Below, piece by piece: positions 1-64,000 of a DNA stretch of 64,000 bases. The position numbers were made by a program, and so were the translations under genes. Under the pieces are notes generated by a model that saw nothing but the letters and a program-made list of their open reading frames with translations, did not search any database and was not told the DNA's origin. The stretch spans positions 1 through 64,000 of the forward strand of contig JACVCD010000005.1 of assembly GCA_016742275.1 (NCBI GenBank), in the 5' to 3' direction. Numbering within the stretch: position 1 is the stretch's first letter; every line of letters begins with the position of its first letter. This DNA is from Gemmatimonadaceae bacterium. GTDB lineage: Bacteria > Gemmatimonadota > Gemmatimonadetes > Gemmatimonadales > Gemmatimonadaceae.

Positions 1-63
1 CCCACTCTCTACCGCTTGCAGGATCTCGACGATCTGACTCTCGGTAAACTTCGATCGGCGCAT
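1..63 (-). CDS. IS3-family transposase OrfA, N-terminal fragment cut by the window edge
   Basis: The minus strand reads MRRSKFTESQIVEILQAVES from an ATG at 61-63, the typical opening of IS3-family OrfA helix-turn-helix proteins. The start is supported by a strong AGGAGG ribosome-binding site at about 68-73. Only 21 residues are in the window, so intactness cannot be judged. OrfA binds the element ends and works with an OrfB integrase that should lie to the left. It sits next to a truncated IS110 gene, which suggests a nested insertion. The right end of the IS probably falls between 74 and about 150, but no terminal repeat could be fixed. Confidence 0.75.
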   Translation of the reverse strand, partial: MRRSKFTESQIVEILQAVESG

Positions 64-154
64 GGTACCTCCTGAAATGCACCGTCAAAGTCTAGCTCAC
101 ACTGTCTGCTCTTGGGGGAAGCTTACGAGGTCTTCGGGACGGGTAAGAAGCTAA

Positions 155-658
<504 letters not shown>

Positions 659-714
659 CTTTCAAGACAGTTGCTAACGCTTATTAGACCGCGTGCGATC
701 ACTGCAGCCCGCTT

Positions 715-748
715 TTGTCTATACCGCTGATTTTCGCAGTATAGACAA
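715..748. repeat. 34-bp palindrome downstream of gajB
   Basis: TTGTCTATAC (715-724) is repeated in inverted order at 739-748. Three further pairs, one a G-T wobble on the minus strand, extend the stem to 13 bp around an 8-nt loop. It lies 42 bp past the gajB stop. No T-tract follows on either strand, so it may be a factor-assisted terminator or the edge of an inserted segment. Confidence 0.5.
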
Positions 749-790
749 TCCGGTAAGGACGGATCCGCTGCACAGCGCAAAGCACAGGAC

Positions 791-2770
791 CTACTCGGGG
801 ATTGTCATAACCTCGCCAGATTTGAACCACTTGCTCTTCTGTGCGTACGCTAGCGCCTGTGCTGCATCCTTCGCCCAAAGCACCAGCGCCAAAGTCTCCT
901 TGGCACGACTGCTGGTCACATATAGGAGCCGGAGCGTCCGGTCAATTGACGTCTCCTTGCCCTCCTTCACGTTCTTGACGTCGGAATCGCCGAGAGGGGC
1001 ACCGAAGAGGCGGTCGTAAGCAAATAGACTGCCAGCGGCATCTTCGTCGTCCATCACGACCATCACATGGTCAAACTCCAATCCCTTGACCACCTGATGC
1101 GTCGCGAGATGAGACTTTCCACTTAAGTAGGTCTTGAACCGACGAAGCTGAATCCAAGGTGACTCAAAGAGCCCATGCCAGCCACGAGCCAATCTATCCT
1201 CGAGGGCCTCCGGCTGCTTCGGCTTTGGCGCAGGTGGTGGTGGGTTCTTATCGTTGAATGCCGTCACCAGCCGCTTGTCAGGCTCGAACAAACCAGCCTT
1301 GAGCACTGGTGCAAGCACCTCCCGCACGGTCGCTGCAGGCTTGACGCACGCTATGGCGAAGTCCTCAACTGCCCGTTGATACGCATTGAGCAACTGTATG
1401 CGAGCTTCACTGTCTTCGGGTAGCTGATCGAGCCGGTCGTAACGATGCAGCACTTCCGTAACGGCAAAGTCTGATGGGGCACCGCCATCCTTGAAGCAGT
1501 CGGCAAGCTCCATCGCTTCCCACAACAGCATCTGAACTGCCGCTGGTCCGGAGACTTCGCCATTTGCATCTGGACGAACCGAGTCGGGGTCAAGGAGCGA
1601 CAACGCCTCGAAGACCTCTAAGAAATCGCCACGGCGGGCCACCAAAGAATGCTCCAGTGCGAGCACTTTGTGTCCAGGATTGCCTGGCTCCCAATCTGCC
1701 AAGCCGGTCGTGGCCCGCATCGCAGACTCGCAGTGCGCCTCTCTGCGAAGCTTCTCCGCTGCCGATGCGGATGCATTGCCGATAAATATCCGGACCATGC
1801 CGGCTGACTTCTCTTCGCGTGGATGCTGGTGAACAACCTTTGAGGATTGGGTGCGCCCTTCCAACTCGGAGTCCCATACTTCATTGATAAAGTCAACGAT
1901 GCGTCGTTGGCTTCTGTGGTTCATCTCCAGCTTTGGCGTTGCCCAAGCTTCTGGAACCATGTTCGGAAGGTCCGCATGCCCATCCAAGTAGATACGCTGG
2001 CGATGGTCGCCGAACAGCCCCAGCATCAGCCTTGGCGGGTCTTCGGCCACGACCTCCAATAGCGCATCCAAGACGCCTTTCATCGTGTCCTGAGACTCGT
2101 CGATGAGGATGACGGGATGCTGGTCGCGAAGGATACGACGAAGTGTAGGCTTGTGCGTGAGCAGCCAGGTGGCCAAAGCTAAGACTTGCGAATGGTTCAG
2201 CGCGCCGTCCCCGTGACGCTTCCGATCCGGACTGTAGGTGAACTGCGTTGTCGCGGCGAGAGCTGTGGCCTTGGCCTCAAGCTCCCCGATCTTCTCCCTG
2301 TCTTTGTCGGTCGGAACTCCGTTCCTCCGACCTGCCGCAGCATCACGCGCCTTCTGAAGCGCATCTGCATTCATGGCCAGAAGTGCTTCACGAATGTCGT
2401 TGTCAAAGCCTGCAATCAGGTCCCAGCAGAACGAGTGGATGGTGGCGATATGCGTGAGGTCGCTCGTGCCAAGGCGGCCGGTCACCACGAGCGCGGCGTT
2501 CTTCGTGTACGTGATGATGCGAATCGTCTGAGCACGAGCCCTCAGCTCTCGCGCGAACCTGACAGCCGGGGCACCTTCCGCTTGCGTGGGCTCTCCCTGC
2601 ATACCCCCCGTGAGTTTACGCAGCGCGGCCACTAAGGTGCGCGTCTTGCCGGACCCGGCACCGGCAAAGAGGAAGAAGCTCCGCGGTGGCGCGCTGCTGA
2701 TGTAGCCCACGATTTCGTCGACAACACCAGCGTCACGTTCCTTGGGATCATCTTTCACGGCAACCATCAC
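791..2770 (-). CDS. gajB: UvrD/PcrA-like superfamily 1 helicase, Gabija GajB-like
   Basis: The 659-residue protein has SF1 helicase motifs. Walker A GAGSGKT is at residues 37-43, Walker B/motif II DESQD at 224-228, a GLEF motif at about 563-566 and the arginine-containing LLYVTSSRAKE block near 615. A proline-rich linker lies at 510-520. Residues 130-190 are rich in charged and alanine residues. The gene follows an OLD-family nuclease gene and overlaps it at a GTGATG junction, so the start is GTG 2770 or ATG 2767 and translation is coupled. That order and coupling define Gabija systems, in which GajB works with GajA against phage. It is longer than the roughly 500-residue Bacillus GajB. A class 2 OLD-UvrD pair of other function remains possible. 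Confidence 0.85.
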   Translation of the reverse strand: MMVAVKDDPKERDAGVVDEIVGYISSAPPRSFFLFAGAGSGKTRTLVAALRKLTGGMQGEPTQAEGAPAVRFARELRARAQTIRIITYTKNAALVVTGRLGTSDLTHIATIHSFCWDLIAGFDNDIREALLAMNADALQKARDAAAGRRNGVPTDKDREKIGELEAKATALAATTQFTYSPDRKRHGDGALNHSQVLALATWLLTHKPTLRRILRDQHPVILIDESQDTMKGVLDALLEVVAEDPPRLMLGLFGDHRQRIYLDGHADLPNMVPEAWATPKLEMNHRSQRRIVDFINEVWDSELEGRTQSSKVVHQHPREEKSAGMVRIFIGNASASAAEKLRREAHCESAMRATTGLADWEPGNPGHKVLALEHSLVARRGDFLEVFEALSLLDPDSVRPDANGEVSGPAAVQMLLWEAMELADCFKDGGAPSDFAVTEVLHRYDRLDQLPEDSEARIQLLNAYQRAVEDFAIACVKPAATVREVLAPVLKAGLFEPDKRLVTAFNDKNPPPPAPKPKQPEALEDRLARGWHGLFESPWIQLRRFKTYLSGKSHLATHQVVKGLEFDHVMVVMDDEDAAGSLFAYDRLFGAPLGDSDVKNVKEGKETSIDRTLRLLYVTSSRAKETLALVLWAKDAAQALAYAQKSKWFKSGEVMTIPE

Positions 2771-5064
2771 TCCGACCCCTGCTTCGAAAGGGCCAGCTCT
2801 GTGTCGAGCCAGGCCAGCGCATCGGCGATATATGCCGGGCAGGCCACCTTGTCGCCCAGGCTAATACGCTCGAACATAGTCGCAGCGAACTCAGCCTTGG
2901 CAAAGTTTTCCCGCAGCATTGCATGAAGGTCTTTGCCAAGTGCCACGAGGTCCGGTTGCGCAATAACCGTCTTGACAGCCGCGTGCAGGGGGCCTACCGG
3001 TTTCGGCGGCGGACTCTCGTCTTCAGCTGGCTTCTGGTTCTTCTGTTCCCCTAGGTCCTTGAACCAGTCGATGTTGGCTAGGATCAACGAGTCTTCAAAA
3101 GAGCTCGGCCATGGGCCGCCCTTTTGCACTGGGATCTGCCACGCAAATCGGACCCGCCCACCGTTCCCATTGCTCCAAACCTGGTCTGCGTCCTTCGGCT
3201 CAGCCAAGAGATGCAGCTGCTTCTGCTTGGGATGCCAGCCATTGAGCGTGTCGTTTCCGCACTCGAGCAATGCGGGATCGACGATTGCTGCAGCTTTTCG
3301 AACAGCCCTGCCTTTGGCGTCTTTTGTCACCTCTACAGGGTCCACATCAGTGATTACCACTGTCGGGATGCAGAGCCTCTCAACAAGCGGGCGTAGCCGA
3401 TGTGCGTGGCGCCCGCCCAAGTCGAGAAAAGAGATGTATCGCTTGTCGAGCTCGTGGAAGTCGCGCTCAATGAACAATGGGACGAGCATCCTTTCCGCAG
3501 CGCCTTCGACGAAGATCGCGGCGTCAGCGAACAAGAGGTCCGTGTGCTGCACTCGAAAATAACGTTCAGCGAAGGTTCGGGTTTCCCTATCGGTTCCGAA
3601 GGCGGTGGCCAGGTCGATAACGTCTGAACTCGGCATCCCGCTCGCAGCTGTTGCAATCCGCCGGACGTAGCGAAGTCGGTCGAAGTTCTCGGCGTGAGCC
3701 AAGTGACTCGCGTGGGTGCTGATGACCAACTGACTACTTAGATGGGCATGCTCTGGCGCCACAGGCCCGATGAGCTCTGCTGCGCGTCGAGGGAAGATGC
3801 GCTGCACCTGGACATGCAGGTGCGCCTCGGGCTCCTCCACCAGCACGACATGCACCGCCGCAGGGCTGCCTTGGTCCGGTTTCAATCTGGAGTCTCGGAA
3901 CGAGACCAGCTGATAACTCAACGACTGCAGGTTCTGGTAGCCGAGCCCGATTGAATACTCCGGAAGATAGACATCCGCCTGCTGGCCTTCGATTCGATAT
4001 TGTACAGCCGTACTATGGTCAAGCAGATCACCAGTCTGGATACGAGTTCTGAAGTAAATCTCTTGGGGATCGTGAAGCGTCGGATACCCGAGCTTCTTCA
4101 CATCCTCAATGGAGGGTGTTAGCGCAACCTTAATGCGAGCGTCGAGTTCTAGTTGGGCAGTGGCGATGGCGGAGACTAGCTCCGGTTGATGGCCCTGACC
4201 TGTCGTCGCGACATTGAGGTGCTGCCGCGCGTACTTTAGCAACTGATTGGAAAAGAGGCCGACACGGTGCGCGCTCGCTGTGGGTCGGGTTTCGGCTTCT
4301 TCCGTTCCTAGGCCACGCTGCGCAGGAACGAAATCGACGCGCAAAAGCTTGGAGAGCTTGGTGCGATCCACAGGCGCGGCCTGTGGAGTCAAGCTCTGAG
4401 GTGCACCCAACGGGTTCGCAAGCGGTCCAATGGCCGGATCGAGCTTGTAAACCAAGACGCCTCCAAGATCGGCCGGATAGCGAAGCCAGTAGTCGATGAG
4501 GTCGACCGGCCACGCGTAAGCCTCCTTCTTGAGGTCTTTCACGGGCTGCCGAGCCTCTCGGTACCGCCAAGCCAACTTCTGTAGCAACTCCACCGAGGAA
4601 GCGGGCTCAAGCCGCAGGCGAACGCCTACGGCTCCCCCACTCCAGTTCAATGATGTGATGAAGGGCGCGACCAGGTTGTAGGCCCCCTGCTGCGCATCGA
4701 ACCAGAGGTCCAGCGTAGGCATGCAGGCCAGAAGCGCAGCCAGTTGCCCCTCCCACCTGGCAACGTCGCCAGTGGCCGAAACGGGGTCCTCCGTCAGCTT
4801 CTCCCACTCCTCGCCGAGTGCCTTTAACGCGGGCCACTGGTCGAAACTAATGTCGAAGGCGCCGAAGACCTGTCCTGTCGTCGCTAGGAAGTTGCGTACC
4901 GCTATGAGGATCGACGTCTTGCCACTGTTGTTGGCACCAACCAGAACTGTCGTCTTCTTGTCGATCTGAACCCTAGTTTGGGCCAGACGCCGGAAACGAC
5001 TGAGCTCAATGCATGACAGGCTGACATGGGGAGCCTGTGGGAGATTGGGCAGTTGCGCGCTCAT
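2767..5064 (-). CDS. gajA: OLD-family ATPase-TOPRIM nuclease, Gabija GajA-like
   Basis: The 765-residue protein combines an ABC-type ATPase and a TOPRIM nuclease. Walker A GANNSGKT is at residues 43-50 and Walker B LVEEPEAHLH at 408-417. The TOPRIM glutamate is E520 in FVEG, and the metal-binding DVD is D573/D575, with SSFEDS at about 654-659. In Gabija, GajA is a nucleotide-sensing DNA-nicking endonuclease that assembles with GajB. Canonical GajA is about 580 residues; here the region between the ATPase halves (about 60-380) and the C-terminus are enlarged, with a PPPKP stretch near 685. The gene is first in a two-gene unit with gajB. No strong ribosome-binding site precedes ATG 5064. Confidence 0.87.
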   Translation of the reverse strand: MSAQLPNLPQAPHVSLSCIELSRFRRLAQTRVQIDKKTTVLVGANNSGKTSILIAVRNFLATTGQVFGAFDISFDQWPALKALGEEWEKLTEDPVSATGDVARWEGQLAALLACMPTLDLWFDAQQGAYNLVAPFITSLNWSGGAVGVRLRLEPASSVELLQKLAWRYREARQPVKDLKKEAYAWPVDLIDYWLRYPADLGGVLVYKLDPAIGPLANPLGAPQSLTPQAAPVDRTKLSKLLRVDFVPAQRGLGTEEAETRPTASAHRVGLFSNQLLKYARQHLNVATTGQGHQPELVSAIATAQLELDARIKVALTPSIEDVKKLGYPTLHDPQEIYFRTRIQTGDLLDHSTAVQYRIEGQQADVYLPEYSIGLGYQNLQSLSYQLVSFRDSRLKPDQGSPAAVHVVLVEEPEAHLHVQVQRIFPRRAAELIGPVAPEHAHLSSQLVISTHASHLAHAENFDRLRYVRRIATAASGMPSSDVIDLATAFGTDRETRTFAERYFRVQHTDLLFADAAIFVEGAAERMLVPLFIERDFHELDKRYISFLDLGGRHAHRLRPLVERLCIPTVVITDVDPVEVTKDAKGRAVRKAAAIVDPALLECGNDTLNGWHPKQKQLHLLAEPKDADQVWSNGNGGRVRFAWQIPVQKGGPWPSSFEDSLILANIDWFKDLGEQKNQKPAEDESPPPKPVGPLHAAVKTVIAQPDLVALGKDLHAMLRENFAKAEFAATMFERISLGDKVACPAYIADALAWLDTELALSKQGSE

Positions 5065-5577
5065 CAGATTTCTTCGAGTGATAAAGCCAATTGCGTCGAA
5101 ACCCCGAGTCCGGACTCCAACACTGCCGGCGCCATAGTGTTTTGCGAACGGAGGGAGGCTCGCTAGGGCAGACTGGCCTCCGGGTGAGCGAAAAGCGAGG
5201 GTCAGCGCGTAGCCAGCGTCCCAGGCCTACGCGGACCTACCCAACTTCACGCGATATCATCGACCTAGCAAATCAAGGCGCATTCCTATGAGCACGTTGC
5301 TTCCAACATCCGAATGCTACGAGAAGCAGTATCCACCGAGCCAAATTTTCATCATAAGTGTTCTTTGTCGGCGCTTAGGCACGCTGGTGACAGCGATGAA
5401 GCTTGGCCGGCGCCCTTTTGTCAAGTTCAGATTCCGCGGTAAACACACTGACCCCTACGATTGCGTTGCACAAAAGAAATGCAACTGGCTCGAAGGGCGG
5501 CCAGAGTCTTGATCGATCGCAACCATTTTCTTCGTGCACAGAGATCTCGATTCGCAACAGCAATGTGTGCCTGAGTA
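5065..5577. other. Spacer between gajA and the Trypco1 gene, no convincing gene
   Basis: About 510 bases separate the gajA start from the end of the Trypco1 gene. Open frames here, such as 5288-5512 on the plus strand, have no ribosome-binding site, no recognisable domain and no codon bias. The segment is visibly less GC-rich than the chromosome to the right. It should hold the gajA promoter and the 3' end of the peptidase operon, but no clear -35/-10 pair or terminator was identified. Confidence 0.6.
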
Positions 5578-5901
5578 CTACACACGCCGCTTAAGTCTCA
5601 CCTCAATGGAGGCCTCAACGCCAGCCGTGGCGACACCAACACTTCCCTCACCAGTAACCGCAATCCCAATCGTTATCTCATCAACACCATACTCAGCGAC
5701 TTCGGCCTTCACACGTCCGGCGATGGCCTGCACCGCGCCGATAACAACCTCCAATTGGGCGGCAAACTGGTCCGCAGGAATTTCGAGTGCGGTTTTCGCT
5801 ATTGCCTTCGCGATAACGCCATGCGTTACGCCACCGAGACGATCCTCCGATTCGACGGGTGGGAGTGCGTCAGCAACGATTAATCGGACGATATCAGACA
5901 C
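5578..5901 (-). CDS. Trypco1-domain (CU044_2847-type) protein, partner of trypsin-like peptidase
   Basis: This 107-residue protein matches the small trypsin-co-occurring domain 1 family. The hallmark C-terminal half is ITIGIAVTGEGSVGVATAG followed by a beta strand ASIEVRLKRR, preceded by a helix around residues 45-70. Such domains are described by comparative genomics next to trypsin-like peptidases in predicted NTP-dependent conflict systems, where they are thought to act as adaptors or substrates; no catalytic residues are expected. The gene starts at GTG 5901 with a GGAGAG ribosome-binding site, 20 bp after the peptidase stop, so the two form one operon. Family recognition rests on the motif; the role is inferred. 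Confidence 0.75.
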   Translation of the reverse strand: MSDIVRLIVADALPPVESEDRLGGVTHGVIAKAIAKTALEIPADQFAAQLEVVIGAVQAIAGRVKAEVAEYGVDEITIGIAVTGEGSVGVATAGVEASIEVRLKRRV

Positions 5902-5921
5902 TGTGCTCTCTCCGCCTGAAG

Positions 5922-7052
5922 TTAGTCATAAAGTTCGATATCAAAATAGTTCACCACTTGACGCATGGACTGCGCTAGCCCTTCAGGATTCGGACCTCCT
6001 GTGCTGCCCATGTAGAGACCGACGCAGTCGGAACCAGGCCCACTGATTGACACCAGTGACCCACTGTCACCGGCATGACCTGGTGTGTCAAGAAACACTC
6101 GATGCGCTACCAGATTCCCATAGTAACTCGGATGATCGTTCACTCGTAGTACACTAGCTGCAAATCCACCCGAGACCGCGCGAACAGTCACATTTTGCCC
6201 AGGCGCGACAGCAGAAGCAAGCGGCAGGGACGTTACGGAGGAAGGGAGCTGGCCGCAGTCGAGAATCGCCGCATCTATTACTGTAGTTCCGTCAACATCG
6301 GCGACAGGCAATGCACCGCTTGGCAGCATTGGTACTGTTACGCCAGGCCCATAGCCAACGCCAGCTAGTGAATGACGCGCAATAACGATTCCTCCTGCCC
6401 AAGGTGGGCCCAAAAACCTTTTGCTTGAGCGTGGTCTGGCATAGCAAGCCGACGCCGCACCTAGAGGAACCGGCGGAGCGGCAAATTCAATCTCGCGATA
6501 TTCGGCGAGGACTGGGAACCCTTCAATAATTCGTAGTGGCGATAGCTGCTCATCGCTTGCTGCTTGTTCCTGCGGTTCCCTCTGCTGCTGCAAGCCAATC
6601 ACAATACCGAAGCTATAGCCGATGCCTTCTTGTTCAATGAACGGCGCATCGAATCGAATCCGAGCACGCTGGCTGCTTCCTCGCCTATCGGTCGCGTTCA
6701 ACGAAAACGGAATGAATCCAGCCGAGAAATCTATTATCGCTGGAGGAGACTGCGAACGTCGGACGGAAGGCAATCCAAACATCGCGGTTACTATTGAGGT
6801 ATCATCGAGTTGAGCAAGTAGGTGCATTGCCCAAGAATACGATCGAGCCTCATCGGACTTAAACCCAGCCTGTCCTACCAAGCGCTGTACCCAAGGATCC
6901 ATTCCCGATGGGAAGTCTTCTGGGACTAGTGACCAAGCATCTGCAGGTAGCATTGCCAATTGAGCTATAGGGGAAACTTCTATTGTTCGTCTAGCGCCGT
7001 TATCCCTGGCACATCGTAATAGTATCGCACGCGAACAGACCGAGCAAATCAC
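5922..7052 (-). CDS. Trypsin-like serine peptidase of a Trypco1 conflict system
   Basis: The 376-residue protein carries a chymotrypsin-fold peptidase in its C-terminal half. H227 (IARHSLAG), D260 (VIDAAIL) and S330 in GDSGS fit a His-Asp-Ser triad in the right order and spacing. Residues 1 to about 190 match no family I recognise; they have a helical stretch around 70-95 and probably sense or bind a partner. There is no signal peptide, so the enzyme should be cytoplasmic, unlike ordinary trypsin homologues. GTG 7052 is the earliest start after an in-frame stop; a later start at M34 is possible. It is the first gene of the operon with the Trypco1 protein and presumably cleaves a target when infection is sensed. 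Confidence 0.75.
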   Translation of the reverse strand: MICSVCSRAILLRCARDNGARRTIEVSPIAQLAMLPADAWSLVPEDFPSGMDPWVQRLVGQAGFKSDEARSYSWAMHLLAQLDDTSIVTAMFGLPSVRRSQSPPAIIDFSAGFIPFSLNATDRRGSSQRARIRFDAPFIEQEGIGYSFGIVIGLQQQREPQEQAASDEQLSPLRIIEGFPVLAEYREIEFAAPPVPLGAASACYARPRSSKRFLGPPWAGGIVIARHSLAGVGYGPGVTVPMLPSGALPVADVDGTTVIDAAILDCGQLPSSVTSLPLASAVAPGQNVTVRAVSGGFAASVLRVNDHPSYYGNLVAHRVFLDTPGHAGDSGSLVSISGPGSDCVGLYMGSTGGPNPEGLAQSMRQVVNYFDIELYD

Positions 7053-7799
7053 GCTTCTATGATCGCTCGACTGCGCGCTACGTCAAAGCACCAGCAGACC
7101 TGCCACCAACGTGATTGATTTACCCAGCCCGCACCGATCCGGACCCACGAACCCAAGAGGTATCCAACAGCGTTTTCGTTCGTGGTGGCAGACATCTTGG
7201 ATCTTATCGTACATCTTGGATGCGCTCTGCAAGTATGACTTCAGCATTCTCGAAATCAGGCCCATCCCATCTATTGTGTAGACAGAAAACCGCCATGAGG
7301 CTCTCGCGGTATGCGATGGAGCACAGTGGGGATCTTGCACTACTTCATAGGCACTGACTCGAGCGACGGCGCCTCTCGCAATATGCGAGCAACAAGGGAG
7401 CATCGACAGAGGCGCGTGTGATGCGAACCAAAGGTAGAGCGTGAAGCAGGTGCAATGTTGCATCTGACAGTAAATCTCTCGCTGCCCATAGCTCCCGCGC
7501 TCAACCAATTAGAGAGATGCTTCGCGTATTTATACCGCCTTGGCCATAGACTTGACACTCTGATAGGGAGCCGCAGTGGCTCACACGAAAAATGGCGCTC
7601 CAGGATCTTACGATTACCAACCCAATTCGGACCTGAAACGAAACGCCCGTAATTCGGAGTACCGATGGCCTCGTTGCATGCCGCTTTGCCAACTGGCGCT
7701 GAATCACGCACGACGTCCCCCCACCTCCTTCTCCTCGAATACTGACTGGACGATCCCCTCTCCGTTAGTCGCTAAAGAGGACGAAGAAGTATCGGGCGG
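7053..7799. other. Spacer in the island, no convincing gene, possibly decayed
   Basis: About 750 bases lie between the peptidase start and the end of the alpha/beta hydrolase gene. Several frames of 60-140 codons are open on both strands (for example 7083-7508 minus and 7340-7711 minus). They are rich in Cys and Arg, lack ribosome-binding sites and match no family. The 7083-7508 frame ends with a GLGKS string that only loosely resembles a P-loop. The region should include the promoter of the peptidase operon and may contain a decayed gene. Confidence 0.5.
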
Positions 7800-8876
7800 T
7801 CACAGTGCACCACCCGGCACCGGCGCCACGCCCTGCGAAGCAAGAGGCACCACAGGTATGCTTTCATTCGATGGTGCCACTCCCCGCGCGACCAGAATGC
7901 GGCGATCGATCCCGCGCAGAAGCTCGCGGATCAGTGCCATGCACGCCGGTGAGTCGAGCGCAGCGGAATGGTGACTGCCGTAGTCCACACCCGGCTCGAA
8001 CTTGCTAGTAAGGTCGATGTCCCAAACATTGTCGGGAAGCTTTTGACTTGAGTCTAAGCCGCTACGCCCTAGCCGACGTTTGCCGAAGTGCTTTAAACCA
8101 GCGCTCGTGCCCAACACCGAGTCCAAGCCCGTATAAAGCGCAGTGATGCGGTATGCGAGATTCGCCATCCCTTCGCCAGGCGTGTTGCCGATCATCTCTC
8201 CACTGGAGAAGAGGTCGTTGTCGACGTCCGCTGCTACCAGCAACATTTGATTGATCAAACTAACCAGCAGCGGACGGTTTTTTCTGTTCCACACGTCATA
8301 CATCGCCTGCTCAACCACGTAAGCGCCCATACTATGTGCGATTATGCTCGTTTTGGCGCGGCAGGCCTTTGCACCGGTGACGCCCTGCTTGCTCACCAGC
8401 CAGTCATACAGCGCCGAGAGCACGTTAGTGAGATCGTCAGCACTTCGGCGCGCGTCCTGTCGGTCGGGCAGGTAGCCTCCCACGCTCCCGTCGCTGGGCC
8501 AAGTGAACAGAATGCACTCTCCGAGGCCAGCTTGGTTCGGGTTATCGATAAAAAGTTGATCGGTGATCGACTTGTAACGCGATGCAGCGCCGTCCCAGTC
8601 GTTGTTGTAACCGTGGACAAAGACTGTGACATGCCGTTGATCTTCCTGATGCGCGTCATCCAAGAGTGGAAATGCTGCCGCTGCTGCCACTAGTTCTGCC
8701 TTAAACGCGTCAGGCGCCAACTCTTTCCAAGACGAGAGTTTGCGAATCTCCACGGCAGTCGTACTGAGGGGACAGACGTAGTATCGCACGACGCCCTCTT
8801 CATCTTTACCTAATTTCCTGTTCTTGCCCGAACCGGTCGGCTTGCGATTGCTAATCATCCAGTATCGACTTGCCAT
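7800..8876 (-). CDS. DUF900-type alpha/beta hydrolase (COG4782-like esterase)
   Basis: The 358-residue protein has an alpha/beta-hydrolase core. The oxyanion strand VFVHGYNN is at residues 86-92, a TWPSDGS block at 125-131, the nucleophile elbow AHSMG with S182, the acid in VAADVDND near 214-221, and a late YGSHHS as candidate histidine. These are hallmarks of the DUF900/COG4782 group of uncharacterised esterases. ATG 8876 has a GGAGG site seven bases upstream; an upstream extension to 9002 is open but lies inside the previous gene. The stop of the upstream membrane protein gene is 12 bp away and overlaps this ribosome-binding site, so the two are coupled. The substrate is unknown; a lipid or acyl ester at the membrane would fit the partner. 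Confidence 0.8.
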   Translation of the reverse strand: MASRYWMISNRKPTGSGKNRKLGKDEEGVVRYYVCPLSTTAVEIRKLSSWKELAPDAFKAELVAAAAAFPLLDDAHQEDQRHVTVFVHGYNNDWDGAASRYKSITDQLFIDNPNQAGLGECILFTWPSDGSVGGYLPDRQDARRSADDLTNVLSALYDWLVSKQGVTGAKACRAKTSIIAHSMGAYVVEQAMYDVWNRKNRPLLVSLINQMLLVAADVDNDLFSSGEMIGNTPGEGMANLAYRITALYTGLDSVLGTSAGLKHFGKRRLGRSGLDSSQKLPDNVWDIDLTSKFEPGVDYGSHHSAALDSPACMALIRELLRGIDRRILVARGVAPSNESIPVVPLASQGVAPVPGGAL

Positions 8877-8887
8877 TGATTCCTCCC

Positions 8888-9661
8888 TTACTGTTTGGAG
8901 TGAACTTCTTCGCACAGGTGATTGCTCACTAAGACACATTTCTCGTCTTTCCACGTCCTCCATTTGAGAGAGTAGAGGCCGTGGTGCAACGTCGAGCCAC
9001 ATGGCGCAGCGTAGCGATGACTCGCTCGCGAATCCGACATTGGAGATTGCGAGTTCTCTTTCTCGGATATTGCGGGGTCTTGCATAACACCGGGATTGCC
9101 TTCCCGTTCCATCAATTGCAGCTCATCGCTGTGTCGTTGAACCAAGAACGCTTGACTTTCAAAATCCTGCGCGACATCGAAAATTCTCCGCGCAGTGTGC
9201 GGGTATTTGTCGTGAGTGTAATAGTCAAACGAAGCCGTCACTCGCATGAGCCGCGTCGCGGAGGGGAGCATGACGACATGACGAATCACCTGATGCACTC
9301 CGGGACGCACGAAGTAATAGCCTATCTCCGCAGGGACAATTGACTCACGTTCTACGACAGGTAGCCACAAGGACGCATCCTTTTCGGTGCGGGCAAGCGT
9401 AATACTTGGCGAGTCTACATGCACAGACACACGAAGGTCATGCAGTCGGTGTTCAACAAAGCCCTTGTTCTCGAAGACGAGCCATACTTCGGCCAGAATT
9501 GCCCCCGCGCCATTCGGCCAGGGAAAGAAGCGGCACTCCAGATCGAACTGCACGCGTTGCTTGCGCTGGTTCTGCTCAAAAAACCAAAACCCAGCGCCAA
9601 GGATACCCGCCGCAGATACAATGCCTGAGACAGCGTTAATCCAGTCGACCACGCTAGACAT
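8888..9661 (-). CDS. Uncharacterised single-pass membrane protein coupled to the DUF900-type hydrolase
   Basis: I do not recognise a family for this 257-residue protein. One hydrophobic segment lies near the N-terminus (WINAVSGIVSAAGILGAGFW, about residues 7-26), followed by NQRKQR, which places the rest in the cytoplasm by the positive-inside rule. The remainder looks beta-rich up to about residue 170 and becomes polar, charged and probably flexible afterwards. Start ATG 9661 is chosen to put the membrane segment at the N-terminus; ATG 9688 is an alternative. The gene is coupled to the downstream hydrolase, so it may be that enzyme's membrane anchor or regulator. Confidence 0.65.
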   Translation of the reverse strand: MSSVVDWINAVSGIVSAAGILGAGFWFFEQNQRKQRVQFDLECRFFPWPNGAGAILAEVWLVFENKGFVEHRLHDLRVSVHVDSPSITLARTEKDASLWLPVVERESIVPAEIGYYFVRPGVHQVIRHVVMLPSATRLMRVTASFDYYTHDKYPHTARRIFDVAQDFESQAFLVQRHSDELQLMEREGNPGVMQDPAISEKENSQSPMSDSRASHRYAAPCGSTLHHGLYSLKWRTWKDEKCVLVSNHLCEEVHSKQ

Positions 9662-9899
9662 AACTGGGGATTCCCGACAAAGGTCCATTCAGCCCCGACG
9701 CGGAACCACAGACAACAATCACTCACTGTGGCGCACCTAGCGGCGTGTAAATCAACACAGCAGGATGCGATCTCAGTTTCCAGCGCGAATGTACAGGCGA
9801 AACGGCGCCCACCGCTAGTGTGTATTTCTGGGCTGCTAGTACATGCAGGCGAATAGCACCACCGAAGAGCCTACTGGCTCGCTAGTCGACACGCGGACA

Positions 9900-11297
9900 C
9901 TACAGCTGCCCCGTCCCACCCCACCGCCCCAGTATCTCGCGATACTCCGCATCCTCATACCGGGACAAGAGAAACGCCCTCTCATACTCCGGCCTCCCCC
10001 TACCAACAATTTGCCCAGCAAGTAGTTCCGCAGCCGCCGGCGCCGCCATCAGCCCAAACCCGCTGAACGCCGCGCACACGTACGCACCATCGGCACCTGC
10101 GGGTCCGATTAGCGGCCGATTCTCCACGGTCTTGGTGTAGTAGCCGCCGTCCACATAGCAATGCGGCAGACGCTCAACGTACGGCGCGAGGCCAGGCGCC
10201 AATGCACACATGCCGCGCAGCACGACCTCCGAGTAGTACGGATCCTCGGGCAGCGGAAACTCCGGCACGTCGTATCGATGATCGCCGTGATAATCCCACA
10301 GCATCAGCACCGTTTTGCTCGCGCCGTAGCCCTCGGGGCGCAAATGAATGCCGGCCGGCAATGACTTGGTGAGCCACGCGGTATCGGAATCCGCGGCAAG
10401 CTCGACGCGCTCGTCATCGCTCCACGCCAAGGGCACCGGGTCATCGAGAATCACCAGCCCCGTGCCACGGTCCACCACGCCGTGCACATCCTCCACGGCA
10501 ATCTTGTAGTGGGCTTCGCTGAACAGCGGCAAATCCATACCGCACATCGCACCTACTTGGCGGGCATGCGGCCCGGCGGCATTCACGAACACCGGGCACG
10601 CGATCTCAACGCCCGCGCCGCCAGCCAACGCCACACGCACACCACTCACTCGGCCGCCAACCTGCGGCACAGCCTCGACACGCCCTTCCACCAGTACACC
10701 ACCAGCCGCGCGGAACTCTTCCAGCAACTGCATGCCCAACTGCTGCCCACTCAACCACCCGCAGCGCCGTGCATGCAACACGGCACACACATCGCTCGAC
10801 AGCCACGGGAAGTGCGCGCGAATGGCCTCACGATCAAAAAACAGGTCCGCACCATCGGGATGATCCTTCCAGCCCATCGAGGCCGATCGCACATACGACG
10901 ACGCCTCAGCCACCGACGCATACCGTCGCACAGGCCCCGCCCCCTGAGCCGAAGCCAACGCAGCACTCGCTTCAAACTCGGCCGCCTTCTCGGCGCGCGC
11001 AGTGGCATACACATACCCGCGTCGGTTGAGCAGAAAACGATTGCCACTGTGCTCCGCCCACTGCTCGAGAATGTCGATACTGCGATTCATGAACCGCACC
11101 ATCGCATCATCCGGACCGGGCCACCAATTGCGATAAGCTTCGGTGCTCTTGTCACTCGTGAGCGCCATCGGTGCGTGCTCGCTGACAATCACCACGCGCA
11201 AAGCCTGCCCCACCGCCAACGCATGCGCCGCTGCCAATCCCGCAATACCCGCTCCACACACCACCACATCAGCGGTCATCGCACCCGCACCACTCAT
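9900..11297 (-). CDS. FAD-dependent oxidoreductase of the DAO (sarcosine/D-amino acid oxidase) family
   Basis: The 465-residue protein opens with a dinucleotide-binding strand VVVCGAGIAGLAAAHAL (GxGxxG at residues 15-20). It ends with the FAD-contacting block around ENRPLIGPAG and the YVCAAFSGFGLMAAPAAAELL helix, as in DAO-family amine oxidases. It probably oxidises an amine or amino acid, passing electrons from FAD to oxygen or a quinone; the substrate is not predictable. Start ATG 11297 overlaps the stop of the upstream gene as ATGA, so translation is coupled. It is the last gene of a HAD - HhH - oxidoreductase operon and the first clearly chromosomal gene right of the island. Confidence 0.8.
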   Translation of the reverse strand: MSGAGAMTADVVVCGAGIAGLAAAHALAVGQALRVVIVSEHAPMALTSDKSTEAYRNWWPGPDDAMVRFMNRSIDILEQWAEHSGNRFLLNRRGYVYATARAEKAAEFEASAALASAQGAGPVRRYASVAEASSYVRSASMGWKDHPDGADLFFDREAIRAHFPWLSSDVCAVLHARRCGWLSGQQLGMQLLEEFRAAGGVLVEGRVEAVPQVGGRVSGVRVALAGGAGVEIACPVFVNAAGPHARQVGAMCGMDLPLFSEAHYKIAVEDVHGVVDRGTGLVILDDPVPLAWSDDERVELAADSDTAWLTKSLPAGIHLRPEGYGASKTVLMLWDYHGDHRYDVPEFPLPEDPYYSEVVLRGMCALAPGLAPYVERLPHCYVDGGYYTKTVENRPLIGPAGADGAYVCAAFSGFGLMAAPAAAELLAGQIVGRGRPEYERAFLLSRYEDAEYREILGRWGGTGQL

Positions 11298-11911
11298 ACA
11301 CGGGCCCCGGCGTGAATACCGTGAGCCCACAATGCGCGCTCACAGTGTGTGGCCGTCCACGATTCGCCAAGCACTTCACGCAGCACCTGCGCCCGCGCCA
11401 CCAATGCCGCGGCATACTTGCGATAGTACACGGCCGTCCACGCGATCTTGCCCAGTTCGTCCACGTGCGGCGCCATCTGCTGGGTCACGATCTCGTCGAA
11501 GAACGGAAAGCGATGTGGGTCGATCACCGCCAACACCGCTGATGCGGTAGCCGGCCCTACACCACCCAGCGCACTCACTGCTGCCACTGCCTTTGCCGGC
11601 ACATCCAGCAAGCCACTGGCTTTGGCTGTGGCGTCTTCCACCGCACCCGGCGGATTGTTGCGTACCAGCACGAGATTGGGCGCGCGCCACACACCACGCG
11701 CCATCTTCCATTCGGTGATGCGCACCATCTCATCATGCGTGACATGATGCGGCGCACGCGCTGCGATCAACGCCGGCAGCTCAAACCGATACCACTGATC
11801 GTGCCCCGCCAATCGTTCGCTGGGCAGTTGGGCAATCGCATCGTCGTACGAGGCCAGCGCGTCCTGCCAGGGCGCAGCGTCGGTGTGCGGCCAGAGTGTG
11901 AAGGTGGGCAT
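11294..11911 (-). CDS. Uncharacterised helix-hairpin-helix protein
   Basis: This 205-residue protein has a helix-hairpin-helix-like core SALGGVGPATASAVLAVID (about residues 113-131) followed by PHRFPFFDE, plus an upstream ITEWKMARGVWRAPN block. The HhH element resembles those of DNA glycosylases, but the lysine-containing catalytic hairpin and iron-sulphur cysteines of the HhH-GPD enzymes are not seen. From memory, proteins with the same WK..RG.WRP and GVGPATAS blocks occur as uncharacterised fungal proteins. ATG 11911 is preferred over an upstream start because the extra residues would be Cys/Met/Arg-rich. It lies 25 bp after the HAD gene and overlaps the oxidoreductase gene. Confidence 0.65.
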   Translation of the reverse strand: MPTFTLWPHTDAAPWQDALASYDDAIAQLPSERLAGHDQWYRFELPALIAARAPHHVTHDEMVRITEWKMARGVWRAPNLVLVRNNPPGAVEDATAKASGLLDVPAKAVAAVSALGGVGPATASAVLAVIDPHRFPFFDEIVTQQMAPHVDELGKIAWTAVYYRKYAAALVARAQVLREVLGESWTATHCERALWAHGIHAGARV

Positions 11912-11936
11912 GGGCGAAATATGCAGGCGGGTTCGA

Positions 11937-12854
11937 CTAGCCGAGCAGATCCCGCAACACATACCTCGGCACATGCTCCGCATGCCCCCGCCGTACCGCA
12001 TCGGCCACCTGCTGCTCGAGCGTCACACCCGTGAGCAGCAACGCCGACGCAATGCCCACGCCATTCGCGCCCTCGATATCGGTGTGCAGCGTATCGCCCA
12101 GCATCACGGCATCGCGTGTGTTGACCCCGGCCAGCGCCGTTTCGAAATGCCGAGCGGCCGGTTTGCCCAACAGCTCGAAACGCGGCGCGTCTTCATGCAA
12201 GAGCAACCCCAGCGCGCGCTCGATGAGTAGCGCCAATGCACCCGCCGTCAGCCCAAAGGTGCCCGGACCTGCGGGATACACGAGATCGGGATTGGCCAGC
12301 AACAAACGCGGCGGACGACCAGCCCGGCACGCCGCCAACACCATGTTGAGCAGCGAGTCGAGATCGTTCAGCGTATCGAACCCACCTTCATCGGCAATCA
12401 CCACGGCGTCCGCAGGGTTCCGCACACTGGGCTCCACCACCTCGGCGCCAACCGCCCGCGCATAGTCGGCCGAATCGGGCGTGCCGAGCACCGTGACACG
12501 GGCATTGCCCAACCCATGCTCCACCAGCGCCGGTCCAATGAGCATGCCCGAACTCATGACATGCTCGGGACGGATCATGATGCCCAGTCGCGCAAAACGC
12601 GCGCACACCCGCTCGGGTGAACGCGACGCGTCGTTGGTCACAATCAAGAACGGCTGTCCACGCGCATTCATGTGCGCCACCGCCTGCGCGGCGCCAGGCA
12701 ACGCGCCACTGGCGTTCACCAGCACGCCGTACGCATCGAACAGCACCGCCTCGTAGCGATCGACCAGTTCGCGAAACCCGATAGCCTCGGGCAATACCAC
12801 CCCACGGTCCGTCGGCAGATCAGCAGGGGAATCAGATGGCAGCAACGCAGTCAT
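11937..12854 (-). CDS. HAD-superfamily class IIA hydrolase
   Basis: The 305-residue protein has the class IIA HAD layout: motif I FDAYGVLV at residues 39-46, motif II IVTND near 75, a substrate-capping domain in the middle, motif III in the GKPAARHF region and motif IV MLGDTLHTDIEGANGVG. The nucleophile is D40, but the usual general acid at D+2 is Y42, as in the DxWG/DxYG subgroup of IIA hydrolases. It probably removes phosphate from a small metabolite such as a sugar phosphate or pyridoxal phosphate. It is the first gene of the minus-strand operon and is divergent from the tricorn gene, 44 bp away. Confidence 0.8.
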   Translation of the reverse strand: MTALLPSDSPADLPTDRGVVLPEAIGFRELVDRYEAVLFDAYGVLVNASGALPGAAQAVAHMNARGQPFLIVTNDASRSPERVCARFARLGIMIRPEHVMSSGMLIGPALVEHGLGNARVTVLGTPDSADYARAVGAEVVEPSVRNPADAVVIADEGGFDTLNDLDSLLNMVLAACRAGRPPRLLLANPDLVYPAGPGTFGLTAGALALLIERALGLLLHEDAPRFELLGKPAARHFETALAGVNTRDAVMLGDTLHTDIEGANGVGIASALLLTGVTLEQQVADAVRRGHAEHVPRYVLRDLLG

Positions 12855-12898
12855 CCCTGAGAGCTAGACGACCCGCCGAGCGCGCACAAGTTTGGTGC

Positions 12899-15800
12899 AT
12901 GCGCCCATTCCTTTCTCTCCGTATTGCCGGTGCCGCATGGTGTGCGGCCGTCCTGATTCCCACCGCCGCCATTGCGCAGTCTCCTCCGCCGCCTCGCGCG
13001 GCATTGGCCGAACCCGCCCTCTCCCCCGATGGCCGCGAAATCGCCTTCGTGAGTGGTGGCGACATCTGGACGGTACCGGCCGACGGCGGGGAGGCACGAT
13101 TGATGGTGGCGCATCCAGCCGGTGAGTCGCGCCCGCTCTATTCGCCGGACGGCACGCGCCTGGCCTTCTCCAGTACCCGCACCGGCAATGGCGACATCTA
13201 CGTGCTCACACTGGCCACCGGACAGGTGCAGCGTCTCACGTACGATGACGTGGCCGAGGTGCCCGGTGGGTGGTCGCGCGACGGTCAGTGGCTGTACTTC
13301 AACAGCGCGTCGCAGGACATCAGCGGTATGCAGGATGTGTATCGTGTGCGAGCGAGCGGTGGCACGCCCATGGCATTGGCCGCTGATCGATACGCCAGCG
13401 AGTTCTTTGGCGCTCCCTCACCCGATGGTCGCACACTCGCCATCTCGGCCCGCGGCACGGCCAGTGGTCAGTGGTGGCGCAAGGGACGTTCGCACATCGA
13501 TGAAGCCGAGGTCTGGCTGGTGCGCGATGGTGGCGCAGCGGCGCCCACGTACTCACGTCTCACCGAAGACGGTGGCAGCAAGAATCTCTGGCCCATGTGG
13601 TCACCCGATGGCAACACGGTGTACTACATGAGCGACAAGAGTGGTCAGGAGAATCTTTGGTCGCGCGCGGCCGCAGGTGGCAATGGCACGCAGCTCACGA
13701 ACTTCTCCAATGGCCGTGTGCTCTGGCCGAGCATTTCGAACAGTGGCAATGCCATCGTGTTCGAGCGTGACTTTGCCGTATGGCGCTACGACGTGGCATC
13801 CAAGCGCGCAGCGCAGGTGGCCATCACGTTGCGTGGCGCCAGCAGCACACGCGGCACGGAACGGCAGACACTGAACACCGGTTTTCAGTTTGCGTTGTCA
13901 GGTGACGCCAAGAAGCTGGCCATCATCGGCCGCGGTGAATTGTGGGCCGCCGATGCGCGCGAAGGTGGCGACGCCACACGCCTGAGCAGCACCCGTGAAC
14001 TCGAAACACAGCCACGCTGGCTGCGTGGTGATCAGGCCGTGGTGTACGTGGCATGGCGTGCCGATGGTGGACGGCTCATGCGCCGCGAAGTGGTGGCCGG
14101 CACCACCCGCGAACTCACTACCACTGGTGATGCGAGCACACCGATTCCGAGTCCTGACGGACGATTGATCGTGTACACGAAGGACGGCACCGAACTCCGT
14201 GTCGTGAACGCCGACGGCAGCAATGATCGTCTGCTGGCGCGTGGCATCTTTGGCCGCGCACCATTTGCCGGCAGCGGCGGTATTGCGTGGAGCCCCGACA
14301 ATCAGTGGGTGGCCTTCCTCACCCGCGGTGCACATGGCTTCAACAATGTGCACGTCGTGCCGGCTGCGGGCGGTGAAGCACGTCCGGTGAGTTTCCTGGC
14401 CACTTCTTTCAGTGGCGACTTGCTGTGGCACCCCGATGGGCGCGCGCTGTACTTCCTGACCAGTCAACGCACGGAAGCTTCGCGTTTGATTCGTGTGGAT
14501 CTCGTGCCACGCACACCGGCATTCCGCGAAGATCGATTCCGCGATTTGTTTGGACCACGGCCAACGCCTGCTCCAGTTGCGCCACGTGACACTGCCGCCC
14601 GCCCCGACACCACCACTCGGCGGGCTGCTACCACACCCGTGCGCATTGTCTTCGACGGCATCGCCCAGCGCGCCAGTGTGCTCGACCCGGGCATTGACTT
14701 GGGAAGCATTGCCATCACGCCCGATGGCCGCACCATGCTCATCTCGAGCAGTGGCGGTGGACAGCCCAATCTCTACACCTGGTCACTCGACGAGCTTTCA
14801 CGCGATCCGGCCACACCGCGTCAGCTCACTACCACCGCAGGTTTCAAGAGTGTGGTGGGCTTCTCCGCCGATTCGCGCGAACTCTGGTTCACCGATGCGG
14901 GCCGCCTGCAGATCCTGCCATTGGCCGGTGGTGCCGCGCGCGCCGTGGCCGTGAGTGCCGAAATCGAGACCGACTTCCACAGCGACAAGTGGGCCGCATT
15001 TGATCAGGCGTGGACCACACAGCGTGACCAGTTCTACGATCCCAAGATGCACGGCGCCAATTGGGAAGAAGTGCGCACGCGCTTTACGCCGGTCGTGGCC
15101 GCCGCGCAGTCACCCGACGAATTCCGTCGCATCCTGCAGCTCATGGTTGGTGAGCTCAACGCGTCGCACTCGGGCGCCAGCGGCCCCACCGGATTTGCCG
15201 CCACACCAGTCGGCAAGATGGGTGTGCGCTTTGATCGTGCGGCCTACGAAGCCAATGGCCGCTACGTCATCAAGGAGCGTATCGCGCTTGGCCCCGCGTC
15301 GATCAGCGGTCTTCAGGACGGCGATGTCATTCGCAGCGTGAATAGCACACCACTCACCAACACCATCAATCTCGATTCACTGATGGGTGGCACGATCGGT
15401 CGTCGGGTTGAACTCTCCATTCAGCGCAACAATCGCGACACCACCATCGCCCTGCGTCCCATCAGCACCAACGCCGAAAAGGGTCTGCTGTATCGGCAGT
15501 GGGTGGAGGAACGTCGCGCGTACGTGGCGCGTGTCTCCAATGGACGTCTGGGCTATGTGCACATGCCCGACATGAGCGCCGAAGCGCTGAGTCAGTTGTA
15601 TGTCGATCTCGATGCGCAGAACTTCGCGCGCGATGGTGTGGTGATCGACATGCGCAACAACAACGGTGGCTTCGTGAATGCCTACGCGCTCGATGTGTTT
15701 TCGCGTCGCGGCTACATGACCATGACCACCCGCGGCTCCGTCTCCGTACCGGCGCGCACGCAACTCGGTCAGCGTTCACTCGAAAAGCCCACCGTGCTGG

Positions 15801-16108
15801 TGGTCAATCAGCACACGCTCTCCGACGGCGAAGACTTCACCGAAGGCTACCGCACCCTGGGGCTCGGCCCCGTGGTCGGTGAACCCACCGCCGGGTGGAT
15901 CATCTATACCAGCAACGTGAACCTGGTGGACGGCACTTCGCTGCGGGTGCCCTTCATTCGGGTGGACGGCGCCGACGGCAAGAACATGGAGCTGGTGCCC
16001 CGCCCGGTGGACGTGAAGGCCGTGCGTCCGGTGGGTGAGTCTTACAGTGGGCGAGACAGCCAACTCGACGCGGCGGTCCAGGCCCTGCTGGCTAAATTGT
16101 CACGGTAG
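12899..16108 (+). CDS. Secreted tricorn-like S41 serine peptidase with WD40-like propellers
   Basis: The 1,069-residue protein begins with a signal peptide (MRPFLSLRIAGAAWCAAV... to AIAQ). TolB/PD40-type propeller repeats follow (ALSPDGREIAFVS, YSPDGTRLAFSS and similar) to about residue 670. A tricorn C1 region with a PDZ-like segment (KERIALGPASISGLQDGDVI) comes next, then an S41 catalytic domain whose nucleophile is S975 in TLSDGEDF. Tricorn-family enzymes degrade peptides channelled through their propellers; this version would act in the periplasm or outside. ATG 12899 gives a proper signal peptide. A repeat-poor stretch near 560-600 is Pro/Ala/Thr-rich and looks like a linker. Confidence 0.9.
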   Translation: MRPFLSLRIAGAAWCAAVLIPTAAIAQSPPPPRAALAEPALSPDGREIAFVSGGDIWTVPADGGEARLMVAHPAGESRPLYSPDGTRLAFSSTRTGNGDIYVLTLATGQVQRLTYDDVAEVPGGWSRDGQWLYFNSASQDISGMQDVYRVRASGGTPMALAADRYASEFFGAPSPDGRTLAISARGTASGQWWRKGRSHIDEAEVWLVRDGGAAAPTYSRLTEDGGSKNLWPMWSPDGNTVYYMSDKSGQENLWSRAAAGGNGTQLTNFSNGRVLWPSISNSGNAIVFERDFAVWRYDVASKRAAQVAITLRGASSTRGTERQTLNTGFQFALSGDAKKLAIIGRGELWAADAREGGDATRLSSTRELETQPRWLRGDQAVVYVAWRADGGRLMRREVVAGTTRELTTTGDASTPIPSPDGRLIVYTKDGTELRVVNADGSNDRLLARGIFGRAPFAGSGGIAWSPDNQWVAFLTRGAHGFNNVHVVPAAGGEARPVSFLATSFSGDLLWHPDGRALYFLTSQRTEASRLIRVDLVPRTPAFREDRFRDLFGPRPTPAPVAPRDTAARPDTTTRRAATTPVRIVFDGIAQRASVLDPGIDLGSIAITPDGRTMLISSSGGGQPNLYTWSLDELSRDPATPRQLTTTAGFKSVVGFSADSRELWFTDAGRLQILPLAGGAARAVAVSAEIETDFHSDKWAAFDQAWTTQRDQFYDPKMHGANWEEVRTRFTPVVAAAQSPDEFRRILQLMVGELNASHSGASGPTGFAATPVGKMGVRFDRAAYEANGRYVIKERIALGPASISGLQDGDVIRSVNSTPLTNTINLDSLMGGTIGRRVELSIQRNNRDTTIALRPISTNAEKGLLYRQWVEERRAYVARVSNGRLGYVHMPDMSAEALSQLYVDLDAQNFARDGVVIDMRNNNGGFVNAYALDVFSRRGYMTMTTRGSVSVPARTQLGQRSLEKPTVLVVNQHTLSDGEDFTEGYRTLGLGPVVGEPTAGWIIYTSNVNLVDGTSLRVPFIRVDGADGKNMELVPRPVDVKAVRPVGESYSGRDSQLDAAVQALLAKLSR

Positions 16109-16172
16109 GGCATCCGGCAAGCCACGGGCATATCACAAATCAGATCTTCTTGAAGATCTTTAACAATCGCAC

Positions 16173-16202
16173 TTGGCAAGCGCCCCCCTGATCGTCTATC
16201 TT
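16173..16202 (+). promoter_or_regulatory. Candidate sigma-70-type promoter upstream of cspA
   Basis: TTGGCA at 16173-16178 and TATCTT at 16197-16202 are separated by 18 bases. Transcription from here would start near 16209, giving cspA a leader of about 210 nt, or would produce a short RNA ending at the hairpin near 16276. Confidence 0.4.
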
Positions 16203-16246
16203 TTGTAAAGCGATGCACGCGTAAAAGCGTGGACATGTTCCGACAG

Positions 16247-16283
16247 AACGGGCCTGCCAAAGCGAGCGGGCCCGTTTCTGTTT
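16247..16283 (+). terminator. Terminator-like hairpin in the cspA leader
   Basis: AACGGGCC (16247-16254) pairs with GGCCCGTT (16269-16276) around a 14-nt loop and is followed by TTCTGTTTG, a modest T-rich tail. It may end a short transcript from the promoter at 16173 or act as an attenuator in the cspA leader. Confidence 0.45.
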
Positions 16284-16421
16284 GTGTCGTAGCCGCCGAG
16301 TGGCGGCGCCCGTCGTGAGGGCGATCACGAGCACGTGGAAGTCGGTTTCGTTTTGCATGGGCCCTTTGGGGCTGCTGCTCCGACCATCCGAACAACAGAG
16401 CAGCACACAGAGGACAGTACC

Positions 16422-16631
16422 ATGCGTACGACCGGCACAGTGAAGTGGTTCAACGACGCCAAGGGCTTCGGTTTCATCACCCCGTCCAACGGCCAGAAGG
16501 ATTGCTTCGTGCATCACTCGGCCATCCAGGGCAGCGGCTTCAAGTCGTTGACGGAAGGCGAGACGGTGGAATTCGACATCGTGCAGGGCCAGAAGGGCCC
16601 CGCGGCCGAGAACGTCGTCCGCTCGCGCTAA
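16422..16631 (+). CDS. cspA: Cold-shock domain protein
   Basis: The 69-residue protein is a single cold-shock domain. It opens [15 protein letters not shown], which contains RNP1 (KGFGFI), followed by RNP2 as CFVHHS and the conserved end GPAAENV. Such proteins bind single-stranded nucleic acid and melt RNA structure in the cytoplasm. ATG 16422 is chosen because it begins exactly at the family N-terminus and has a GAGGAC site upstream; the open frame extends further 5' without homology. RNP2 has CFVHHS where DVFVHFS/YS is more common. A long structured leader precedes it and a perfect 15-bp hairpin follows, so it is probably monocistronic. Confidence 0.95.
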
Positions 16632-16640
16632 GCTGAGCAT

Positions 16641-16680
16641 TACGTCGGGCGCGTGGCCTCCGGGTCACGCGCCCGACGTA
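16641..16680 (+). terminator. Strong hairpin after cspA
   Basis: A perfect 15-bp inverted repeat (16641-16655 with 16666-16680) encloses a 10-nt loop, starting 9 bases after the cspA stop. No T-tract follows, but the stem is very GC-rich. It probably ends the cspA transcript or protects its 3' end. Confidence 0.7.
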
Positions 16681-16795
16681 TGTCGACCCCTCAGGAAGCT
16701 CACAACAGAAGCTCCTCGCGGTCGACCATTGCGTGCATCGAACGCCAGGGTGATCCGCCCTGCTGGTCGGCACGCCCCTCGCAAATGGAGTCGCC

Positions 16796-17350
16796 ATGAT
16801 CGAACAGGCATCGCCCGAGCGGATTCTTGATTTTCAGCTCGGACCCGATCGCACCGCCTTCCTGGCTTCCCACCGCGCGCACAGCGTGGCCTTGCGTGAA
16901 TTCACGCGTTTTACCGAGACCGTCGTCAAGGCGGCCAAGGCCATCGCCACCGAAGCGGCTCTCGAGCCCCCGGTCATGCGCATGTCCCCCGAACGCTGCA
17001 TCGTCCAGATCGGACCGGTGGCCCTCACCGCCGCCCACATCAAGAACGGCAGCGACGTCCCCCTTGGCGGACAGTTGCTCGCCATCGTCTGGCACGGCAC
17101 CATCGCGCCACGCGGTGAGCACATTCCCGAGCGCAACGGTTTCCGCGGTCACGTGAAACCGCCTGAGCAGATCTGGGAAGAGTCGTGTGTGGTATCCGCA
17201 GACAACGAAAACAACTGGCACTGGCATCCGAACGGTCTCGAGAAGGAAGGCTATACGTCGACCGAACTCGCTGAACGCTGCCTGGCCCAGCTCTCGCAGG
17301 CCCTCGAAACGCATCGGCCCGATGCAGACCTCAAGACGGAGCGCGCATGA
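16796..17350 (+). CDS. Uncharacterised protein coupled to infA
   Basis: I recognise no family for this 184-residue protein. It has no signal peptide or membrane segment. An N-terminal region (about 1-65) is helical; the middle is beta-rich ([35 protein letters not shown]); the C-terminus is aromatic and acidic ([11 protein letters not shown]) and then helical ([15 protein letters not shown]). GGAG lies six bases before ATG 16796. Its stop overlaps the infA start (ATGA), which implies coupled expression with a translation factor. A role in translation or stress adaptation is only a guess from position. Confidence 0.7.
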
Positions 17351-17562
17351 AGCAGGACATGATCGAATTTGAAGGTGTGGTAACCGATGTACTCCCGAGC
17401 ACGATGTTCCGGGTGAAGCTGGAGAATGATCACGAGGTGCTGGCCACGGTCGCCGGCAAAATGCGCAAGTTCCGCATCCGCATTCTGGCGGGAGATCGCG
17501 TGACGGTTGAAGTGTCGCCGTACGATCTCAATCGCGGTCGCATCACGTTCCGCCACAAGTAG
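17347..17562 (+). CDS. infA: Translation initiation factor IF-1 homologue
   Basis: This 71-residue S1/OB-fold protein matches IF-1 along its length: [20 protein letters not shown], then [19 protein letters not shown] and the terminal [10 protein letters not shown]-1 occupies the ribosomal A site during initiation with IF-2 and IF-3. infA usually sits in the ribosomal protein operon (near rpmJ and rpsM); here it stands apart, overlapping an unknown gene and close to cspA. It is therefore either a relocated or a second infA; a genome search for another copy would tell. Confidence 0.9.
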
Positions 17563-17579
17563 TCGTCGCTTCGCCTGTT

Positions 17580-18635
17580 GTGAGCCTCCCTGCCATGCGC
17601 GCGGTCCAGCTCACTGCCCCACGGACTCCCGTGGTGGATGCGAATATCCCCCGTCCGGACATTGGTCCGGACGATGTGCTCGTGCGCATTCGTGCCGCGG
17701 GCATTTGTCATTCAGACGTGCACTACCGCGGCGGTAAGTCGCGTGTGGAACCGCTTCCGCTCACGCTTGGTCATGAAGTGGCCGGTGAGATCGAAGCGGT
17801 TGGTGCCAATGTGCCAGCATCACGTATCGGTGAGCGTGTTGCCCTGCACTACCTGGTGACGTGCGGCGGATGCGATTGGTGCATCAACGATCGCGAGATG
17901 TTCTGCGACAAGGCACTCATGCTCGGGCACTTCACCGACGGTGGATGGGCTGAGTACATCGCGGTGCCTTCACGCAACGCCGTGGTGCTGCCGGACAATG
18001 TGCCATTCGAGCATGGCGCGATCATGATGTGCAGTTCGGCCACCTCACTGCATGCGCTTCGTCAGGGACAGATGACGGTGGGTGCGCGTGTGCTGGTGAT
18101 TGGTGCCGGTGGACTTGGCATGTCGGCCATTCAGCTCGCGCAGATCCTTGGTGCGAGGCAAGTACTCGCAGTGGATCGTGATGCGGGCAAGCTCGCGTTG
18201 GCGGCGCGTTATGGTGCGGTTACGGTGCAGGCTGGTGCCTCAGTGTCGCCTGAAGATCTGGTCAGCGCCGTGATGGACGCCACGCAGAACGCCGGTGTGG
18301 ATGTGGTGCTCGATCTCGTCGCACACGAAAGCACCGTGACGCTGGGCATTGCCGTGGCAGCACCACGCGGCCGTGTGGTGATCGTGGGTATCAATGACAG
18401 ACCGCTTCCGGTGGATACGTATCGCGGACTCATTGGCCGCGAAGTCACACTGGTGGGCAGCAATGATCACACGCTGCGTGAGCTCGAGGAACTCATGGGC
18501 TACGCCGCCGACGGACGACTGCGATTGCATGACGTGGTGGCGGCCACGGTGCCGCTCGATGCGGCGGCCATCAATGGTGTGCTTGATGCGCTTGAGCGTG
18601 GTCAGGCGCCGACGCGGACGGTGGTCGTTCCCTAG
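17580..18635 (+). CDS. Zinc-dependent medium-chain alcohol dehydrogenase
   Basis: The 351-residue protein is a typical MDR enzyme. Catalytic zinc ligands are C43 (GICHSD) and H65/E66 (LGHE). The structural zinc site is the four-cysteine lobe C95, C98, C101 and C109. The NAD(P) fold has VLVIGAGGLG near residue 175. It should oxidise an alcohol or reduce an aldehyde in the cytoplasm; the substrate is not predictable. GTG 17580 or ATG 17595 may be the start; the latter gives MRAVQL, a more usual opening. The gene lies 17 bp after infA and its stop overlaps that of the convergent Nudix gene by four bases. Confidence 0.88.
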   Translation: MSLPAMRAVQLTAPRTPVVDANIPRPDIGPDDVLVRIRAAGICHSDVHYRGGKSRVEPLPLTLGHEVAGEIEAVGANVPASRIGERVALHYLVTCGGCDWCINDREMFCDKALMLGHFTDGGWAEYIAVPSRNAVVLPDNVPFEHGAIMMCSSATSLHALRQGQMTVGARVLVIGAGGLGMSAIQLAQILGARQVLAVDRDAGKLALAARYGAVTVQAGASVSPEDLVSAVMDATQNAGVDVVLDLVAHESTVTLGIAVAAPRGRVVIVGINDRPLPVDTYRGLIGREVTLVGSNDHTLRELEELMGYAADGRLRLHDVVAATVPLDAAAINGVLDALERGQAPTRTVVVP

Positions 18636-19045
18636 AACGGCCTGTAGCCGCGTCGCCTGAGATTGGCCACGGGAAGAAACAACGGTTCGGGGAGATGCTC
18701 CCAGTCGAACCATCCCCATTCGTCGCACTTGTCGGGCTCACGCACTTCGGCTTCGCCGCTGTCCCACTCGGCCAGCATGAACACCGTGAGATAGTGCCGC
18801 CCTTCGGCCGCGAATACATCATTGGTCCACGGGCCTTCGCGTAGCGCCGTAATACCGAGACCGGTTTCTTCCCACACTTCTCGCACAGCACATTCGGTTG
18901 GTGTTTCGCCGAATTCGAGATGGCCACCGGGAAACTGCCAAGTGCCGGTGCCATGAGCAGAGATACGGCGACCGAGCAGTACGCGTCCGCTTCGGTGCAC
19001 GATGACCGCCACGCCGACTTTTGGACGATTGGGTTCCGTGCTCAT
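18632..19045 (-). CDS. Nudix hydrolase
   Basis: The 137-residue protein contains a complete Nudix box starting at G41, with E47, R55/E56, E59/E60 and G62 in the exact GX5EX7REUXEEXGU spacing. Such enzymes hydrolyse nucleoside diphosphate derivatives; the short single-domain form and TWQFPGGHLEFGE opening resemble MutT/NUDT15-like nucleotide sanitisers. It is the last gene of a psd - OsmC - Nudix unit, 21 bp after the OsmC gene, and the pairing with a peroxide-detoxifying protein hints at oxidative-damage clean-up. Confidence 0.9.
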   Translation of the reverse strand: MSTEPNRPKVGVAVIVHRSGRVLLGRRISAHGTGTWQFPGGHLEFGETPTECAVREVWEETGLGITALREGPWTNDVFAAEGRHYLTVFMLAEWDSGEAEVREPDKCDEWGWFDWEHLPEPLFLPVANLRRRGYRPF

Positions 19046-19066
19046 GGCTGGCTCACAGGCGGATTC

Positions 19067-19537
19067 CTACTCGATGTGAAACGTGGGCTCGCTGCGCACA
19101 TCGGTCAGCACCGACTGCGCGATGAAGCACTCCTCGTGCGCCCGATGGTGCATGGCCGCGTCCTGATCGGCTGTTGGACCGGGTTCGGCATACGTGACCT
19201 TGGGACGCAGTACCACTTCGGTCATGGCCATCTTGCCGGCAGCGTTCTTCGCCATCGTGCCTTCGGCGGCGTCTTCGTAGGCATTCACCGTAAAGCCGCG
19301 TCCCGCTGCGATGGAGAGAAACCACAGCATGTGGCACGACGACAGCGACGCCACAAATGCTTCTTCGGGATCGACCGCGTGCGGATCGGAGAATGGCAGC
19401 GGTACAACCGATGGCGAGGAGGACGCGGGCACCGTGACACCGCCATCGAAGGTCCAGCGATGGGCGCGGTTGTACTTCTGATCGGTGAAGCGCGCACCAT
19501 CGCGCTCCCAGGTGATGGTGACGCTGTATTTGCTCAT
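19067..19537 (-). CDS. OsmC/Ohr-family peroxiredoxin-like protein
   Basis: This 156-residue protein has the two redox cysteines of the OsmC superfamily, C68 in the SLSSCHMLW helix and C137 in ECFIAQS. OsmC-type proteins reduce organic hydroperoxides using dithiols. Residues 30-55 contain an expanded Ser/Pro-rich loop. Its start overlaps the psd stop by four bases, so it is coupled to phospholipid synthesis and followed by the Nudix gene; protecting membrane lipids from peroxidation would fit. Confidence 0.88.
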   Translation of the reverse strand: MSKYSVTITWERDGARFTDQKYNRAHRWTFDGGVTVPASSSPSVVPLPFSDPHAVDPEEAFVASLSSCHMLWFLSIAAGRGFTVNAYEDAAEGTMAKNAAGKMAMTEVVLRPKVTYAEPGPTADQDAAMHHRAHEECFIAQSVLTDVRSEPTFHIE

Positions 19538-20385
19538 TGTGCGTTTTTTGCGAGTGTACCCATAGGCTGGCCAAGTCTGACTGGCGCACCCACGGTGAGC
19601 GGAGCTATGTGACCAAAGTCCGGCGAGCAGACCAGCACCACGGTTGAGCCGAATTCGAAGTGGCCGAGTTGCTGGCCTTTGCTCATTGGAACCGGTGTGG
19701 CGTAGTCGCGCGCATCCACCACACGGCGCCGTGCGTTGGTATGCAGATCATCGAACGTGAGACGGGTCATTCCTACCATGGTGGCGCCAACGGGCACGAT
19801 GGCCATTACGCCTCCATTCACGCCCTCCATGGTTATGACAATGCGTTCGTTGACCGCAAACAGCGAATCCACATGCGTGACCGCCGCCGCATTCACCGGC
19901 CACAGCGCGCCGGGAACGTACACCGCACGCGTGATGTTGCCGGCCGAAGGGGAATGGATACGGTGATAGTCCTTGGGCGACAGATAGAGCGTAGTGAACG
20001 TGCCACCTTCGCAACGGGCCGCGAGGGCGGTGTCGCCACCAAGCAGCGCCTTGAGCGAATAGTTGCGACCCTTGGCTTGCACCAGCGTGTCGTGCTGCAC
20101 CTCGCCATACGCGCCAACCGCGCCATCGACAGGGCAGATCATGTCGGCCGCGGCCAGGGGCCGAGCATCAGCGACAAGAGTGCGGGTAAAAAATGCGTTT
20201 ACGCTTTCGTAGCTCTCGAGCGGAGAACCAACCTCGGCCAGGTTCACACCGAACACCCGAGCGTAACCGCGGTAGACTGAAGCGCGCCAATCGGGTCGAA
20301 CACGGAGAGAAGCAAGCCAACCAGCAACACGGCTCATGCCGTGTTTGGGCAAGACAGTCAAAAGCAGGATCAAGAGTTGTTGCAT
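19534..20385 (-). CDS. psd: Phosphatidylserine decarboxylase proenzyme
   Basis: The 283-residue protein matches class I phosphatidylserine decarboxylases: ESVNAFFTR, CPVDGAVGAYG, a catalytic LSPKDYHRIHSP block and a C-terminal processing site. Self-cleavage occurs at the GST of a usual LGST motif; here it reads FGST at residues 245-248, so the pyruvoyl group would form at S247. The enzyme makes phosphatidylethanolamine at the inner membrane. The hydrophobic N-terminus (QQLLILLLTVLP) probably anchors it. It is the first gene of the psd - OsmC - Nudix operon. No phosphatidylserine synthase gene is in the window. Confidence 0.93.
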   Translation of the reverse strand: MQQLLILLLTVLPKHGMSRVAGWLASLRVRPDWRASVYRGYARVFGVNLAEVGSPLESYESVNAFFTRTLVADARPLAAADMICPVDGAVGAYGEVQHDTLVQAKGRNYSLKALLGGDTALAARCEGGTFTTLYLSPKDYHRIHSPSAGNITRAVYVPGALWPVNAAAVTHVDSLFAVNERIVITMEGVNGGVMAIVPVGATMVGMTRLTFDDLHTNARRRVVDARDYATPVPMSKGQQLGHFEFGSTVVLVCSPDFGHIAPLTVGAPVRLGQPMGTLAKNAQ

Positions 20386-20419
20386 TCATCAAATATAAAA
20401 GCGCAAGCGGGAACTGCGT

Positions 20420-20461
20420 GGGGGCTCACAACCCAAAGCCCGCGGCAAGTCGCGAGCCCCC
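20420..20461 (-). terminator. Hairpin after the tolC-like gene
   Basis: GGGGGCTC (20420-20427) pairs with GAGCCCCC (20454-20461), beginning about 20 bases downstream of the tolC-like stop on the minus strand. A T-rich stretch follows some way after the stem rather than directly. It probably helps end the export-operon transcript before psd. Confidence 0.4.
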
Positions 20462-20480
20462 CGCTGTTCAGCTTACGCCA

Positions 20481-22028
20481 CTACCGTATCCGCGACCCAG
20501 TCACAAAATCATATAGCGTCAACCGACGAACGCGGTAAAACGCATCCCAATAGCCGCGGAGAGCACGTACATACGCCTCCAGCGCCTGGTCCTTTTCATT
20601 CTGCGCGATGAACAGATTGTTGATATCAATTCTGCCGATTGAGTAGCGATTGCGAGCCACTTCGAATCGCTTGCTACCGACCGTGTCCGCCTTGGCTGCC
20701 GTGACCAACTGTCGACTCGCCTGTTCCAGTTCCAACGCCGCGAATCGGGCATCCTGAATTCTGCGCTCTCGCAGAACCTTTACATCTGTTTCGACTCTTT
20801 CCTGATCGGCCTTGGCGGCTTCAATTCCCGCTCTTCTCGCTCCCCACTGGATGAGTGGCATTTCCACTCCGACCGAGAACTGCTGGCTTTGTAGCGGCGA
20901 CTTGTAGGCTTCGTTGAATGTTTCGGCGGTCTGGTTGTAACCAACACTCGCAGTGACCGTGGCACCGAATCCGGTATTGCGCCGCGCTTCCGCAACACGA
21001 CGCTTCTGCTGCATCATCTGCAAATCGGCATCACGCAGTGCGGCGCCATTGCGGAGTGCTTCAGCCACCGCAACAGCCGTATCAATCTTCACATCAGGCA
21101 CTTCGTTGGTGACTGACAGTGCCAGCATGGCATCGTTTGGCATCCCGAGCTGGAGTCGCAGTGCGGCTTCGGCGCGTTGTTCGCTGAGTTTTGCGGCCTC
21201 GAGGCTGTTCCTGGCTCGCAGTACCTGCAGCTCACTTTGCAGCAGGTTGTCTTCGCCAATACGACCGACTTCGTATCGCCCACGATTGAGCGTGAGCAGC
21301 GTGTCATTCACCTCGGCGTTGGACAGCGCATTTGCCAATGACGCCCGCGCCGCGAAGAGATCGAAGTAGAGCGCGGCGGTCTGTTGGGCAATGCTCTCGC
21401 GGTTCTCGAGATACATCTGCTCTGCCGCGTCAATGCGCAGATCCTGCTCGCGATTGTCCCACGCCAGCGTATTGAGACGGAAGATTGGCTGACGAATACC
21501 AACCTGTACCGGATTGCTACGCCAGAGTCGCGTATCGCGCTCACCAAGGATGTTGATATTGGTGACTCCCGACTGGATGAACAGATCACCGCCGGTGTAT
21601 GGCAGTCGCTGTCCAAGCTGCAAACCAAGTGATGATTGCCGCTGCTGCTGGGCGGCAAAGCGCGTGGAGCCATCCGGCTGCACCACGGGAATGATGGCGC
21701 GACTGTATGTCGGCGCATCACCGGTGAGCGAGATCTGCGGCAACAAACGTGCGTTGTACGCCTGATCGCGATACCGCGCGGCATCACGGGTGCGTTCGGC
21801 GGAGCGAGCGGAGGGACCGCGCTGCTGGGCCATGGCGATTGCGGCATCGAGGGACAATGGTTGGGCCATTGTCACCGTCTGTGCTGCTAGTTGGTTGAAC
21901 TGCGCGGATAGCGCTAGCAGAGAAACCGCTAGCGGTATTGGCGCTAACAACCGCAACGGCGCGAACGGGCGCGTGGGATGAGCTAGCGCTTTTACGGGCG
22001 CGAACGGGCGCGTGAACGACTTGCTCAT
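20481..22028 (-). CDS. TolC-family outer membrane efflux protein
   Basis: The 515-residue protein has a signal peptide and two OEP repeats with long helices (for example QALEAYVRALRGYWDAFYRV near the C-terminus and the matching NRGRYEVGRIGEDNLLQSEL motif mid-protein), typical of TolC. It should trimerise in the outer membrane as the exit duct for the adaptor and permease encoded upstream. ATG 22028 overlaps the permease stop (ATGA), which decides this start over one at 22073. The N-terminus before the signal peptide is long and contains RPFAP twice, encoded by an 18-bp direct repeat (21958-21975 and 21997-22014). Confidence 0.9.
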   Translation of the reverse strand: MSKSFTRPFAPVKALAHPTRPFAPLRLLAPIPLAVSLLALSAQFNQLAAQTVTMAQPLSLDAAIAMAQQRGPSARSAERTRDAARYRDQAYNARLLPQISLTGDAPTYSRAIIPVVQPDGSTRFAAQQQRQSSLGLQLGQRLPYTGGDLFIQSGVTNINILGERDTRLWRSNPVQVGIRQPIFRLNTLAWDNREQDLRIDAAEQMYLENRESIAQQTAALYFDLFAARASLANALSNAEVNDTLLTLNRGRYEVGRIGEDNLLQSELQVLRARNSLEAAKLSEQRAEAALRLQLGMPNDAMLALSVTNEVPDVKIDTAVAVAEALRNGAALRDADLQMMQQKRRVAEARRNTGFGATVTASVGYNQTAETFNEAYKSPLQSQQFSVGVEMPLIQWGARRAGIEAAKADQERVETDVKVLRERRIQDARFAALELEQASRQLVTAAKADTVGSKRFEVARNRYSIGRIDINNLFIAQNEKDQALEAYVRALRGYWDAFYRVRRLTLYDFVTGSRIR

Positions 22029-23419
22029 TCGTACCTCAGGCAAACGACGGGATCCTGACGGGCGGCGCGCCATGCGGGGAGGATGCCAAAGACCAGGCCA
22101 ACAGTGATGGACACACCGAAGGCCACGATGACGGAGATGGCTGACACAATCGTTTTGATGTCGGCAAAGCGTTCAATACCGAAACTCAGCGCCCCTCCCA
22201 CCATGATGCCGGCAACACCACCAGCGAGGCTGATGAGAATGGCTTCGGCGAGGAACTGCGCGAGGATTTCTTTCTGTGTCGCCCCGAGCGCGCGACGCAC
22301 GCCGATTTCACGAATGCGCTCGAGCACCGAAGCGAGCATGATGTTCATGATGCCGATGCCGCCGACAATGAGCGAAATGGAAGCAATGGCACCAAGCACG
22401 AGATTGAAGATCGTGCGTGTCCGCTGCTCCTGACGGAGCAATTCTTCCGGCACCGTGATCTCGAAATCCACCACACTGTTGTGGCGGCGCTCGAGCATAC
22501 GCCGCACGACTTCGGCGGTGGTGCTCACAGCTTCGGCTTCTTTCACTCGCACAATGAGCCGGTCGAGCTGGTGATAGTTGCGCTTCTCAGCCTGGCGATC
22601 GGCGTCTTCCTGATTGCCGGTGTTGGCCACAAACACCACCTCACCATCACGCGCTGCCTGTTCGATATCCCGCGCACTGATACGCGCGCGATCCCGGTAG
22701 CGCAGCAGCATGGTGGGCATGGGGATGTACACATCGAGATTGGCGTCGCGAATACCAAGCCGCTGCGCCGTCTGTTCGCTCAGTGAGCGGTCAGCCAGCA
22801 CGCCAACCACCGTAAGCCAGTTTTCACCAACCTTGATGGTGCGGCCGATCGGATCTTCGGTGGTGAAGAATCGCGCCTTCACTCCGGCACCGATAATCGC
22901 GACCGGCCTCGCATTGGTGATCTGCGCTGGCGTGAACTGATGCCCTGAGGCCAGTTCGAGATTGAGCAGCGAGAAGTATGCCGTGTCGACTCCAACGAGC
23001 TTGCCGCTCCGGCGACGGCCCTCGCGCGTGATAAGTGTATTCAGCACGATCTCCCCCGAACTCTTTTCGACCTCGGGGATGATGCGCGAAATACTTTCAC
23101 CATCGCGTGCCGTGAGCCCCGGCGTAAAGCGACGCGGCTGCTTTTCACCCGCCGCCTGCGCCGCTTCCTCCTTCTGCTCCACAATGGGCTTGACCACAAT
23201 GTTGTTGCTGCCCAACAGACGCATCTGCGCCAGGATTTCCTGCTCGGCGCCGCGTCCAATGGCCAGCATGGCAATCACCGAGGCCACGCCAAACAGGATG
23301 CCAAGCGAAGTGAGACCGGCTCTGAGCGCGTTGTGCGACAGCGCTTCAACACCAGCGCGCAAGGCAAAGGCTGCGGTGGCGCTGAATGCACGCCACCGCG
23401 AAGAAAAAGAGCCTGCCAT
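22025..23419 (-). CDS. MacB/FtsX-type ABC transporter permease without ATPase domain
   Basis: The 464-residue protein has the MacB permease layout: one membrane segment near residues 40-56, a large periplasmic MacB_PCD domain to about 330, and three membrane segments of the FtsX domain. It shows GGIGIMNIMLASVLERIREIGVRRALGAT and a last segment VGLVFGILPAWRAARQDPV. The N-terminal ATPase of true MacB is absent and no ATPase gene lies in the operon. With the adaptor and TolC homologue it should form a MacAB-TolC-like exporter. It starts two bases after the adaptor stop. Confidence 0.9.
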   Translation of the reverse strand: MAGSFSSRWRAFSATAAFALRAGVEALSHNALRAGLTSLGILFGVASVIAMLAIGRGAEQEILAQMRLLGSNNIVVKPIVEQKEEAAQAAGEKQPRRFTPGLTARDGESISRIIPEVEKSSGEIVLNTLITREGRRRSGKLVGVDTAYFSLLNLELASGHQFTPAQITNARPVAIIGAGVKARFFTTEDPIGRTIKVGENWLTVVGVLADRSLSEQTAQRLGIRDANLDVYIPMPTMLLRYRDRARISARDIEQAARDGEVVFVANTGNQEDADRQAEKRNYHQLDRLIVRVKEAEAVSTTAEVVRRMLERRHNSVVDFEITVPEELLRQEQRTRTIFNLVLGAIASISLIVGGIGIMNIMLASVLERIREIGVRRALGATQKEILAQFLAEAILISLAGGVAGIMVGGALSFGIERFADIKTIVSAISVIVAFGVSITVGLVFGILPAWRAARQDPVVCLRYE

Positions 23420-23421
23420 GA

Positions 23422-24747
23422 TCAGGGAGCTCCGACGCGCTTGACGCCGATGGCCGTATCGCCGCGCGGCACCGGTTTGGCCGATGCAGGCAGCGCAATC
23501 AACGACAACTTGAGCCCATCGGCCGGCGCTGAAAGCAGCACACGATCCGATTCCGTGAGACCTGCCGTAACCACCACCTCGTCATCGTTCATGGCACCGG
23601 TCACGATTTCCTGTCGTACGGTGCTGCTACCGGTGCGCTTGTACACGAAGGTGGTGCCGCTGTCACTCTGCACCGCTTCGAGCGGAATGAACAGCGCGTT
23701 CTTTACGGTCTGCGTGAGCACCGCATTGGACGTGGTCATGCCAGGACGCAGTGTGGTGTCAGGCTTGGTGATGTTCACGTGCACTTCGAACACCTTGGCA
23801 TCGGCATTGGGCCGCTGCTCACCGACATTGGCCACCTGACTGATCACCCCTTCGAGCACCTTGCTGGGATCGGCGTCGAGCGAAATGCGCACCGGCTGAT
23901 TCACCGACACCTTTCGCACATCGATCTCATTCAGATAGGTGACCGACTCCATCTGCAGAAGATCCGGCAATGTCGCGACCGTGGGTTCCCATGGCGTGAC
24001 CTGTGAACCGGCCGTCTTCTTGCGACCGTTCCACTCCTTCACGTAAATGACCATGCCATCAGACGGCGCCTTGATGGTGAAGCCTTCCATCACCGTCTGA
24101 ATGATGTTGAGACGATTGCGCTGCCGATCGAGATCGGAGCCCACCTCACGCATCTTGGCCTTGGCCTGTTCCTGCTTGGTCTTGTAGTCGCTGGTGGCCT
24201 TGGTCTGCGCGCGAGTGGCTTTCTCAAGATCGATCTCGGCCTGTCGCTTTACGCTGGGCGCTTCGAATTGCGCCTGCTCCTTGGCAATGCGCTTTTCTTC
24301 GAGCTGCAGTTCCATGTTGCGCAGATCTTCGCGTGCCTGCGACAGTGTGAGTGTCGTATCGAGCTGCGCCTGCGTATGCTGCGCCTCGGCCTTCTGCAGC
24401 GCGAGCATGACTTCCTGCATCTTGGTGGCCAGCGGCGATCGATCGAGATCGGCCACGACGTCACCGGCTTTCACCACCGTGCCTTCGGGCACGATGGTCT
24501 GAATCTTGAGCTGATAGGCCTCGGCCTGCTGCGTGTTTGGCGGCAGCGTGATCTGCACAAACTTCCGCGCCCGCAGTTCGCCTGCCGTCGTCACCAGAAC
24601 GGTGAAGTCGCCCTTCTTGACCGGCACAACGCTGGTTACAGCGGCTGCGCCGTCCCCATCGCGCGCATAGACCAGAGCAGACGCACCGACCAGCAGCACA
24701 CCAACGGCAAGGGCGATACGCCCCCGGGACGCAAAGAATCGACGCAT
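23422..24747 (-). CDS. MacA/HlyD-like periplasmic adaptor
   Basis: The 441-residue protein has an N-terminal membrane anchor (RIALAVGVLLVGASALVYA), a barrel-sandwich hybrid domain split by a long alpha-helical hairpin (about residues 125-230, rich in Gln, Lys, Glu and Ala), and beta-barrel domains towards the C-terminus (GLTESDRVLLSAPADGLKLS). Such adaptors join an inner-membrane permease to TolC. ATG 24747 is preferred because it puts the anchor at the N-terminus; an open extension reaches 24834. It is the first gene of the adaptor - permease - TolC operon. Confidence 0.88.
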   Translation of the reverse strand: MRRFFASRGRIALAVGVLLVGASALVYARDGDGAAAVTSVVPVKKGDFTVLVTTAGELRARKFVQITLPPNTQQAEAYQLKIQTIVPEGTVVKAGDVVADLDRSPLATKMQEVMLALQKAEAQHTQAQLDTTLTLSQAREDLRNMELQLEEKRIAKEQAQFEAPSVKRQAEIDLEKATRAQTKATSDYKTKQEQAKAKMREVGSDLDRQRNRLNIIQTVMEGFTIKAPSDGMVIYVKEWNGRKKTAGSQVTPWEPTVATLPDLLQMESVTYLNEIDVRKVSVNQPVRISLDADPSKVLEGVISQVANVGEQRPNADAKVFEVHVNITKPDTTLRPGMTTSNAVLTQTVKNALFIPLEAVQSDSGTTFVYKRTGSSTVRQEIVTGAMNDDEVVVTAGLTESDRVLLSAPADGLKLSLIALPASAKPVPRGDTAIGVKRVGAP

Positions 24748-25111
24748 GGGCAGGGCATTGGGAGGGACGAGGGAGGCAATGGCGACGCCAACATGGAGAG
24801 GGGACACCGACTGCGTAGCCGGTGGGCGCGCCAATTCAACGACTTTTCATCCACTGTTAACCGAAACGTCATCCGTCCGGTCACACACCCGCTGGAACCA
24901 TTTGCGGAGCATGCGATGCGGGTTACCCCGCGGATGGATCCGGGATCCAGTGGCCGGCGGGACGAGACGTTCCTCGCCCGCCGTGCCGTTGGACACCCTA
25001 AGCCCCATCCACGGTTGCGTACCCTTTACGCCGTTCGCTCACGCCGTCTCGCGTACGGTTTCTTTACGCCCTTCCAACCTTACGCCCGCAGTCTCTTTAC
25101 GCTTTTCGCTT
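24748..25111. other. Promoter region of the export operon
   Basis: These 364 bases carry no gene. They lie 5' of the adaptor gene and 3' of the PH-domain gene, both on the minus strand. The part next to the PH gene (25024-25102) holds short spaced repeats; the part nearer the adaptor contains no clear -35/-10 pair that I would defend. Confidence 0.55.
25024..25102. repeat. Spaced CTTTACGC direct repeats
   Basis: CTTTACGC(C) occurs at 25024-25032, 25062-25070 and 25095-25102, with a variant CTTACGCCC at 25078-25086. On the minus strand, which the operon uses, they read GCGTAAAG. Array and position suggest regulator-binding sites upstream of the adaptor gene; chance in a biased segment is possible. 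Confidence 0.4.
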
Positions 25112-25720
25112 TCAAGCGTGAATGTATTTCTCGAAGACCGAGCTGAAGTCCTTCCGCATATGCTGATCGAGAACCGCGCTATTCAGCGCCCCCAACAACG
25201 CCTGGTAATGCTCCACCACCGCGCCCGGCGCGAGCTGGCCATTCAGCTTCATCATGGAGCCGAGCACCGACGCTGCTGACATGGCATTGTTGCGCCCCGC
25301 CTCGTCGCGCCGCTGCAGCTTGCCGATGGTGTGCAGCGCCTTGTAGATGTCCTTCAGCGCTTCGAGGTAATCCTTGCGCACATCGATGCTGAACAACTTG
25401 TCGCCGATCGTGAACTTGAGTTCGATGTCGAGATCGATCGTGCCCGCCGTCTCGATGGAGACATGCGACAATGCATAGTGCGAGAAGTCATAGCGCTTGA
25501 TGGTACGCTTGCTCGAAATCGCACTTTCACCATCCACGTGAATGAGCGCGAGATTCGTGAAGCAGTACTCGTCCTTCTTCGACTTGATCAGGAAGTAGAT
25601 CTTTTCCTGATCCTCGTGGAAGAGGTAGTCGTCGGCGTCGACCTTGTCGAAATCTTTTGGCTGGACGATGATGCCGATGTCGCTGAGGCCCAGCGCCTCG
25701 GCTGCGAACTTCTTGAACAT
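25112..25720 (-). CDS. Bacterial PH-domain protein (YvbH/DUF1696-like)
   Basis: The 202-residue protein begins MFKKFAAEALGLSDIG, the opening of the bacterial pleckstrin-homology family once called DUF1696. The beta-sandwich runs through KIYFLIKSKKDEYCFTNLAL and YDFSHYALSHV to about residue 130, followed by a helical C-terminal extension as in YvbH. ATG 25720 is chosen over an upstream start because it matches this family N-terminus. No signal peptide or membrane segment is present. The function of the family is unknown; no neighbouring gene explains it. Confidence 0.8.
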   Translation of the reverse strand: MFKKFAAEALGLSDIGIIVQPKDFDKVDADDYLFHEDQEKIYFLIKSKKDEYCFTNLALIHVDGESAISSKRTIKRYDFSHYALSHVSIETAGTIDLDIELKFTIGDKLFSIDVRKDYLEALKDIYKALHTIGKLQRRDEAGRNNAMSAASVLGSMMKLNGQLAPGAVVEHYQALLGALNSAVLDQHMRKDFSSVFEKYIHA

Positions 25721-25892
25721 GCCAGGCGTCCTTGCAATGGGGTGAAACGTACATCGCATCCTGCGATGCACGTCGGCGGAGAATCTACGTGCTTTGCACG
25801 CAATTGGGGCCGTGACCCGTTCGGGACATGGGAATGGAAAGGCCGTGACACAGCGAGCCGAACCTTCCGGTCCCTTTCACTACCAGGTGCCT

Positions 25893-28154
25893 GTGTCCCG
25901 CCGTCTCCCCACTCGTGCTGCAAAGTCCGTCATGGCTACCGCCATGGCCGCTGCAGCTGTGGCGCTCGCCAGCTGCGCGCCCGACTCCCGTACCACTGCA
26001 CCGGATCAGGTGCGCGCCCGCGCCGATGTAATCGCACCGAGTGCACTCATCGGGACGCTCTTCATCAACGAAGTCGAATCCAACCAGGGTGTGCCCGGTG
26101 ACTGGATCGAGCTCTACAACGCGGACAGCACGGCTGTGGATCTCAGCGGCTTCTACATCAAGGACAACGACGATACGCGCACAGATCGTATACCTTCTGG
26201 CACGGTGATTCCCGCCGGTGGCTACCTCGTGCTCGAAGAGAACGGTGCGTTCTCCTTTGGACTTGGCGCGGCCGACAATGCGCGTCTCTATGGCGCGGAT
26301 GGCACCACATTGATCGACAGTTATGCGTGGACGTCGCACTCCACCACCACGTACGCCCGTTGCCCGGATGGTTCAGCCAACTGGGGAACGAGCACGCTCG
26401 TGACGAAGGGCGCGGCCAATGACTGCAGTGTCCGCATTGTGATCAACGAAGTGGAGTCCGACGGTGATGCCGCCGGTGACTGGGTTGAGCTGTACAATCC
26501 GTCCACCTCACCGGTTGATCTCGGTGGTCATATCGTGCGCGACAACGATGACACGCACACCTATGTGATTCCGAGCGGCACGATGATTCCCGCGCAGGGC
26601 TTCCTGGTCATTCTCGACAGCCAGTTGGGCTATGGGCTCGGCAGCAATGATGCGGCGCGTCTCTTCCGCCCGAATGGCACCACGCTCGTGGACAGCTATG
26701 CGTGGACCAGCCATGCCTCGACGTCATATGGTCGTTGCCCGGATGGCGTTGGTGCATTCGTGACGACGGCAGCCACCACGCGTGGCACGGCCAACAGCTG
26801 CGGCGCTGCTTCGAACGCCGTGAAGGTGAATGAAGTCGAAAGCAACGGCGACACCGAAGACTGGGTCGAGCTGTACAACACCAGCTCCCAGGCGGTCAAT
26901 CTCTCGGGCTACGTGTTCCGCGATAACGACAACACGCGTGGCTACACGATTCCGTCGGGTACGACAATCCCCGCCAATGGCTATCTCGTGCTGGCGGAAA
27001 GCGCGTTCGGCTTCGGTCTTGGTGCTGCGGACGAAGCGCGTCTGTTTGCACCGGGCGGAGTGACGCTGGTGGACAGCTACAGCTGGACCACGCATGCGAG
27101 CACCACGTATGGTCGCTGCCCGAATGGCACGGGTGCATTTGCCACCACCACCGTGTCCACACGTGGTACGGCCAACAATTGCGCCGGCGACATTTCGTAT
27201 CTCGCGTGGCCGGGTGATGCGACGGTGACCACCGTCGATGCGGCCAACACGTTTGGCAGCAACATGAGCGGTCTGTCGTATCAGGCTGTGGCCGGTCAGG
27301 CCACCGGTGTGGTGTGGGCAGTGAAGAATGGCCCGGGCACGCTGTATCGCCTCACGTATCTCAACGGTCAGTGGACGCCGCGTGCTTCGCGTGCGTGGAC
27401 CAACGGCAAGGCGTTGCGTTACCCGGATGGAACGGGCGACGTGGACGCGGAAGGTGTGGTGGCGCGTGGTACGGCCATCTACGTCTCGTCGGAGCGCAAC
27501 AACAGCGCCAGCGGCACGAGCCGCATGAGCATCCTGCGTTACAGCGTGGCCACGGAAACGGGTGCAACGCTGATCGCCACGCACGAATGGAATGTCACGG
27601 CTGCACTGCCGGCCGTTGGCGCCAATCTCGGCCTCGAAGGCATCACGTTCATTCCGGATGCATTCCTGACGGCCCGCAGCTTCTATGACGAGAGCAAGGG
27701 TCGCGCCTACAATCCGGCCGACTATGCGAACCACGAAGGCGGTCTGTTCTTCGTCGCGGTGGAAGGTACGGGAATGGTGCACGCGTTTGCACTTGATCAT
27801 GTGGGCGGCAGCTACACCCGCATCGCGTCGTTCAACGGTGGTTATAGCGGCGCCATGGATCTCGCGTTCGATGCTGAACTGGGTCAGCTCTGGGTCGTAT
27901 GCGATGATACCTGCCAGGGTCGCACCGCGGTGCATCGCATCGACACGCAGTCCGGTTCCCCGACGCTTGGCCGCTTCACAGTGCGTGAGCGCTTCGAGCG
28001 TCCAACGGGCATGCCCAACACCAACAACGAAGGCTTCACGTTTGCGCCGCTGGCCGAGTGCGTGAATGGTCGCCGTCTGGCCCTGTGGTCCGATGACAAT
28101 CAGCTCTCCGGCTTTGCGCTGCGTCAGGGCTCCTTGACGTGCTCGCCGTTCTGA
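25893..28154 (+). CDS. Lipoprotein with three lamin-tail domains and a C-terminal propeller-like domain
   Basis: The 753-residue protein starts at GTG 25893 (AGGTG upstream) with an Arg-rich signal peptide ending in a VALASC lipobox (C28). Three lamin-tail domains follow at about 52-178, 179-303 and 308-430; each has an NEVES...DW(V/I)ELYN opening and ends in a Cys-x20-Cys pair (C157/C178, C282/C303, C409/C430). The last roughly 320 residues (from SYLAWPGDATVTTVDA) look like a beta propeller of the esterase-like/phytase-like group, with no active site I can assign. It should sit on the outer membrane or cell surface. A short PEP-CTERM protein gene follows after 43 bases. Confidence 0.8.
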   Translation: MSRRLPTRAAKSVMATAMAAAAVALASCAPDSRTTAPDQVRARADVIAPSALIGTLFINEVESNQGVPGDWIELYNADSTAVDLSGFYIKDNDDTRTDRIPSGTVIPAGGYLVLEENGAFSFGLGAADNARLYGADGTTLIDSYAWTSHSTTTYARCPDGSANWGTSTLVTKGAANDCSVRIVINEVESDGDAAGDWVELYNPSTSPVDLGGHIVRDNDDTHTYVIPSGTMIPAQGFLVILDSQLGYGLGSNDAARLFRPNGTTLVDSYAWTSHASTSYGRCPDGVGAFVTTAATTRGTANSCGAASNAVKVNEVESNGDTEDWVELYNTSSQAVNLSGYVFRDNDNTRGYTIPSGTTIPANGYLVLAESAFGFGLGAADEARLFAPGGVTLVDSYSWTTHASTTYGRCPNGTGAFATTTVSTRGTANNCAGDISYLAWPGDATVTTVDAANTFGSNMSGLSYQAVAGQATGVVWAVKNGPGTLYRLTYLNGQWTPRASRAWTNGKALRYPDGTGDVDAEGVVARGTAIYVSSERNNSASGTSRMSILRYSVATETGATLIATHEWNVTAALPAVGANLGLEGITFIPDAFLTARSFYDESKGRAYNPADYANHEGGLFFVAVEGTGMVHAFALDHVGGSYTRIASFNGGYSGAMDLAFDAELGQLWVVCDDTCQGRTAVHRIDTQSGSPTLGRFTVRERFERPTGMPNTNNEGFTFAPLAECVNGRRLALWSDDNQLSGFALRQGSLTCSPF

Positions 28155-28197
28155 GTTCCTCTTCCCTGACGATCCCTTCCATTCGCGGAGTTTTCTG

Positions 28198-28872
28198 ATG
28201 TTGCAGTCTGTACGTCGTACCGTTGTGGCCTTCGCCGTGGCGGCGGTGGTTCCCAGTGTCATGCAGGCGCAGGTCACGTATTCGAGCTTCTCGGATTTCC
28301 TCGCAGGCGTGACGTCGCATGGCATCGACACGTTCGATGATCTCAACTCGGGCGTGGTGTCCGGTCCGCTTTCGCGCAGCGCCGGGAGCCACAGCTACTC
28401 GGTGGCAGCATCGGCATCGCCGCTCAACCTGTTCTATCCGATCGAGAATGGCTCGAGCAGTGGCGACTGGTGGTTGTCGGAAGAAACCGCCGGCACCAGC
28501 ATCACGTTCAGCGGATTCGGATCGAACGTGCGCGCCATTGGCGGCAGCTTCTTCGCCACGGACTTCAATGGCGGCGTGAGCGGTACGCAGCTTCGCATTC
28601 GTGCGCTGGATGTGAACGGCAACGTGTTCGACGATGTGTTTTCGCCGGCCACCGCGGACAGCTTCTTCGGTGTGCGGTTCGACTTTGCGCTGGCGTCGTT
28701 GCAGATCTCGGCGGTGAATGATCAGTCCGGCGTGTACTTCTTCGCCACCGCCGACGATCTGGTGCTGGCCGAGTCGCGCAGCACGGTGCCGGAACCGTCG
28801 TCACTGTTGCTGCTCAGCGTTGGTGCGGCGGCACTGTGTGTGGTGCGTGTGCGTCGTCGCGACTACCGCTGA
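28198..28872 (+). CDS. PEP-CTERM sorting-domain protein
   Basis: The 224-residue protein has a signal peptide (cleaved after MQAQ), a beta-rich body and a PEP-CTERM tail: VPEPSSLLLLSVGAAALC, then VVRVRRRD. PEP-CTERM tails are recognised by an exosortase, which processes the protein at the membrane for surface or exopolysaccharide delivery. No exosortase gene is in this window. The body contains DTFDDLNSG and SGFGSNVRAIGGSFFATDFNG, similar in style to other PEP-CTERM proteins with jelly-roll folds. It is in one operon with the preceding lamin-tail lipoprotein. Confidence 0.85.
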   Translation: MLQSVRRTVVAFAVAAVVPSVMQAQVTYSSFSDFLAGVTSHGIDTFDDLNSGVVSGPLSRSAGSHSYSVAASASPLNLFYPIENGSSSGDWWLSEETAGTSITFSGFGSNVRAIGGSFFATDFNGGVSGTQLRIRALDVNGNVFDDVFSPATADSFFGVRFDFALASLQISAVNDQSGVYFFATADDLVLAESRSTVPEPSSLLLLSVGAAALCVVRVRRRDYR

Positions 28873-28917
28873 GTTTTCGCCTCACGAAAACGTCACACGG
28901 TAGCGCTCGTTAACTGT

Positions 28918-28955
28918 CACGCCCCCGGCAGCAATCGCGGCCGGGGGCGTGTGCA
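28918..28955 (+). terminator. Terminator after the first lamin-tail/PEP-CTERM pair
   Basis: A perfect 12-bp GC-rich stem (28918-28929 with 28940-28951) encloses a 10-nt loop 45 bases past the PEP-CTERM stop and is followed by TGCATTTTG. It separates this operon from the nuclease operon. Confidence 0.7.
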
Positions 28956-29095
28956 TTTTGTGCGCTGTATCACTGTCACATGTGCGTTGCGCAATCGTGA
29001 CCGTGGTTGTGCCCTCACGGTCATGCGGCCTTGGAGTGAGACTACGAGTTTGCGATTTCTGCTGAATCACTCGCACTCTCATTCCCCGACTTCCC

Positions 29096-32083
29096 ATGCT
29101 GCCAATTCCCCGACGCGCCGCTGCGCGGGTGTACGCTGCACTGACACTGGCCATGGTGGCTCTTGCCGCCTGCGCGGAACGCGCACCAGTCGCACCCGCT
29201 GACGATTCACCGATCGTTCCGCGTCTCAATGGCGTTCCGATGCCGACCGTGCGTATCAGCGAATTCCATTACGATGACGCTGGCACCGATTCCGATGAAA
29301 AGATCGAGATCAGCGGTCCAGCCGGAACTGATCTGAGTGGTTGGAATCTCGTGCGCTTCAATGGCAGCACCGCATCGGCTGCCACGATCTACACATCCCC
29401 TGGTCTTGCCGCCGGTTCGCAGATTTCGGCGCTGCCCTTCCCGTCCGGCACGATTATCCCGGCAACCTGCGGCGATCGCGGTGTGCTGGTGATTTCGTAC
29501 GCCGTTGATGGCTTGCAGAATGGAACGGCCGATGGCTTTGCACTGGTGAATGCGCAGGGCGCCGTGGTGGAGTTGCTGTCGTACGAAGGTGTGTTTACTG
29601 TCGCGAGCAACGCGGCGGTCGCCGCTGGCATGACGTCCACCGATGTTGGCGTGTCGGAGAATGCCGTCCCCGAAGGACAGTCGTTGCAGCGCACGCCGGC
29701 CGGTACGTGGTCGCCTGCAGCGCAGAACACGTTCGGCGCCTGCAATGACGCCGGCGAAACACCTCCGCCTGCCGTTGTCGCTACGGTGACCGTGTCCCCG
29801 TCCACTGCGACAGTGGCCGTTGGTGCGACCACGGCATTGTCGGCCGAAGCGCGCGACGCGTCCTCGGCTGTCATTCCCGGCACGGCTTTCACCTGGAGCT
29901 CGGAAACACCTGCGGTGGCAACTGTATCGCCGACTGGTGTGGTGACTGGTGTGGCGGAAGGCACGGCTACGATCAAGGCCACGACAGCCAATGGCGTGTT
30001 CGGAACCGCCACTATCACGGTGAATGTGTCGACGCCGCCGACGGGTGGTCCGGTGCGCTTCACGGAAATCCACTACGACAATGCGGGCACGGATGTCGAT
30101 GAACGCATCGAAGTGGAAGGTCCCGCCGGCACCGATCTCACCGGCTGGAGCATCGTGCTGTACAACGGCAATGGCGGTGCCTCGTATCTCACACGTGCAC
30201 TGACCGGCGTCATTCCCGCGACGTGCGGTACGCGCGGCGTGGTGGTGGAAGCCATCTCCGGCATTCAGAATGGCGGTGCCGGCACCAACACCGAGCCCGA
30301 TGGATTTGCGCTGGTGAATGCACAGGGTGAGCTGGTGGAGTTCCTGTCGTACGAGGGCACGTTCACTGCAACAACAGGCGCGGCATCAGGCGTTACGTCA
30401 ACCAGCATTGGTGTGGCACAGGACGGCGCACCGGTCGGCATGTCGTTGCAGCGCAATGTGGCGGGCACTGCCTGGTACTCCGCCTCGTCGTCATTCGGCT
30501 CCTGCGCGACGGATCCGTCGTCCGGTGGTTCGCACAGCATCACGATCTTTGGTCGCAGCTCGAGTGATCCGGATCTCCCGATCGGCTATCAGGATCAGCT
30601 GTTCGCTACCGTGCGCGATGCCAACAATGTGGTGGTGAATACACCGGTCACCTGGACCACCGAGCCGTCGGGTATCGCCACGGTGGACGCGCGTGGTGTG
30701 ATGACGGCGCTGACTGCTGGTGAAGTGGTGATTCGGGCGGAAGCACTTGGTGCGTCGCGCACGCTCACGCTGCGCACGATTGTGGCCACGGCAAGCGGCA
30801 CGGCTTCCTACGTGGGGCACACGGCATTCGGCGACCCGATCGACAACACGCCGGACGACGACTACATCCTGCGCCGTACGGAGTTCACCTCGTCGTGGAA
30901 TCCTGCGCGTGGCATCCCAAATTGGGTGGCCTACAATCTCGAGGCAACGCACTTCGGTTCACAGGATCGCTGCGACTGCTTCACCTTCGACCCCGAGCTG
31001 CCGGCCAACTTCCCGCGCTACACCACGGCCGACTACACCGACGCCGGTACGTTTGCCGGCTATGGCATCGATCGCGGCCACCTGGCGCGTTCGTTTGATC
31101 GCACGAGCGGCAGTCTCGACAACGCGCGCTCGTTCCTGTTCAGCAACATCATTCCGCAGGCCGCTAATGTGAATCAGGGCCCGTGGGCGCTCTTCGAAAA
31201 TCACATTGGCGATCTGGCGCGGTTGAACAATCGCGAGGTGTACATCGTCACCGGTGCTACGGGCAGCAAGGGCACGGTGAAGAACGAGGGCAAGATCACC
31301 ATCCCCACCCATGTGTGGAAGGTGGCCGTGGTGCTGCCGCGCAATCAGGGTCTCGCGGATGTATCGGATCGCAACAACGCCGAGGTGTATGCGGTGATCA
31401 TGCGCAATGATCCCGATGTCACTGGCGGTTGGGAGCAGTACCGCACCACCGTCGATGCCGTGGAAACGTTGAGCGGTTACGACCTGCTGTCGCTGCTTCC
31501 TGATGACCTCGAAGTGCAGATCGAACGTGGCAATCGTTTCCCGACGGCCGTATCAAATGGTCCGTGGAGCATTTCGGAAGGTGCATCGGTCGCGTTTGCC
31601 TCGACCGGCTCGTTCGATCCCGATGCGGGCAGTACGCTCTCGTACGCGTGGAACTTTGGTGATGGCACCGCGTCCACATCGCCAAACCCGAGCAAGACCT
31701 ATGCGCAGAGCGGACAGTACACGGTCACGCTCACGGTGACGGATGAACATGGCGCGTCGCATCAGGTAACGCAGACCGCTACCGTGTCCAACGCCGTTCC
31801 CGTGGTCACGCTCACACCGCCCGCCACCTGGACGGCTGGCAGCGCCTCGTTGCTCGGCGTGCGGTTTACCGATGCCGCCGGCACACGCGATGCGCCGTAC
31901 ACGGTGCGTATCAACTGGGGCGACGGTACGCCCATCACGCAGTTCTCGTCGCTGGTGCTGCCCACCGCGCCGCTCAACCGCAGCAAGAGCTACGCGGCGC
32001 CCGGCACGTACACGATTGTCGTCACCGTTACTGACCGCGATGGCGGCGTCGGGACGATCTCGCTTCCCATCACGGTCAACTGA
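29096..32083 (+). CDS. Multidomain surface nuclease: lamin-tail, Big2, NUC1 and PKD domains
   Basis: The 995-residue lipoprotein has a signal peptide with lipobox LAAC (C26). In order it shows lamin-tail domain 1 (about 50-215), a Big2 immunoglobulin-like domain (228-312), lamin-tail domain 2 (320-470), a second Big2-like domain (480-563), a DNA/RNA non-specific endonuclease (575-800) and two PKD-like domains (820-900, 905-995). The nuclease has the DRGH motif at 659-662 with catalytic H662 and a downstream asparagine-rich NVNQGPWALFENH segment. It probably degrades extracellular DNA or RNA for nutrient use or biofilm remodelling. It shares an operon with the PEP-CTERM gene 14 bases downstream. 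Confidence 0.87.
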   Translation: MLPIPRRAAARVYAALTLAMVALAACAERAPVAPADDSPIVPRLNGVPMPTVRISEFHYDDAGTDSDEKIEISGPAGTDLSGWNLVRFNGSTASAATIYTSPGLAAGSQISALPFPSGTIIPATCGDRGVLVISYAVDGLQNGTADGFALVNAQGAVVELLSYEGVFTVASNAAVAAGMTSTDVGVSENAVPEGQSLQRTPAGTWSPAAQNTFGACNDAGETPPPAVVATVTVSPSTATVAVGATTALSAEARDASSAVIPGTAFTWSSETPAVATVSPTGVVTGVAEGTATIKATTANGVFGTATITVNVSTPPTGGPVRFTEIHYDNAGTDVDERIEVEGPAGTDLTGWSIVLYNGNGGASYLTRALTGVIPATCGTRGVVVEAISGIQNGGAGTNTEPDGFALVNAQGELVEFLSYEGTFTATTGAASGVTSTSIGVAQDGAPVGMSLQRNVAGTAWYSASSSFGSCATDPSSGGSHSITIFGRSSSDPDLPIGYQDQLFATVRDANNVVVNTPVTWTTEPSGIATVDARGVMTALTAGEVVIRAEALGASRTLTLRTIVATASGTASYVGHTAFGDPIDNTPDDDYILRRTEFTSSWNPARGIPNWVAYNLEATHFGSQDRCDCFTFDPELPANFPRYTTADYTDAGTFAGYGIDRGHLARSFDRTSGSLDNARSFLFSNIIPQAANVNQGPWALFENHIGDLARLNNREVYIVTGATGSKGTVKNEGKITIPTHVWKVAVVLPRNQGLADVSDRNNAEVYAVIMRNDPDVTGGWEQYRTTVDAVETLSGYDLLSLLPDDLEVQIERGNRFPTAVSNGPWSISEGASVAFASTGSFDPDAGSTLSYAWNFGDGTASTSPNPSKTYAQSGQYTVTLTVTDEHGASHQVTQTATVSNAVPVVTLTPPATWTAGSASLLGVRFTDAAGTRDAPYTVRINWGDGTPITQFSSLVLPTAPLNRSKSYAAPGTYTIVVTVTDRDGGVGTISLPITVN

Positions 32084-32097
32084 GTCAGGGTTCACTC

Positions 32098-32820
32098 ATG
32101 CGCATCTCTTTCAACACACTGCGGCGTGCCATTGTCGGAGCGGCTGCGGTTACGTCAGTTCTTGCAGCACCAACACTCACCGCGCAGACCATCGAGCAGG
32201 CCGGCAATGGCATCCCACTCTACGGCGTGGGCGTGCCGTCGATTGCCACCTTCGGTCAGACATTCGTTTCTCCGTTGGATGGTCTGCTGAACAGCTTCAG
32301 CTTCTGGTTGTCCAACGAAGGCAATGCGCCCGATGCCAACACGGTCGACGCGCAGGACCTCAAATTCCGTGCGTACGTGATGGCGTGGGATGGCGGCAAG
32401 GCCGTGGGTCCGGCGCTCTATACGAGTGACATCGTGTTTGGTCCGACGCAGGTGGCGCAGGAATTTGCGTTCTCTCCGGCGTCTCTCAACGTGACGGCCG
32501 GTACGACCTACGTGGCGTTTCTGTCAGCGGCCGGTCTGTTTGGCGACATCGTGGGCTTCCCGTCATCAGCACTGTTGCTCTCCGATGAAGATGGCAGCGG
32601 TGGTTCGCTGGTCTTCCTCGACAGCGGAGATGATACGTCGCTCTTCACCAATCCCACGGCTGATCAGGCGTGGATGACAGGAACGGAGTTCGGGGCGCCT
32701 CAAGCGCAGTTCAAGGCGGCGTTCAGTACGACGGTGCCGGAGCCTGGGGCGGCGGTGCTGTTGGTGACAGGTTTCGGTGCACTTGGACTGGTACGGATTG
32801 GGCGTCGCCGGACAGCATGA
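32098..32820 (+). CDS. PEP-CTERM sorting-domain protein, partner of the nuclease
   Basis: The 240-residue protein has a signal peptide (to LTAQ), a beta-rich body and the tail VPEPGAAVLLVTGFGALGLV followed by RIGRRR, a PEP-CTERM sorting signal. The body resembles PEP-CTERM proteins with a choice-of-anchor fold (QTFVSPLDGLLNSFSFWLSN, LNVTAGTTYVAFLS). It follows the nuclease gene by 14 bases and clearly belongs to that operon. Its role is unknown; as part of a repeated lipoprotein + PEP-CTERM layout it may localise or present the partner. Confidence 0.87.
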   Translation: MRISFNTLRRAIVGAAAVTSVLAAPTLTAQTIEQAGNGIPLYGVGVPSIATFGQTFVSPLDGLLNSFSFWLSNEGNAPDANTVDAQDLKFRAYVMAWDGGKAVGPALYTSDIVFGPTQVAQEFAFSPASLNVTAGTTYVAFLSAAGLFGDIVGFPSSALLLSDEDGSGGSLVFLDSGDDTSLFTNPTADQAWMTGTEFGAPQAQFKAAFSTTVPEPGAAVLLVTGFGALGLVRIGRRRTA

Positions 32821-32830
32821 ATCGCGAGTC

Positions 32831-32966
32831 AGATCGTTAACTGATCACGCAGAGGAGCAGAGACACGGAGAACGCAGAGAACCTGATCGAGGGGCTGATA
32901 TCTCGTCCAACCAGCTCCTCTGTGTCTCTGCGGACTCTATCTCTCTGCGTGATCAGTTAACGATCT
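32831..32966. repeat. Palindromic repeat element, copy 1
   Basis: A 136-bp element with perfect 24-bp terminal arms (32831-32854 with 32943-32966) and an inner near-palindromic GCAGAGACACGGAG/CTCTGTGTCTCTGC core. It begins 11 bases after the PEP-CTERM stop and lies between convergent genes. Related copies are at 42566-42664 and 60681-60801. Confidence 0.85.
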
Positions 32967-32990
32967 TCCCTCCACACGAGTGTCACTGAA

Positions 32991-33025
32991 AAAGAAGGGC
33001 CGCTCGCATTCCCGCGAACGGCCCT
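32991..33025 (-). terminator. Rho-independent terminator of the small membrane protein gene
   Basis: AGGGCCG (32996-33002) pairs with CGGCCCT (33019-33025), with inner CGC pairing. On the minus strand the stem is followed by TTCTTTTT. It lies about 22 bases after the stop at 33047. Confidence 0.75.
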
Positions 33026-33046
33026 ATCTATTGCCTCTCTCTATCC

Positions 33047-33328
33047 TCAAGCCAACGTAGTGGGCCGTCGACGCGCACGAATGGTGGGCAACACACTCAT
33101 CACCGCCAACACGAAAGCCGACGACAACTGAATAGCCGACCACGGACTCGGCAACTCCACTGCGAGGCCAAGGAAAATCAGACAGAGCGCGATGCTGTTG
33201 GTGATCGCGCCGGGCTGATATGCCGGCGGTGCATCACCGAGGCGCCGTGTGCGCGCATACAGGAAGCCCGACCATGTCAGGAATCCGAGCGATAAACCAA
33301 GCCCCAGCCAACCGATATTTTCCAACAT
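33047..33328 (-). CDS. Small three-helix membrane protein
   Basis: This 93-residue protein consists of three hydrophobic segments (about 6-24, 42-60 and 66-84) linked by short loops, with basic RTRR and RARRR stretches on the cytoplasmic side. No family is recognised with confidence; the size and topology resemble small CBU_0592-like membrane proteins. It has its own terminator and no operon partner. Confidence 0.65.
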   Translation of the reverse strand: MLENIGWLGLGLSLGFLTWSGFLYARTRRLGDAPPAYQPGAITNSIALCLIFLGLAVELPSPWSAIQLSSAFVLAVMSVLPTIRARRRPTTLA

Positions 33329-33459
33329 GCCGATTCTGGGGTCAGGTTAATTCAGCGCATCCCGAGTGGATGCAGCCGACGGCGCGCAGGTCCAATCTTT
33401 GTGAATAATAGCACATCGGCGAGGGTGGAAAACAGCCGAAACGGCTTCTCCTGGAGGCC

Positions 33460-34824
33460 TCAAGCCGCAGAGAATGCTGCGAGCGCAACCTGCCGCGGCG
33501 GTTCGATCGCATCCGTAATTCGAAGACGAAGCGCCGACAGTGTGATGGCGTCAATGCGGCTCGCTCGACGATGGCCGATGGTGGTGCCAGCCATGAGCGT
33601 TTGCCAACCCGTGGATGTTCGGCCCTCGAGGGTAAAACCGGCCACACGCTGCCCGTTTGCGATGTCCTCACGAAGATCCACGGCACTGATGGTTACCGCA
33701 CGCGGCAGGGTCACGGTGAGCGTCGCCTGATTTGCCCCTGATGCCTGCCACTGACGTGCCGCACCCTTGGCTATATCGTTGGCGAAACACTCCGTGATAC
33801 GCGATCGCATGGCCGTGAGATGCTGCACATCGTTCTCATGAAAGAGCCCCGAGGTCGTGGGCGGTACGTTGAGCAGCAACTTGCTGTTGCGTCCCACGCT
33901 GGTGAACCACAGCTGCTCGAGATTGTCCGGCGTGCGCACCTTCGCATCTTCTGCGGGATGCCAGAACCAACCCGGGCGAATGCTGACATCCGTTTCACCG
34001 GGTCGCCACACCGTACCATCACGATCACCCTCCTGCAGCGAGCGCATTACCTCGGCGCCCTCGAGACCTGGCACGGGAACGATCTCGGGTTTCACCATGC
34101 TCCAGTTGGTTTCACCGGCGACACCGCGTTCATTGCCAATCCAGCGTAAGTCAGGACCAGCATCGGAGAACATCACCGCATTCGGTTGCAACTTGCGAAC
34201 GAGCGCCCATGTAGCAGGCCAGTCGTAGACCTGTCGTTTCCCATTCGGCCCTTCGCCATTGGCCCCATCAAACCACACCTCATGAATGGCACCGTAGCGT
34301 GTGAGCAACTCGGTCAGCTGCGCGCGATACACCTCGTTGTAGCGTGGTGAATCGCCATACGACGAATGATTGCGATCCCACGGCGAGAGATAGAGACCGG
34401 GACGCAAACCGTCGGCGTGACACGCATCGATGAATTCGCGAACAAGATCACCGTTGCCCCCGCGAAACGGACTCGATTTGACCGAGTGCGATGTCGTGGC
34501 GGTTGGCCACAAACAGAAGCCGTCGTGATGTTTGGCGGTGAGAATGAGCGCCTTGGCTCCAGCTGCTTTGGCTGCGCGTGTCCACTGCCGGCAGTCGAGC
34601 GCAGACGGATTGAAGATCGATGGCGATTCGGTGCCGTCGCCCCATTCGCGATTGGTGAAGGTGTTGACGCCGAAGTGACAGAAGAGCGCGACTTCGTCCT
34701 GCTGCCAGGCGAGTTGCGGGCGGGAAGGACGAGGACGTGATGCACGTGCCTGTGCGAGCAATGCCGGTGCAGCAGATAGCGCGGCGGCCGAGAGAAGGAA
34801 TTCGCGTCGGGAAAACGGCATCAC
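33460..34824 (-). CDS. Secreted GH29 alpha-L-fucosidase with discoidin-like domain
   Basis: The 454-residue protein has a Tat-like signal (SRREFLLSAAALSAA, residues 5-19). The GH29 barrel contains CHFGVNTFTNREWGDG, the TAKHHDGF block and nucleophile D186 in EVWFDGANGEG. The last roughly 100 residues (from QWQASGANQATLTV) look like an F5/8-type carbohydrate-binding sandwich. It removes alpha-L-fucose from glycans outside the cytoplasm. GTG 34824 followed by ATG 34821 overlaps the GH3 stop, so the two glycosidases are coupled. Confidence 0.88.
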   Translation of the reverse strand: MMPFSRREFLLSAAALSAAPALLAQARASRPRPSRPQLAWQQDEVALFCHFGVNTFTNREWGDGTESPSIFNPSALDCRQWTRAAKAAGAKALILTAKHHDGFCLWPTATTSHSVKSSPFRGGNGDLVREFIDACHADGLRPGLYLSPWDRNHSSYGDSPRYNEVYRAQLTELLTRYGAIHEVWFDGANGEGPNGKRQVYDWPATWALVRKLQPNAVMFSDAGPDLRWIGNERGVAGETNWSMVKPEIVPVPGLEGAEVMRSLQEGDRDGTVWRPGETDVSIRPGWFWHPAEDAKVRTPDNLEQLWFTSVGRNSKLLLNVPPTTSGLFHENDVQHLTAMRSRITECFANDIAKGAARQWQASGANQATLTVTLPRAVTISAVDLREDIANGQRVAGFTLEGRTSTGWQTLMAGTTIGHRRASRIDAITLSALRLRITDAIEPPRQVALAAFSAA

Positions 34825-37442
34825 TGTATCACCCGCCTCTGTCGAATGTCCGTCGATGAAGCCCCAAGCATCAGACGAAAACTTCCAGGTTCAACCACCC
34901 ACTTGAGATCGCGGTCGAGCAGCGCCAGCGCGCTGTCTGGCAGCGTCATGTCCGCCCATCGCGATGCACCGGGTTCCAGAAACGCGCGCGTGGTCGCTTT
35001 GAGTGCAATGAGCGGCTGCGAGACACTCGTGAGTTCATCGCGAATGTAGAGCTGTACGACTTCATGGCCGGCCCGCTTGCCCGTGTTGCGCAGCAGCACC
35101 CGCACGTGGCGCGATGAAGGCGTATCTCGGACGACTTCCATTGAGTCCCAGGCGAACGTCGTGTACGACAATCCATGCCCAAATGGAAACAGTGGCGCTC
35201 CGCTGCCATCGAGATAATCGTCGCCACGCCCCGTGGGTTTGTGATCGTAGGTGAGCGGCAACTGTCCTTCACGCTGCGGGAATGTGATCGGCAAACGACC
35301 CGATGGATTCACGTCGCCAAAGAGCACATCCGCCATGGCCGGTCCTCCCTCTTCTCCCGGATACCAGGCCATCAGCACCGCGTCCACCTGATCGAGCCAC
35401 GGCATGGTGACGGCGCTGCCACCCACAATGACCACCACGGTTGGTACACCGGTGGCCGCGACAGAACGAATGAGTCGTTCCTGCGCGCCGGGTAATGCGA
35501 GGATGGATCGATCGCGGAACTCCCCTTCTTCTACACCGACCACCACAACGGCGGCTTCGCTCGCACGCGCAGCGGCCACGGCTGCTGCAATCCGCCGCTC
35601 CGTTGGCAGTGGAGGACCGGCCTCCCACGAGAGCTTGAACTTCACATTGCCACGTCGCTCATGAAACTCCACGCGCAGCGCATGCTTGCCCGCCGCGAGA
35701 GTAACGGGCGCGCGCCATACCCCCGCACTCCGTTTCTCCCATCGGTCCAGCACGAGTCGATCATCAACCCATATACGCGCACCATCGGCACCCTCAATGG
35801 CCAACGCACGCGCACCACCGGCCGGCACGGTCATCGAACCTGTCCAGCGCGCACTGTACCAATCGTATGGCACCCCCGCGCCCGGCGATGAAAGCGTCCA
35901 GGTGAAATCGATAGCAGGGTCAACGCGTGTCAGCGTTGGTGCACCGCGCATGTCGGGGTTGTTCCAATACTGCGCTTCGAGTCCCGGAGCACCGTTGTGG
36001 GTGAGTGCTGTTGCCGGCACGGGAGTCAATGCTTGCGCAAGCCGTCCAGGCCCAGCAGCGTAGTTCACCGTGAGTCCAACGCGCGCCTTGAGTGCACTAC
36101 GCAGACTCACCGGCGCGATGCCAGGACCACTGTAGCCTCCAAGCCGTACCGAATCCGCATCCACTCCGATAAGCGCGAGCCGTCGCACGGTTGAAGCAAG
36201 CGGCAGTACCGGAGCGGTTTGCCGACGTGGGGTATTGCGCAACAACACGATCGACGCCGCAGCCGCCTCGCGTGCAAGAGCGCGATGCGATGCATGACCG
36301 TTCCAGTACGCCGCGCTATCCGGATTGATTGGCGCGTCATCAAACAACCCGAGCGCAAACTTGACGCGCAACACGCGAGCCACCGCACTATCGATCACCG
36401 GCATCGGTACCAGCGATTGTTCGAAGGCACGCCAATAGGGTCGTTGCTGCTCGAACGTACTTTGAAACACCACATCGAGACCCGACTTCCAAGCATGTGC
36501 CCCTGCTTCGGAGGAGTTGCGCTCCGTACGATGCAGCACCGTCGCACCACCCGTTGCCGCCGCATCGGAAATCACGAAGCCGGGAAATTTCCACTGGTCA
36601 CGCAAGACTGTCGTCAGCAGATAGTGACTCTGTGTCGCGGGATCGCCGTCCACACTGTTGTACGCCGTCATCACGCTACGCGCGCCCGTCTCCTGAATAG
36701 TCGACTTGAAGGGCGGAAAGTGCCGTTCCATGAGCTCTCGCGTGCTGGCTTCCACGGGATAGCTATCACGCCCACCGGTGCCCACGTTCGCCACGAAATG
36801 CTTGGGCGTGGCCACGATGCCGGCCTGCTCAAACGCCCGCACATGCGCACGCCCCATCGCGCTTGTCAGCCAGGGGTCTTCGCCCAGTGTTTCCTCGGTG
36901 CGTCCCCATCGCACATCGGTGGCGATGTTGATGACGGGGGAGAGCACCATGCGAATGCCGCGACTGCGTGTTTCGCGGGCGGCGGCTTCATGCACTCGCG
37001 CCACCAGAGCCGTATCGAAGGTGGCGGCAAGCCCGATGGCCTGCGGAAATACCGTCGCCCCTTCCCGCATCAAACCATGTAGCGCCTCATCGAAGAACAA
37101 CGAGGGAATGCCGAGCGGGGTCTTTGTGCGAAACCACTGCTGCATGGAATCAAGATGGGCGGCATGCGCACGGGCGGCCGCCCGAGGGCCGATGCCGGGT
37201 CGCGCATTCACCTGCAAACCAAAGATGCCCGCCTGATAGTCGTGTGCCGGGTCATCGAGGTCACCCGGCGTCATGTAGAGCTGCCGGAATTTCTCCAGCG
37301 GTCCCATGCGCCCGAGCAGATCCTGCGTTCGCGCGTCCACCGATTGCGTGCGGTCGCGGTATATGGGTTGCGCTGGTGTCGCCAACGGCACCAGCAGGGT
37401 GACACAAGCCAGCACAGTACGGTGGAACACGGGCATTTCCAT
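34821..37442 (-). CDS. Secreted GH3 beta-glycosidase with inserted PA14 domain
   Basis: The 873-residue protein has a signal peptide (to ATPAQ). The GH3 barrel has KHFVANVG and nucleophile D293 in FVISDAAATGG, followed by the alpha/beta sandwich with KRAGHEVVQLYIRD near the end and a fibronectin-like C-terminal domain. A PA14 domain is inserted in the second domain (around DYNWYSARWTG-type sequence through ARIWVDDRLVLDRWE, about residues 515-640), as in beta-glucosidases that bind oligosaccharides. Substrate: beta-linked glucosides or xylosides. It is first in the operon with the GH29 gene. Confidence 0.9.
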   Translation of the reverse strand: MEMPVFHRTVLACVTLLVPLATPAQPIYRDRTQSVDARTQDLLGRMGPLEKFRQLYMTPGDLDDPAHDYQAGIFGLQVNARPGIGPRAAARAHAAHLDSMQQWFRTKTPLGIPSLFFDEALHGLMREGATVFPQAIGLAATFDTALVARVHEAAARETRSRGIRMVLSPVINIATDVRWGRTEETLGEDPWLTSAMGRAHVRAFEQAGIVATPKHFVANVGTGGRDSYPVEASTRELMERHFPPFKSTIQETGARSVMTAYNSVDGDPATQSHYLLTTVLRDQWKFPGFVISDAAATGGATVLHRTERNSSEAGAHAWKSGLDVVFQSTFEQQRPYWRAFEQSLVPMPVIDSAVARVLRVKFALGLFDDAPINPDSAAYWNGHASHRALAREAAAASIVLLRNTPRRQTAPVLPLASTVRRLALIGVDADSVRLGGYSGPGIAPVSLRSALKARVGLTVNYAAGPGRLAQALTPVPATALTHNGAPGLEAQYWNNPDMRGAPTLTRVDPAIDFTWTLSSPGAGVPYDWYSARWTGSMTVPAGGARALAIEGADGARIWVDDRLVLDRWEKRSAGVWRAPVTLAAGKHALRVEFHERRGNVKFKLSWEAGPPLPTERRIAAAVAAARASEAAVVVVGVEEGEFRDRSILALPGAQERLIRSVAATGVPTVVVIVGGSAVTMPWLDQVDAVLMAWYPGEEGGPAMADVLFGDVNPSGRLPITFPQREGQLPLTYDHKPTGRGDDYLDGSGAPLFPFGHGLSYTTFAWDSMEVVRDTPSSRHVRVLLRNTGKRAGHEVVQLYIRDELTSVSQPLIALKATTRAFLEPGASRWADMTLPDSALALLDRDLKWVVEPGSFRLMLGASSTDIRQRRVIQ

Positions 37443-37573
37443 CGATGGGGCAAGGGGGGCTTGATGCTTCTACCGGCTGGAATGTCCGGATCATACGCGC
37501 AAAGCGCCAGCAATCATGCTACGATTGTCAGCGGTCCGCACCTCCCTGCCCCCTCACACCCACCACTCGACCC

Positions 37574-38101
37574 ATGATCAAGAAAATCCTGCTCGGCCTT
37601 TGTCTCGTGGTGCTCGCAGTGCTTGTCTACGCCACATTCCAGCCGGATTCGTTTGCGCTCGAGCGTCGCACGACGATCAATGCCTCACCGGATTCGGTGT
37701 TTGCACACATCAACGACTTTCATCGCTGGGATGAGTGGTCGCCGTGGGCCAAGCTCGATCCGAACATGAAGGTCACGCATGGTGGTCCGCCAGCCGGCAG
37801 TGGAGCCGTGTACGGATGGACAGGCAATAGTGACGTAGGCGAAGGACGCATGACGATCACGGAGTCAGTTCCGCCCTCCAAGGTCGTGATCGCACTCGAT
37901 TTCATCGCACCGATGGAAGCCAACAACATTACGACGTTCACGCTCACACCGAACGGGGCCGGAACGGACGTTGTGTGGCGCATGGAAGGACCGATGAACT
38001 ACCTGAGCAAGCTCATGTGCGTGTTCATCAGCATGGAGCGTCTCATCGGCCCCGACTTCGAGAAGGGTCTCGCGCAGCTCAAGACTGCGGTTGAGCAATA
38101 G
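37574..38101 (+). CDS. Membrane-anchored SRPBCC (START-like) protein
   Basis: The 175-residue protein has one N-terminal membrane segment (ILLGLCLVVLAVLVYATF) followed by a START-like fold: RRTTINASPDSVFAHINDFHRWDEWSPW, then beta strands and a long final helix (MERLIGPDFEKGLAQLKTAVE). Such polyketide-cyclase-like proteins bind small hydrophobic molecules; no ligand can be named. ATG 37574 is chosen so the membrane segment follows directly. Its 3' end overlaps the convergent histidine kinase gene by 23 bases. Confidence 0.8.
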   Translation: MIKKILLGLCLVVLAVLVYATFQPDSFALERRTTINASPDSVFAHINDFHRWDEWSPWAKLDPNMKVTHGGPPAGSGAVYGWTGNSDVGEGRMTITESVPPSKVVIALDFIAPMEANNITTFTLTPNGAGTDVVWRMEGPMNYLSKLMCVFISMERLIGPDFEKGLAQLKTAVEQ

Positions 38102-40352
38102 ACAGAGCGACGGCCTGCACCAATTCACGTGCGCCATATGGCTTCTGCATGAAACGCACGTGTGGGTCGTCCAGCAGTCGTTGCGCAGCCACCGCTTCAC
38201 TGAATCCGCTCGAAAGAAGAACCGGCAGCGTTGGGTGAATGGCGCGGATAGCCTTGAGCGTCTCCTCACCATTCATGCGCGGCATCAGCATATCGAGCAG
38301 CACCATATCCACATGTGATGTTTCTTTGAGGCGTTCCATGGCTTCCATGCCATCGGACGCCTCGATCACATGACACCCCGCGCGCGTCAGCACACGACTG
38401 GCAAGTGAACGCAGCATCTGCTCGTCGTCGACCACCAACACCGTGGCCCCCAGGTGCTCCGGGAAGAGCCCACTGTCTGGTGCCGTATTCTCGAGGGGCG
38501 GCGTCCCACCAGCCTCTGTAGCGGATGCTGGCAAATAGATGCTGAATAGACTGCCACGACCGGGTTCCGACACGATGTCGACCGCTCCGCGATGCGCGCG
38601 CAGAATACCGATCACGGCCGCGAGGCCCAGACCGCGCCCGACAAACTTCGTGGTGAAGAACGGATCGAAGATGCGCCGCAGTGTCTCGCCCGACATGCCA
38701 CCGCCAGTGTCAGCCACCTCCACCACGACGTACAAGCCAGCAGCCAATGACTCGAGACCATGCGCCGGTGTCACGTCTCCATCCCGCACATGACGCACAA
38801 TCGTGCGGAGAGTGACCACACCATCGGCCTCGCCAATCGCATCCGCTGCATTGCTGATGAGATTCATCACGACTTGACGCAGTTGCGTGGCATCCCCTTC
38901 AACTGCAGGAATCGTCTCATCAAGTTCGAACCGCAGCTCGACTTTCTTTGATACCGCCGCGCGGAGCAAGCTGGCCGTGCCACGCACCAGAGCCGCAACA
39001 TCGACCCGCGTGATGGTCACACGTCCCATGCCAGCATAGGCCAGCATCTGTCGTGTGAGATCGGCAGCTCGCTCGGTGGCCTGCTCGATGTGCTCGAGCG
39101 GTAGACTCGGTTCCGCCGAGCCGTTGAGCTCCGCACGCGCCACTTCCGCATTGGCCCGAATGACACCCAGCAGATTGTTGAAGTCGTGGGCAATGCCGCC
39201 GGCAAGTAGCCCCAGACTCTCGAGCTTCTGGGCTTCCTGCATGCGCACCGCGTCGCGCTGCCGCTCTTCTTCTGCACGTCGGCGTTCGGTGACATCACGT
39301 GCGGATCCGGCAAAACCCGTGGGCTTACCCCGATCATCGGTAATGGCACTGATGGTGACCTCAAGCACACGCTCTTCACCGCGCGCATCGATAGGATAGT
39401 CGTAAGTCACCGGCAATCCCGTGCGCAGGACTTCATCCTGCTGCGCAGTCACGCGGGCTACGACTCCCTCTTCCGCAATGTCCTGGCCACTCAGACCCAC
39501 AATGGTATCGACCGGTCGGTTCACCATACGGGCGAACGCCGTGTTCACTGCCGTATACCGACCATTGAGATCCTTCACCCACAACGCATCGGTGCTGTTG
39601 TCGAGAATTGCACGCTGACGGCGCGACGCGTCCCGCAGAGCTTCTCCGCTGGCCGACAGCTTGGCTTCCGATGCCTTGAGCTGATCGAGTTGATCCTCAA
39701 GCAATCGCTGATCATCGCGCAATTGCCGGCGCCTCCACGCGTCTCCGAGTGTCTGCAATCGGAGCAGGTGCGCCCAGTATCCGCACAACGCCACCTGCAC
39801 GAGCGCTATGCCGAAATGAAAGAATAGCTTGGTGAAATCCACGTACCTTTCCGGAAAGAAATGCACGGGATATCCCGAATTGTGCAGTCCAGCAAACAGC
39901 GAGTGCTGCACGATGATGAGCAGCGCACCAGGCCACATGCAGCGCCAGTCCTGGTAGACGATCATCATCGTGAAGGCCGTGAAGAACCAGAAGTGCTGCT
40001 CGGCCTGACCATGCAACTGATAGATGTGCAGTGCCACGAAGGCCTGCTGCGCCACACCTGACAATGACCGCGTGAAAAACGTTCGCGGGAACAGCCAGAC
40101 ACTCAGGCCGAAAATGGCGCAGGTCAGGCTACCAACCAGCAGCGTGGCGAACCAAGTGCCGTGATACAGCGCCAGCAGCAACGCCAGCGCCATATGCGAA
40201 ACAAGAAACCAGACCATGAGCCGATCGCCGCGCGCATAGATGCCGTCCATGATTTCATGGACTTCCTCTGGCGAGAAGCCGTGCTCGTGCGTGGGCACGA
40301 GCATCGCGACCGAATCTTTGGTGCCGTGCGAGAGTAACGGCATCAGAGTCAT
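38079..40352 (-). CDS. Hybrid sensor histidine kinase with receiver domain
   Basis: The 757-residue protein has about five or six membrane segments (residues 45-195), a short coiled coil (205-245), a PAS domain (about 246-358) and a HisKA domain with H389 in GGIAHDFNNLLG. An HATPase_c domain follows (NLISNAADAIGEA, VADTGGGMSGE, GLGLAAVIGI) and a C-terminal receiver with phospho-acceptor D687 (LLDMLMPRMNG). It should autophosphorylate and pass phosphate to its own receiver. No partner response regulator is adjacent, so the output is unknown. It is divergent from the fabH-like gene across 203 bases. Confidence 0.92.
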   Translation of the reverse strand: MTLMPLLSHGTKDSVAMLVPTHEHGFSPEEVHEIMDGIYARGDRLMVWFLVSHMALALLLALYHGTWFATLLVGSLTCAIFGLSVWLFPRTFFTRSLSGVAQQAFVALHIYQLHGQAEQHFWFFTAFTMMIVYQDWRCMWPGALLIIVQHSLFAGLHNSGYPVHFFPERYVDFTKLFFHFGIALVQVALCGYWAHLLRLQTLGDAWRRRQLRDDQRLLEDQLDQLKASEAKLSASGEALRDASRRQRAILDNSTDALWVKDLNGRYTAVNTAFARMVNRPVDTIVGLSGQDIAEEGVVARVTAQQDEVLRTGLPVTYDYPIDARGEERVLEVTISAITDDRGKPTGFAGSARDVTERRRAEEERQRDAVRMQEAQKLESLGLLAGGIAHDFNNLLGVIRANAEVARAELNGSAEPSLPLEHIEQATERAADLTRQMLAYAGMGRVTITRVDVAALVRGTASLLRAAVSKKVELRFELDETIPAVEGDATQLRQVVMNLISNAADAIGEADGVVTLRTIVRHVRDGDVTPAHGLESLAAGLYVVVEVADTGGGMSGETLRRIFDPFFTTKFVGRGLGLAAVIGILRAHRGAVDIVSEPGRGSLFSIYLPASATEAGGTPPLENTAPDSGLFPEHLGATVLVVDDEQMLRSLASRVLTRAGCHVIEASDGMEAMERLKETSHVDMVLLDMLMPRMNGEETLKAIRAIHPTLPVLLSSGFSEAVAAQRLLDDPHVRFMQKPYGARELVQAVALSIAQPQS

Positions 40353-40555
40353 GGTGGGGTCCTATGGGGAGTGCCCGACAATTCCGGGGACCTACCCGGT
40401 AATGATCGACCGAATTCCCTCTATACTGGAGCAAAGCATGCTCGTTCACCAGCGGCCCCTGCCTTGTCGTGCCACGTTCCAGCCCGTAGCGTAATCCGAT
40501 CACGTCAGATGAACGCATCAACACATATGACGTCCATTCGGTACACCTCCTTCCC

Positions 40556-41698
40556 GTGTCCCGCCTCGTGAACCGTTACGCCGCCATCACCGGTTGGGGC
40601 GATGGGCTCCCGCCCGCCGTTCTCAGCAATCAGGATCTTTCCACCTTCCTTGAAACGTCGGATGAGTGGATCGTGCAGCGCACCGGCATGAAGGAACGCC
40701 GAGTGTCGCATGTGTCTGCCATCGAGATGGCGACACTCGCCAGCAGGCGCGCGCTGGCATGCGCCGATCTCGACCCTGCCGCACTCGAGCTCATTGTCTA
40801 CGGCAGCTGCTCACCCGACGAGCAGGTGCCGAACTCGGCGTCCGGTGTGCAAGTCGCGCTCGGCGCCACGCGTGCGGCGGCCATGGATGTGAATACGGCC
40901 TGCACCAGTTTTCTCTACGGACTCTCGAGCGCCACGGCGATGATCCAGAGTGGCATGGTTCGCAATGCACTCGTGATCGGCGTGGAGTACATCAGCCCGT
41001 TCATGGACTGGAGCAATCGCAATGTGGCGGTGCTGTTTGGCGATGGCGCCGCGGCCGTAGTGCTGGAAGCCAGTGACACACCGAGTGGCGTGATTGGCAC
41101 CGTGCTGGGGTGCGACGCCGAAGCGAGACAAACACTGCGCGTGCGCGGCATGGGGTGCAGCTACGTACAGGGTGACTTGCATTACGGCGACACACTCTGG
41201 GATTTCGATGGACAGGCCATCTTCAAACGCGCCGTGCATGGAATGAGCGAAGCCTGCGCACGCGTGATGCGGGAAGCCGGCGTGACTGCCGACGATATCG
41301 ATCTCGTCGTGCCGCATCAGGCCAATCTTCGCATCATCGAAGCGGTGGCAAAGTACGCAGGCGTGCCGATGGAGCGTGTGATGCTCACCGTGCAACGCTA
41401 CGGCAATATGAGCGCGGCCACGGTTCCTGTGGCGCTGTCCGATGCACTGAGCGAGGGACGTGTGAAACCGGGCAGTTTGCTGCTCATGCCGGGTTTTGGT
41501 GGCGGACTGACATTTGGCGCGCTCCTCGTGCGGTGGGGATCGCGTGTCACGCCGCTCCGCACATCAGATGCGGCTCTTCCGCCTACCGCACAGTCTGCGC
41601 TCGAGATGGTCAACGCCATCCGAGCGCGTCAGGACCCACATGGTCGCTCGCTCGACGCGCTCATGGCCACCCGCTTTATCGAAGCAGCGGGTGGCTGA
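40556..41698 (+). CDS. 3-oxoacyl-ACP synthase III family protein
   Basis: The 380-residue thiolase-fold enzyme has the FabH triad: C116 in NTACTSF, H254 in VPHQANLR and N284 in RYGNMSAA. FabH enzymes condense acetyl-CoA (or other acyl-CoA) with malonyl-ACP to start fatty-acid synthesis. It is about 50 residues longer than typical FabH because of a C-terminal tail after LLVRWG. No other fatty-acid genes are near, so it may be an accessory paralogue for a branched or specialised product. GTG 40556 lacks a clear ribosome-binding site. Confidence 0.9.
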   Translation: MSRLVNRYAAITGWGDGLPPAVLSNQDLSTFLETSDEWIVQRTGMKERRVSHVSAIEMATLASRRALACADLDPAALELIVYGSCSPDEQVPNSASGVQVALGATRAAAMDVNTACTSFLYGLSSATAMIQSGMVRNALVIGVEYISPFMDWSNRNVAVLFGDGAAAVVLEASDTPSGVIGTVLGCDAEARQTLRVRGMGCSYVQGDLHYGDTLWDFDGQAIFKRAVHGMSEACARVMREAGVTADDIDLVVPHQANLRIIEAVAKYAGVPMERVMLTVQRYGNMSAATVPVALSDALSEGRVKPGSLLLMPGFGGGLTFGALLVRWGSRVTPLRTSDAALPPTAQSALEMVNAIRARQDPHGRSLDALMATRFIEAAGG

Positions 41699-41717
41699 GT
41701 AGATCAACCGATCGAAC

Positions 41718-42311
41718 TTAGAGCGACGAAGACGCTGCAGATCCGGCGGTAACCATTTCGAGTTCACCGCCGGTGACGATGAGCTCTTCGCCTTCGGTGG
41801 CCATCAACGTGGCGCGCTCGCCCGTGAGCGTATCGAAGTTCTGCAGCAGACCGTTGCCGACGATCTTGGCGTTCACCAGGGCACGGCCACGACCGATCTT
41901 GAGACGGGTGCGGCCGGACTCGGTGGCGTCGATCTCGACGCGCGTGTCATCCAGGTGCACCTGTGCGTCGCGGGTCTCCACGACAAATGGACGTGCGTCC
42001 GCTGTCGATTCGATCACGCCGCGTCCGCGATGCATCGTGATGAGGCGCGGCTTGGCGTCATTGCCCCACCAGAGTGAGAAGTCACGCACGATCTGTGCGG
42101 AACTGCCCGGCTCGAGACGAAGTGTGACGCCATCCGGCATCTCATATGCTACGGCGCGCGTCGTCGCCGAAACACGCACTGGCGTGGCGCGAAACATCAC
42201 GAGTGCCGTGAAGCCGGCCGCGGTCATGGCCGCGAGAAGCGACAGCGCAGAGTTCCTGGCGGAGTGCCCAAGAACGCGCGTGGGTGCTGTGCCCGTCGGG
42301 TCGAGGATCAT
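41718..42311 (-). CDS. FecR-domain membrane protein
   Basis: The 197-residue protein has one membrane segment (about 22-42) and a FecR-like periplasmic domain with the pattern YEMPDGVTLRLEPGSSAQI, followed by repeated beta strands. FecR proteins normally transmit signals to an ECF sigma factor, but none is adjacent, and the cytoplasmic N-terminus is short. It could also be a structural periplasmic protein. It converges with the fabH-like gene, 19 bases apart. Confidence 0.65.
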   Translation of the reverse strand: MILDPTGTAPTRVLGHSARNSALSLLAAMTAAGFTALVMFRATPVRVSATTRAVAYEMPDGVTLRLEPGSSAQIVRDFSLWWGNDAKPRLITMHRGRGVIESTADARPFVVETRDAQVHLDDTRVEIDATESGRTRLKIGRGRALVNAKIVGNGLLQNFDTLTGERATLMATEGEELIVTGGELEMVTAGSAASSSL

Positions 42312-42713
42312 GGGTCGCTAGGCAAGAGAAACCGTCTGGCGCACCGTCGGTGTGCAACCACGACTGAGGCCTGTCCAAACCCGACGCCGGCCTGAGAGTT
42401 CCCTAGTCTAAATTGCGGAAACCCAATACACAAATAGATTTACGCGATTGGACTTACGGTACAACCCACTTAAGAGCCGACTCAGACCATATTACCACGC
42501 TTCGGCACGGAGAGGTACGGGTCGTGGCAGGAGTGTCCAATAAAGAGGCGCTGGGCGGCTGGCTTCGTTAACTGATCACGCAGAGAAAAAGAGGCACGGA
42601 GAACGCAGAGACTGATGGCCTCTGTGCCCTCCGCGCCTCTGCGTCCTCCGCGTGAGCAGTTACGGATATTGGTTTAAACCATTACCCGCCGACGCGCCGT
42701 GGCATCTTCTCGA
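42312..42713. other. Intergenic region holding a palindromic repeat
   Basis: These 402 bases contain no gene. They include the probable promoter region of the FecR-like gene (an AT-rich stretch at about 42410-42450) and palindromic repeat copy 2 (42566-42664), which lies about 50 bases after the stop of the metalloprotease gene. Confidence 0.6.
42566..42664. repeat. Palindromic repeat element, copy 2 (degenerate)
   Basis: The left arm (42566-42585) repeats 20 bases of the copy 1 arm exactly: CGTTAACTGATCACGCAGAG. The right arm (ending 42664) pairs with it with two mismatches and one gap. The core GAGGCACGGAGAACGCAGAG is also shared. At 99 bp it is shorter than copy 1. Confidence 0.8.
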
Positions 42714-45182
42714 CTACGGCCACGGCAGCGTCAACACCGGATACCGCGGACGCAACTCCGGCCGATCGTTGCCGGCATAGAAGCGCGCGATGTCATGCCG
42801 TGCAGCCGCAACGTGCGCCGACTGTGCAGCATCAGCCGACACCATCGCCTTGAGACGCGTGTCCAGGCGATTCACATGTGTCAGCGCCGCCGCACGAACA
42901 TCCGGCATCGCCCGCGTATCACCCGCCATGTCGAGCACCGCATCGAGCGCCGCACGCTGTGATGCACGCAGCGCCGCACGTTCGGCCGACGATGTCGGCG
43001 CAGCGGCACCCCACGTACGCTGCACCACCGCCGACAGCACTTCATCGAGTGACAGCTGACGCGAATCACGCGCCACCTGCTGCACCAGACGTGCCGCACG
43101 CTCACGATCGAGCAGATAGCCGATCACTTCCGTGGCCAGGCCGCCGGCCAGTGAAATGGCATCGAACGTGACACCACCACTGCCTTCGATCCATGTCTGA
43201 TCGGTATTGAAGCCCGGCGGCGGCGGCGGGATGAGCTTGATCACCTTCTCCGGCACCACCAGCTCGGCCGGCGTGATGGCGTCGAGCGCCATCGTGAGTG
43301 CCTTGCGCTGATCGACGGCCGGAATGACGGTGGTCGGCGTCTGTCCATCACCACGCAGTGCGAAGGTGAAGTCCATGCCGCCTACATACTTCGACAGGCC
43401 TTCCAGCGAATAGCGGTGATGCAGATAGACATGCGCAAATCGCATGTTGAGCAACGCCAGCGGCTCACCAGGCTGAATGGCGCGTTCGTCGAAGGCATTC
43501 ATCATGATGCGACGCACCTTCCGACCACGCTCCACACCTTCGAACTGCGTCGCGCCTTCTTCCCAGCGCGTCACCCACGGCATCGAGCCGTTGGCATTGG
43601 CATACGTGTCGTTGATGAATCGCACATTGCGTGCGAGTCCATCCTTCATGATGCCATCGAGACCTGTGCGCTCGGCCGCCGCATCGGCATACCAGTGATA
43701 GCCGAGATTGATGGATAGCGAGTCCCATGCACCCGGGCCTTCGCGGAATGCCTGACGCAGGTCAAGCGTGCCATCGGCATTCGGCAGAATGATCGGGAAC
43801 GGGTAGTCCATCACGCTCGAGCGATTCTGCGACGACGCGATGTAGTTGTGCGACAAACCAAGCGTGTGTCCGATTTCGTGCGCCGTGTGCTGACGTCGAC
43901 GCGCCATGGCGAAGGCTTCCGCTCCGACATTGGGGCCACTTGCACCAAACGCAGGAACGGTGCCCGCCCAGATGTTGTAGTCGACAAGCGAACGCCACGC
44001 GTCCATGCGGACCACCGCGCGCAGAATTTCACCCGTGCGCGGGTCGCTATAGCTCGGACCGACACTCGGACCCGGTCCCGTGCGGTGCACCCACATCAGC
44101 ATGTTGTAGCGCGCATCCATCGGGTCGGCACCGGCTGGCAAGTCGAGCACGCGGAACGCGTCCTTGAAACCCGCGCCCTCGAACACCTTGCTCCACCAGT
44201 TGCCACCAGCGCGGAATGCTTCGCGATACGGCGCCGGAATACCGGGATCGAGATAGTAGATGATCGGTGTGACCGGCTCCACCAATTCGCCACGCGCATA
44301 GGCGGCCGGATCCTTCGGCACCAGGCGCCAGCGGTTGATGAACCCACCGCGATAGTCGCCGTCGTATCCCTTGCTGAGGTCGAAGAACTGCGTACCGCCG
44401 TAGCCGAAACGCGGGTCGTACGAACGCGGACGGAAACCCGCCGTGTCCGGAAGCGCCACCAGTGAGTGATGCTCCTCGAACGTCATGGCGCGCGAGTCCG
44501 GCGCAACAGCACCACGACCCCGCGGTGCCGCATCGGTCACGAACGTCAGGACCGCATGCACTTCCGCATTGCGCGGGAAAGCCTTGGTACGCTCGGTGTC
44601 GATGTAGCTGCGCTGCACATCGAGTCGGTAGTTGCCAACGCCAGGTGCAGCAGCCGCCGTACCGCCAGCACTTCCGCCATTCCGCAGTCCGTCGATCACA
44701 CCATAGGCGTCGCCAAGAAACACACTCGACGCGTCAACGGTGATCACACCGTTGGTATCGCGCTCGATGGGTAACGAGGCCACGATGGATTTCGGGAAAG
44801 CATCACTGGCCGCCTGCTGATTGCCTGCATCCCCACGCGGCGCACGCGCGGTGTAGTTGTCGCGCACCATGAGCACACGATTTCCGCGTCGCTCGAGCCG
44901 CACGATACCGCTTGGGCCAGTCTGACCACGATCGAGGCTTCCAGTGCCGAGACCGGTGGCCAGCGTGACCTGGTGCAGGAACGGCACGTTGAGCTGCGCG
45001 CGAGGAATTTCCAGCAGCGCCCGATTGCGGGACTCATCCACGCGCACGCGCAGAAATGCATCGGACTGGGCCGCCAGCGGTGTGGCGAGCGGCGCGGCGA
45101 GCAACGAACACGCCGCAATCACGGCGGTCATCGCAAGAGACCGCGGACGAACAACGTGGTTCGGGATCAGAACACTCGGCAT
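42714..45182 (-). CDS. Secreted zinc metalloprotease (DUF5117/DUF4953-type)
   Basis: The 822-residue protein has a signal peptide after an extended N-region (hydrophobic VIAACSLLAAPLATPLAAQ). The metzincin-like zinc site HEIGHTLGLSH is at residues 435-445 (H435, H439, H445, with E436), and the Met-turn is at SSVMDYP (M458). Architecture and size match the uncharacterised bacterial family with DUF5117 upstream and DUF4953 around the catalytic site. It should cleave proteins in the periplasm or outside. Start is at 45182 or the internal Met at 45131. Confidence 0.88.
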   Translation of the reverse strand: MPSVLIPNHVVRPRSLAMTAVIAACSLLAAPLATPLAAQSDAFLRVRVDESRNRALLEIPRAQLNVPFLHQVTLATGLGTGSLDRGQTGPSGIVRLERRGNRVLMVRDNYTARAPRGDAGNQQAASDAFPKSIVASLPIERDTNGVITVDASSVFLGDAYGVIDGLRNGGSAGGTAAAAPGVGNYRLDVQRSYIDTERTKAFPRNAEVHAVLTFVTDAAPRGRGAVAPDSRAMTFEEHHSLVALPDTAGFRPRSYDPRFGYGGTQFFDLSKGYDGDYRGGFINRWRLVPKDPAAYARGELVEPVTPIIYYLDPGIPAPYREAFRAGGNWWSKVFEGAGFKDAFRVLDLPAGADPMDARYNMLMWVHRTGPGPSVGPSYSDPRTGEILRAVVRMDAWRSLVDYNIWAGTVPAFGASGPNVGAEAFAMARRRQHTAHEIGHTLGLSHNYIASSQNRSSVMDYPFPIILPNADGTLDLRQAFREGPGAWDSLSINLGYHWYADAAAERTGLDGIMKDGLARNVRFINDTYANANGSMPWVTRWEEGATQFEGVERGRKVRRIMMNAFDERAIQPGEPLALLNMRFAHVYLHHRYSLEGLSKYVGGMDFTFALRGDGQTPTTVIPAVDQRKALTMALDAITPAELVVPEKVIKLIPPPPPGFNTDQTWIEGSGGVTFDAISLAGGLATEVIGYLLDRERAARLVQQVARDSRQLSLDEVLSAVVQRTWGAAAPTSSAERAALRASQRAALDAVLDMAGDTRAMPDVRAAALTHVNRLDTRLKAMVSADAAQSAHVAAARHDIARFYAGNDRPELRPRYPVLTLPWP

Positions 45183-45256
45183 CGGGCACTCGGCATCATG
45201 GCACGAACGGAGCGCGCAGCACCTGCCGAGGTGACGCGCGTGAAGGGAACCGCAAC

Positions 45257-47023
45257 TTACCCCGTGGCCGTCGAGGGAGCGAGCAGTTGGTTCACCAATC
45301 CGGAGGTTCGCCCCACTGTGCGCTGCACACCGGTCGCCAGAATGGCATGATCGCCGAACAGGGTGACACGACGCTTGGCGCGGGTGACGCCCGTGTAGAG
45401 CAGTTCCCGAGTCAGGATGGGCACATCCTGCTCAGGCATCACCAGCAGGACCTGATCGAATTCCGATCCCTGTGATTTGTGAATGGTCATGGCCCACGCC
45501 GTCTCATGCGCCGGAAGGCGTGAGGGTGCAAGAGCGCGAACCGATCCGTCGGGTTGCAGGAAGTGCACGGACATGCGCGTATCATCCTGAAACACGACGC
45601 CAACGTCACCGTTGAACAGATTCGTCGCGGGATCATTGGCCGTGATGAGCACCGGGCGATGCGCGTACCACCCTGTGTGCGCGAGCCCACGACGCGCGAG
45701 CATGCGTTCGATCAAAAGATTGACCCCCTGCACACCTCGTGGTCCCTCACGCGTAGCAGCAAGCACCCGGAAGCGCGCCAGCGCGTCAAGTGCTTCTACC
45801 GGAGTCTGTGTGCGCAACAGTGTGTCGAGCGGTTCCTCGATTGAACGCTGCAATGCCGCCGCACTCCATGACTCCATGGATACATCATCGTAGGTCGCGT
45901 CGGTCAACACATCGCGTGCTTCGTTAACCGCGCCCTGTTGCAGCGCAGAGGCCAGTGCGCCGATTCCTGGCTGACTCCCGAACCGCCACGAGTGCCGCAA
46001 CCGAACCACGGATTGTGCCAGGGGGGCAGTTGCCGGAGCGGCATGTGCGGCGCGTACGACATCGCCGAGTACAAACCCTGTATCCACACTCGCCAACTGA
46101 TCGGGGTCACCGAGAATCACGACACGTGCATCCGGGCGCAACGCCGAGAAGAGCGCGTCCATCATCAGGATATCCACCATGCTTGCTTCGTCGATCACGA
46201 TGACATCGTGCGGCAGTGCATTGCCCGGGCCGTACCGGAATGTTTCGGTCCACGGCTGGTATCCCAACAGACGGTGCAACGTGGCGCCCGTGGTCGGCAA
46301 TTGCCGACGCACTGCATCCGACAATTGCTCACGTTCAGCTGCTGCTCCAATGGATTCCACGAGACGTGCTGCCGCGCGACCAGTTGGTGCCGCAATGGCC
46401 ACCGTCAGCGACGGATCGGCATGCAGCAACAGTGCGAGGATCCGCGCCGCGACGGTGGTCTTACCGGTTCCTGGTCCACCGGTGATGAACGTCAGTGATC
46501 GATCGAGTGCGGCCTGCGTGGCAATGGCCTGCCAATCTTCCTGCGTGGCGGCTTTGGGGAACAACGCAGCAAACTGCACCTCGAGATCTGGCGCACTAAC
46601 GGGCGCGACCTGCGCGACGCGTGTGCGAATTGCCGTGGCCACTCGCGATTCTGCCGCGAAGTATCGCGCGAGATACAGACGAGAGTCGTGAAGCACGAAC
46701 AGTGATGGCGCCCTGTCATCTGCTGTGCCGGCAGAATAAGTCGATGTACACACACCGCTCTGTCGCAGAAGAGACTCCCAATTCTCGAGCCCTGGGGCCG
46801 CGAACGAAGTCTCGCCCAACACGATCGTGCGCTCAGCGTATACGGGCAGTTCCACACAACTGTGCCCCTGAGCCCTCTCCGCACTGGTCAGCAATGCTGT
46901 ACAGCGCAGCAATTCTGCTATCGAGGCACTATGGGAATGCTGAAGTACCAGTCGCTCGACATAGCGTGCGAACGCTTCGTCGAGCGGAGATACGGCGATC
47001 GCGACGGGGTTATGGGTGCTCAC
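45257..47023 (-). CDS. recD: Exodeoxyribonuclease V alpha subunit, RecD helicase
   Basis: The 588-residue SF1B helicase has Walker A GGPGTGKTT at residues 182-190, IDEASMVD (motif II) and the C-terminal TIHKSQGSEFDQVLLVMP and LLYTGVTRAKRRV motifs. RecD moves 5' to 3' within RecBCD and controls Chi recognition. GTG 47023 overlaps the recB stop (GTGA), completing a coupled recC - recB - recD operon. Confidence 0.95.
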   Translation of the reverse strand: MSTHNPVAIAVSPLDEAFARYVERLVLQHSHSASIAELLRCTALLTSAERAQGHSCVELPVYAERTIVLGETSFAAPGLENWESLLRQSGVCTSTYSAGTADDRAPSLFVLHDSRLYLARYFAAESRVATAIRTRVAQVAPVSAPDLEVQFAALFPKAATQEDWQAIATQAALDRSLTFITGGPGTGKTTVAARILALLLHADPSLTVAIAAPTGRAAARLVESIGAAAEREQLSDAVRRQLPTTGATLHRLLGYQPWTETFRYGPGNALPHDVIVIDEASMVDILMMDALFSALRPDARVVILGDPDQLASVDTGFVLGDVVRAAHAAPATAPLAQSVVRLRHSWRFGSQPGIGALASALQQGAVNEARDVLTDATYDDVSMESWSAAALQRSIEEPLDTLLRTQTPVEALDALARFRVLAATREGPRGVQGVNLLIERMLARRGLAHTGWYAHRPVLITANDPATNLFNGDVGVVFQDDTRMSVHFLQPDGSVRALAPSRLPAHETAWAMTIHKSQGSEFDQVLLVMPEQDVPILTRELLYTGVTRAKRRVTLFGDHAILATGVQRTVGRTSGLVNQLLAPSTATG

Positions 47024-50000
47024 GACACAGGTCCCGCGGTCTCGGGATCAATCGCCGCGCTCAATGCTTCGATCAGCGCACGATTTGGACGATCGACATA
47101 CCAACCCTGTGTTGGTGATGCGTTGAAATCTCCGAAACCACGCAGGAAGGCGTAAGCGGCTCCTCCGACATGCTGATCGTAGTCATATCCCGGCAATCGA
47201 TGCCGGAGGTACCGATGTACCGCTACGAGATAGAGATGATACTGCAGCGTGTAGTGATCGGCCCACATCACTTGCTGCAGTGCATCGGGAGCGTACGCCG
47301 TCGGCGACACCCCGAGCTGATTGGATTTCCAATCCACCACCCACCACCGTCCCTCGTGGGCGAAGAGCAGGTCGACGAAGCCGGTGAGATATCCGTGCAA
47401 TTGCGTGGGCCCCAAGGCACGTAACAATGGCGCATATGCCTGCGCCGCCGAGCTACCGTGCACCTCGAACGCATTGGCCAACGCGTCTCGCGTAAGCTCC
47501 ATCGATTGACGGGCCATGGGCAGCAGGAACTGCCACTCATGCTGAGCGTGTGTCTGCACCACATCGCGAAGCGCAAAAGACTGCGCCGCCGGAATGGGCG
47601 ACGCATGGGTACGCTCCATCATGTCCACCACGGCCACGATACGTTCGTCATGTGCGGTGTCTGCCATCCCTTCCTGAGTCAGATGCGCAGCGACCTGCGC
47701 CGTGAGCTCCGATCTTTTGGCAGCGAATTCCGCATGTTCAAACAGGGCGTGCAACACGACACCGGCACGGCGCCCAGCAGGGAACGAGCGAAAGTCGTTT
47801 CGCGGCAGATCGCGGGCCCGTGGTTCCACGCTTTCAGGATCTGCCGGGGTATCCCCATCCACATCGCGCACAATCGCCGGGATCGGCTGCACACCGCTGG
47901 CCTTCGTTCGCGTCAACGAGGTAAAACTCGCGATGCGATAGGTATCGAACCGATCAGCAGGCGCCGGAGTGATTGGCAGGGATCGCGCACGCGGTTCGAA
48001 GTCGGCGCTCGCATCTCCTTCGACTTCGGTGCGCCTGGACAGATGCAGTGTGTCGACCACTTCCAACGCCATCTGCTCCGGATGCGACGCTACAACACTC
48101 TTGAGCAGTGACTCCCAACCAGCGGGCGTCGCCTCGAGCGTGGCCGCGACGTCGGCTGGCTCGCTGCTTCCCTGCACCGGGCCACACAGCAGATAAGACA
48201 ACGCACTGTGCGCCGACACCGGCTTGCGCTGCTGACTGATAGGTCCCCATCCGAGAACGGTACGAAAACGCGCACGAGTGAGCGCCACGTACAACAGGCG
48301 GCATTCCTCGGCCAGTCGTTCGCGATCTGCCGCGCGCTGCCGTTCGGTGAACTGCGATGAACCATGATCGAGCACAACACCATCCTGCTCGCGCACCAAC
48401 ACTGGCTCGTCATCCCCAACCGGATACGCCCCCCACAGTGTGGGGCAGTAGACCACGTCGTACTCGAGGCCTTTACTCCGGTGCACGGTCACGATCTGCA
48501 CAGCCGAGGCATCGCTCTCGAGGCGCAATTCGGTCACACCCGGTTCACGCTGCCTGGCAGCAGCCGTATCGCTGCCACCGGTGGCGTCTTCGATGTGCGT
48601 AGCCAACCAATGTAGCGTGCCTTCGATGTTCAGCTGATGGCTGATGGATGCAGCATGAAGCAACTCCACCAGATGTCGCACGTTCGTGAGCTGTCTTTCG
48701 CCGTCTGGCAGCGCCAGGAGACGTTCGGTGACGGTACGCGAAGCAAACCAGGCCTGCAGCATGGGCAACAGTCCGCGCACGTTCCAGAGGGTTCGCCATT
48801 CCTCCACCTCGTCGGCAACCTGCGTCCACGCAGTCTCCGACTCCGGAGCAGCGAGTTGCACCAGCTCCTCATGTGAAACGCCCCAAAGCTGTGTAGCCAT
48901 GGCCGCCCGCAGCCGACGAACATGACGCGGCGTGGCGATTCCTTCGAGCACGAGTTGCAGCTCGCGCGCTTCCGCGCTCGCCATCACGTCGCCGAGTCCG
49001 GCAACGACCGCCGGAACACCGGCGTTTCGGAGCTCGGCTGCAACGTCGACTCCTTCACGCGTGGTGCGTACGAGTACCGCCAGCCGACCGGCTGGCCACC
49101 CCTCGCTGAGATTGTGCACGATGTGGCGCACGCAGGCGGCATATAGCAGACGCCGCGCCTCCGTAGCACTTACAAACTCCGGCTCGCCCTTCTTGTTCGT
49201 GTTGTGAGGAATGAAGAGCCAATGCAATGCGTGTGAACCACCCGGCAACGCCCACTCTTCAGCGGGACTCTTTGCCGCCGTGGTTGGATGAAACGCGATC
49301 GCGGAGTCGATGAAGGGAGTCGGGTGTCGCTGGAACAACGCATTCACAGCACTCACCATTCCCGATGTGCTGCGGAAGTTCCGATCGAGCGTGAATCGGC
49401 GGTCGGCAGTGGCAGCCGCGTCCAGATAGGCATGGACGTCTGCGCCGCGAAATGCATAGATGGCCTGCTTGGGATCGCCAATCAGGAACAGCGGGCAGTC
49501 GGTCAACGCCGTACTGAAGATCTCGAACTGATGCTGGTCGGTATCCTGAAACTCGTCGATCAGCGCCGCATGGAACTGCCGACGAATTTCCTTCGCCAGC
49601 TGTCCACCGGGCCCCTGCATGCGCAGCGCATAGCTGAGACGACCAAGCAGATCATCAAACCCGAGCGCCTGACGACGCTCCTTTTCCGCAGCGACGGCAC
49701 GAGCGATGGAGTACACCGCATCAACACGCAGCGCCTGCTCAAAATGCACTAACGCAGTCTCGAGCTCACTCACTGCCACGGCAATCGGCCAGTCCGCCAG
49801 TGCCTGCGCCGCATCCTTCCCCTTCTTCGTGCTTCGGCTGACAGCGCCGACCAACGCATCCACACCTAGCGGTGCGAGGAGAGCCGGCAGTGTCTCGACA
49901 TCCGTTCGAATCGCGGATTCGATTTCACTCCACAGTGTCGCCCGACGTGTCGCACTACCAAGCAGGGCATCCTTCTTGAACGGCACATCCGCAAGCAGGT

Positions 50001-50748
50001 GCTCGGCCTCTTCGCTATCCCAGATTCGCGCCACCTGCGCGGACGCCTGCAACACCGCCGCACGTTCGGCTTCCAGCGATCGATCAGGATCAAGACGCAC
50101 CCCGGGCACACGCTGCGACAGCCGATAGTCATTCAGGAATACATCAGGCGCCCAGTTCTGTCTGGTGACATAGGCAGCAACCAGCGAATCCATGTACACC
50201 CGACGACGCCACCAGTCGTGCGCGGCACGCTGCACAATATCCTGCTCATCCTCGAGCAATGCCGCGCCAAAGGGTGTCCCGCTCTCCAGCGCATACTCGT
50301 CGAGCACGCGCTTGCAGAAACCATGAATCGTGAACACAGCCAAACGATCGAGCGATTGCACTGCATCCTGCAGTCGGCCGGCAGCATCGCTTAACCGGCC
50401 TTCTGCCATCTCCAGCAGCTGCTGCGCCCGCTCGTCCGTTGTATTCGGCTCCAATCCGGAGTACACGCGATGCGCCTGTCGTAAAACATCGCGGATTCGG
50501 GTCACCAGTTCACTGGTGGCAGCCTTGGTGAAGGTGACCACGAGAATGTTCTCGAGCCCTCCAACCATCCAGGCACCGTCTGGCGTGCGCGCAAGGAGCA
50601 GACGCACGACACTCATGGCAATGTTGTATGTCTTGCCTGTGCCGGCACTGGCTTCGATCAGTGATATGCCTGACGCAAACGGCGACTGATCAACACGAAA
50701 CCGCTCCAACTCTTCGGTGCGTGCCCTGTCTCGTGACGGAGAGTTCAT
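47020..50748 (-). CDS. recB: Exodeoxyribonuclease V beta subunit, RecB helicase-nuclease
   Basis: The 1,242-residue protein has Walker A ASAGTGKT at residues 33-40, LIDEFQDTD (motif II), VTVHRSKGLEYDVVYCP and LLYVALTRAR helicase motifs. The C-terminal nuclease carries YLTGFVDLLF and the metal-binding D1139/K1141 of VVDWKSNQLG. RecB is the 3'-5' motor and the only nuclease of RecBCD, which resects double-strand breaks and degrades phage DNA. ATG 50748 overlaps the recC stop (ATGA), which decides the start. Confidence 0.95.
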   Translation of the reverse strand: MNSPSRDRARTEELERFRVDQSPFASGISLIEASAGTGKTYNIAMSVVRLLLARTPDGAWMVGGLENILVVTFTKAATSELVTRIRDVLRQAHRVYSGLEPNTTDERAQQLLEMAEGRLSDAAGRLQDAVQSLDRLAVFTIHGFCKRVLDEYALESGTPFGAALLEDEQDIVQRAAHDWWRRRVYMDSLVAAYVTRQNWAPDVFLNDYRLSQRVPGVRLDPDRSLEAERAAVLQASAQVARIWDSEEAEHLLADVPFKKDALLGSATRRATLWSEIESAIRTDVETLPALLAPLGVDALVGAVSRSTKKGKDAAQALADWPIAVAVSELETALVHFEQALRVDAVYSIARAVAAEKERRQALGFDDLLGRLSYALRMQGPGGQLAKEIRRQFHAALIDEFQDTDQHQFEIFSTALTDCPLFLIGDPKQAIYAFRGADVHAYLDAAATADRRFTLDRNFRSTSGMVSAVNALFQRHPTPFIDSAIAFHPTTAAKSPAEEWALPGGSHALHWLFIPHNTNKKGEPEFVSATEARRLLYAACVRHIVHNLSEGWPAGRLAVLVRTTREGVDVAAELRNAGVPAVVAGLGDVMASAEARELQLVLEGIATPRHVRRLRAAMATQLWGVSHEELVQLAAPESETAWTQVADEVEEWRTLWNVRGLLPMLQAWFASRTVTERLLALPDGERQLTNVRHLVELLHAASISHQLNIEGTLHWLATHIEDATGGSDTAAARQREPGVTELRLESDASAVQIVTVHRSKGLEYDVVYCPTLWGAYPVGDDEPVLVREQDGVVLDHGSSQFTERQRAADRERLAEECRLLYVALTRARFRTVLGWGPISQQRKPVSAHSALSYLLCGPVQGSSEPADVAATLEATPAGWESLLKSVVASHPEQMALEVVDTLHLSRRTEVEGDASADFEPRARSLPITPAPADRFDTYRIASFTSLTRTKASGVQPIPAIVRDVDGDTPADPESVEPRARDLPRNDFRSFPAGRRAGVVLHALFEHAEFAAKRSELTAQVAAHLTQEGMADTAHDERIVAVVDMMERTHASPIPAAQSFALRDVVQTHAQHEWQFLLPMARQSMELTRDALANAFEVHGSSAAQAYAPLLRALGPTQLHGYLTGFVDLLFAHEGRWWVVDWKSNQLGVSPTAYAPDALQQVMWADHYTLQYHLYLVAVHRYLRHRLPGYDYDQHVGGAAYAFLRGFGDFNASPTQGWYVDRPNRALIEALSAAIDPETAGPVS

Positions 50749-53700
50749 AGCGCGCTCTCCGTGTAGCCATGCCAAAAGGCTTCGCTCCACAGTGCAAACG
50801 GCTCCCAGCACACCTCGAACGGTTGCCATCCGCGCCACAGCAGCGACACCCACGGATCGTGTGCTTCACCGGCAGGGCCAAAGTCTCCCGGATCAAGAAA
50901 GGCACGCTGCAGCGCCAGACGATCCACGTCCCCACGCTGCGCCGCCTCACGGTACCGCCACGCGCTGTCAGCAAAAAATGGCACGGGCATGGCATTGATG
51001 GCACGATACCCCTGCACGAGCACATCGAGCTGCGTGGCCGCATCCGGTAATGGATCGAGTCGCACGGATTTGTCGGTCGCGTGCAACCAGGTAGTCCCGT
51101 CTCCCATCTGTGCCGCACGCACAACGTGAAGGATCCATGCCTGCAAACGATCGCTGGCCTTGAGACGCGCAGCGCGCACACGCCATTGCCCACCGTCGAG
51201 CTGCCCGGTCAGCGTACCATGCACCTCCCAATCGGGACCAAACAGCTGTACGGAGATTGGATCCTGTGTCGCGACATCGCGTACACGACGCAGCAGGGGA
51301 CCGAGTTCATCCTGCAAGCGGTCATACCAGGCCAATCCCAGATGGGCGGGCGGGAGTTCACCTCCTGCCGCGACATACTGACGAAACGCGGCATCCAGCG
51401 GCGCCGAGGCCAGCGCACAGTCCAACATGGTCTGTTGCAGACGTGTTTTGCGGAGCGCACCGACCGTCATTGGCTCCACATCCTCCACCGCATCAGCTCC
51501 GCTGCTCACATCCAGCGCTAGCACCCGCCGAGCGTACCAGCGCGCCGGATTCCGCCATGCTTCCAGCAGATCGGCAATGGATATACGCTCACGCTCGCTG
51601 CCATTGTTTGACGCCGCGCGATTCCGCACAGGCGTTGGCACATCTGGCAATATCCGAAGGAATGGCGCCGCATCGCTGCGATCTTGCGCGGCACGAACCG
51701 CTGCGGCCATCCGACCATCAAAACTGAACAGTCGGGTATCTGGTGCGCTCTTCTTGTCTTCGGAGTTTGCCTTTTCGACTGGCGCACCGAAGTACGCCGA
51801 ACTGAATGGCTGCAAACGATGCCGCCATACCACGGTCTGTCGGGGTGAGATCTTGCCAGCGGAATCGCACCGCGCGTCGATGTGCTCCAACAACTCGGCG
51901 ATTACAATCGACGGCGCCAGCTCGCGGTTGTCCACCTGCGAACGCGCCACATAGCTCAACACCAGACGCGAACCAGCACACAGCATGGTGTCGAGCATCA
52001 GCTGTCGATCGTCGGCACGCGCATCGCGGTCACCGCGTGTCGGCGTAAGCCCAATCAGATCGAAGGCCGCACGGCGCTGTCGCCGCGGGAAGGCATCGTC
52101 ACTGAGACCCAGCATCGCAATCACCCGATGCGGAATCGCGCGCATGGGCTTCATGGCGCACAGTGTCATGCCGCCCGTCAGAAACCCACTGGACTGCTCG
52201 TGTTCATCCACAACACCGAGTAACCAGTCACGCATGACTTCGAACGATACGGCGGTTTGGCCCGCGTGGGTTGCCACCTGATGCAGTTCACCAATCGTAC
52301 CAAGAAGCGATTCAATCGCCGCCTCTTCTTCCGGCGATTCTCCCTCGAGCAACCAGGAACACAACGTCCGCAAATGCAGGCGCCATTCAGCAAGTGTACG
52401 TGCCTGTCGTGCATCGACGCGCCACGAAAACACGCGATCTACCCACTGAACGAATGCGCCGAGTAAGGCCGTATCACCGGTTGTGTCGCCGGCCAACGGC
52501 CGCACACCATGCACGAGTGTTTCTACCGAGCCAGTCGCGTATCCCGCAAGCAGGCGATCAAGACCCTGACGCCAGCTGTGATCATCCACCGCTGGCAGAT
52601 CGTACTCTGCGGCGCGGGCGGTTCCGGATTCACCCCAGCGAATGCCCGACTGTTGAACCCACGCCACCAGTCGGTCGAGCTGCGCGCCGGGAATGCCGGC
52701 GGCTCGCCGGACCGGTGGGATCAGCAACAAGTTCAGCATCTCGCTGGCCGTGCAGCGCGATGTCACCAGCTCGAGACATTGACGCAGTGCGCGTGCTGGC
52801 GCGGCCTCACGCACGAGCGTGCGATCGGCCACCCGGAATGGCAATCGCGGCAAACCATCGTGCTCATTGCCAAACACCGACTCTGCCAGTGGCGCATACA
52901 GTTCGACATCGGGCACCATCACCAGTACATCGTGCGGACGCAGCGTGGGATCAGCTGCGAAAGCATCAAGCAAGGTATCGCGTAGCACTTCGAGTTCACG
53001 GAGCGGCGCGTGACACTCGTGCACAGTGACAGAACGATCGTCAGGAGGCAGTACCCACGGATCGCCTGCGGTTTCCGGATGGCAAGCGTCGGCCTGTAGT
53101 CGCTGCAGGAGCGTAGACGGGAACTGATACGGTCGCGCCAGATGCTGCACTGAGGATCCAGGAACATGCGCCGATAGCGCCACCAGATCCTGCAGCAATT
53201 CCTTCGCGGCCGTTCCGAGACGTACTGCCAGCGCGCTTCCTGTCGCAGGTACATACGCCTGTGTTTGCCAGCCTGCATCACCCGGAGACAGCACGTACAC
53301 ATGCACCGGCACAAATCGCGCAACCGCCGCGAGCAGTCGAACGAAAAGCGGCGGCAACGTGGACACACCAAACACCGCGAGACGTGATGGTAGTCCCTCG
53401 GGCGGCGTAGCGACCTGCTCGAGTCGCTCCACGGTCGTCGTGAGCCAACGCGCGAAGTGCATGGGCCGCACTCTGCCGTGTGAAGCTCGAGTCAATCGCT
53501 GCCACAACACGGCCTGCCACTGTTCCGCCTCAGTGGCAGTCTGCAATGCCCCCGTTTCCCAGCCGAGCAGCATGTCCGGGCGATACAGCCGGTACTCGTC
53601 GAAGCGGGCCGTGATACTGCGCGCCAGGCCAAAGCGTGCGCGATCATCCGATGTTTCGAGATATCGCCGCAGCGGCGCGCATGCCGGATCCATACGCACA

Positions 53701-54029
53701 CTGTTGTCGTTCAGCAGCTCGAAAACCCGCCACGTCAGCGCCGCTTCGCTGAACCCCTCATCGAGCGCGCCAATACCCGCCATCTGCGAATCATTGCGCA
53801 GACGTTCCGCGAGTGCGCGGCAGTAGGCCGCCGGAAATGGCAACGCGATGGATGCCGCGCAGCCGCGGCGGCGAGCGAGTTGCTGCCGCACCCACCGCTC
53901 CATACCCAAGCTCTGCACGATGATCACATCGTCTTCGAAGGGCGATACCGGCGTGACCGCCAGATCCTCGTCGAGACGAGCCAGCAGCGCCGCCGGCGCG
54001 TCGCCGGTGACCAGATGCAGTCCAGCCAT
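50745..54029 (-). CDS. recC: Exodeoxyribonuclease V gamma subunit, RecC
   Basis: The 1,094-residue protein aligns with RecC: the opening HLVTGDAPAALLARL, the VIIVQSLGMERWVRQQLA block, LPFPAAYCR, then HECHAPLRELEVLRDTLL and DVLVMVPDVELYAPL. RecC holds the complex together and scans for Chi with an inactive nuclease-like domain. It is the first rec gene, starting five bases after the M20 hydrolase stop. Confidence 0.93.
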   Translation of the reverse strand: MAGLHLVTGDAPAALLARLDEDLAVTPVSPFEDDVIIVQSLGMERWVRQQLARRRGCAASIALPFPAAYCRALAERLRNDSQMAGIGALDEGFSEAALTWRVFELLNDNSVRMDPACAPLRRYLETSDDRARFGLARSITARFDEYRLYRPDMLLGWETGALQTATEAEQWQAVLWQRLTRASHGRVRPMHFARWLTTTVERLEQVATPPEGLPSRLAVFGVSTLPPLFVRLLAAVARFVPVHVYVLSPGDAGWQTQAYVPATGSALAVRLGTAAKELLQDLVALSAHVPGSSVQHLARPYQFPSTLLQRLQADACHPETAGDPWVLPPDDRSVTVHECHAPLRELEVLRDTLLDAFAADPTLRPHDVLVMVPDVELYAPLAESVFGNEHDGLPRLPFRVADRTLVREAAPARALRQCLELVTSRCTASEMLNLLLIPPVRRAAGIPGAQLDRLVAWVQQSGIRWGESGTARAAEYDLPAVDDHSWRQGLDRLLAGYATGSVETLVHGVRPLAGDTTGDTALLGAFVQWVDRVFSWRVDARQARTLAEWRLHLRTLCSWLLEGESPEEEAAIESLLGTIGELHQVATHAGQTAVSFEVMRDWLLGVVDEHEQSSGFLTGGMTLCAMKPMRAIPHRVIAMLGLSDDAFPRRQRRAAFDLIGLTPTRGDRDARADDRQLMLDTMLCAGSRLVLSYVARSQVDNRELAPSIVIAELLEHIDARCDSAGKISPRQTVVWRHRLQPFSSAYFGAPVEKANSEDKKSAPDTRLFSFDGRMAAAVRAAQDRSDAAPFLRILPDVPTPVRNRAASNNGSERERISIADLLEAWRNPARWYARRVLALDVSSGADAVEDVEPMTVGALRKTRLQQTMLDCALASAPLDAAFRQYVAAGGELPPAHLGLAWYDRLQDELGPLLRRVRDVATQDPISVQLFGPDWEVHGTLTGQLDGGQWRVRAARLKASDRLQAWILHVVRAAQMGDGTTWLHATDKSVRLDPLPDAATQLDVLVQGYRAINAMPVPFFADSAWRYREAAQRGDVDRLALQRAFLDPGDFGPAGEAHDPWVSLLWRGWQPFEVCWEPFALWSEAFWHGYTESAL

Positions 54030-54034
54030 GCGGG

Positions 54035-55375
54035 TCAGCGCAGTGACTTGTCGGCGGCAATCACCGCATGCAGCAGCACATTCGCACCATTGGTGATGTC
54101 AGCGGCGTGGGAGAATTCCCGCGGCGAGTGACTGATACCACCGACACTGGGCACGAAGATCATGCCCATGGGCCCGAGATGCGACATCTCCTGCGCGTCG
54201 TGACCGGCGCCACTGGGCATACGCTGATGCGTGAACTTGAGTGTATCGGCAGACTGCTGCACCCAATCCATCACACGTGGATCGGCCAGCGCCGGCTTGC
54301 TGTCGGTGAGACGGGCAAACTTGAATTGCGTACCAGTGGCTTCCCCGATTTCACGGCCGAGTTGCTCGAACTGCTGCGTGAAACGTTCGATCGTGGCCTG
54401 CTCGATGTCACGCAAATCCACCGTGAGCACCACCTGCCCCGGAATCACATTGGTCGTGTTGGGCGTGACATTGACACGACCCACCGTGGCGACCTGACGC
54501 CCGGGTACACGACGAATGGCGTCATTCACCGCCACCGTGAATCGCGCTGCGGCGAGCATGGCATCCTGTCGCTGATCCATGGGCGTGGCGCCGGCATGAT
54601 TGGAAAAGCCGGTGATGGTGATCTCGAACCACCGCAGCCCCACGATGCCCTGCACCACACCGATCTTCTTGCTGGCCTTCTCGAGCAATCCACCCTGTTC
54701 GATGTGCAGTTCGAGATAACATGCGACATCACCTTCCTTGCGCCGCACCGAGGCAAGTTTTGCGACATCGCCACCAATGAGTCCGATGCCCTCACGAATG
54801 GTCTTGCCACTGCGTGCGACCTTGTCGAGATCGGCCTCACTGTAGAGGCCCGCCCACAACCGACTGCCGTACGTTCCGCCCTCTTCGTTCTGCCACACCA
54901 CGACATCGAGAGGGTGCGCGAGTTGCATGCGGCGCTCGGCCAATGTGCGGGCCACCTCGATCGCACCAAACGAGCCGACGGGACCATCGAAGTTGCCGCC
55001 GTCCGTTACCGAATCCACGTGCGAACCAATCACAATGGGCTTGAGCGCAGGATTTGATCCTGGCACGCGTGCTACGATGTTGCCCGCCGCATCGATCACG
55101 GGGGAAAGACCGCTTTGCTTGAACAGGTCGAGCGTAAATGCGCGTCCGGCAAGATCCCCCTCTGAGTACGCCACGCGGTTGATGCCCGTGGGCGTACGAC
55201 CAATACGATCAAACGCCGCGAGCCAGCCATTCAACCGATCACCGTTCACGGTGATGGTTTGCGACGAAAGCCCAGAAGTCTTCGCGGCGCCACGCGCGCC
55301 GGCATTTGCCAGCGACGGAATCAGAGGCAGCGCGGCGAGGGCAGCGCTACGCTGCAGAAAATTTCGACGGTCCAT
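54035..55375 (-). CDS. M20-family zinc amidohydrolase (allantoate/N-carbamoyl amino acid hydrolase type)
   Basis: The 446-residue protein has a Tat-like signal (DRRNFLQRSAALAALPLIPS). The di-zinc site shows GSHVDSVTDGGNFDGPVG, the catalytic NEEGGTYGSRLWAG and ELHIEQGGLLE, with late GAGHDAQEM. These motifs match the hydantoinase/carbamoylase group, which hydrolyses N-carbamoyl amino acids, ureidoglycolate or allantoate. It would work in the periplasm, unlike most relatives. It lies directly 5' of recC on the same strand, so rec expression may depend partly on its promoter. Confidence 0.87.
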   Translation of the reverse strand: MDRRNFLQRSAALAALPLIPSLANAGARGAAKTSGLSSQTITVNGDRLNGWLAAFDRIGRTPTGINRVAYSEGDLAGRAFTLDLFKQSGLSPVIDAAGNIVARVPGSNPALKPIVIGSHVDSVTDGGNFDGPVGSFGAIEVARTLAERRMQLAHPLDVVVWQNEEGGTYGSRLWAGLYSEADLDKVARSGKTIREGIGLIGGDVAKLASVRRKEGDVACYLELHIEQGGLLEKASKKIGVVQGIVGLRWFEITITGFSNHAGATPMDQRQDAMLAAARFTVAVNDAIRRVPGRQVATVGRVNVTPNTTNVIPGQVVLTVDLRDIEQATIERFTQQFEQLGREIGEATGTQFKFARLTDSKPALADPRVMDWVQQSADTLKFTHQRMPSGAGHDAQEMSHLGPMGMIFVPSVGGISHSPREFSHAADITNGANVLLHAVIAADKSLR

Positions 55376-55432
55376 GTCTCGAAGTTACATCCGGGCATGT
55401 CGCCGCGCGTTGGGCTTTGGGGCAGACGGCGG

Positions 55433-56176
55433 TCAGACCGTGGTCAACACCTCGACCCCACCGGCGCGCACAACAACCGTGTGCTCCATGTGCACCGCCA
55501 ACGCCCCATTGTGCGTGCGATACGTCCAGCCATCGTCATCTTCGACGATGCGTGCCACGCGGCCAGCGAGCATGGGTTCCACCGCCAGCACCAGCCCCTC
55601 GTGCAAAACCATACTGGCGTCCGGATCATCCCAGTTCGGCACTGACGGCTCTTCATGCAGCTTGCGGCCGATCCCGTGCCCGCACAGCTCCTTGAACACC
55701 CAGCCGCCGTTGGCACGCACACTGCGGTCAATGGCCGCGCCAACATCACGCACGCGACGCCCGGGCAGTGCCGCAGCCAAACCGGCCTCCAGCGCCTCAC
55801 GCGCCGTACGCAACAGCTGCGTGCCCCCCTTTGGCGGCGCGCCCACGGCGACGGTTCGCGCACTGTCCGCCATGAAGCCATCCAGCTCGAGTGTCACATC
55901 GAGCGTGACCAGATCACCATCGGCGAGCACCCGTGCACCGGGGATCCCATGCACGATCTCGTCATTGACACTGATGCAGGTGAAACCCGGGAAATCGTAC
56001 GTGAGACGCGGAGCGGAACGTGCGCCGGCCGCCACAGCGTGCTCCTCGGCGATTGCGTCCAATTCCGCCGTGGTCACTCCCGGGCGCACCGCGTCGCTCA
56101 TCAGATTGAGGGTGCGCGCCACCAATGCCCCGACACGGCGCATTCCCGTGAGTTCCTCTTCCGTTCGAATGGTCAT
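55433..56176 (-). CDS. map: Methionine aminopeptidase, type I
   Basis: The 247-residue protein has all the metal ligands: D93, D104, H167 (GHGIG), E200 (EPML) and E231 (MEHTVVV), with H76 (IVHGIPG) in the substrate pocket. It removes the initiator Met from nascent proteins. It stands alone, 57 bp upstream (in gene order) of the M20 gene; a second map near the ribosomal protein operon is common in related genomes but cannot be checked here. Confidence 0.95.
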   Translation of the reverse strand: MTIRTEEELTGMRRVGALVARTLNLMSDAVRPGVTTAELDAIAEEHAVAAGARSAPRLTYDFPGFTCISVNDEIVHGIPGARVLADGDLVTLDVTLELDGFMADSARTVAVGAPPKGGTQLLRTAREALEAGLAAALPGRRVRDVGAAIDRSVRANGGWVFKELCGHGIGRKLHEEPSVPNWDDPDASMVLHEGLVLAVEPMLAGRVARIVEDDDGWTYRTHNGALAVHMEHTVVVRAGGVEVLTTV

Positions 56177-56256
56177 GGCCCGAGTATAGCGTGCTGGGAC
56201 ATCAGCCGCCGGTCGGCTGGGACCAAGGGACTTTCAACATCTGCACGTCGACCGCC

Positions 56257-57297
56257 ATGGCTTTCACTCCGTTTCCCAACCCCGATCTCGAAAGTGCCAA
56301 CGACCGCGGGTCGTTCGCCACGTCGAATCCGGTGGACAATGATCTCGGCTTCGGGCGAGTGGTGGCCAACAATGCCCGCGGGCGATTTCTCACACGCAAT
56401 GGGCAGCCGACCGCACGCAAGCTCGGCCTAAAAGGGGTTCGGACCGCACGGGCCTATCTTGCGGCGCTCAATGCGCCCTGGAGCACATTCCTGCTCTGGA
56501 CGGTCGGAGTCGTGTTGCTCATGAATGGCATGTTCGCGCTGGGTTATCGTGCACTGGGCCCCGAGGCGCTGTCAGGCACGGAGACGCTTGGCATTCGGGA
56601 TCCGTTTCTCGCGGCCTTTGCCTACAGTGTCGGCGTCTTCACGACGACCGGCGTGGACGGCATGCACGCCGTCGGTGTGACAGCGCACGGCTTGACCATT
56701 CTTCAGTCGCTGCTCGGACCGCTGGTTGGCATGATCGTGGCCGGCATCGTGATTGCGCGCCTCACCCGTCCCCGTGCGCAGCTGCGGTTCAGCGATTCGA
56801 TGGTGATCGCACCGTATGAAGGTGGCCGTGGTCTGATGTTCCGCTTCGTCAACGAGTCCATTCGTGACATCACGAACGTGCGCGTGAGTGTGAGTCTCAG
56901 TTGGCTCGAAACCTTCGATGGTGTGCGTGAGCGCAACTTTCATCAGTTGGCGCTCGAGCGGTCCGACGTGCCGTTTTTCCCGCTGCATTGGACCGTGGTG
57001 CATCCCATCACGCCCGAGAGTCCATTGCGCGGTGTCACGCCGGATCGCCTGCGCGACGGCAATGCGGAGATTCTCATTCTCGTCACGGCCCACGAAGACA
57101 CCTTCTCCACGCGTGTGTCTGTGCGGCAGTCTTACACTTGGGAAGACGTGACCTGGGACGCGAAGTTCTCGAGCATTTTCATCGAGTCGATGGATGAACA
57201 TCTCGCCATCGACGTGGAACGCCTCAGTCGTCTCGATCGTCTGCCCGAGGGCACGACACGTACAGCACCAGAAGCGGAAGGATCGATGGTGCTGTAG
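56257..57297 (+). CDS. Inward-rectifier (KirBac-type) channel with altered selectivity filter
   Basis: The 346-residue protein has a KirBac layout. Membrane helix 1 is at about 74-98, a pore helix at 115-129, membrane helix 2 at 146-168 and a cytoplasmic immunoglobulin-like Kir domain opens ARLTRPRAQLRFSDSMVIAP. The filter, TVGYGD in KirBac1.1, reads TTGVDG here (residues 130-135), losing the GYG signature; flanking residues still align. Ion selectivity is therefore uncertain. ATG 56257 is preferred; an upstream start at 56191 is open. It is divergent from map and convergent with the antiporter. Confidence 0.82.
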   Translation: MAFTPFPNPDLESANDRGSFATSNPVDNDLGFGRVVANNARGRFLTRNGQPTARKLGLKGVRTARAYLAALNAPWSTFLLWTVGVVLLMNGMFALGYRALGPEALSGTETLGIRDPFLAAFAYSVGVFTTTGVDGMHAVGVTAHGLTILQSLLGPLVGMIVAGIVIARLTRPRAQLRFSDSMVIAPYEGGRGLMFRFVNESIRDITNVRVSVSLSWLETFDGVRERNFHQLALERSDVPFFPLHWTVVHPITPESPLRGVTPDRLRDGNAEILILVTAHEDTFSTRVSVRQSYTWEDVTWDAKFSSIFIESMDEHLAIDVERLSRLDRLPEGTTRTAPEAEGSMVL

Positions 57298-57339
57298 CAG
57301 ATGCCGTGGTGATCAAGTAGTGATCAGGGCCACTCACGA

Positions 57340-58908
57340 TCAATGGTGGTGGCCTTGTCCACGCATGGCGTCGAGATCCAGTTCTTCTTCGAGTTCACGC
57401 AGCACTTCGTCGGAAATCGCACCTTCGTTTCGAAGTCGCAGCAGCAGCCTTCGCTCCGCTTCGCGCATCCGGCCGCGCACCTTGTCGCGTGAATGCATGC
57501 GATCCATGGCCCGATAGCGATCCACCCGATCGCGCAGCTCGGACTTGAGCCACTGCGCGTCCTCGGGTGATGCCGTACCATCGCGTACGGCGTCCTCGAG
57601 TTCGTCCTGCGCGCGCCGAACCGCTTCGATGCGCGCGAACTGCTCCTCCTGCCGATGATGCGTTTCCGGCTTGAAGGCCATGCGCCGAATGATCGGCGCC
57701 AATGTGCAGCCCTGCACCACCAGCGTGAACAGAATCACACACATGGTGATGTACAGAACTTCCTGTCGATACGGAAATGGTGTGCCATCGGCCAGCGTGA
57801 GTGGCAACGCGAGCGCCGTGGCCAACGACACGATGCCGCGCATGCTGGTCCACGCGACAAGAGCCACTGACCGCTTGGGCGGCGCCGGATCGCGTCGCGC
57901 GACTTCCGCACTGAGCCAGCGTGGCAACCACGTGGCGACAGGCACCCAGATCAAACGCACCACCACCACGACCACACTGATGATCAGGCCGGGATAGAGG
58001 AGCGATGGCAGTTCGCTCATGGCCGTGGACTTGATCAGCGCTGTGAACTGCATGCCAAGCAGCACGAAGATCATGGCGTTCATCACGAACACCAGCAGAT
58101 CCCATACCGCGCGCGACTGTACTCGCGAACGCGGACCCACCGCCGTGGACAGATGCTGCCGCAGATAGAGACCGCCAGCCACACAGGCCAGCACGGCCGA
58201 CACATGCAGTTCTTCCGCGAGAATCCACGCCGCGTACGGTCCGGCAAGCGTAAGCAGAATTTCCGGCAACTCGTCGTGCGTGCGCTTGGCGGCCCACACA
58301 ATCAACCACGACACGAACAGCCCGATCAACACACCGGCGCCCGCGTCGAGAAAGAAGCGCACAATGGATTCACCCACACTGAACACACCGGTCACTGCCG
58401 CCACCACGGCCGTGCGATAGAGCACCAGTGCCGACGCGTCATTCACCAGACTCTCACCTTCGAGAATCACGATCACCCGTCGCGGTACGGGCAATCGCGA
58501 CACCACGGCGGCTGCAGCCACGGCATCGGGCGGCGACACGATCGCACCAAGGGCCACGGCAACCGCCCAGGGCATTTCCGGGAACATCATGCGTGCGACG
58601 ATGGCCACGCCAGCAGTCGTGGCCACCACCAATCCAATGGCGAGCAACCCGATCGGCCGCCGATTGGCCTTGAACTCACGCAGTGACGTAAAAAACGCCG
58701 CAGCCCAAAGGATGGGCGGCAGAAACACAAAGAACACGAGATCCGGCTCGAGTTCCGGAACCGCGATACCGGGAATGGCCGCCAACAACAGACCCGCCAG
58801 CACCTGCAGCACAGGAGCTGGTATGGGGAGTCGTCGACCAAATGCCGTGAGCGCCACCACGAGGGTAGCGAAGGCGAGGCCGACCAAAATCGGAGAGTGA
58901 TCGTTCAT
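57340..58908 (-). CDS. CPA1-family Na+/H+ antiporter
   Basis: The 522-residue protein has about twelve membrane segments with SPPDAVAAAAVV (125-136) and the ion-binding N156/D157 in EGESLVNDASALV, the ND pair of CPA1 electroneutral exchangers. A cytoplasmic helical tail of about 110 residues, rich in Arg and Glu, follows the last segment and ends GQGHHH. It exchanges Na+ (or K+) for H+ across the inner membrane. It converges with the Kir-like channel gene, with 42 bases between the stops. Confidence 0.92.
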   Translation of the reverse strand: MNDHSPILVGLAFATLVVALTAFGRRLPIPAPVLQVLAGLLLAAIPGIAVPELEPDLVFFVFLPPILWAAAFFTSLREFKANRRPIGLLAIGLVVATTAGVAIVARMMFPEMPWAVAVALGAIVSPPDAVAAAAVVSRLPVPRRVIVILEGESLVNDASALVLYRTAVVAAVTGVFSVGESIVRFFLDAGAGVLIGLFVSWLIVWAAKRTHDELPEILLTLAGPYAAWILAEELHVSAVLACVAGGLYLRQHLSTAVGPRSRVQSRAVWDLLVFVMNAMIFVLLGMQFTALIKSTAMSELPSLLYPGLIISVVVVVVRLIWVPVATWLPRWLSAEVARRDPAPPKRSVALVAWTSMRGIVSLATALALPLTLADGTPFPYRQEVLYITMCVILFTLVVQGCTLAPIIRRMAFKPETHHRQEEQFARIEAVRRAQDELEDAVRDGTASPEDAQWLKSELRDRVDRYRAMDRMHSRDKVRGRMREAERRLLLRLRNEGAISDEVLRELEEELDLDAMRGQGHHH

Positions 58909-59003
58909 GTGGGCATCAACTTGTCACGGCGGTGCCGTTGGCGCAGCACTTGAGCCCCACACCCGGTCATATTTCTGAAGACCGCCCCTCAAATCCCGAG
59001 ATC

Positions 59004-60077
59004 ATGTCCGCGCTCTTCACACCGTTCGCCCTCCGCAGCCTCACCCTGCGCAATCGCATTGGCGTGGCGCCGATGTGTCAGTACTCGAGCATCGATGGTT
59101 TTGCGACGGATTGGCATCTCGTGCACCTGGGCGGGTTCGCCACCGGCGGCGCGGCACTCGTGATCTGCGAAGCCACGGCCGTCGTTCCCGAGGGACGGAT
59201 CTCGCCGCAGGACTTGGGCATCTGGTCGGACGAGCATATCCCCATGCTCCAGCGCATTACGAAGTTCGTGCGAGCGCAGGGTGCGGCCCCCGGTATCCAG
59301 CTCGCGCATGCGGGGCGTAAGGCCAGCACCAAACGGCCGTGGGAAGGCTCGGGTGAGGTAGCGCCGGAAGACGGTGGATGGCAGGCGCTGGGACCGAGCA
59401 CCCGCGCATTTGCCCCCAACTATCCGACGCCACGTGCCATGTCGACCGACGACATTGCGCACGTAGTCACCGCCTTTGGCGACGCCGCACGCCGCGCACT
59501 CGCTGCCGGGTTCGAAGTCGCGGAGATTCACGCCGCGCACGGATACCTGCTGCATCAGTTCCTGTCGCCGTTGGCGAATGATCGCACCGACGCCTATGGC
59601 GGTTCTCTCGAAAACCGCATGCGTCTCACACTCGACGTGGCGCGCACCATACGTGAGATCTGGCCCGCCGAGTTGCCGGTACTCGTACGCATCTCGGCCA
59701 CCGATTGGGCAGAGGGCGGTTGGGATGTGAACCAGTCGGTTGTGCTGTGTCAGGCGCTGCGCGAACTGGGCATCGACCTCATCGATGTGTCATCCGGCGG
59801 ACTGGCCGCACATCAGCAGATCGATGTCAAGCCGCTATACCAGGTGCCGTTCGCTCGGCGTATCCGGCATGACGCAAGTGTTCCTACCTCGGCCGTTGGG
59901 CTCATCACCGAGCCCGCACAGGCCGAACAAATCGTGAAGGACGGCGACGCGGATTTGGTGCTGTTGGCGCGTGAACTGCTGCGGCATCCACGCTGGCCGC
60001 TCGAGGCGGCGCACGTACTGGGGGCAGATGGTCCGTGGCCGGATCAGTATGTGCGGGCCAAGCGTCGGCGCGCGTAA
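59004..60077 (+). CDS. Old-yellow-enzyme-family flavin oxidoreductase (YqjM-like)
   Basis: The 357-residue TIM-barrel enzyme has the YqjM-type marks: C25 in APMCQYSS, IQLAHAGRKAS, AEIHAAHGYLLHQFLSP and NDRTDAYGGSLENR. FMN-dependent ene-reductases of this group reduce activated C=C bonds with NAD(P)H. ATG 59004 matches the family N-terminus MSALFTPFALRSLTLRNRI. It is divergent from the antiporter gene; no operon partner is evident. Confidence 0.92.
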   Translation: MSALFTPFALRSLTLRNRIGVAPMCQYSSIDGFATDWHLVHLGGFATGGAALVICEATAVVPEGRISPQDLGIWSDEHIPMLQRITKFVRAQGAAPGIQLAHAGRKASTKRPWEGSGEVAPEDGGWQALGPSTRAFAPNYPTPRAMSTDDIAHVVTAFGDAARRALAAGFEVAEIHAAHGYLLHQFLSPLANDRTDAYGGSLENRMRLTLDVARTIREIWPAELPVLVRISATDWAEGGWDVNQSVVLCQALRELGIDLIDVSSGGLAAHQQIDVKPLYQVPFARRIRHDASVPTSAVGLITEPAQAEQIVKDGDADLVLLARELLRHPRWPLEAAHVLGADGPWPDQYVRAKRRRA

Positions 60078-60143
60078 GCGGTGCACGTAGGCGGCGCTGG
60101 TAGGTCTACTGAGGAAACCGTTGTAAGAACTATGGTGACTTAG

Positions 60144-60180
60144 AGGGCATCCGGGCCACGGCCCATCAGATGCCCTTTAC
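60144..60180 (+). terminator. Hairpin between the OYE-like gene and the next gene
   Basis: AGGGCATC (60144-60151) pairs with GATGCCCT (60169-60176), and inside it GGGCC (60053 + 100, i.e. 60153-60157) pairs with GGCCC (60160-60164). TTTACC follows. It is 67 bases past the OYE-like stop and ends 14 bases before the next start codon, so it may end the first transcript or occlude the next start. Confidence 0.55.
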
Positions 60181-60190
60181 CCCTGTTCCT

Positions 60191-60664
60191 ATGCGTCGCA
60201 TCCTCGCTTTTGCCATCGCTTCGGCGATTTGCAGTGTCTCCGCAGTTTCGCAGGCGTCCGCTCAGGCCCCTGCCCTCGTGGGCAAGTGGAACGCCGAGTG
60301 GGAGCTCGGCCGCATGGTCGAGAATGGTGAAGTCACCGCCATCCGCGCCAATGGTGTGATTTCCGTGGAAGCCAGCGGCGACTCACTGCTCGCCACGATT
60401 CAGGTTACCAAGCGCAGTGACAATCGGCCGCCGGCGCCCAATGTGGTTACGCTGGGAGGCCGCATGTCGGCGCGTGGCGCCACCTTCGTGCAGAAGCAAA
60501 CCGTGCGCCTCAACATGAATGGTGAGGAACAGACGCGCGAAGTCACGGTGACGTGGACGCTCAACGCGGAAGGCGACAAGCTCAATGGCAGCATGGCGCG
60601 CGAGATGCCGTTTGTGAGTGAAGCGCCGGCACCGTCGGAGATTACGGGGACGCGTATCCCCTGA
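60191..60664 (+). CDS. Secreted uncharacterised beta-rich protein
   Basis: The 157-residue protein has a signal peptide (RRILAFAIASAICSVSAVS, cleaved near ASAQ). The mature part, VGKWNAEWELGRMVENGEV through SLLATIQVTKR and REVTVTWTLNAEGDKLNGSM, reads as a small beta barrel like the secreted lipocalin-like proteins of unknown ligand. No active site is seen. ATG 60191 is preferred over 60170, which lies inside the preceding hairpin. A palindromic repeat begins 17 bases after its stop. Confidence 0.75.
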   Translation: MRRILAFAIASAICSVSAVSQASAQAPALVGKWNAEWELGRMVENGEVTAIRANGVISVEASGDSLLATIQVTKRSDNRPPAPNVVTLGGRMSARGATFVQKQTVRLNMNGEEQTREVTVTWTLNAEGDKLNGSMAREMPFVSEAPAPSEITGTRIP

Positions 60665-60680
60665 GTCTTCGTGGGATGAA

Positions 60681-60801
60681 AGTTGGTTTGAACAGCGCAC
60701 GCAGAGCCGCAGAGGAAAAGCAAGAGACGCAGAGGCTCAAGTAAACGCCTCTGCGTCTCTTGTCTTTCTCTGTGGCTCTGCGTGCGCAGTTCAAACCAAC
60801 T
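60681..60801. repeat. Palindromic repeat element, copy 3
   Basis: A 121-bp near-perfect palindrome: the outer 34-bp arms (60681-60714 with 60768-60801) differ at two positions, and the inner GAGACGCAGAGGC/GCCTCTGCGTCTC arms pair around a loop of under 12 nt. It shares the GCAGAG/CTCTGC core with copies 1 and 2 but has different outer ends. It lies between convergent genes and overlaps the EVE stop codon by two bases. Confidence 0.85.
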
Positions 60802-61342
60802 AGCCGCCGAGCTTACAGATATGCTCCCACTCCTCCGCCGTCACCGGCACCACCGACAACCGACTCACCTTGATGAGCGCCATGTTGGCGAGCGCCTTGT
60901 CAGCCTTGATGTCTGGCAACGTGACCGGCGTACGGAATTTCTTGACCGCTTTCACATCCACCATGAACCAGGTGGGATTGGCCGGGTCTGAATCCGGATC
61001 GAAGTATTCGTGCGATGCATCGAGCGCCGTGCTATCCGGATAACCTTCGCGCACGACTTCGCAGATACCCACGATGGCCGAGGGCTCGGCGTTCGAGTGG
61101 TAGTAGAACGCACGGTCACCCTTCTTCATGCCGTCGCGCATGAAATTCCGCGCACTGCTATTCCGCACGCTGTCCCACGACGTGGTCTGCTTGGGCGCTG
61201 CCGCCAAATCGTCGTACGAAAAGACGTCCGGCTCCGACTTGATCAACCAATATCGGCGCTCGCCTTTGGCGCGTGTGAAGACATGAGCCCAGGCTCCCTT
61301 TTCGTAGGGAGCCGATTGTGGGGCGCGCTTCTTGGCAGTCAT
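60800..61342 (-). CDS. EVE-domain protein (thymocyte nuclear protein 1-like)
   Basis: The 180-residue protein is mostly one EVE domain: RYWLIKSEPDVFSYDDL, TSWDSVRNSSARNFMRD, KGDRAFYYHSNAEPSAIVGI and the terminal ALIKVSRLSVVPVT. EVE domains belong to the PUA-like fold and bind modified bases in nucleic acid. A basic 27-residue N-terminal extension precedes the domain. It is 13 bases downstream of the FmdB-like gene. Confidence 0.9.
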   Translation of the reverse strand: MTAKKRAPQSAPYEKGAWAHVFTRAKGERRYWLIKSEPDVFSYDDLAAAPKQTTSWDSVRNSSARNFMRDGMKKGDRAFYYHSNAEPSAIVGICEVVREGYPDSTALDASHEYFDPDSDPANPTWFMVDVKAVKKFRTPVTLPDIKADKALANMALIKVSRLSVVPVTAEEWEHICKLGG

Positions 61343-61355
61343 GTGGTTCGCTGCG

Positions 61356-61577
61356 TCAGGTCATGCAGCAGCGACTGGCACCACAGCCAGCGGGCGCCGG
61401 GGCACTGGCCGCACCATTGGTGAATGTGACCAGTCCACCGCACACGACGCGTCGCACGGGCGCGCCAGTGTCGGGGTGCACGCTGAGCGGCTCGTCCGAC
61501 ATGGACTGCCGCACTTCGAATCGCTGCGGCGCGTCGGCCGGTCCAGCGGGAATCGTCTCGTACACGTACATGGGCAT
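61356..61577 (-). CDS. FmdB-like small protein lacking zinc-ribbon cysteines
   Basis: This 73-residue protein aligns with FmdB/CxxC-type regulators by MPMYVYE, RFEVRQSMSDEPL and GAPVRRVVCGG. The two CxxC pairs that bind zinc are replaced: the first region reads TIPAGPADAPQ and the second HPDTG. It ends with a Cys-rich GCGASRCC tail as many FmdB proteins do. It either binds metal differently or has lost metal binding. It forms a two-gene unit with the EVE gene. Confidence 0.75.
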   Translation of the reverse strand: MPMYVYETIPAGPADAPQRFEVRQSMSDEPLSVHPDTGAPVRRVVCGGLVTFTNGAASAPAPAGCGASRCCMT

Positions 61578-61652
61578 ATCGGAAAGATAACCACCGTTGA
61601 TCGCAACGGTGTGGGCCGCGTGCTACATTCGCGCTCCCCCGAACTCCCCTCC

Positions 61653-63344
61653 ATGCCGATTGCGCGTCGTTCTCACCTGACTGGCACCACGGGCGTCGCC
61701 CTGGGTCTCGCTGCGTGCCTCACTGTTCTCCCAGCCGCGTTACTGGCCCAGGCCGCGACAGCGGCTCCGGCCACTTCGCCCGCCGCATTGACTGCGGCTG
61801 CCGACCGGGTGTTCGCCCAATGGAACTCCACACACACGCCGGGCTGCGCGGTCGGTGTTTCCCGTGGCGGTCAGGTGCTGCTGGAGCGCGGATACGGCAT
61901 GGCCGATCTGGCCGGCGAACGTCCCATTACGCCAAGCACGATTCTTGAATCGGGATCAGTGGCCAAGCAGTTCACCGCCGCCGCCGTAATGGTGCTGGTG
62001 GCTGATGGTGTGGTGAAGCTCGAAGACGACGCGCGGAAATGGCTACCGGAACTTCCCACCTACGATCGCCCCATCACGGTGCGTCATCTGCTGACGCACA
62101 CCAGTGGTCTTCGTGAGTGGAGCAATCTCGTGGCATGGCAGGGATGGCCACGCGGCACGCGCATGCACATCCAGCCCGATGTGTTTGCACTGATCACATC
62201 GCAGAAGGTCACCAACTATCCGGTGGGTGCGCACTACTCGTACACCAACTCCGGATTTCTGCTGCTGCGCACACTGGTTGAGCGCGCCAGCAAGCAGACC
62301 TTCAGCAACTTCACACGCACGCGCATCTTCGAACCGCTGGGAATGAAAAATTCATCCTGGCGTGAAGATTACACACGTATTGTGCCGGGATTGGCGCAGG
62401 CGTATGAGCCCGTAGGTAGTGGATTCCGGCTCGATATGCCGTTCGACAACATCATTGCCGCCGGTGGCATGTGGACCACCGTGGGTGATTGGCTCAAGTG
62501 GAACGAAGCGCTTACCAACAAGACGCTGGGCAGCGCGGTTGTCGACTCCATGACGCAGCGTATGCGTCTCAACAACGGTCTCGAGATTGCGTACGCACTG
62601 GGACTCACGGTTGGTCAGTACCGTGGCACGCCGGAGATTCAGCACTCGGGTTCCACCGCTGGCTACAGCACCTTCCTTGCTCGCTATCCATCACTGGGCA
62701 ATCTCTCCATCGCCGTGATGTGCAACGTGGCCGGCGCCGGTGCTACCGGCTACACCCGCGCGTTGGTGGATGCGCTGCACCCCGAACTGCCGCGTGCTGC
62801 CGCTCCGGACACGATCACCACCGATCAGTCTCGCCTGCTTGAATGGCGCGGGTACTACGAAGACACACGCTGGCACACGATCACGCGCATCGACACGGTG
62901 GGTGGTGTCATGCGACAGGGAGCTACACCGCTGCGCGCACTGCGCGATGGCTCGTATCTCGCCGGTGGCCAGCGCATGCGCTTTGCAATGGACGCTGATG
63001 GCAAAACACGCACCACGCGCTTCACCACCAGCGATGGTGATTCAGTGGTGTGGAAGTGGCGGGCTGACGCACCGTGGCGCCCGACTGCAACTGAGCTGGC
63101 GGCATTCGAAGGTCGTTACCGCAGTGGGGAGATTGACGCCACCTGGACCGTATCGGTCCGAAATGGCCAACTCACCATGAGTCCACGCGCCGGTCTCGTT
63201 CGCGCACTGGTGCCTACCGTACGCGATGCATTTGATAGCCCGGGTGAGGCCGTGTGGTTTACCCGCGATCGCAAAGGACGCGTGACTGCCATGCACTTTG
63301 GCTCGGCCCGCGCCTGGGATTTTGTTTTCGAACGGCTGCCCTGA
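61653..63344 (+). CDS. Secreted serine hydrolase of the class C beta-lactamase (S12) family
   Basis: The 563-residue protein has a signal peptide (cleaved near LLAQ), the SxxK motif S102-V-A-K105, the YxN motif Y197-T-N199 and the late HSGSTAGY as the third motif. A C-terminal lipocalin-like barrel begins near residue 390. S12 family members include D-aminopeptidases, esterases and beta-lactamases; the domain layout suggests a peptidase or esterase rather than a resistance enzyme. ATG 61653 is chosen for its signal peptide. It is followed by the SDR gene after 12 bases. Confidence 0.88.
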   Translation: MPIARRSHLTGTTGVALGLAACLTVLPAALLAQAATAAPATSPAALTAAADRVFAQWNSTHTPGCAVGVSRGGQVLLERGYGMADLAGERPITPSTILESGSVAKQFTAAAVMVLVADGVVKLEDDARKWLPELPTYDRPITVRHLLTHTSGLREWSNLVAWQGWPRGTRMHIQPDVFALITSQKVTNYPVGAHYSYTNSGFLLLRTLVERASKQTFSNFTRTRIFEPLGMKNSSWREDYTRIVPGLAQAYEPVGSGFRLDMPFDNIIAAGGMWTTVGDWLKWNEALTNKTLGSAVVDSMTQRMRLNNGLEIAYALGLTVGQYRGTPEIQHSGSTAGYSTFLARYPSLGNLSIAVMCNVAGAGATGYTRALVDALHPELPRAAAPDTITTDQSRLLEWRGYYEDTRWHTITRIDTVGGVMRQGATPLRALRDGSYLAGGQRMRFAMDADGKTRTTRFTTSDGDSVVWKWRADAPWRPTATELAAFEGRYRSGEIDATWTVSVRNGQLTMSPRAGLVRALVPTVRDAFDSPGEAVWFTRDRKGRVTAMHFGSARAWDFVFERLP

Positions 63345-63356
63345 TTTCAACTCGAC

Positions 63357-64000
63357 ATGTCCAACACCGCTACTCCTGTAGTTCTTATCACCGGCGCCGC
63401 TACTGGTATTGGCGCGGCATGCGCCCTCGCTTTTGCCGACGCCGGCTGGCGTGTCGGCATTGCCACGCTGCCCTCCACTCGTGACGAAGCCGATCAGGTT
63501 GCCGCACAGTGTGTGGCGCGTGGCAGTGCAGCGCTCGTCTTGCCACTCGATGTCACGAACGACGCCCAGTGCCGTGAGTCGGCCAACGCGCTCGAGGCAC
63601 ACTTTGGCCGAATCGACGGATTGGTCAACTGCGCCGGTGTGACGCGCTTCGTGCCGCATCATGATCTTGAAGGACTGCCATCGAGTGAGTTCGGCCGCAC
63701 CAACGATGTGAATGTGCTGGGCACCTTTCAGATGATTCGCGCCTGTCGCGGTGCACTGGAGCGGAGCGGACGCGGTGGCGTCGTGAACTACTCCTCCATC
63801 GCCGGTCTGTCGGGCGTGGGTTCCTCAGCCGCGTACGCAGCAAGCAAGGGTGCGGTCATTGCGCTCACCCTTTCGATGGCGCGCGCGCTGGCTCCACACA
63901 TCCGGGTCAATGCGATCGCTCCAGGTTATGTGGCAGGCGGATTGCCAAGCCGAGTACTGGATGCGGATGCACTGGCGGCTGTTGAAGCGAAGTATCTCGA
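63357..64000 (+). CDS. Short-chain dehydrogenase/reductase, C-terminus beyond the window
   Basis: From ATG 63357 the frame stays open to the window edge (214 codons). It shows the SDR cofactor motif TGAATGIGAA at residues 12-21, VNCAGV (a NAG variant with Cys), catalytic S in NYSSIAG and YAASK, then APHIRVNAIAPGYV. It should reduce or oxidise a carbonyl/alcohol with NAD(P)H; the substrate is unknown. About 30-40 C-terminal residues are missing. It is 12 bases after the S12 gene, so probably co-transcribed with it. Confidence 0.92.
   Translation, partial: MSNTATPVVLITGAATGIGAACALAFADAGWRVGIATLPSTRDEADQVAAQCVARGSAALVLPLDVTNDAQCRESANALEAHFGRIDGLVNCAGVTRFVPHHDLEGLPSSEFGRTNDVNVLGTFQMIRACRGALERSGRGGVVNYSSIAGLSGVGSSAAYAASKGAVIALTLSMARALAPHIRVNAIAPGYVAGGLPSRVLDADALAAVEAKYL

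Follow-up and report, generated by a model that had tools for sequence, protein, structure and literature searches.

The stretch of DNA analysed here, referred to as the window, comprises 64,000 nucleotides from a Gemmatimonadaceae bacterium, and the contig starts at its base 1. At this contig end, which is also the island edge, lies the C-terminal piece of an IS110-family transposase (155..658, plus strand; Transposase_20, E 3.2e-14). It is followed on the minus strand by a Gabija system that PADLOC recognises as complete, with gajB (791..2770; UvrD helicase, 659 aa, GajB 671 bits) overlapping by 4 bp the adjoining gajA (2767..5064; AAA+TOPRIM, 765 aa, GajA 767 bits). Two genes are found 513 bp upstream of gajA, on the same strand and with nothing evident between: one for a 107-aa small protein resembling the Pfam families Pepco (PF24393) and Trypco1 (PF19493) (5578..5901), and one for a 376-aa protein with the motifs of a divergent trypsin-fold (PA clan) serine peptidase (5922..7052, with an uncertain GTG start). 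A gap of 747 bp separates the latter from two more minus-strand genes, one for a DUF900 alpha/beta hydrolase carrying an AHSMG elbow (7800..8876, Pfam E 1.8e-26; the start at 8876 was set from its ribosome site AGGGAGGA) and, directly upstream, one for a 266-aa protein with no family assigned and one moderately hydrophobic N-terminal stretch (8888..9688). The island adjoins an oxidase gene at 9900-11330. No tRNA or Rfam RNA was found at the site.

The original prediction described the peptidase and its partner under the single range 5578-7052; the ORFs and coordinates are right, but that range covers two genes, 7052-5922 and 5901-5578. The two are separated by 20 bp on the minus strand, and this short gap, together with the good ribosome site GGAGAGAG ahead of the Pepco-type gene, makes the predicted operon with the 107-residue partner likely. 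At this base composition, the computed chance of 376 codons without a stop is about 1e-7. The GTG of the peptidase gene lacks a good ribosome site, so translation could begin downstream, at TTG32 or M34, while a longer start is excluded by an in-frame stop 11 codons 5' of the GTG. Neither a signal peptide nor a TM segment is visible in a hydropathy scan, in which the best 19-residue window reaches 1.16 overall and 1.01 inside residues 1-60. The absence of a signal peptide that had been predicted is thus upheld, the upstream stop barring any longer start. The GC3 of the peptidase gene is 0.45, compared to about 0.7 in adjoining housekeeping genes, which suggests that it was recently gained.

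The full triad of the original prediction is confirmed, with H227 in ARHSLAG, D260 in IDAAIL and S330 in GDSGSLV. The full ordered motif string appeared in 14 of 1,000,000 shuffles of the peptidase sequence. The predicted catalytic part is C-terminal (approximately residues 187-376), and a profile search found no family for residues 1-185. No convincing match to the peptidase was found among Pfam, NCBIfam or PDB sequences, and no relative was found among genome contigs, 100 related genomes, plasmids, viral contigs, phages or 395 genomes of the phylum. The matches at E 0.005-1 are all short; two of them, a stretch of a vWA protein in genome G034 and a Shewanella plasmid ORF, were inspected and dropped. 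Since no relative occurs in these collections, the conservation that would normally prove a system is not seen for this pair.

A search of the phylum with the peptidase motif pattern collected a set of GDSGSL[IV] proteases that matches Nal1_C (PF25819), with hits including the solved structures of rice NARROW LEAF 1 (PDB 7y77/8pmg). These Nal1-like proteases share with the peptidase the motifs R/N-H-[VS]-L-A, IDAAI and GDSGSL[IV] and the spacing to VGL. In an hhalign comparison, peptidase residues 326-374 score 31.8 against them, the best of 200 shuffles reaching 24.9, although the match is weak and covers 46 C-lobe columns only. In contrast, the peptidase gave no match to Nal1_C at E up to 10, and the own-genome search with that profile found none either. 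With a HMMER profile of Nal1-like domains it ranks second of about 300 at 5.1 bits, a score not separated from shuffles. AlphaFold models have pLDDT values of 31.6 from the single sequence and 31.3 from a thin alignment with the N-lobe misaligned. From the ordered motifs and the C-lobe match we call the protein a divergent trypsin-fold peptidase, presumably catalytic, and not a Nal1 member. The earlier description as trypsin-like agrees with the ordered motifs, but no profile recognises the protein. Nal1-like proteases with long C-terminal extensions are themselves present in many genomes of the phylum (L055-L062, L066, L070, L075).

The partner matches Pepco over residues 30-105 with 38.9 bits (E 1.3e-9), well above the Pfam cut-off of 27, whereas its match to Trypco1 is marginal, at 24.9 bits against a cut-off of 24.6; the NCBIfam model CU044_2847 gives 21.5 bits, under its cut-off of 23. 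A home-made Trypco1 profile, built from nine loci, scores the partner at 17.0 bits, compared to 12.5 for the best of 600 shuffles, and two other Pepco proteins at an unremarkable 7.9 and 4.9 bits. By these scores the partner is a Pepco protein first, with some Trypco1 likeness; its earlier assignment to Trypco1 comes close, with Pepco the better match. We infer that the two families are related. Pepco exceeds its cut-off in 4 of 395 genomes of the phylum, including the present one. Pattern scans for Pepco in genome and viral contigs gave no match, nor did tblastn against plasmids. Two further candidates were excluded from the Pepco-peptidase pairs, a 147-aa Pepco-like protein adjoining a tyrosine recombinase (L010) and a match within a MnmE-like ORF (L011). 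No function for Trypco1 or Pepco was found in the literature searched.

Kaur et al. (2020; PMC7159879) described Trypco1 and Trypco2 paired with trypsin in VMAP ternary systems. As at the present locus, a small partner is encoded next to a trypsin-like peptidase, but in those systems Trypco1 is the first gene and the trypsin is part of a fusion with VMAP or STAND-type proteins with NTPases. The same order was seen in our survey of nine Trypco1 loci (eight on plasmids and one in a phylum genome), where Trypco1 is encoded upstream of a large protein. At eight of the nine loci this protein starts with a canonical trypsin domain, with the motifs VTCAHV, D[VI]A[VL]L or a variant, and G[FY]SG[AS]P, and it either extends into a long C-terminal region or has a MoxR or AAA ATPase gene downstream; at the remaining locus (Nostoc, L095) the neighbour is annotated as AAA-like. 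In a genome of the phylum, Trypco1 is followed by a 1084-aa protein with Trypsin_2 and AAA domains (L028 4471-7725 and 7822-8187, minus strand). In the present pair, the peptidase gene comes first and stands alone, and its catalytic part is C-terminal with GDSGSLV, behind an unrelated N-terminal region. A different pairing is observed in genome G332 (L008 6392-9292, minus strand), in which a Pepco gene precedes a caspase gene with a 1-bp overlap, and the overlapping genes continue with that of a 512-aa protein without an assigned family. The same small-protein family is there paired with a peptidase too, but Pepco comes first and the peptidase is a caspase, while here a serine peptidase gene leads. 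Pepco-type partners are therefore not tied to one peptidase class. Taken with the serine proteases beside Trypco1 in eight of nine loci, the G332 pair indicates that peptidases of this kind regularly have such a small partner next to them.

The defence setting that had been predicted is supported by the complete adjoining Gabija and the other defence genes at this site in the sister species G001. There, on the same side of the oxidase gene (L029 2995-15631), are IetS, a DrmD-like helicase and a type III RM pair. In four other genomes (G028, G020, G029 and G005) the ORFs read at the same site include no evident defence genes. The site is thus variable, and has been occupied by defence genes at least twice. 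Gabija is otherwise rare in the phylum, with a GajA-like match (34% identity, E 1e-30 or better) in one further genome of 249. More similar Gabija systems, approximately 58% identical, are carried by Pseudomonas, Polaromonas and Burkholderia plasmids, where gajA-gajB occurs without the pair.

Several other readings of the pair were considered. One would make it a canonical Trypco1-trypsin, NTP-dependent conflict system, either a VMAP/MoxR-vWA ternary or a trypsin-STAND type. The partner does pass the Trypco1 cut-off, just, and the surveyed Trypco1 genes do adjoin serine proteases. However, gene order is reversed here, the catalytic part lies at the C-terminus and carries GDSGSLV, where the canonical systems have an N-terminal one with VTCAHV/GFSG[AS]P, VMAP-C was not found in a genome search run without a positive control, and no NTPase, MoxR, vWA, VMAP or STAND gene is in the cassette or adjoins the pair in window 1-16000, Gabija aside, with the contig ending at base 1. 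This reading is very improbable, and the NTP dependence in the original prediction is not supported. The pair could instead be an accessory of Gabija, the protease processing or tuning GajA/GajB, as its position and strand would allow. Several other defence systems have acquired trypsin-like proteases, as in the nuclease-protease pairs of Hachiman, Avs, Lamassu and DRT described by Tuck et al. (2025; PMC12799240). The present protease shares with those a defence setting, but is a separate protein without an MBL nuclease, whereas theirs is fused to a defence protein and has an MBL-fold nuclease partner; Gabija is not mentioned in that paper. The plasmid Gabija systems without the pair speak against a fixed accessory, the other Pepco genes of the phylum do not adjoin Gabija, and we consider such a role distinctly improbable.

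Two further readings look to the island itself. Two small adjoining genes with the toxin-like enzyme first, on a mobile island with low GC3 and an IS piece, could form a toxin-antitoxin-like pair. The protease would then poison the cell from within the cytoplasm and Pepco would simply inhibit it, and the pair would help the island to persist more than it would protect against phage. Pepco and Trypco1 are, however, linked to conflict systems and are not known antitoxins, and this appears unlikely. Quite unlikely, too, is that the locus is decaying, with the peptidase an inactive, shortened leftover of a larger system since lost. The weak start, the 747 bp upstream without a gene, the nearby IS piece, the unusual composition and the lack of relatives would fit decay, but the peptidase frame and triad are intact, as is the Pepco gene with its good ribosome site.

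We tentatively propose that the two genes form a self-standing protease and regulator module in a defence island, with Gabija a neighbour outside it. It is quite possible that this is so, supported as it is by the order of the triad, the hhalign score of 31.8, the tight spacing, the Pepco match above cut-off, the adjoining Gabija and the variable site; the trigger, binding, inhibition and cell arrest are drawn by analogy only. A cytoplasmic, divergent trypsin-fold protease would be co-expressed with the Pepco-type protein, which most likely binds it and either blocks its activity or steers its action. A trigger, perhaps sensed by the N-terminal 185 residues of the protease or by Pepco, would release the protease to cut a protein of the host or the phage, or a neighbouring effector, and this cleavage would stop the infected cell or harm the phage. 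Elsewhere in bacterial immunity, trypsin-like proteases are known to activate effectors (PMC12799240; PMC13236601).

It is noted that the cassette contains no evident sensor or effector gene. A stronger version of the proposed module, which we hold to be rather unlikely, would have it operate without an NTPase switch, with the sensor in the N-terminal region of the protease and with Pepco and Trypco1 as general regulators of unrelated peptidases, whether trypsin-fold or caspase; two small proteins would then do both the sensing and the killing. In many predicted bacterial immune systems Trypco1 or Pepco is found together with a peptidase. A cassette pared down to a single protease and its partner, lacking the large NTPase proteins, would offer nearly the simplest means of probing the role of the partner. 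There is also a hint that Pepco and Trypco1 form one group serving both trypsin-fold and caspase peptidases.

The DUF900 hydrolase and the 266-aa protein, for which no close relatives were found on plasmids, may or may not be further members of the module, and the 747-bp gap argues for transcription of the hydrolase gene apart from the pair. Within this otherwise gene-free gap, an ORF at 7083-7508 (minus strand), without a Pfam match, ends in GFVGPDRCGLGKSITLVAG, a Walker A-like loop, and may be a remnant or chance.
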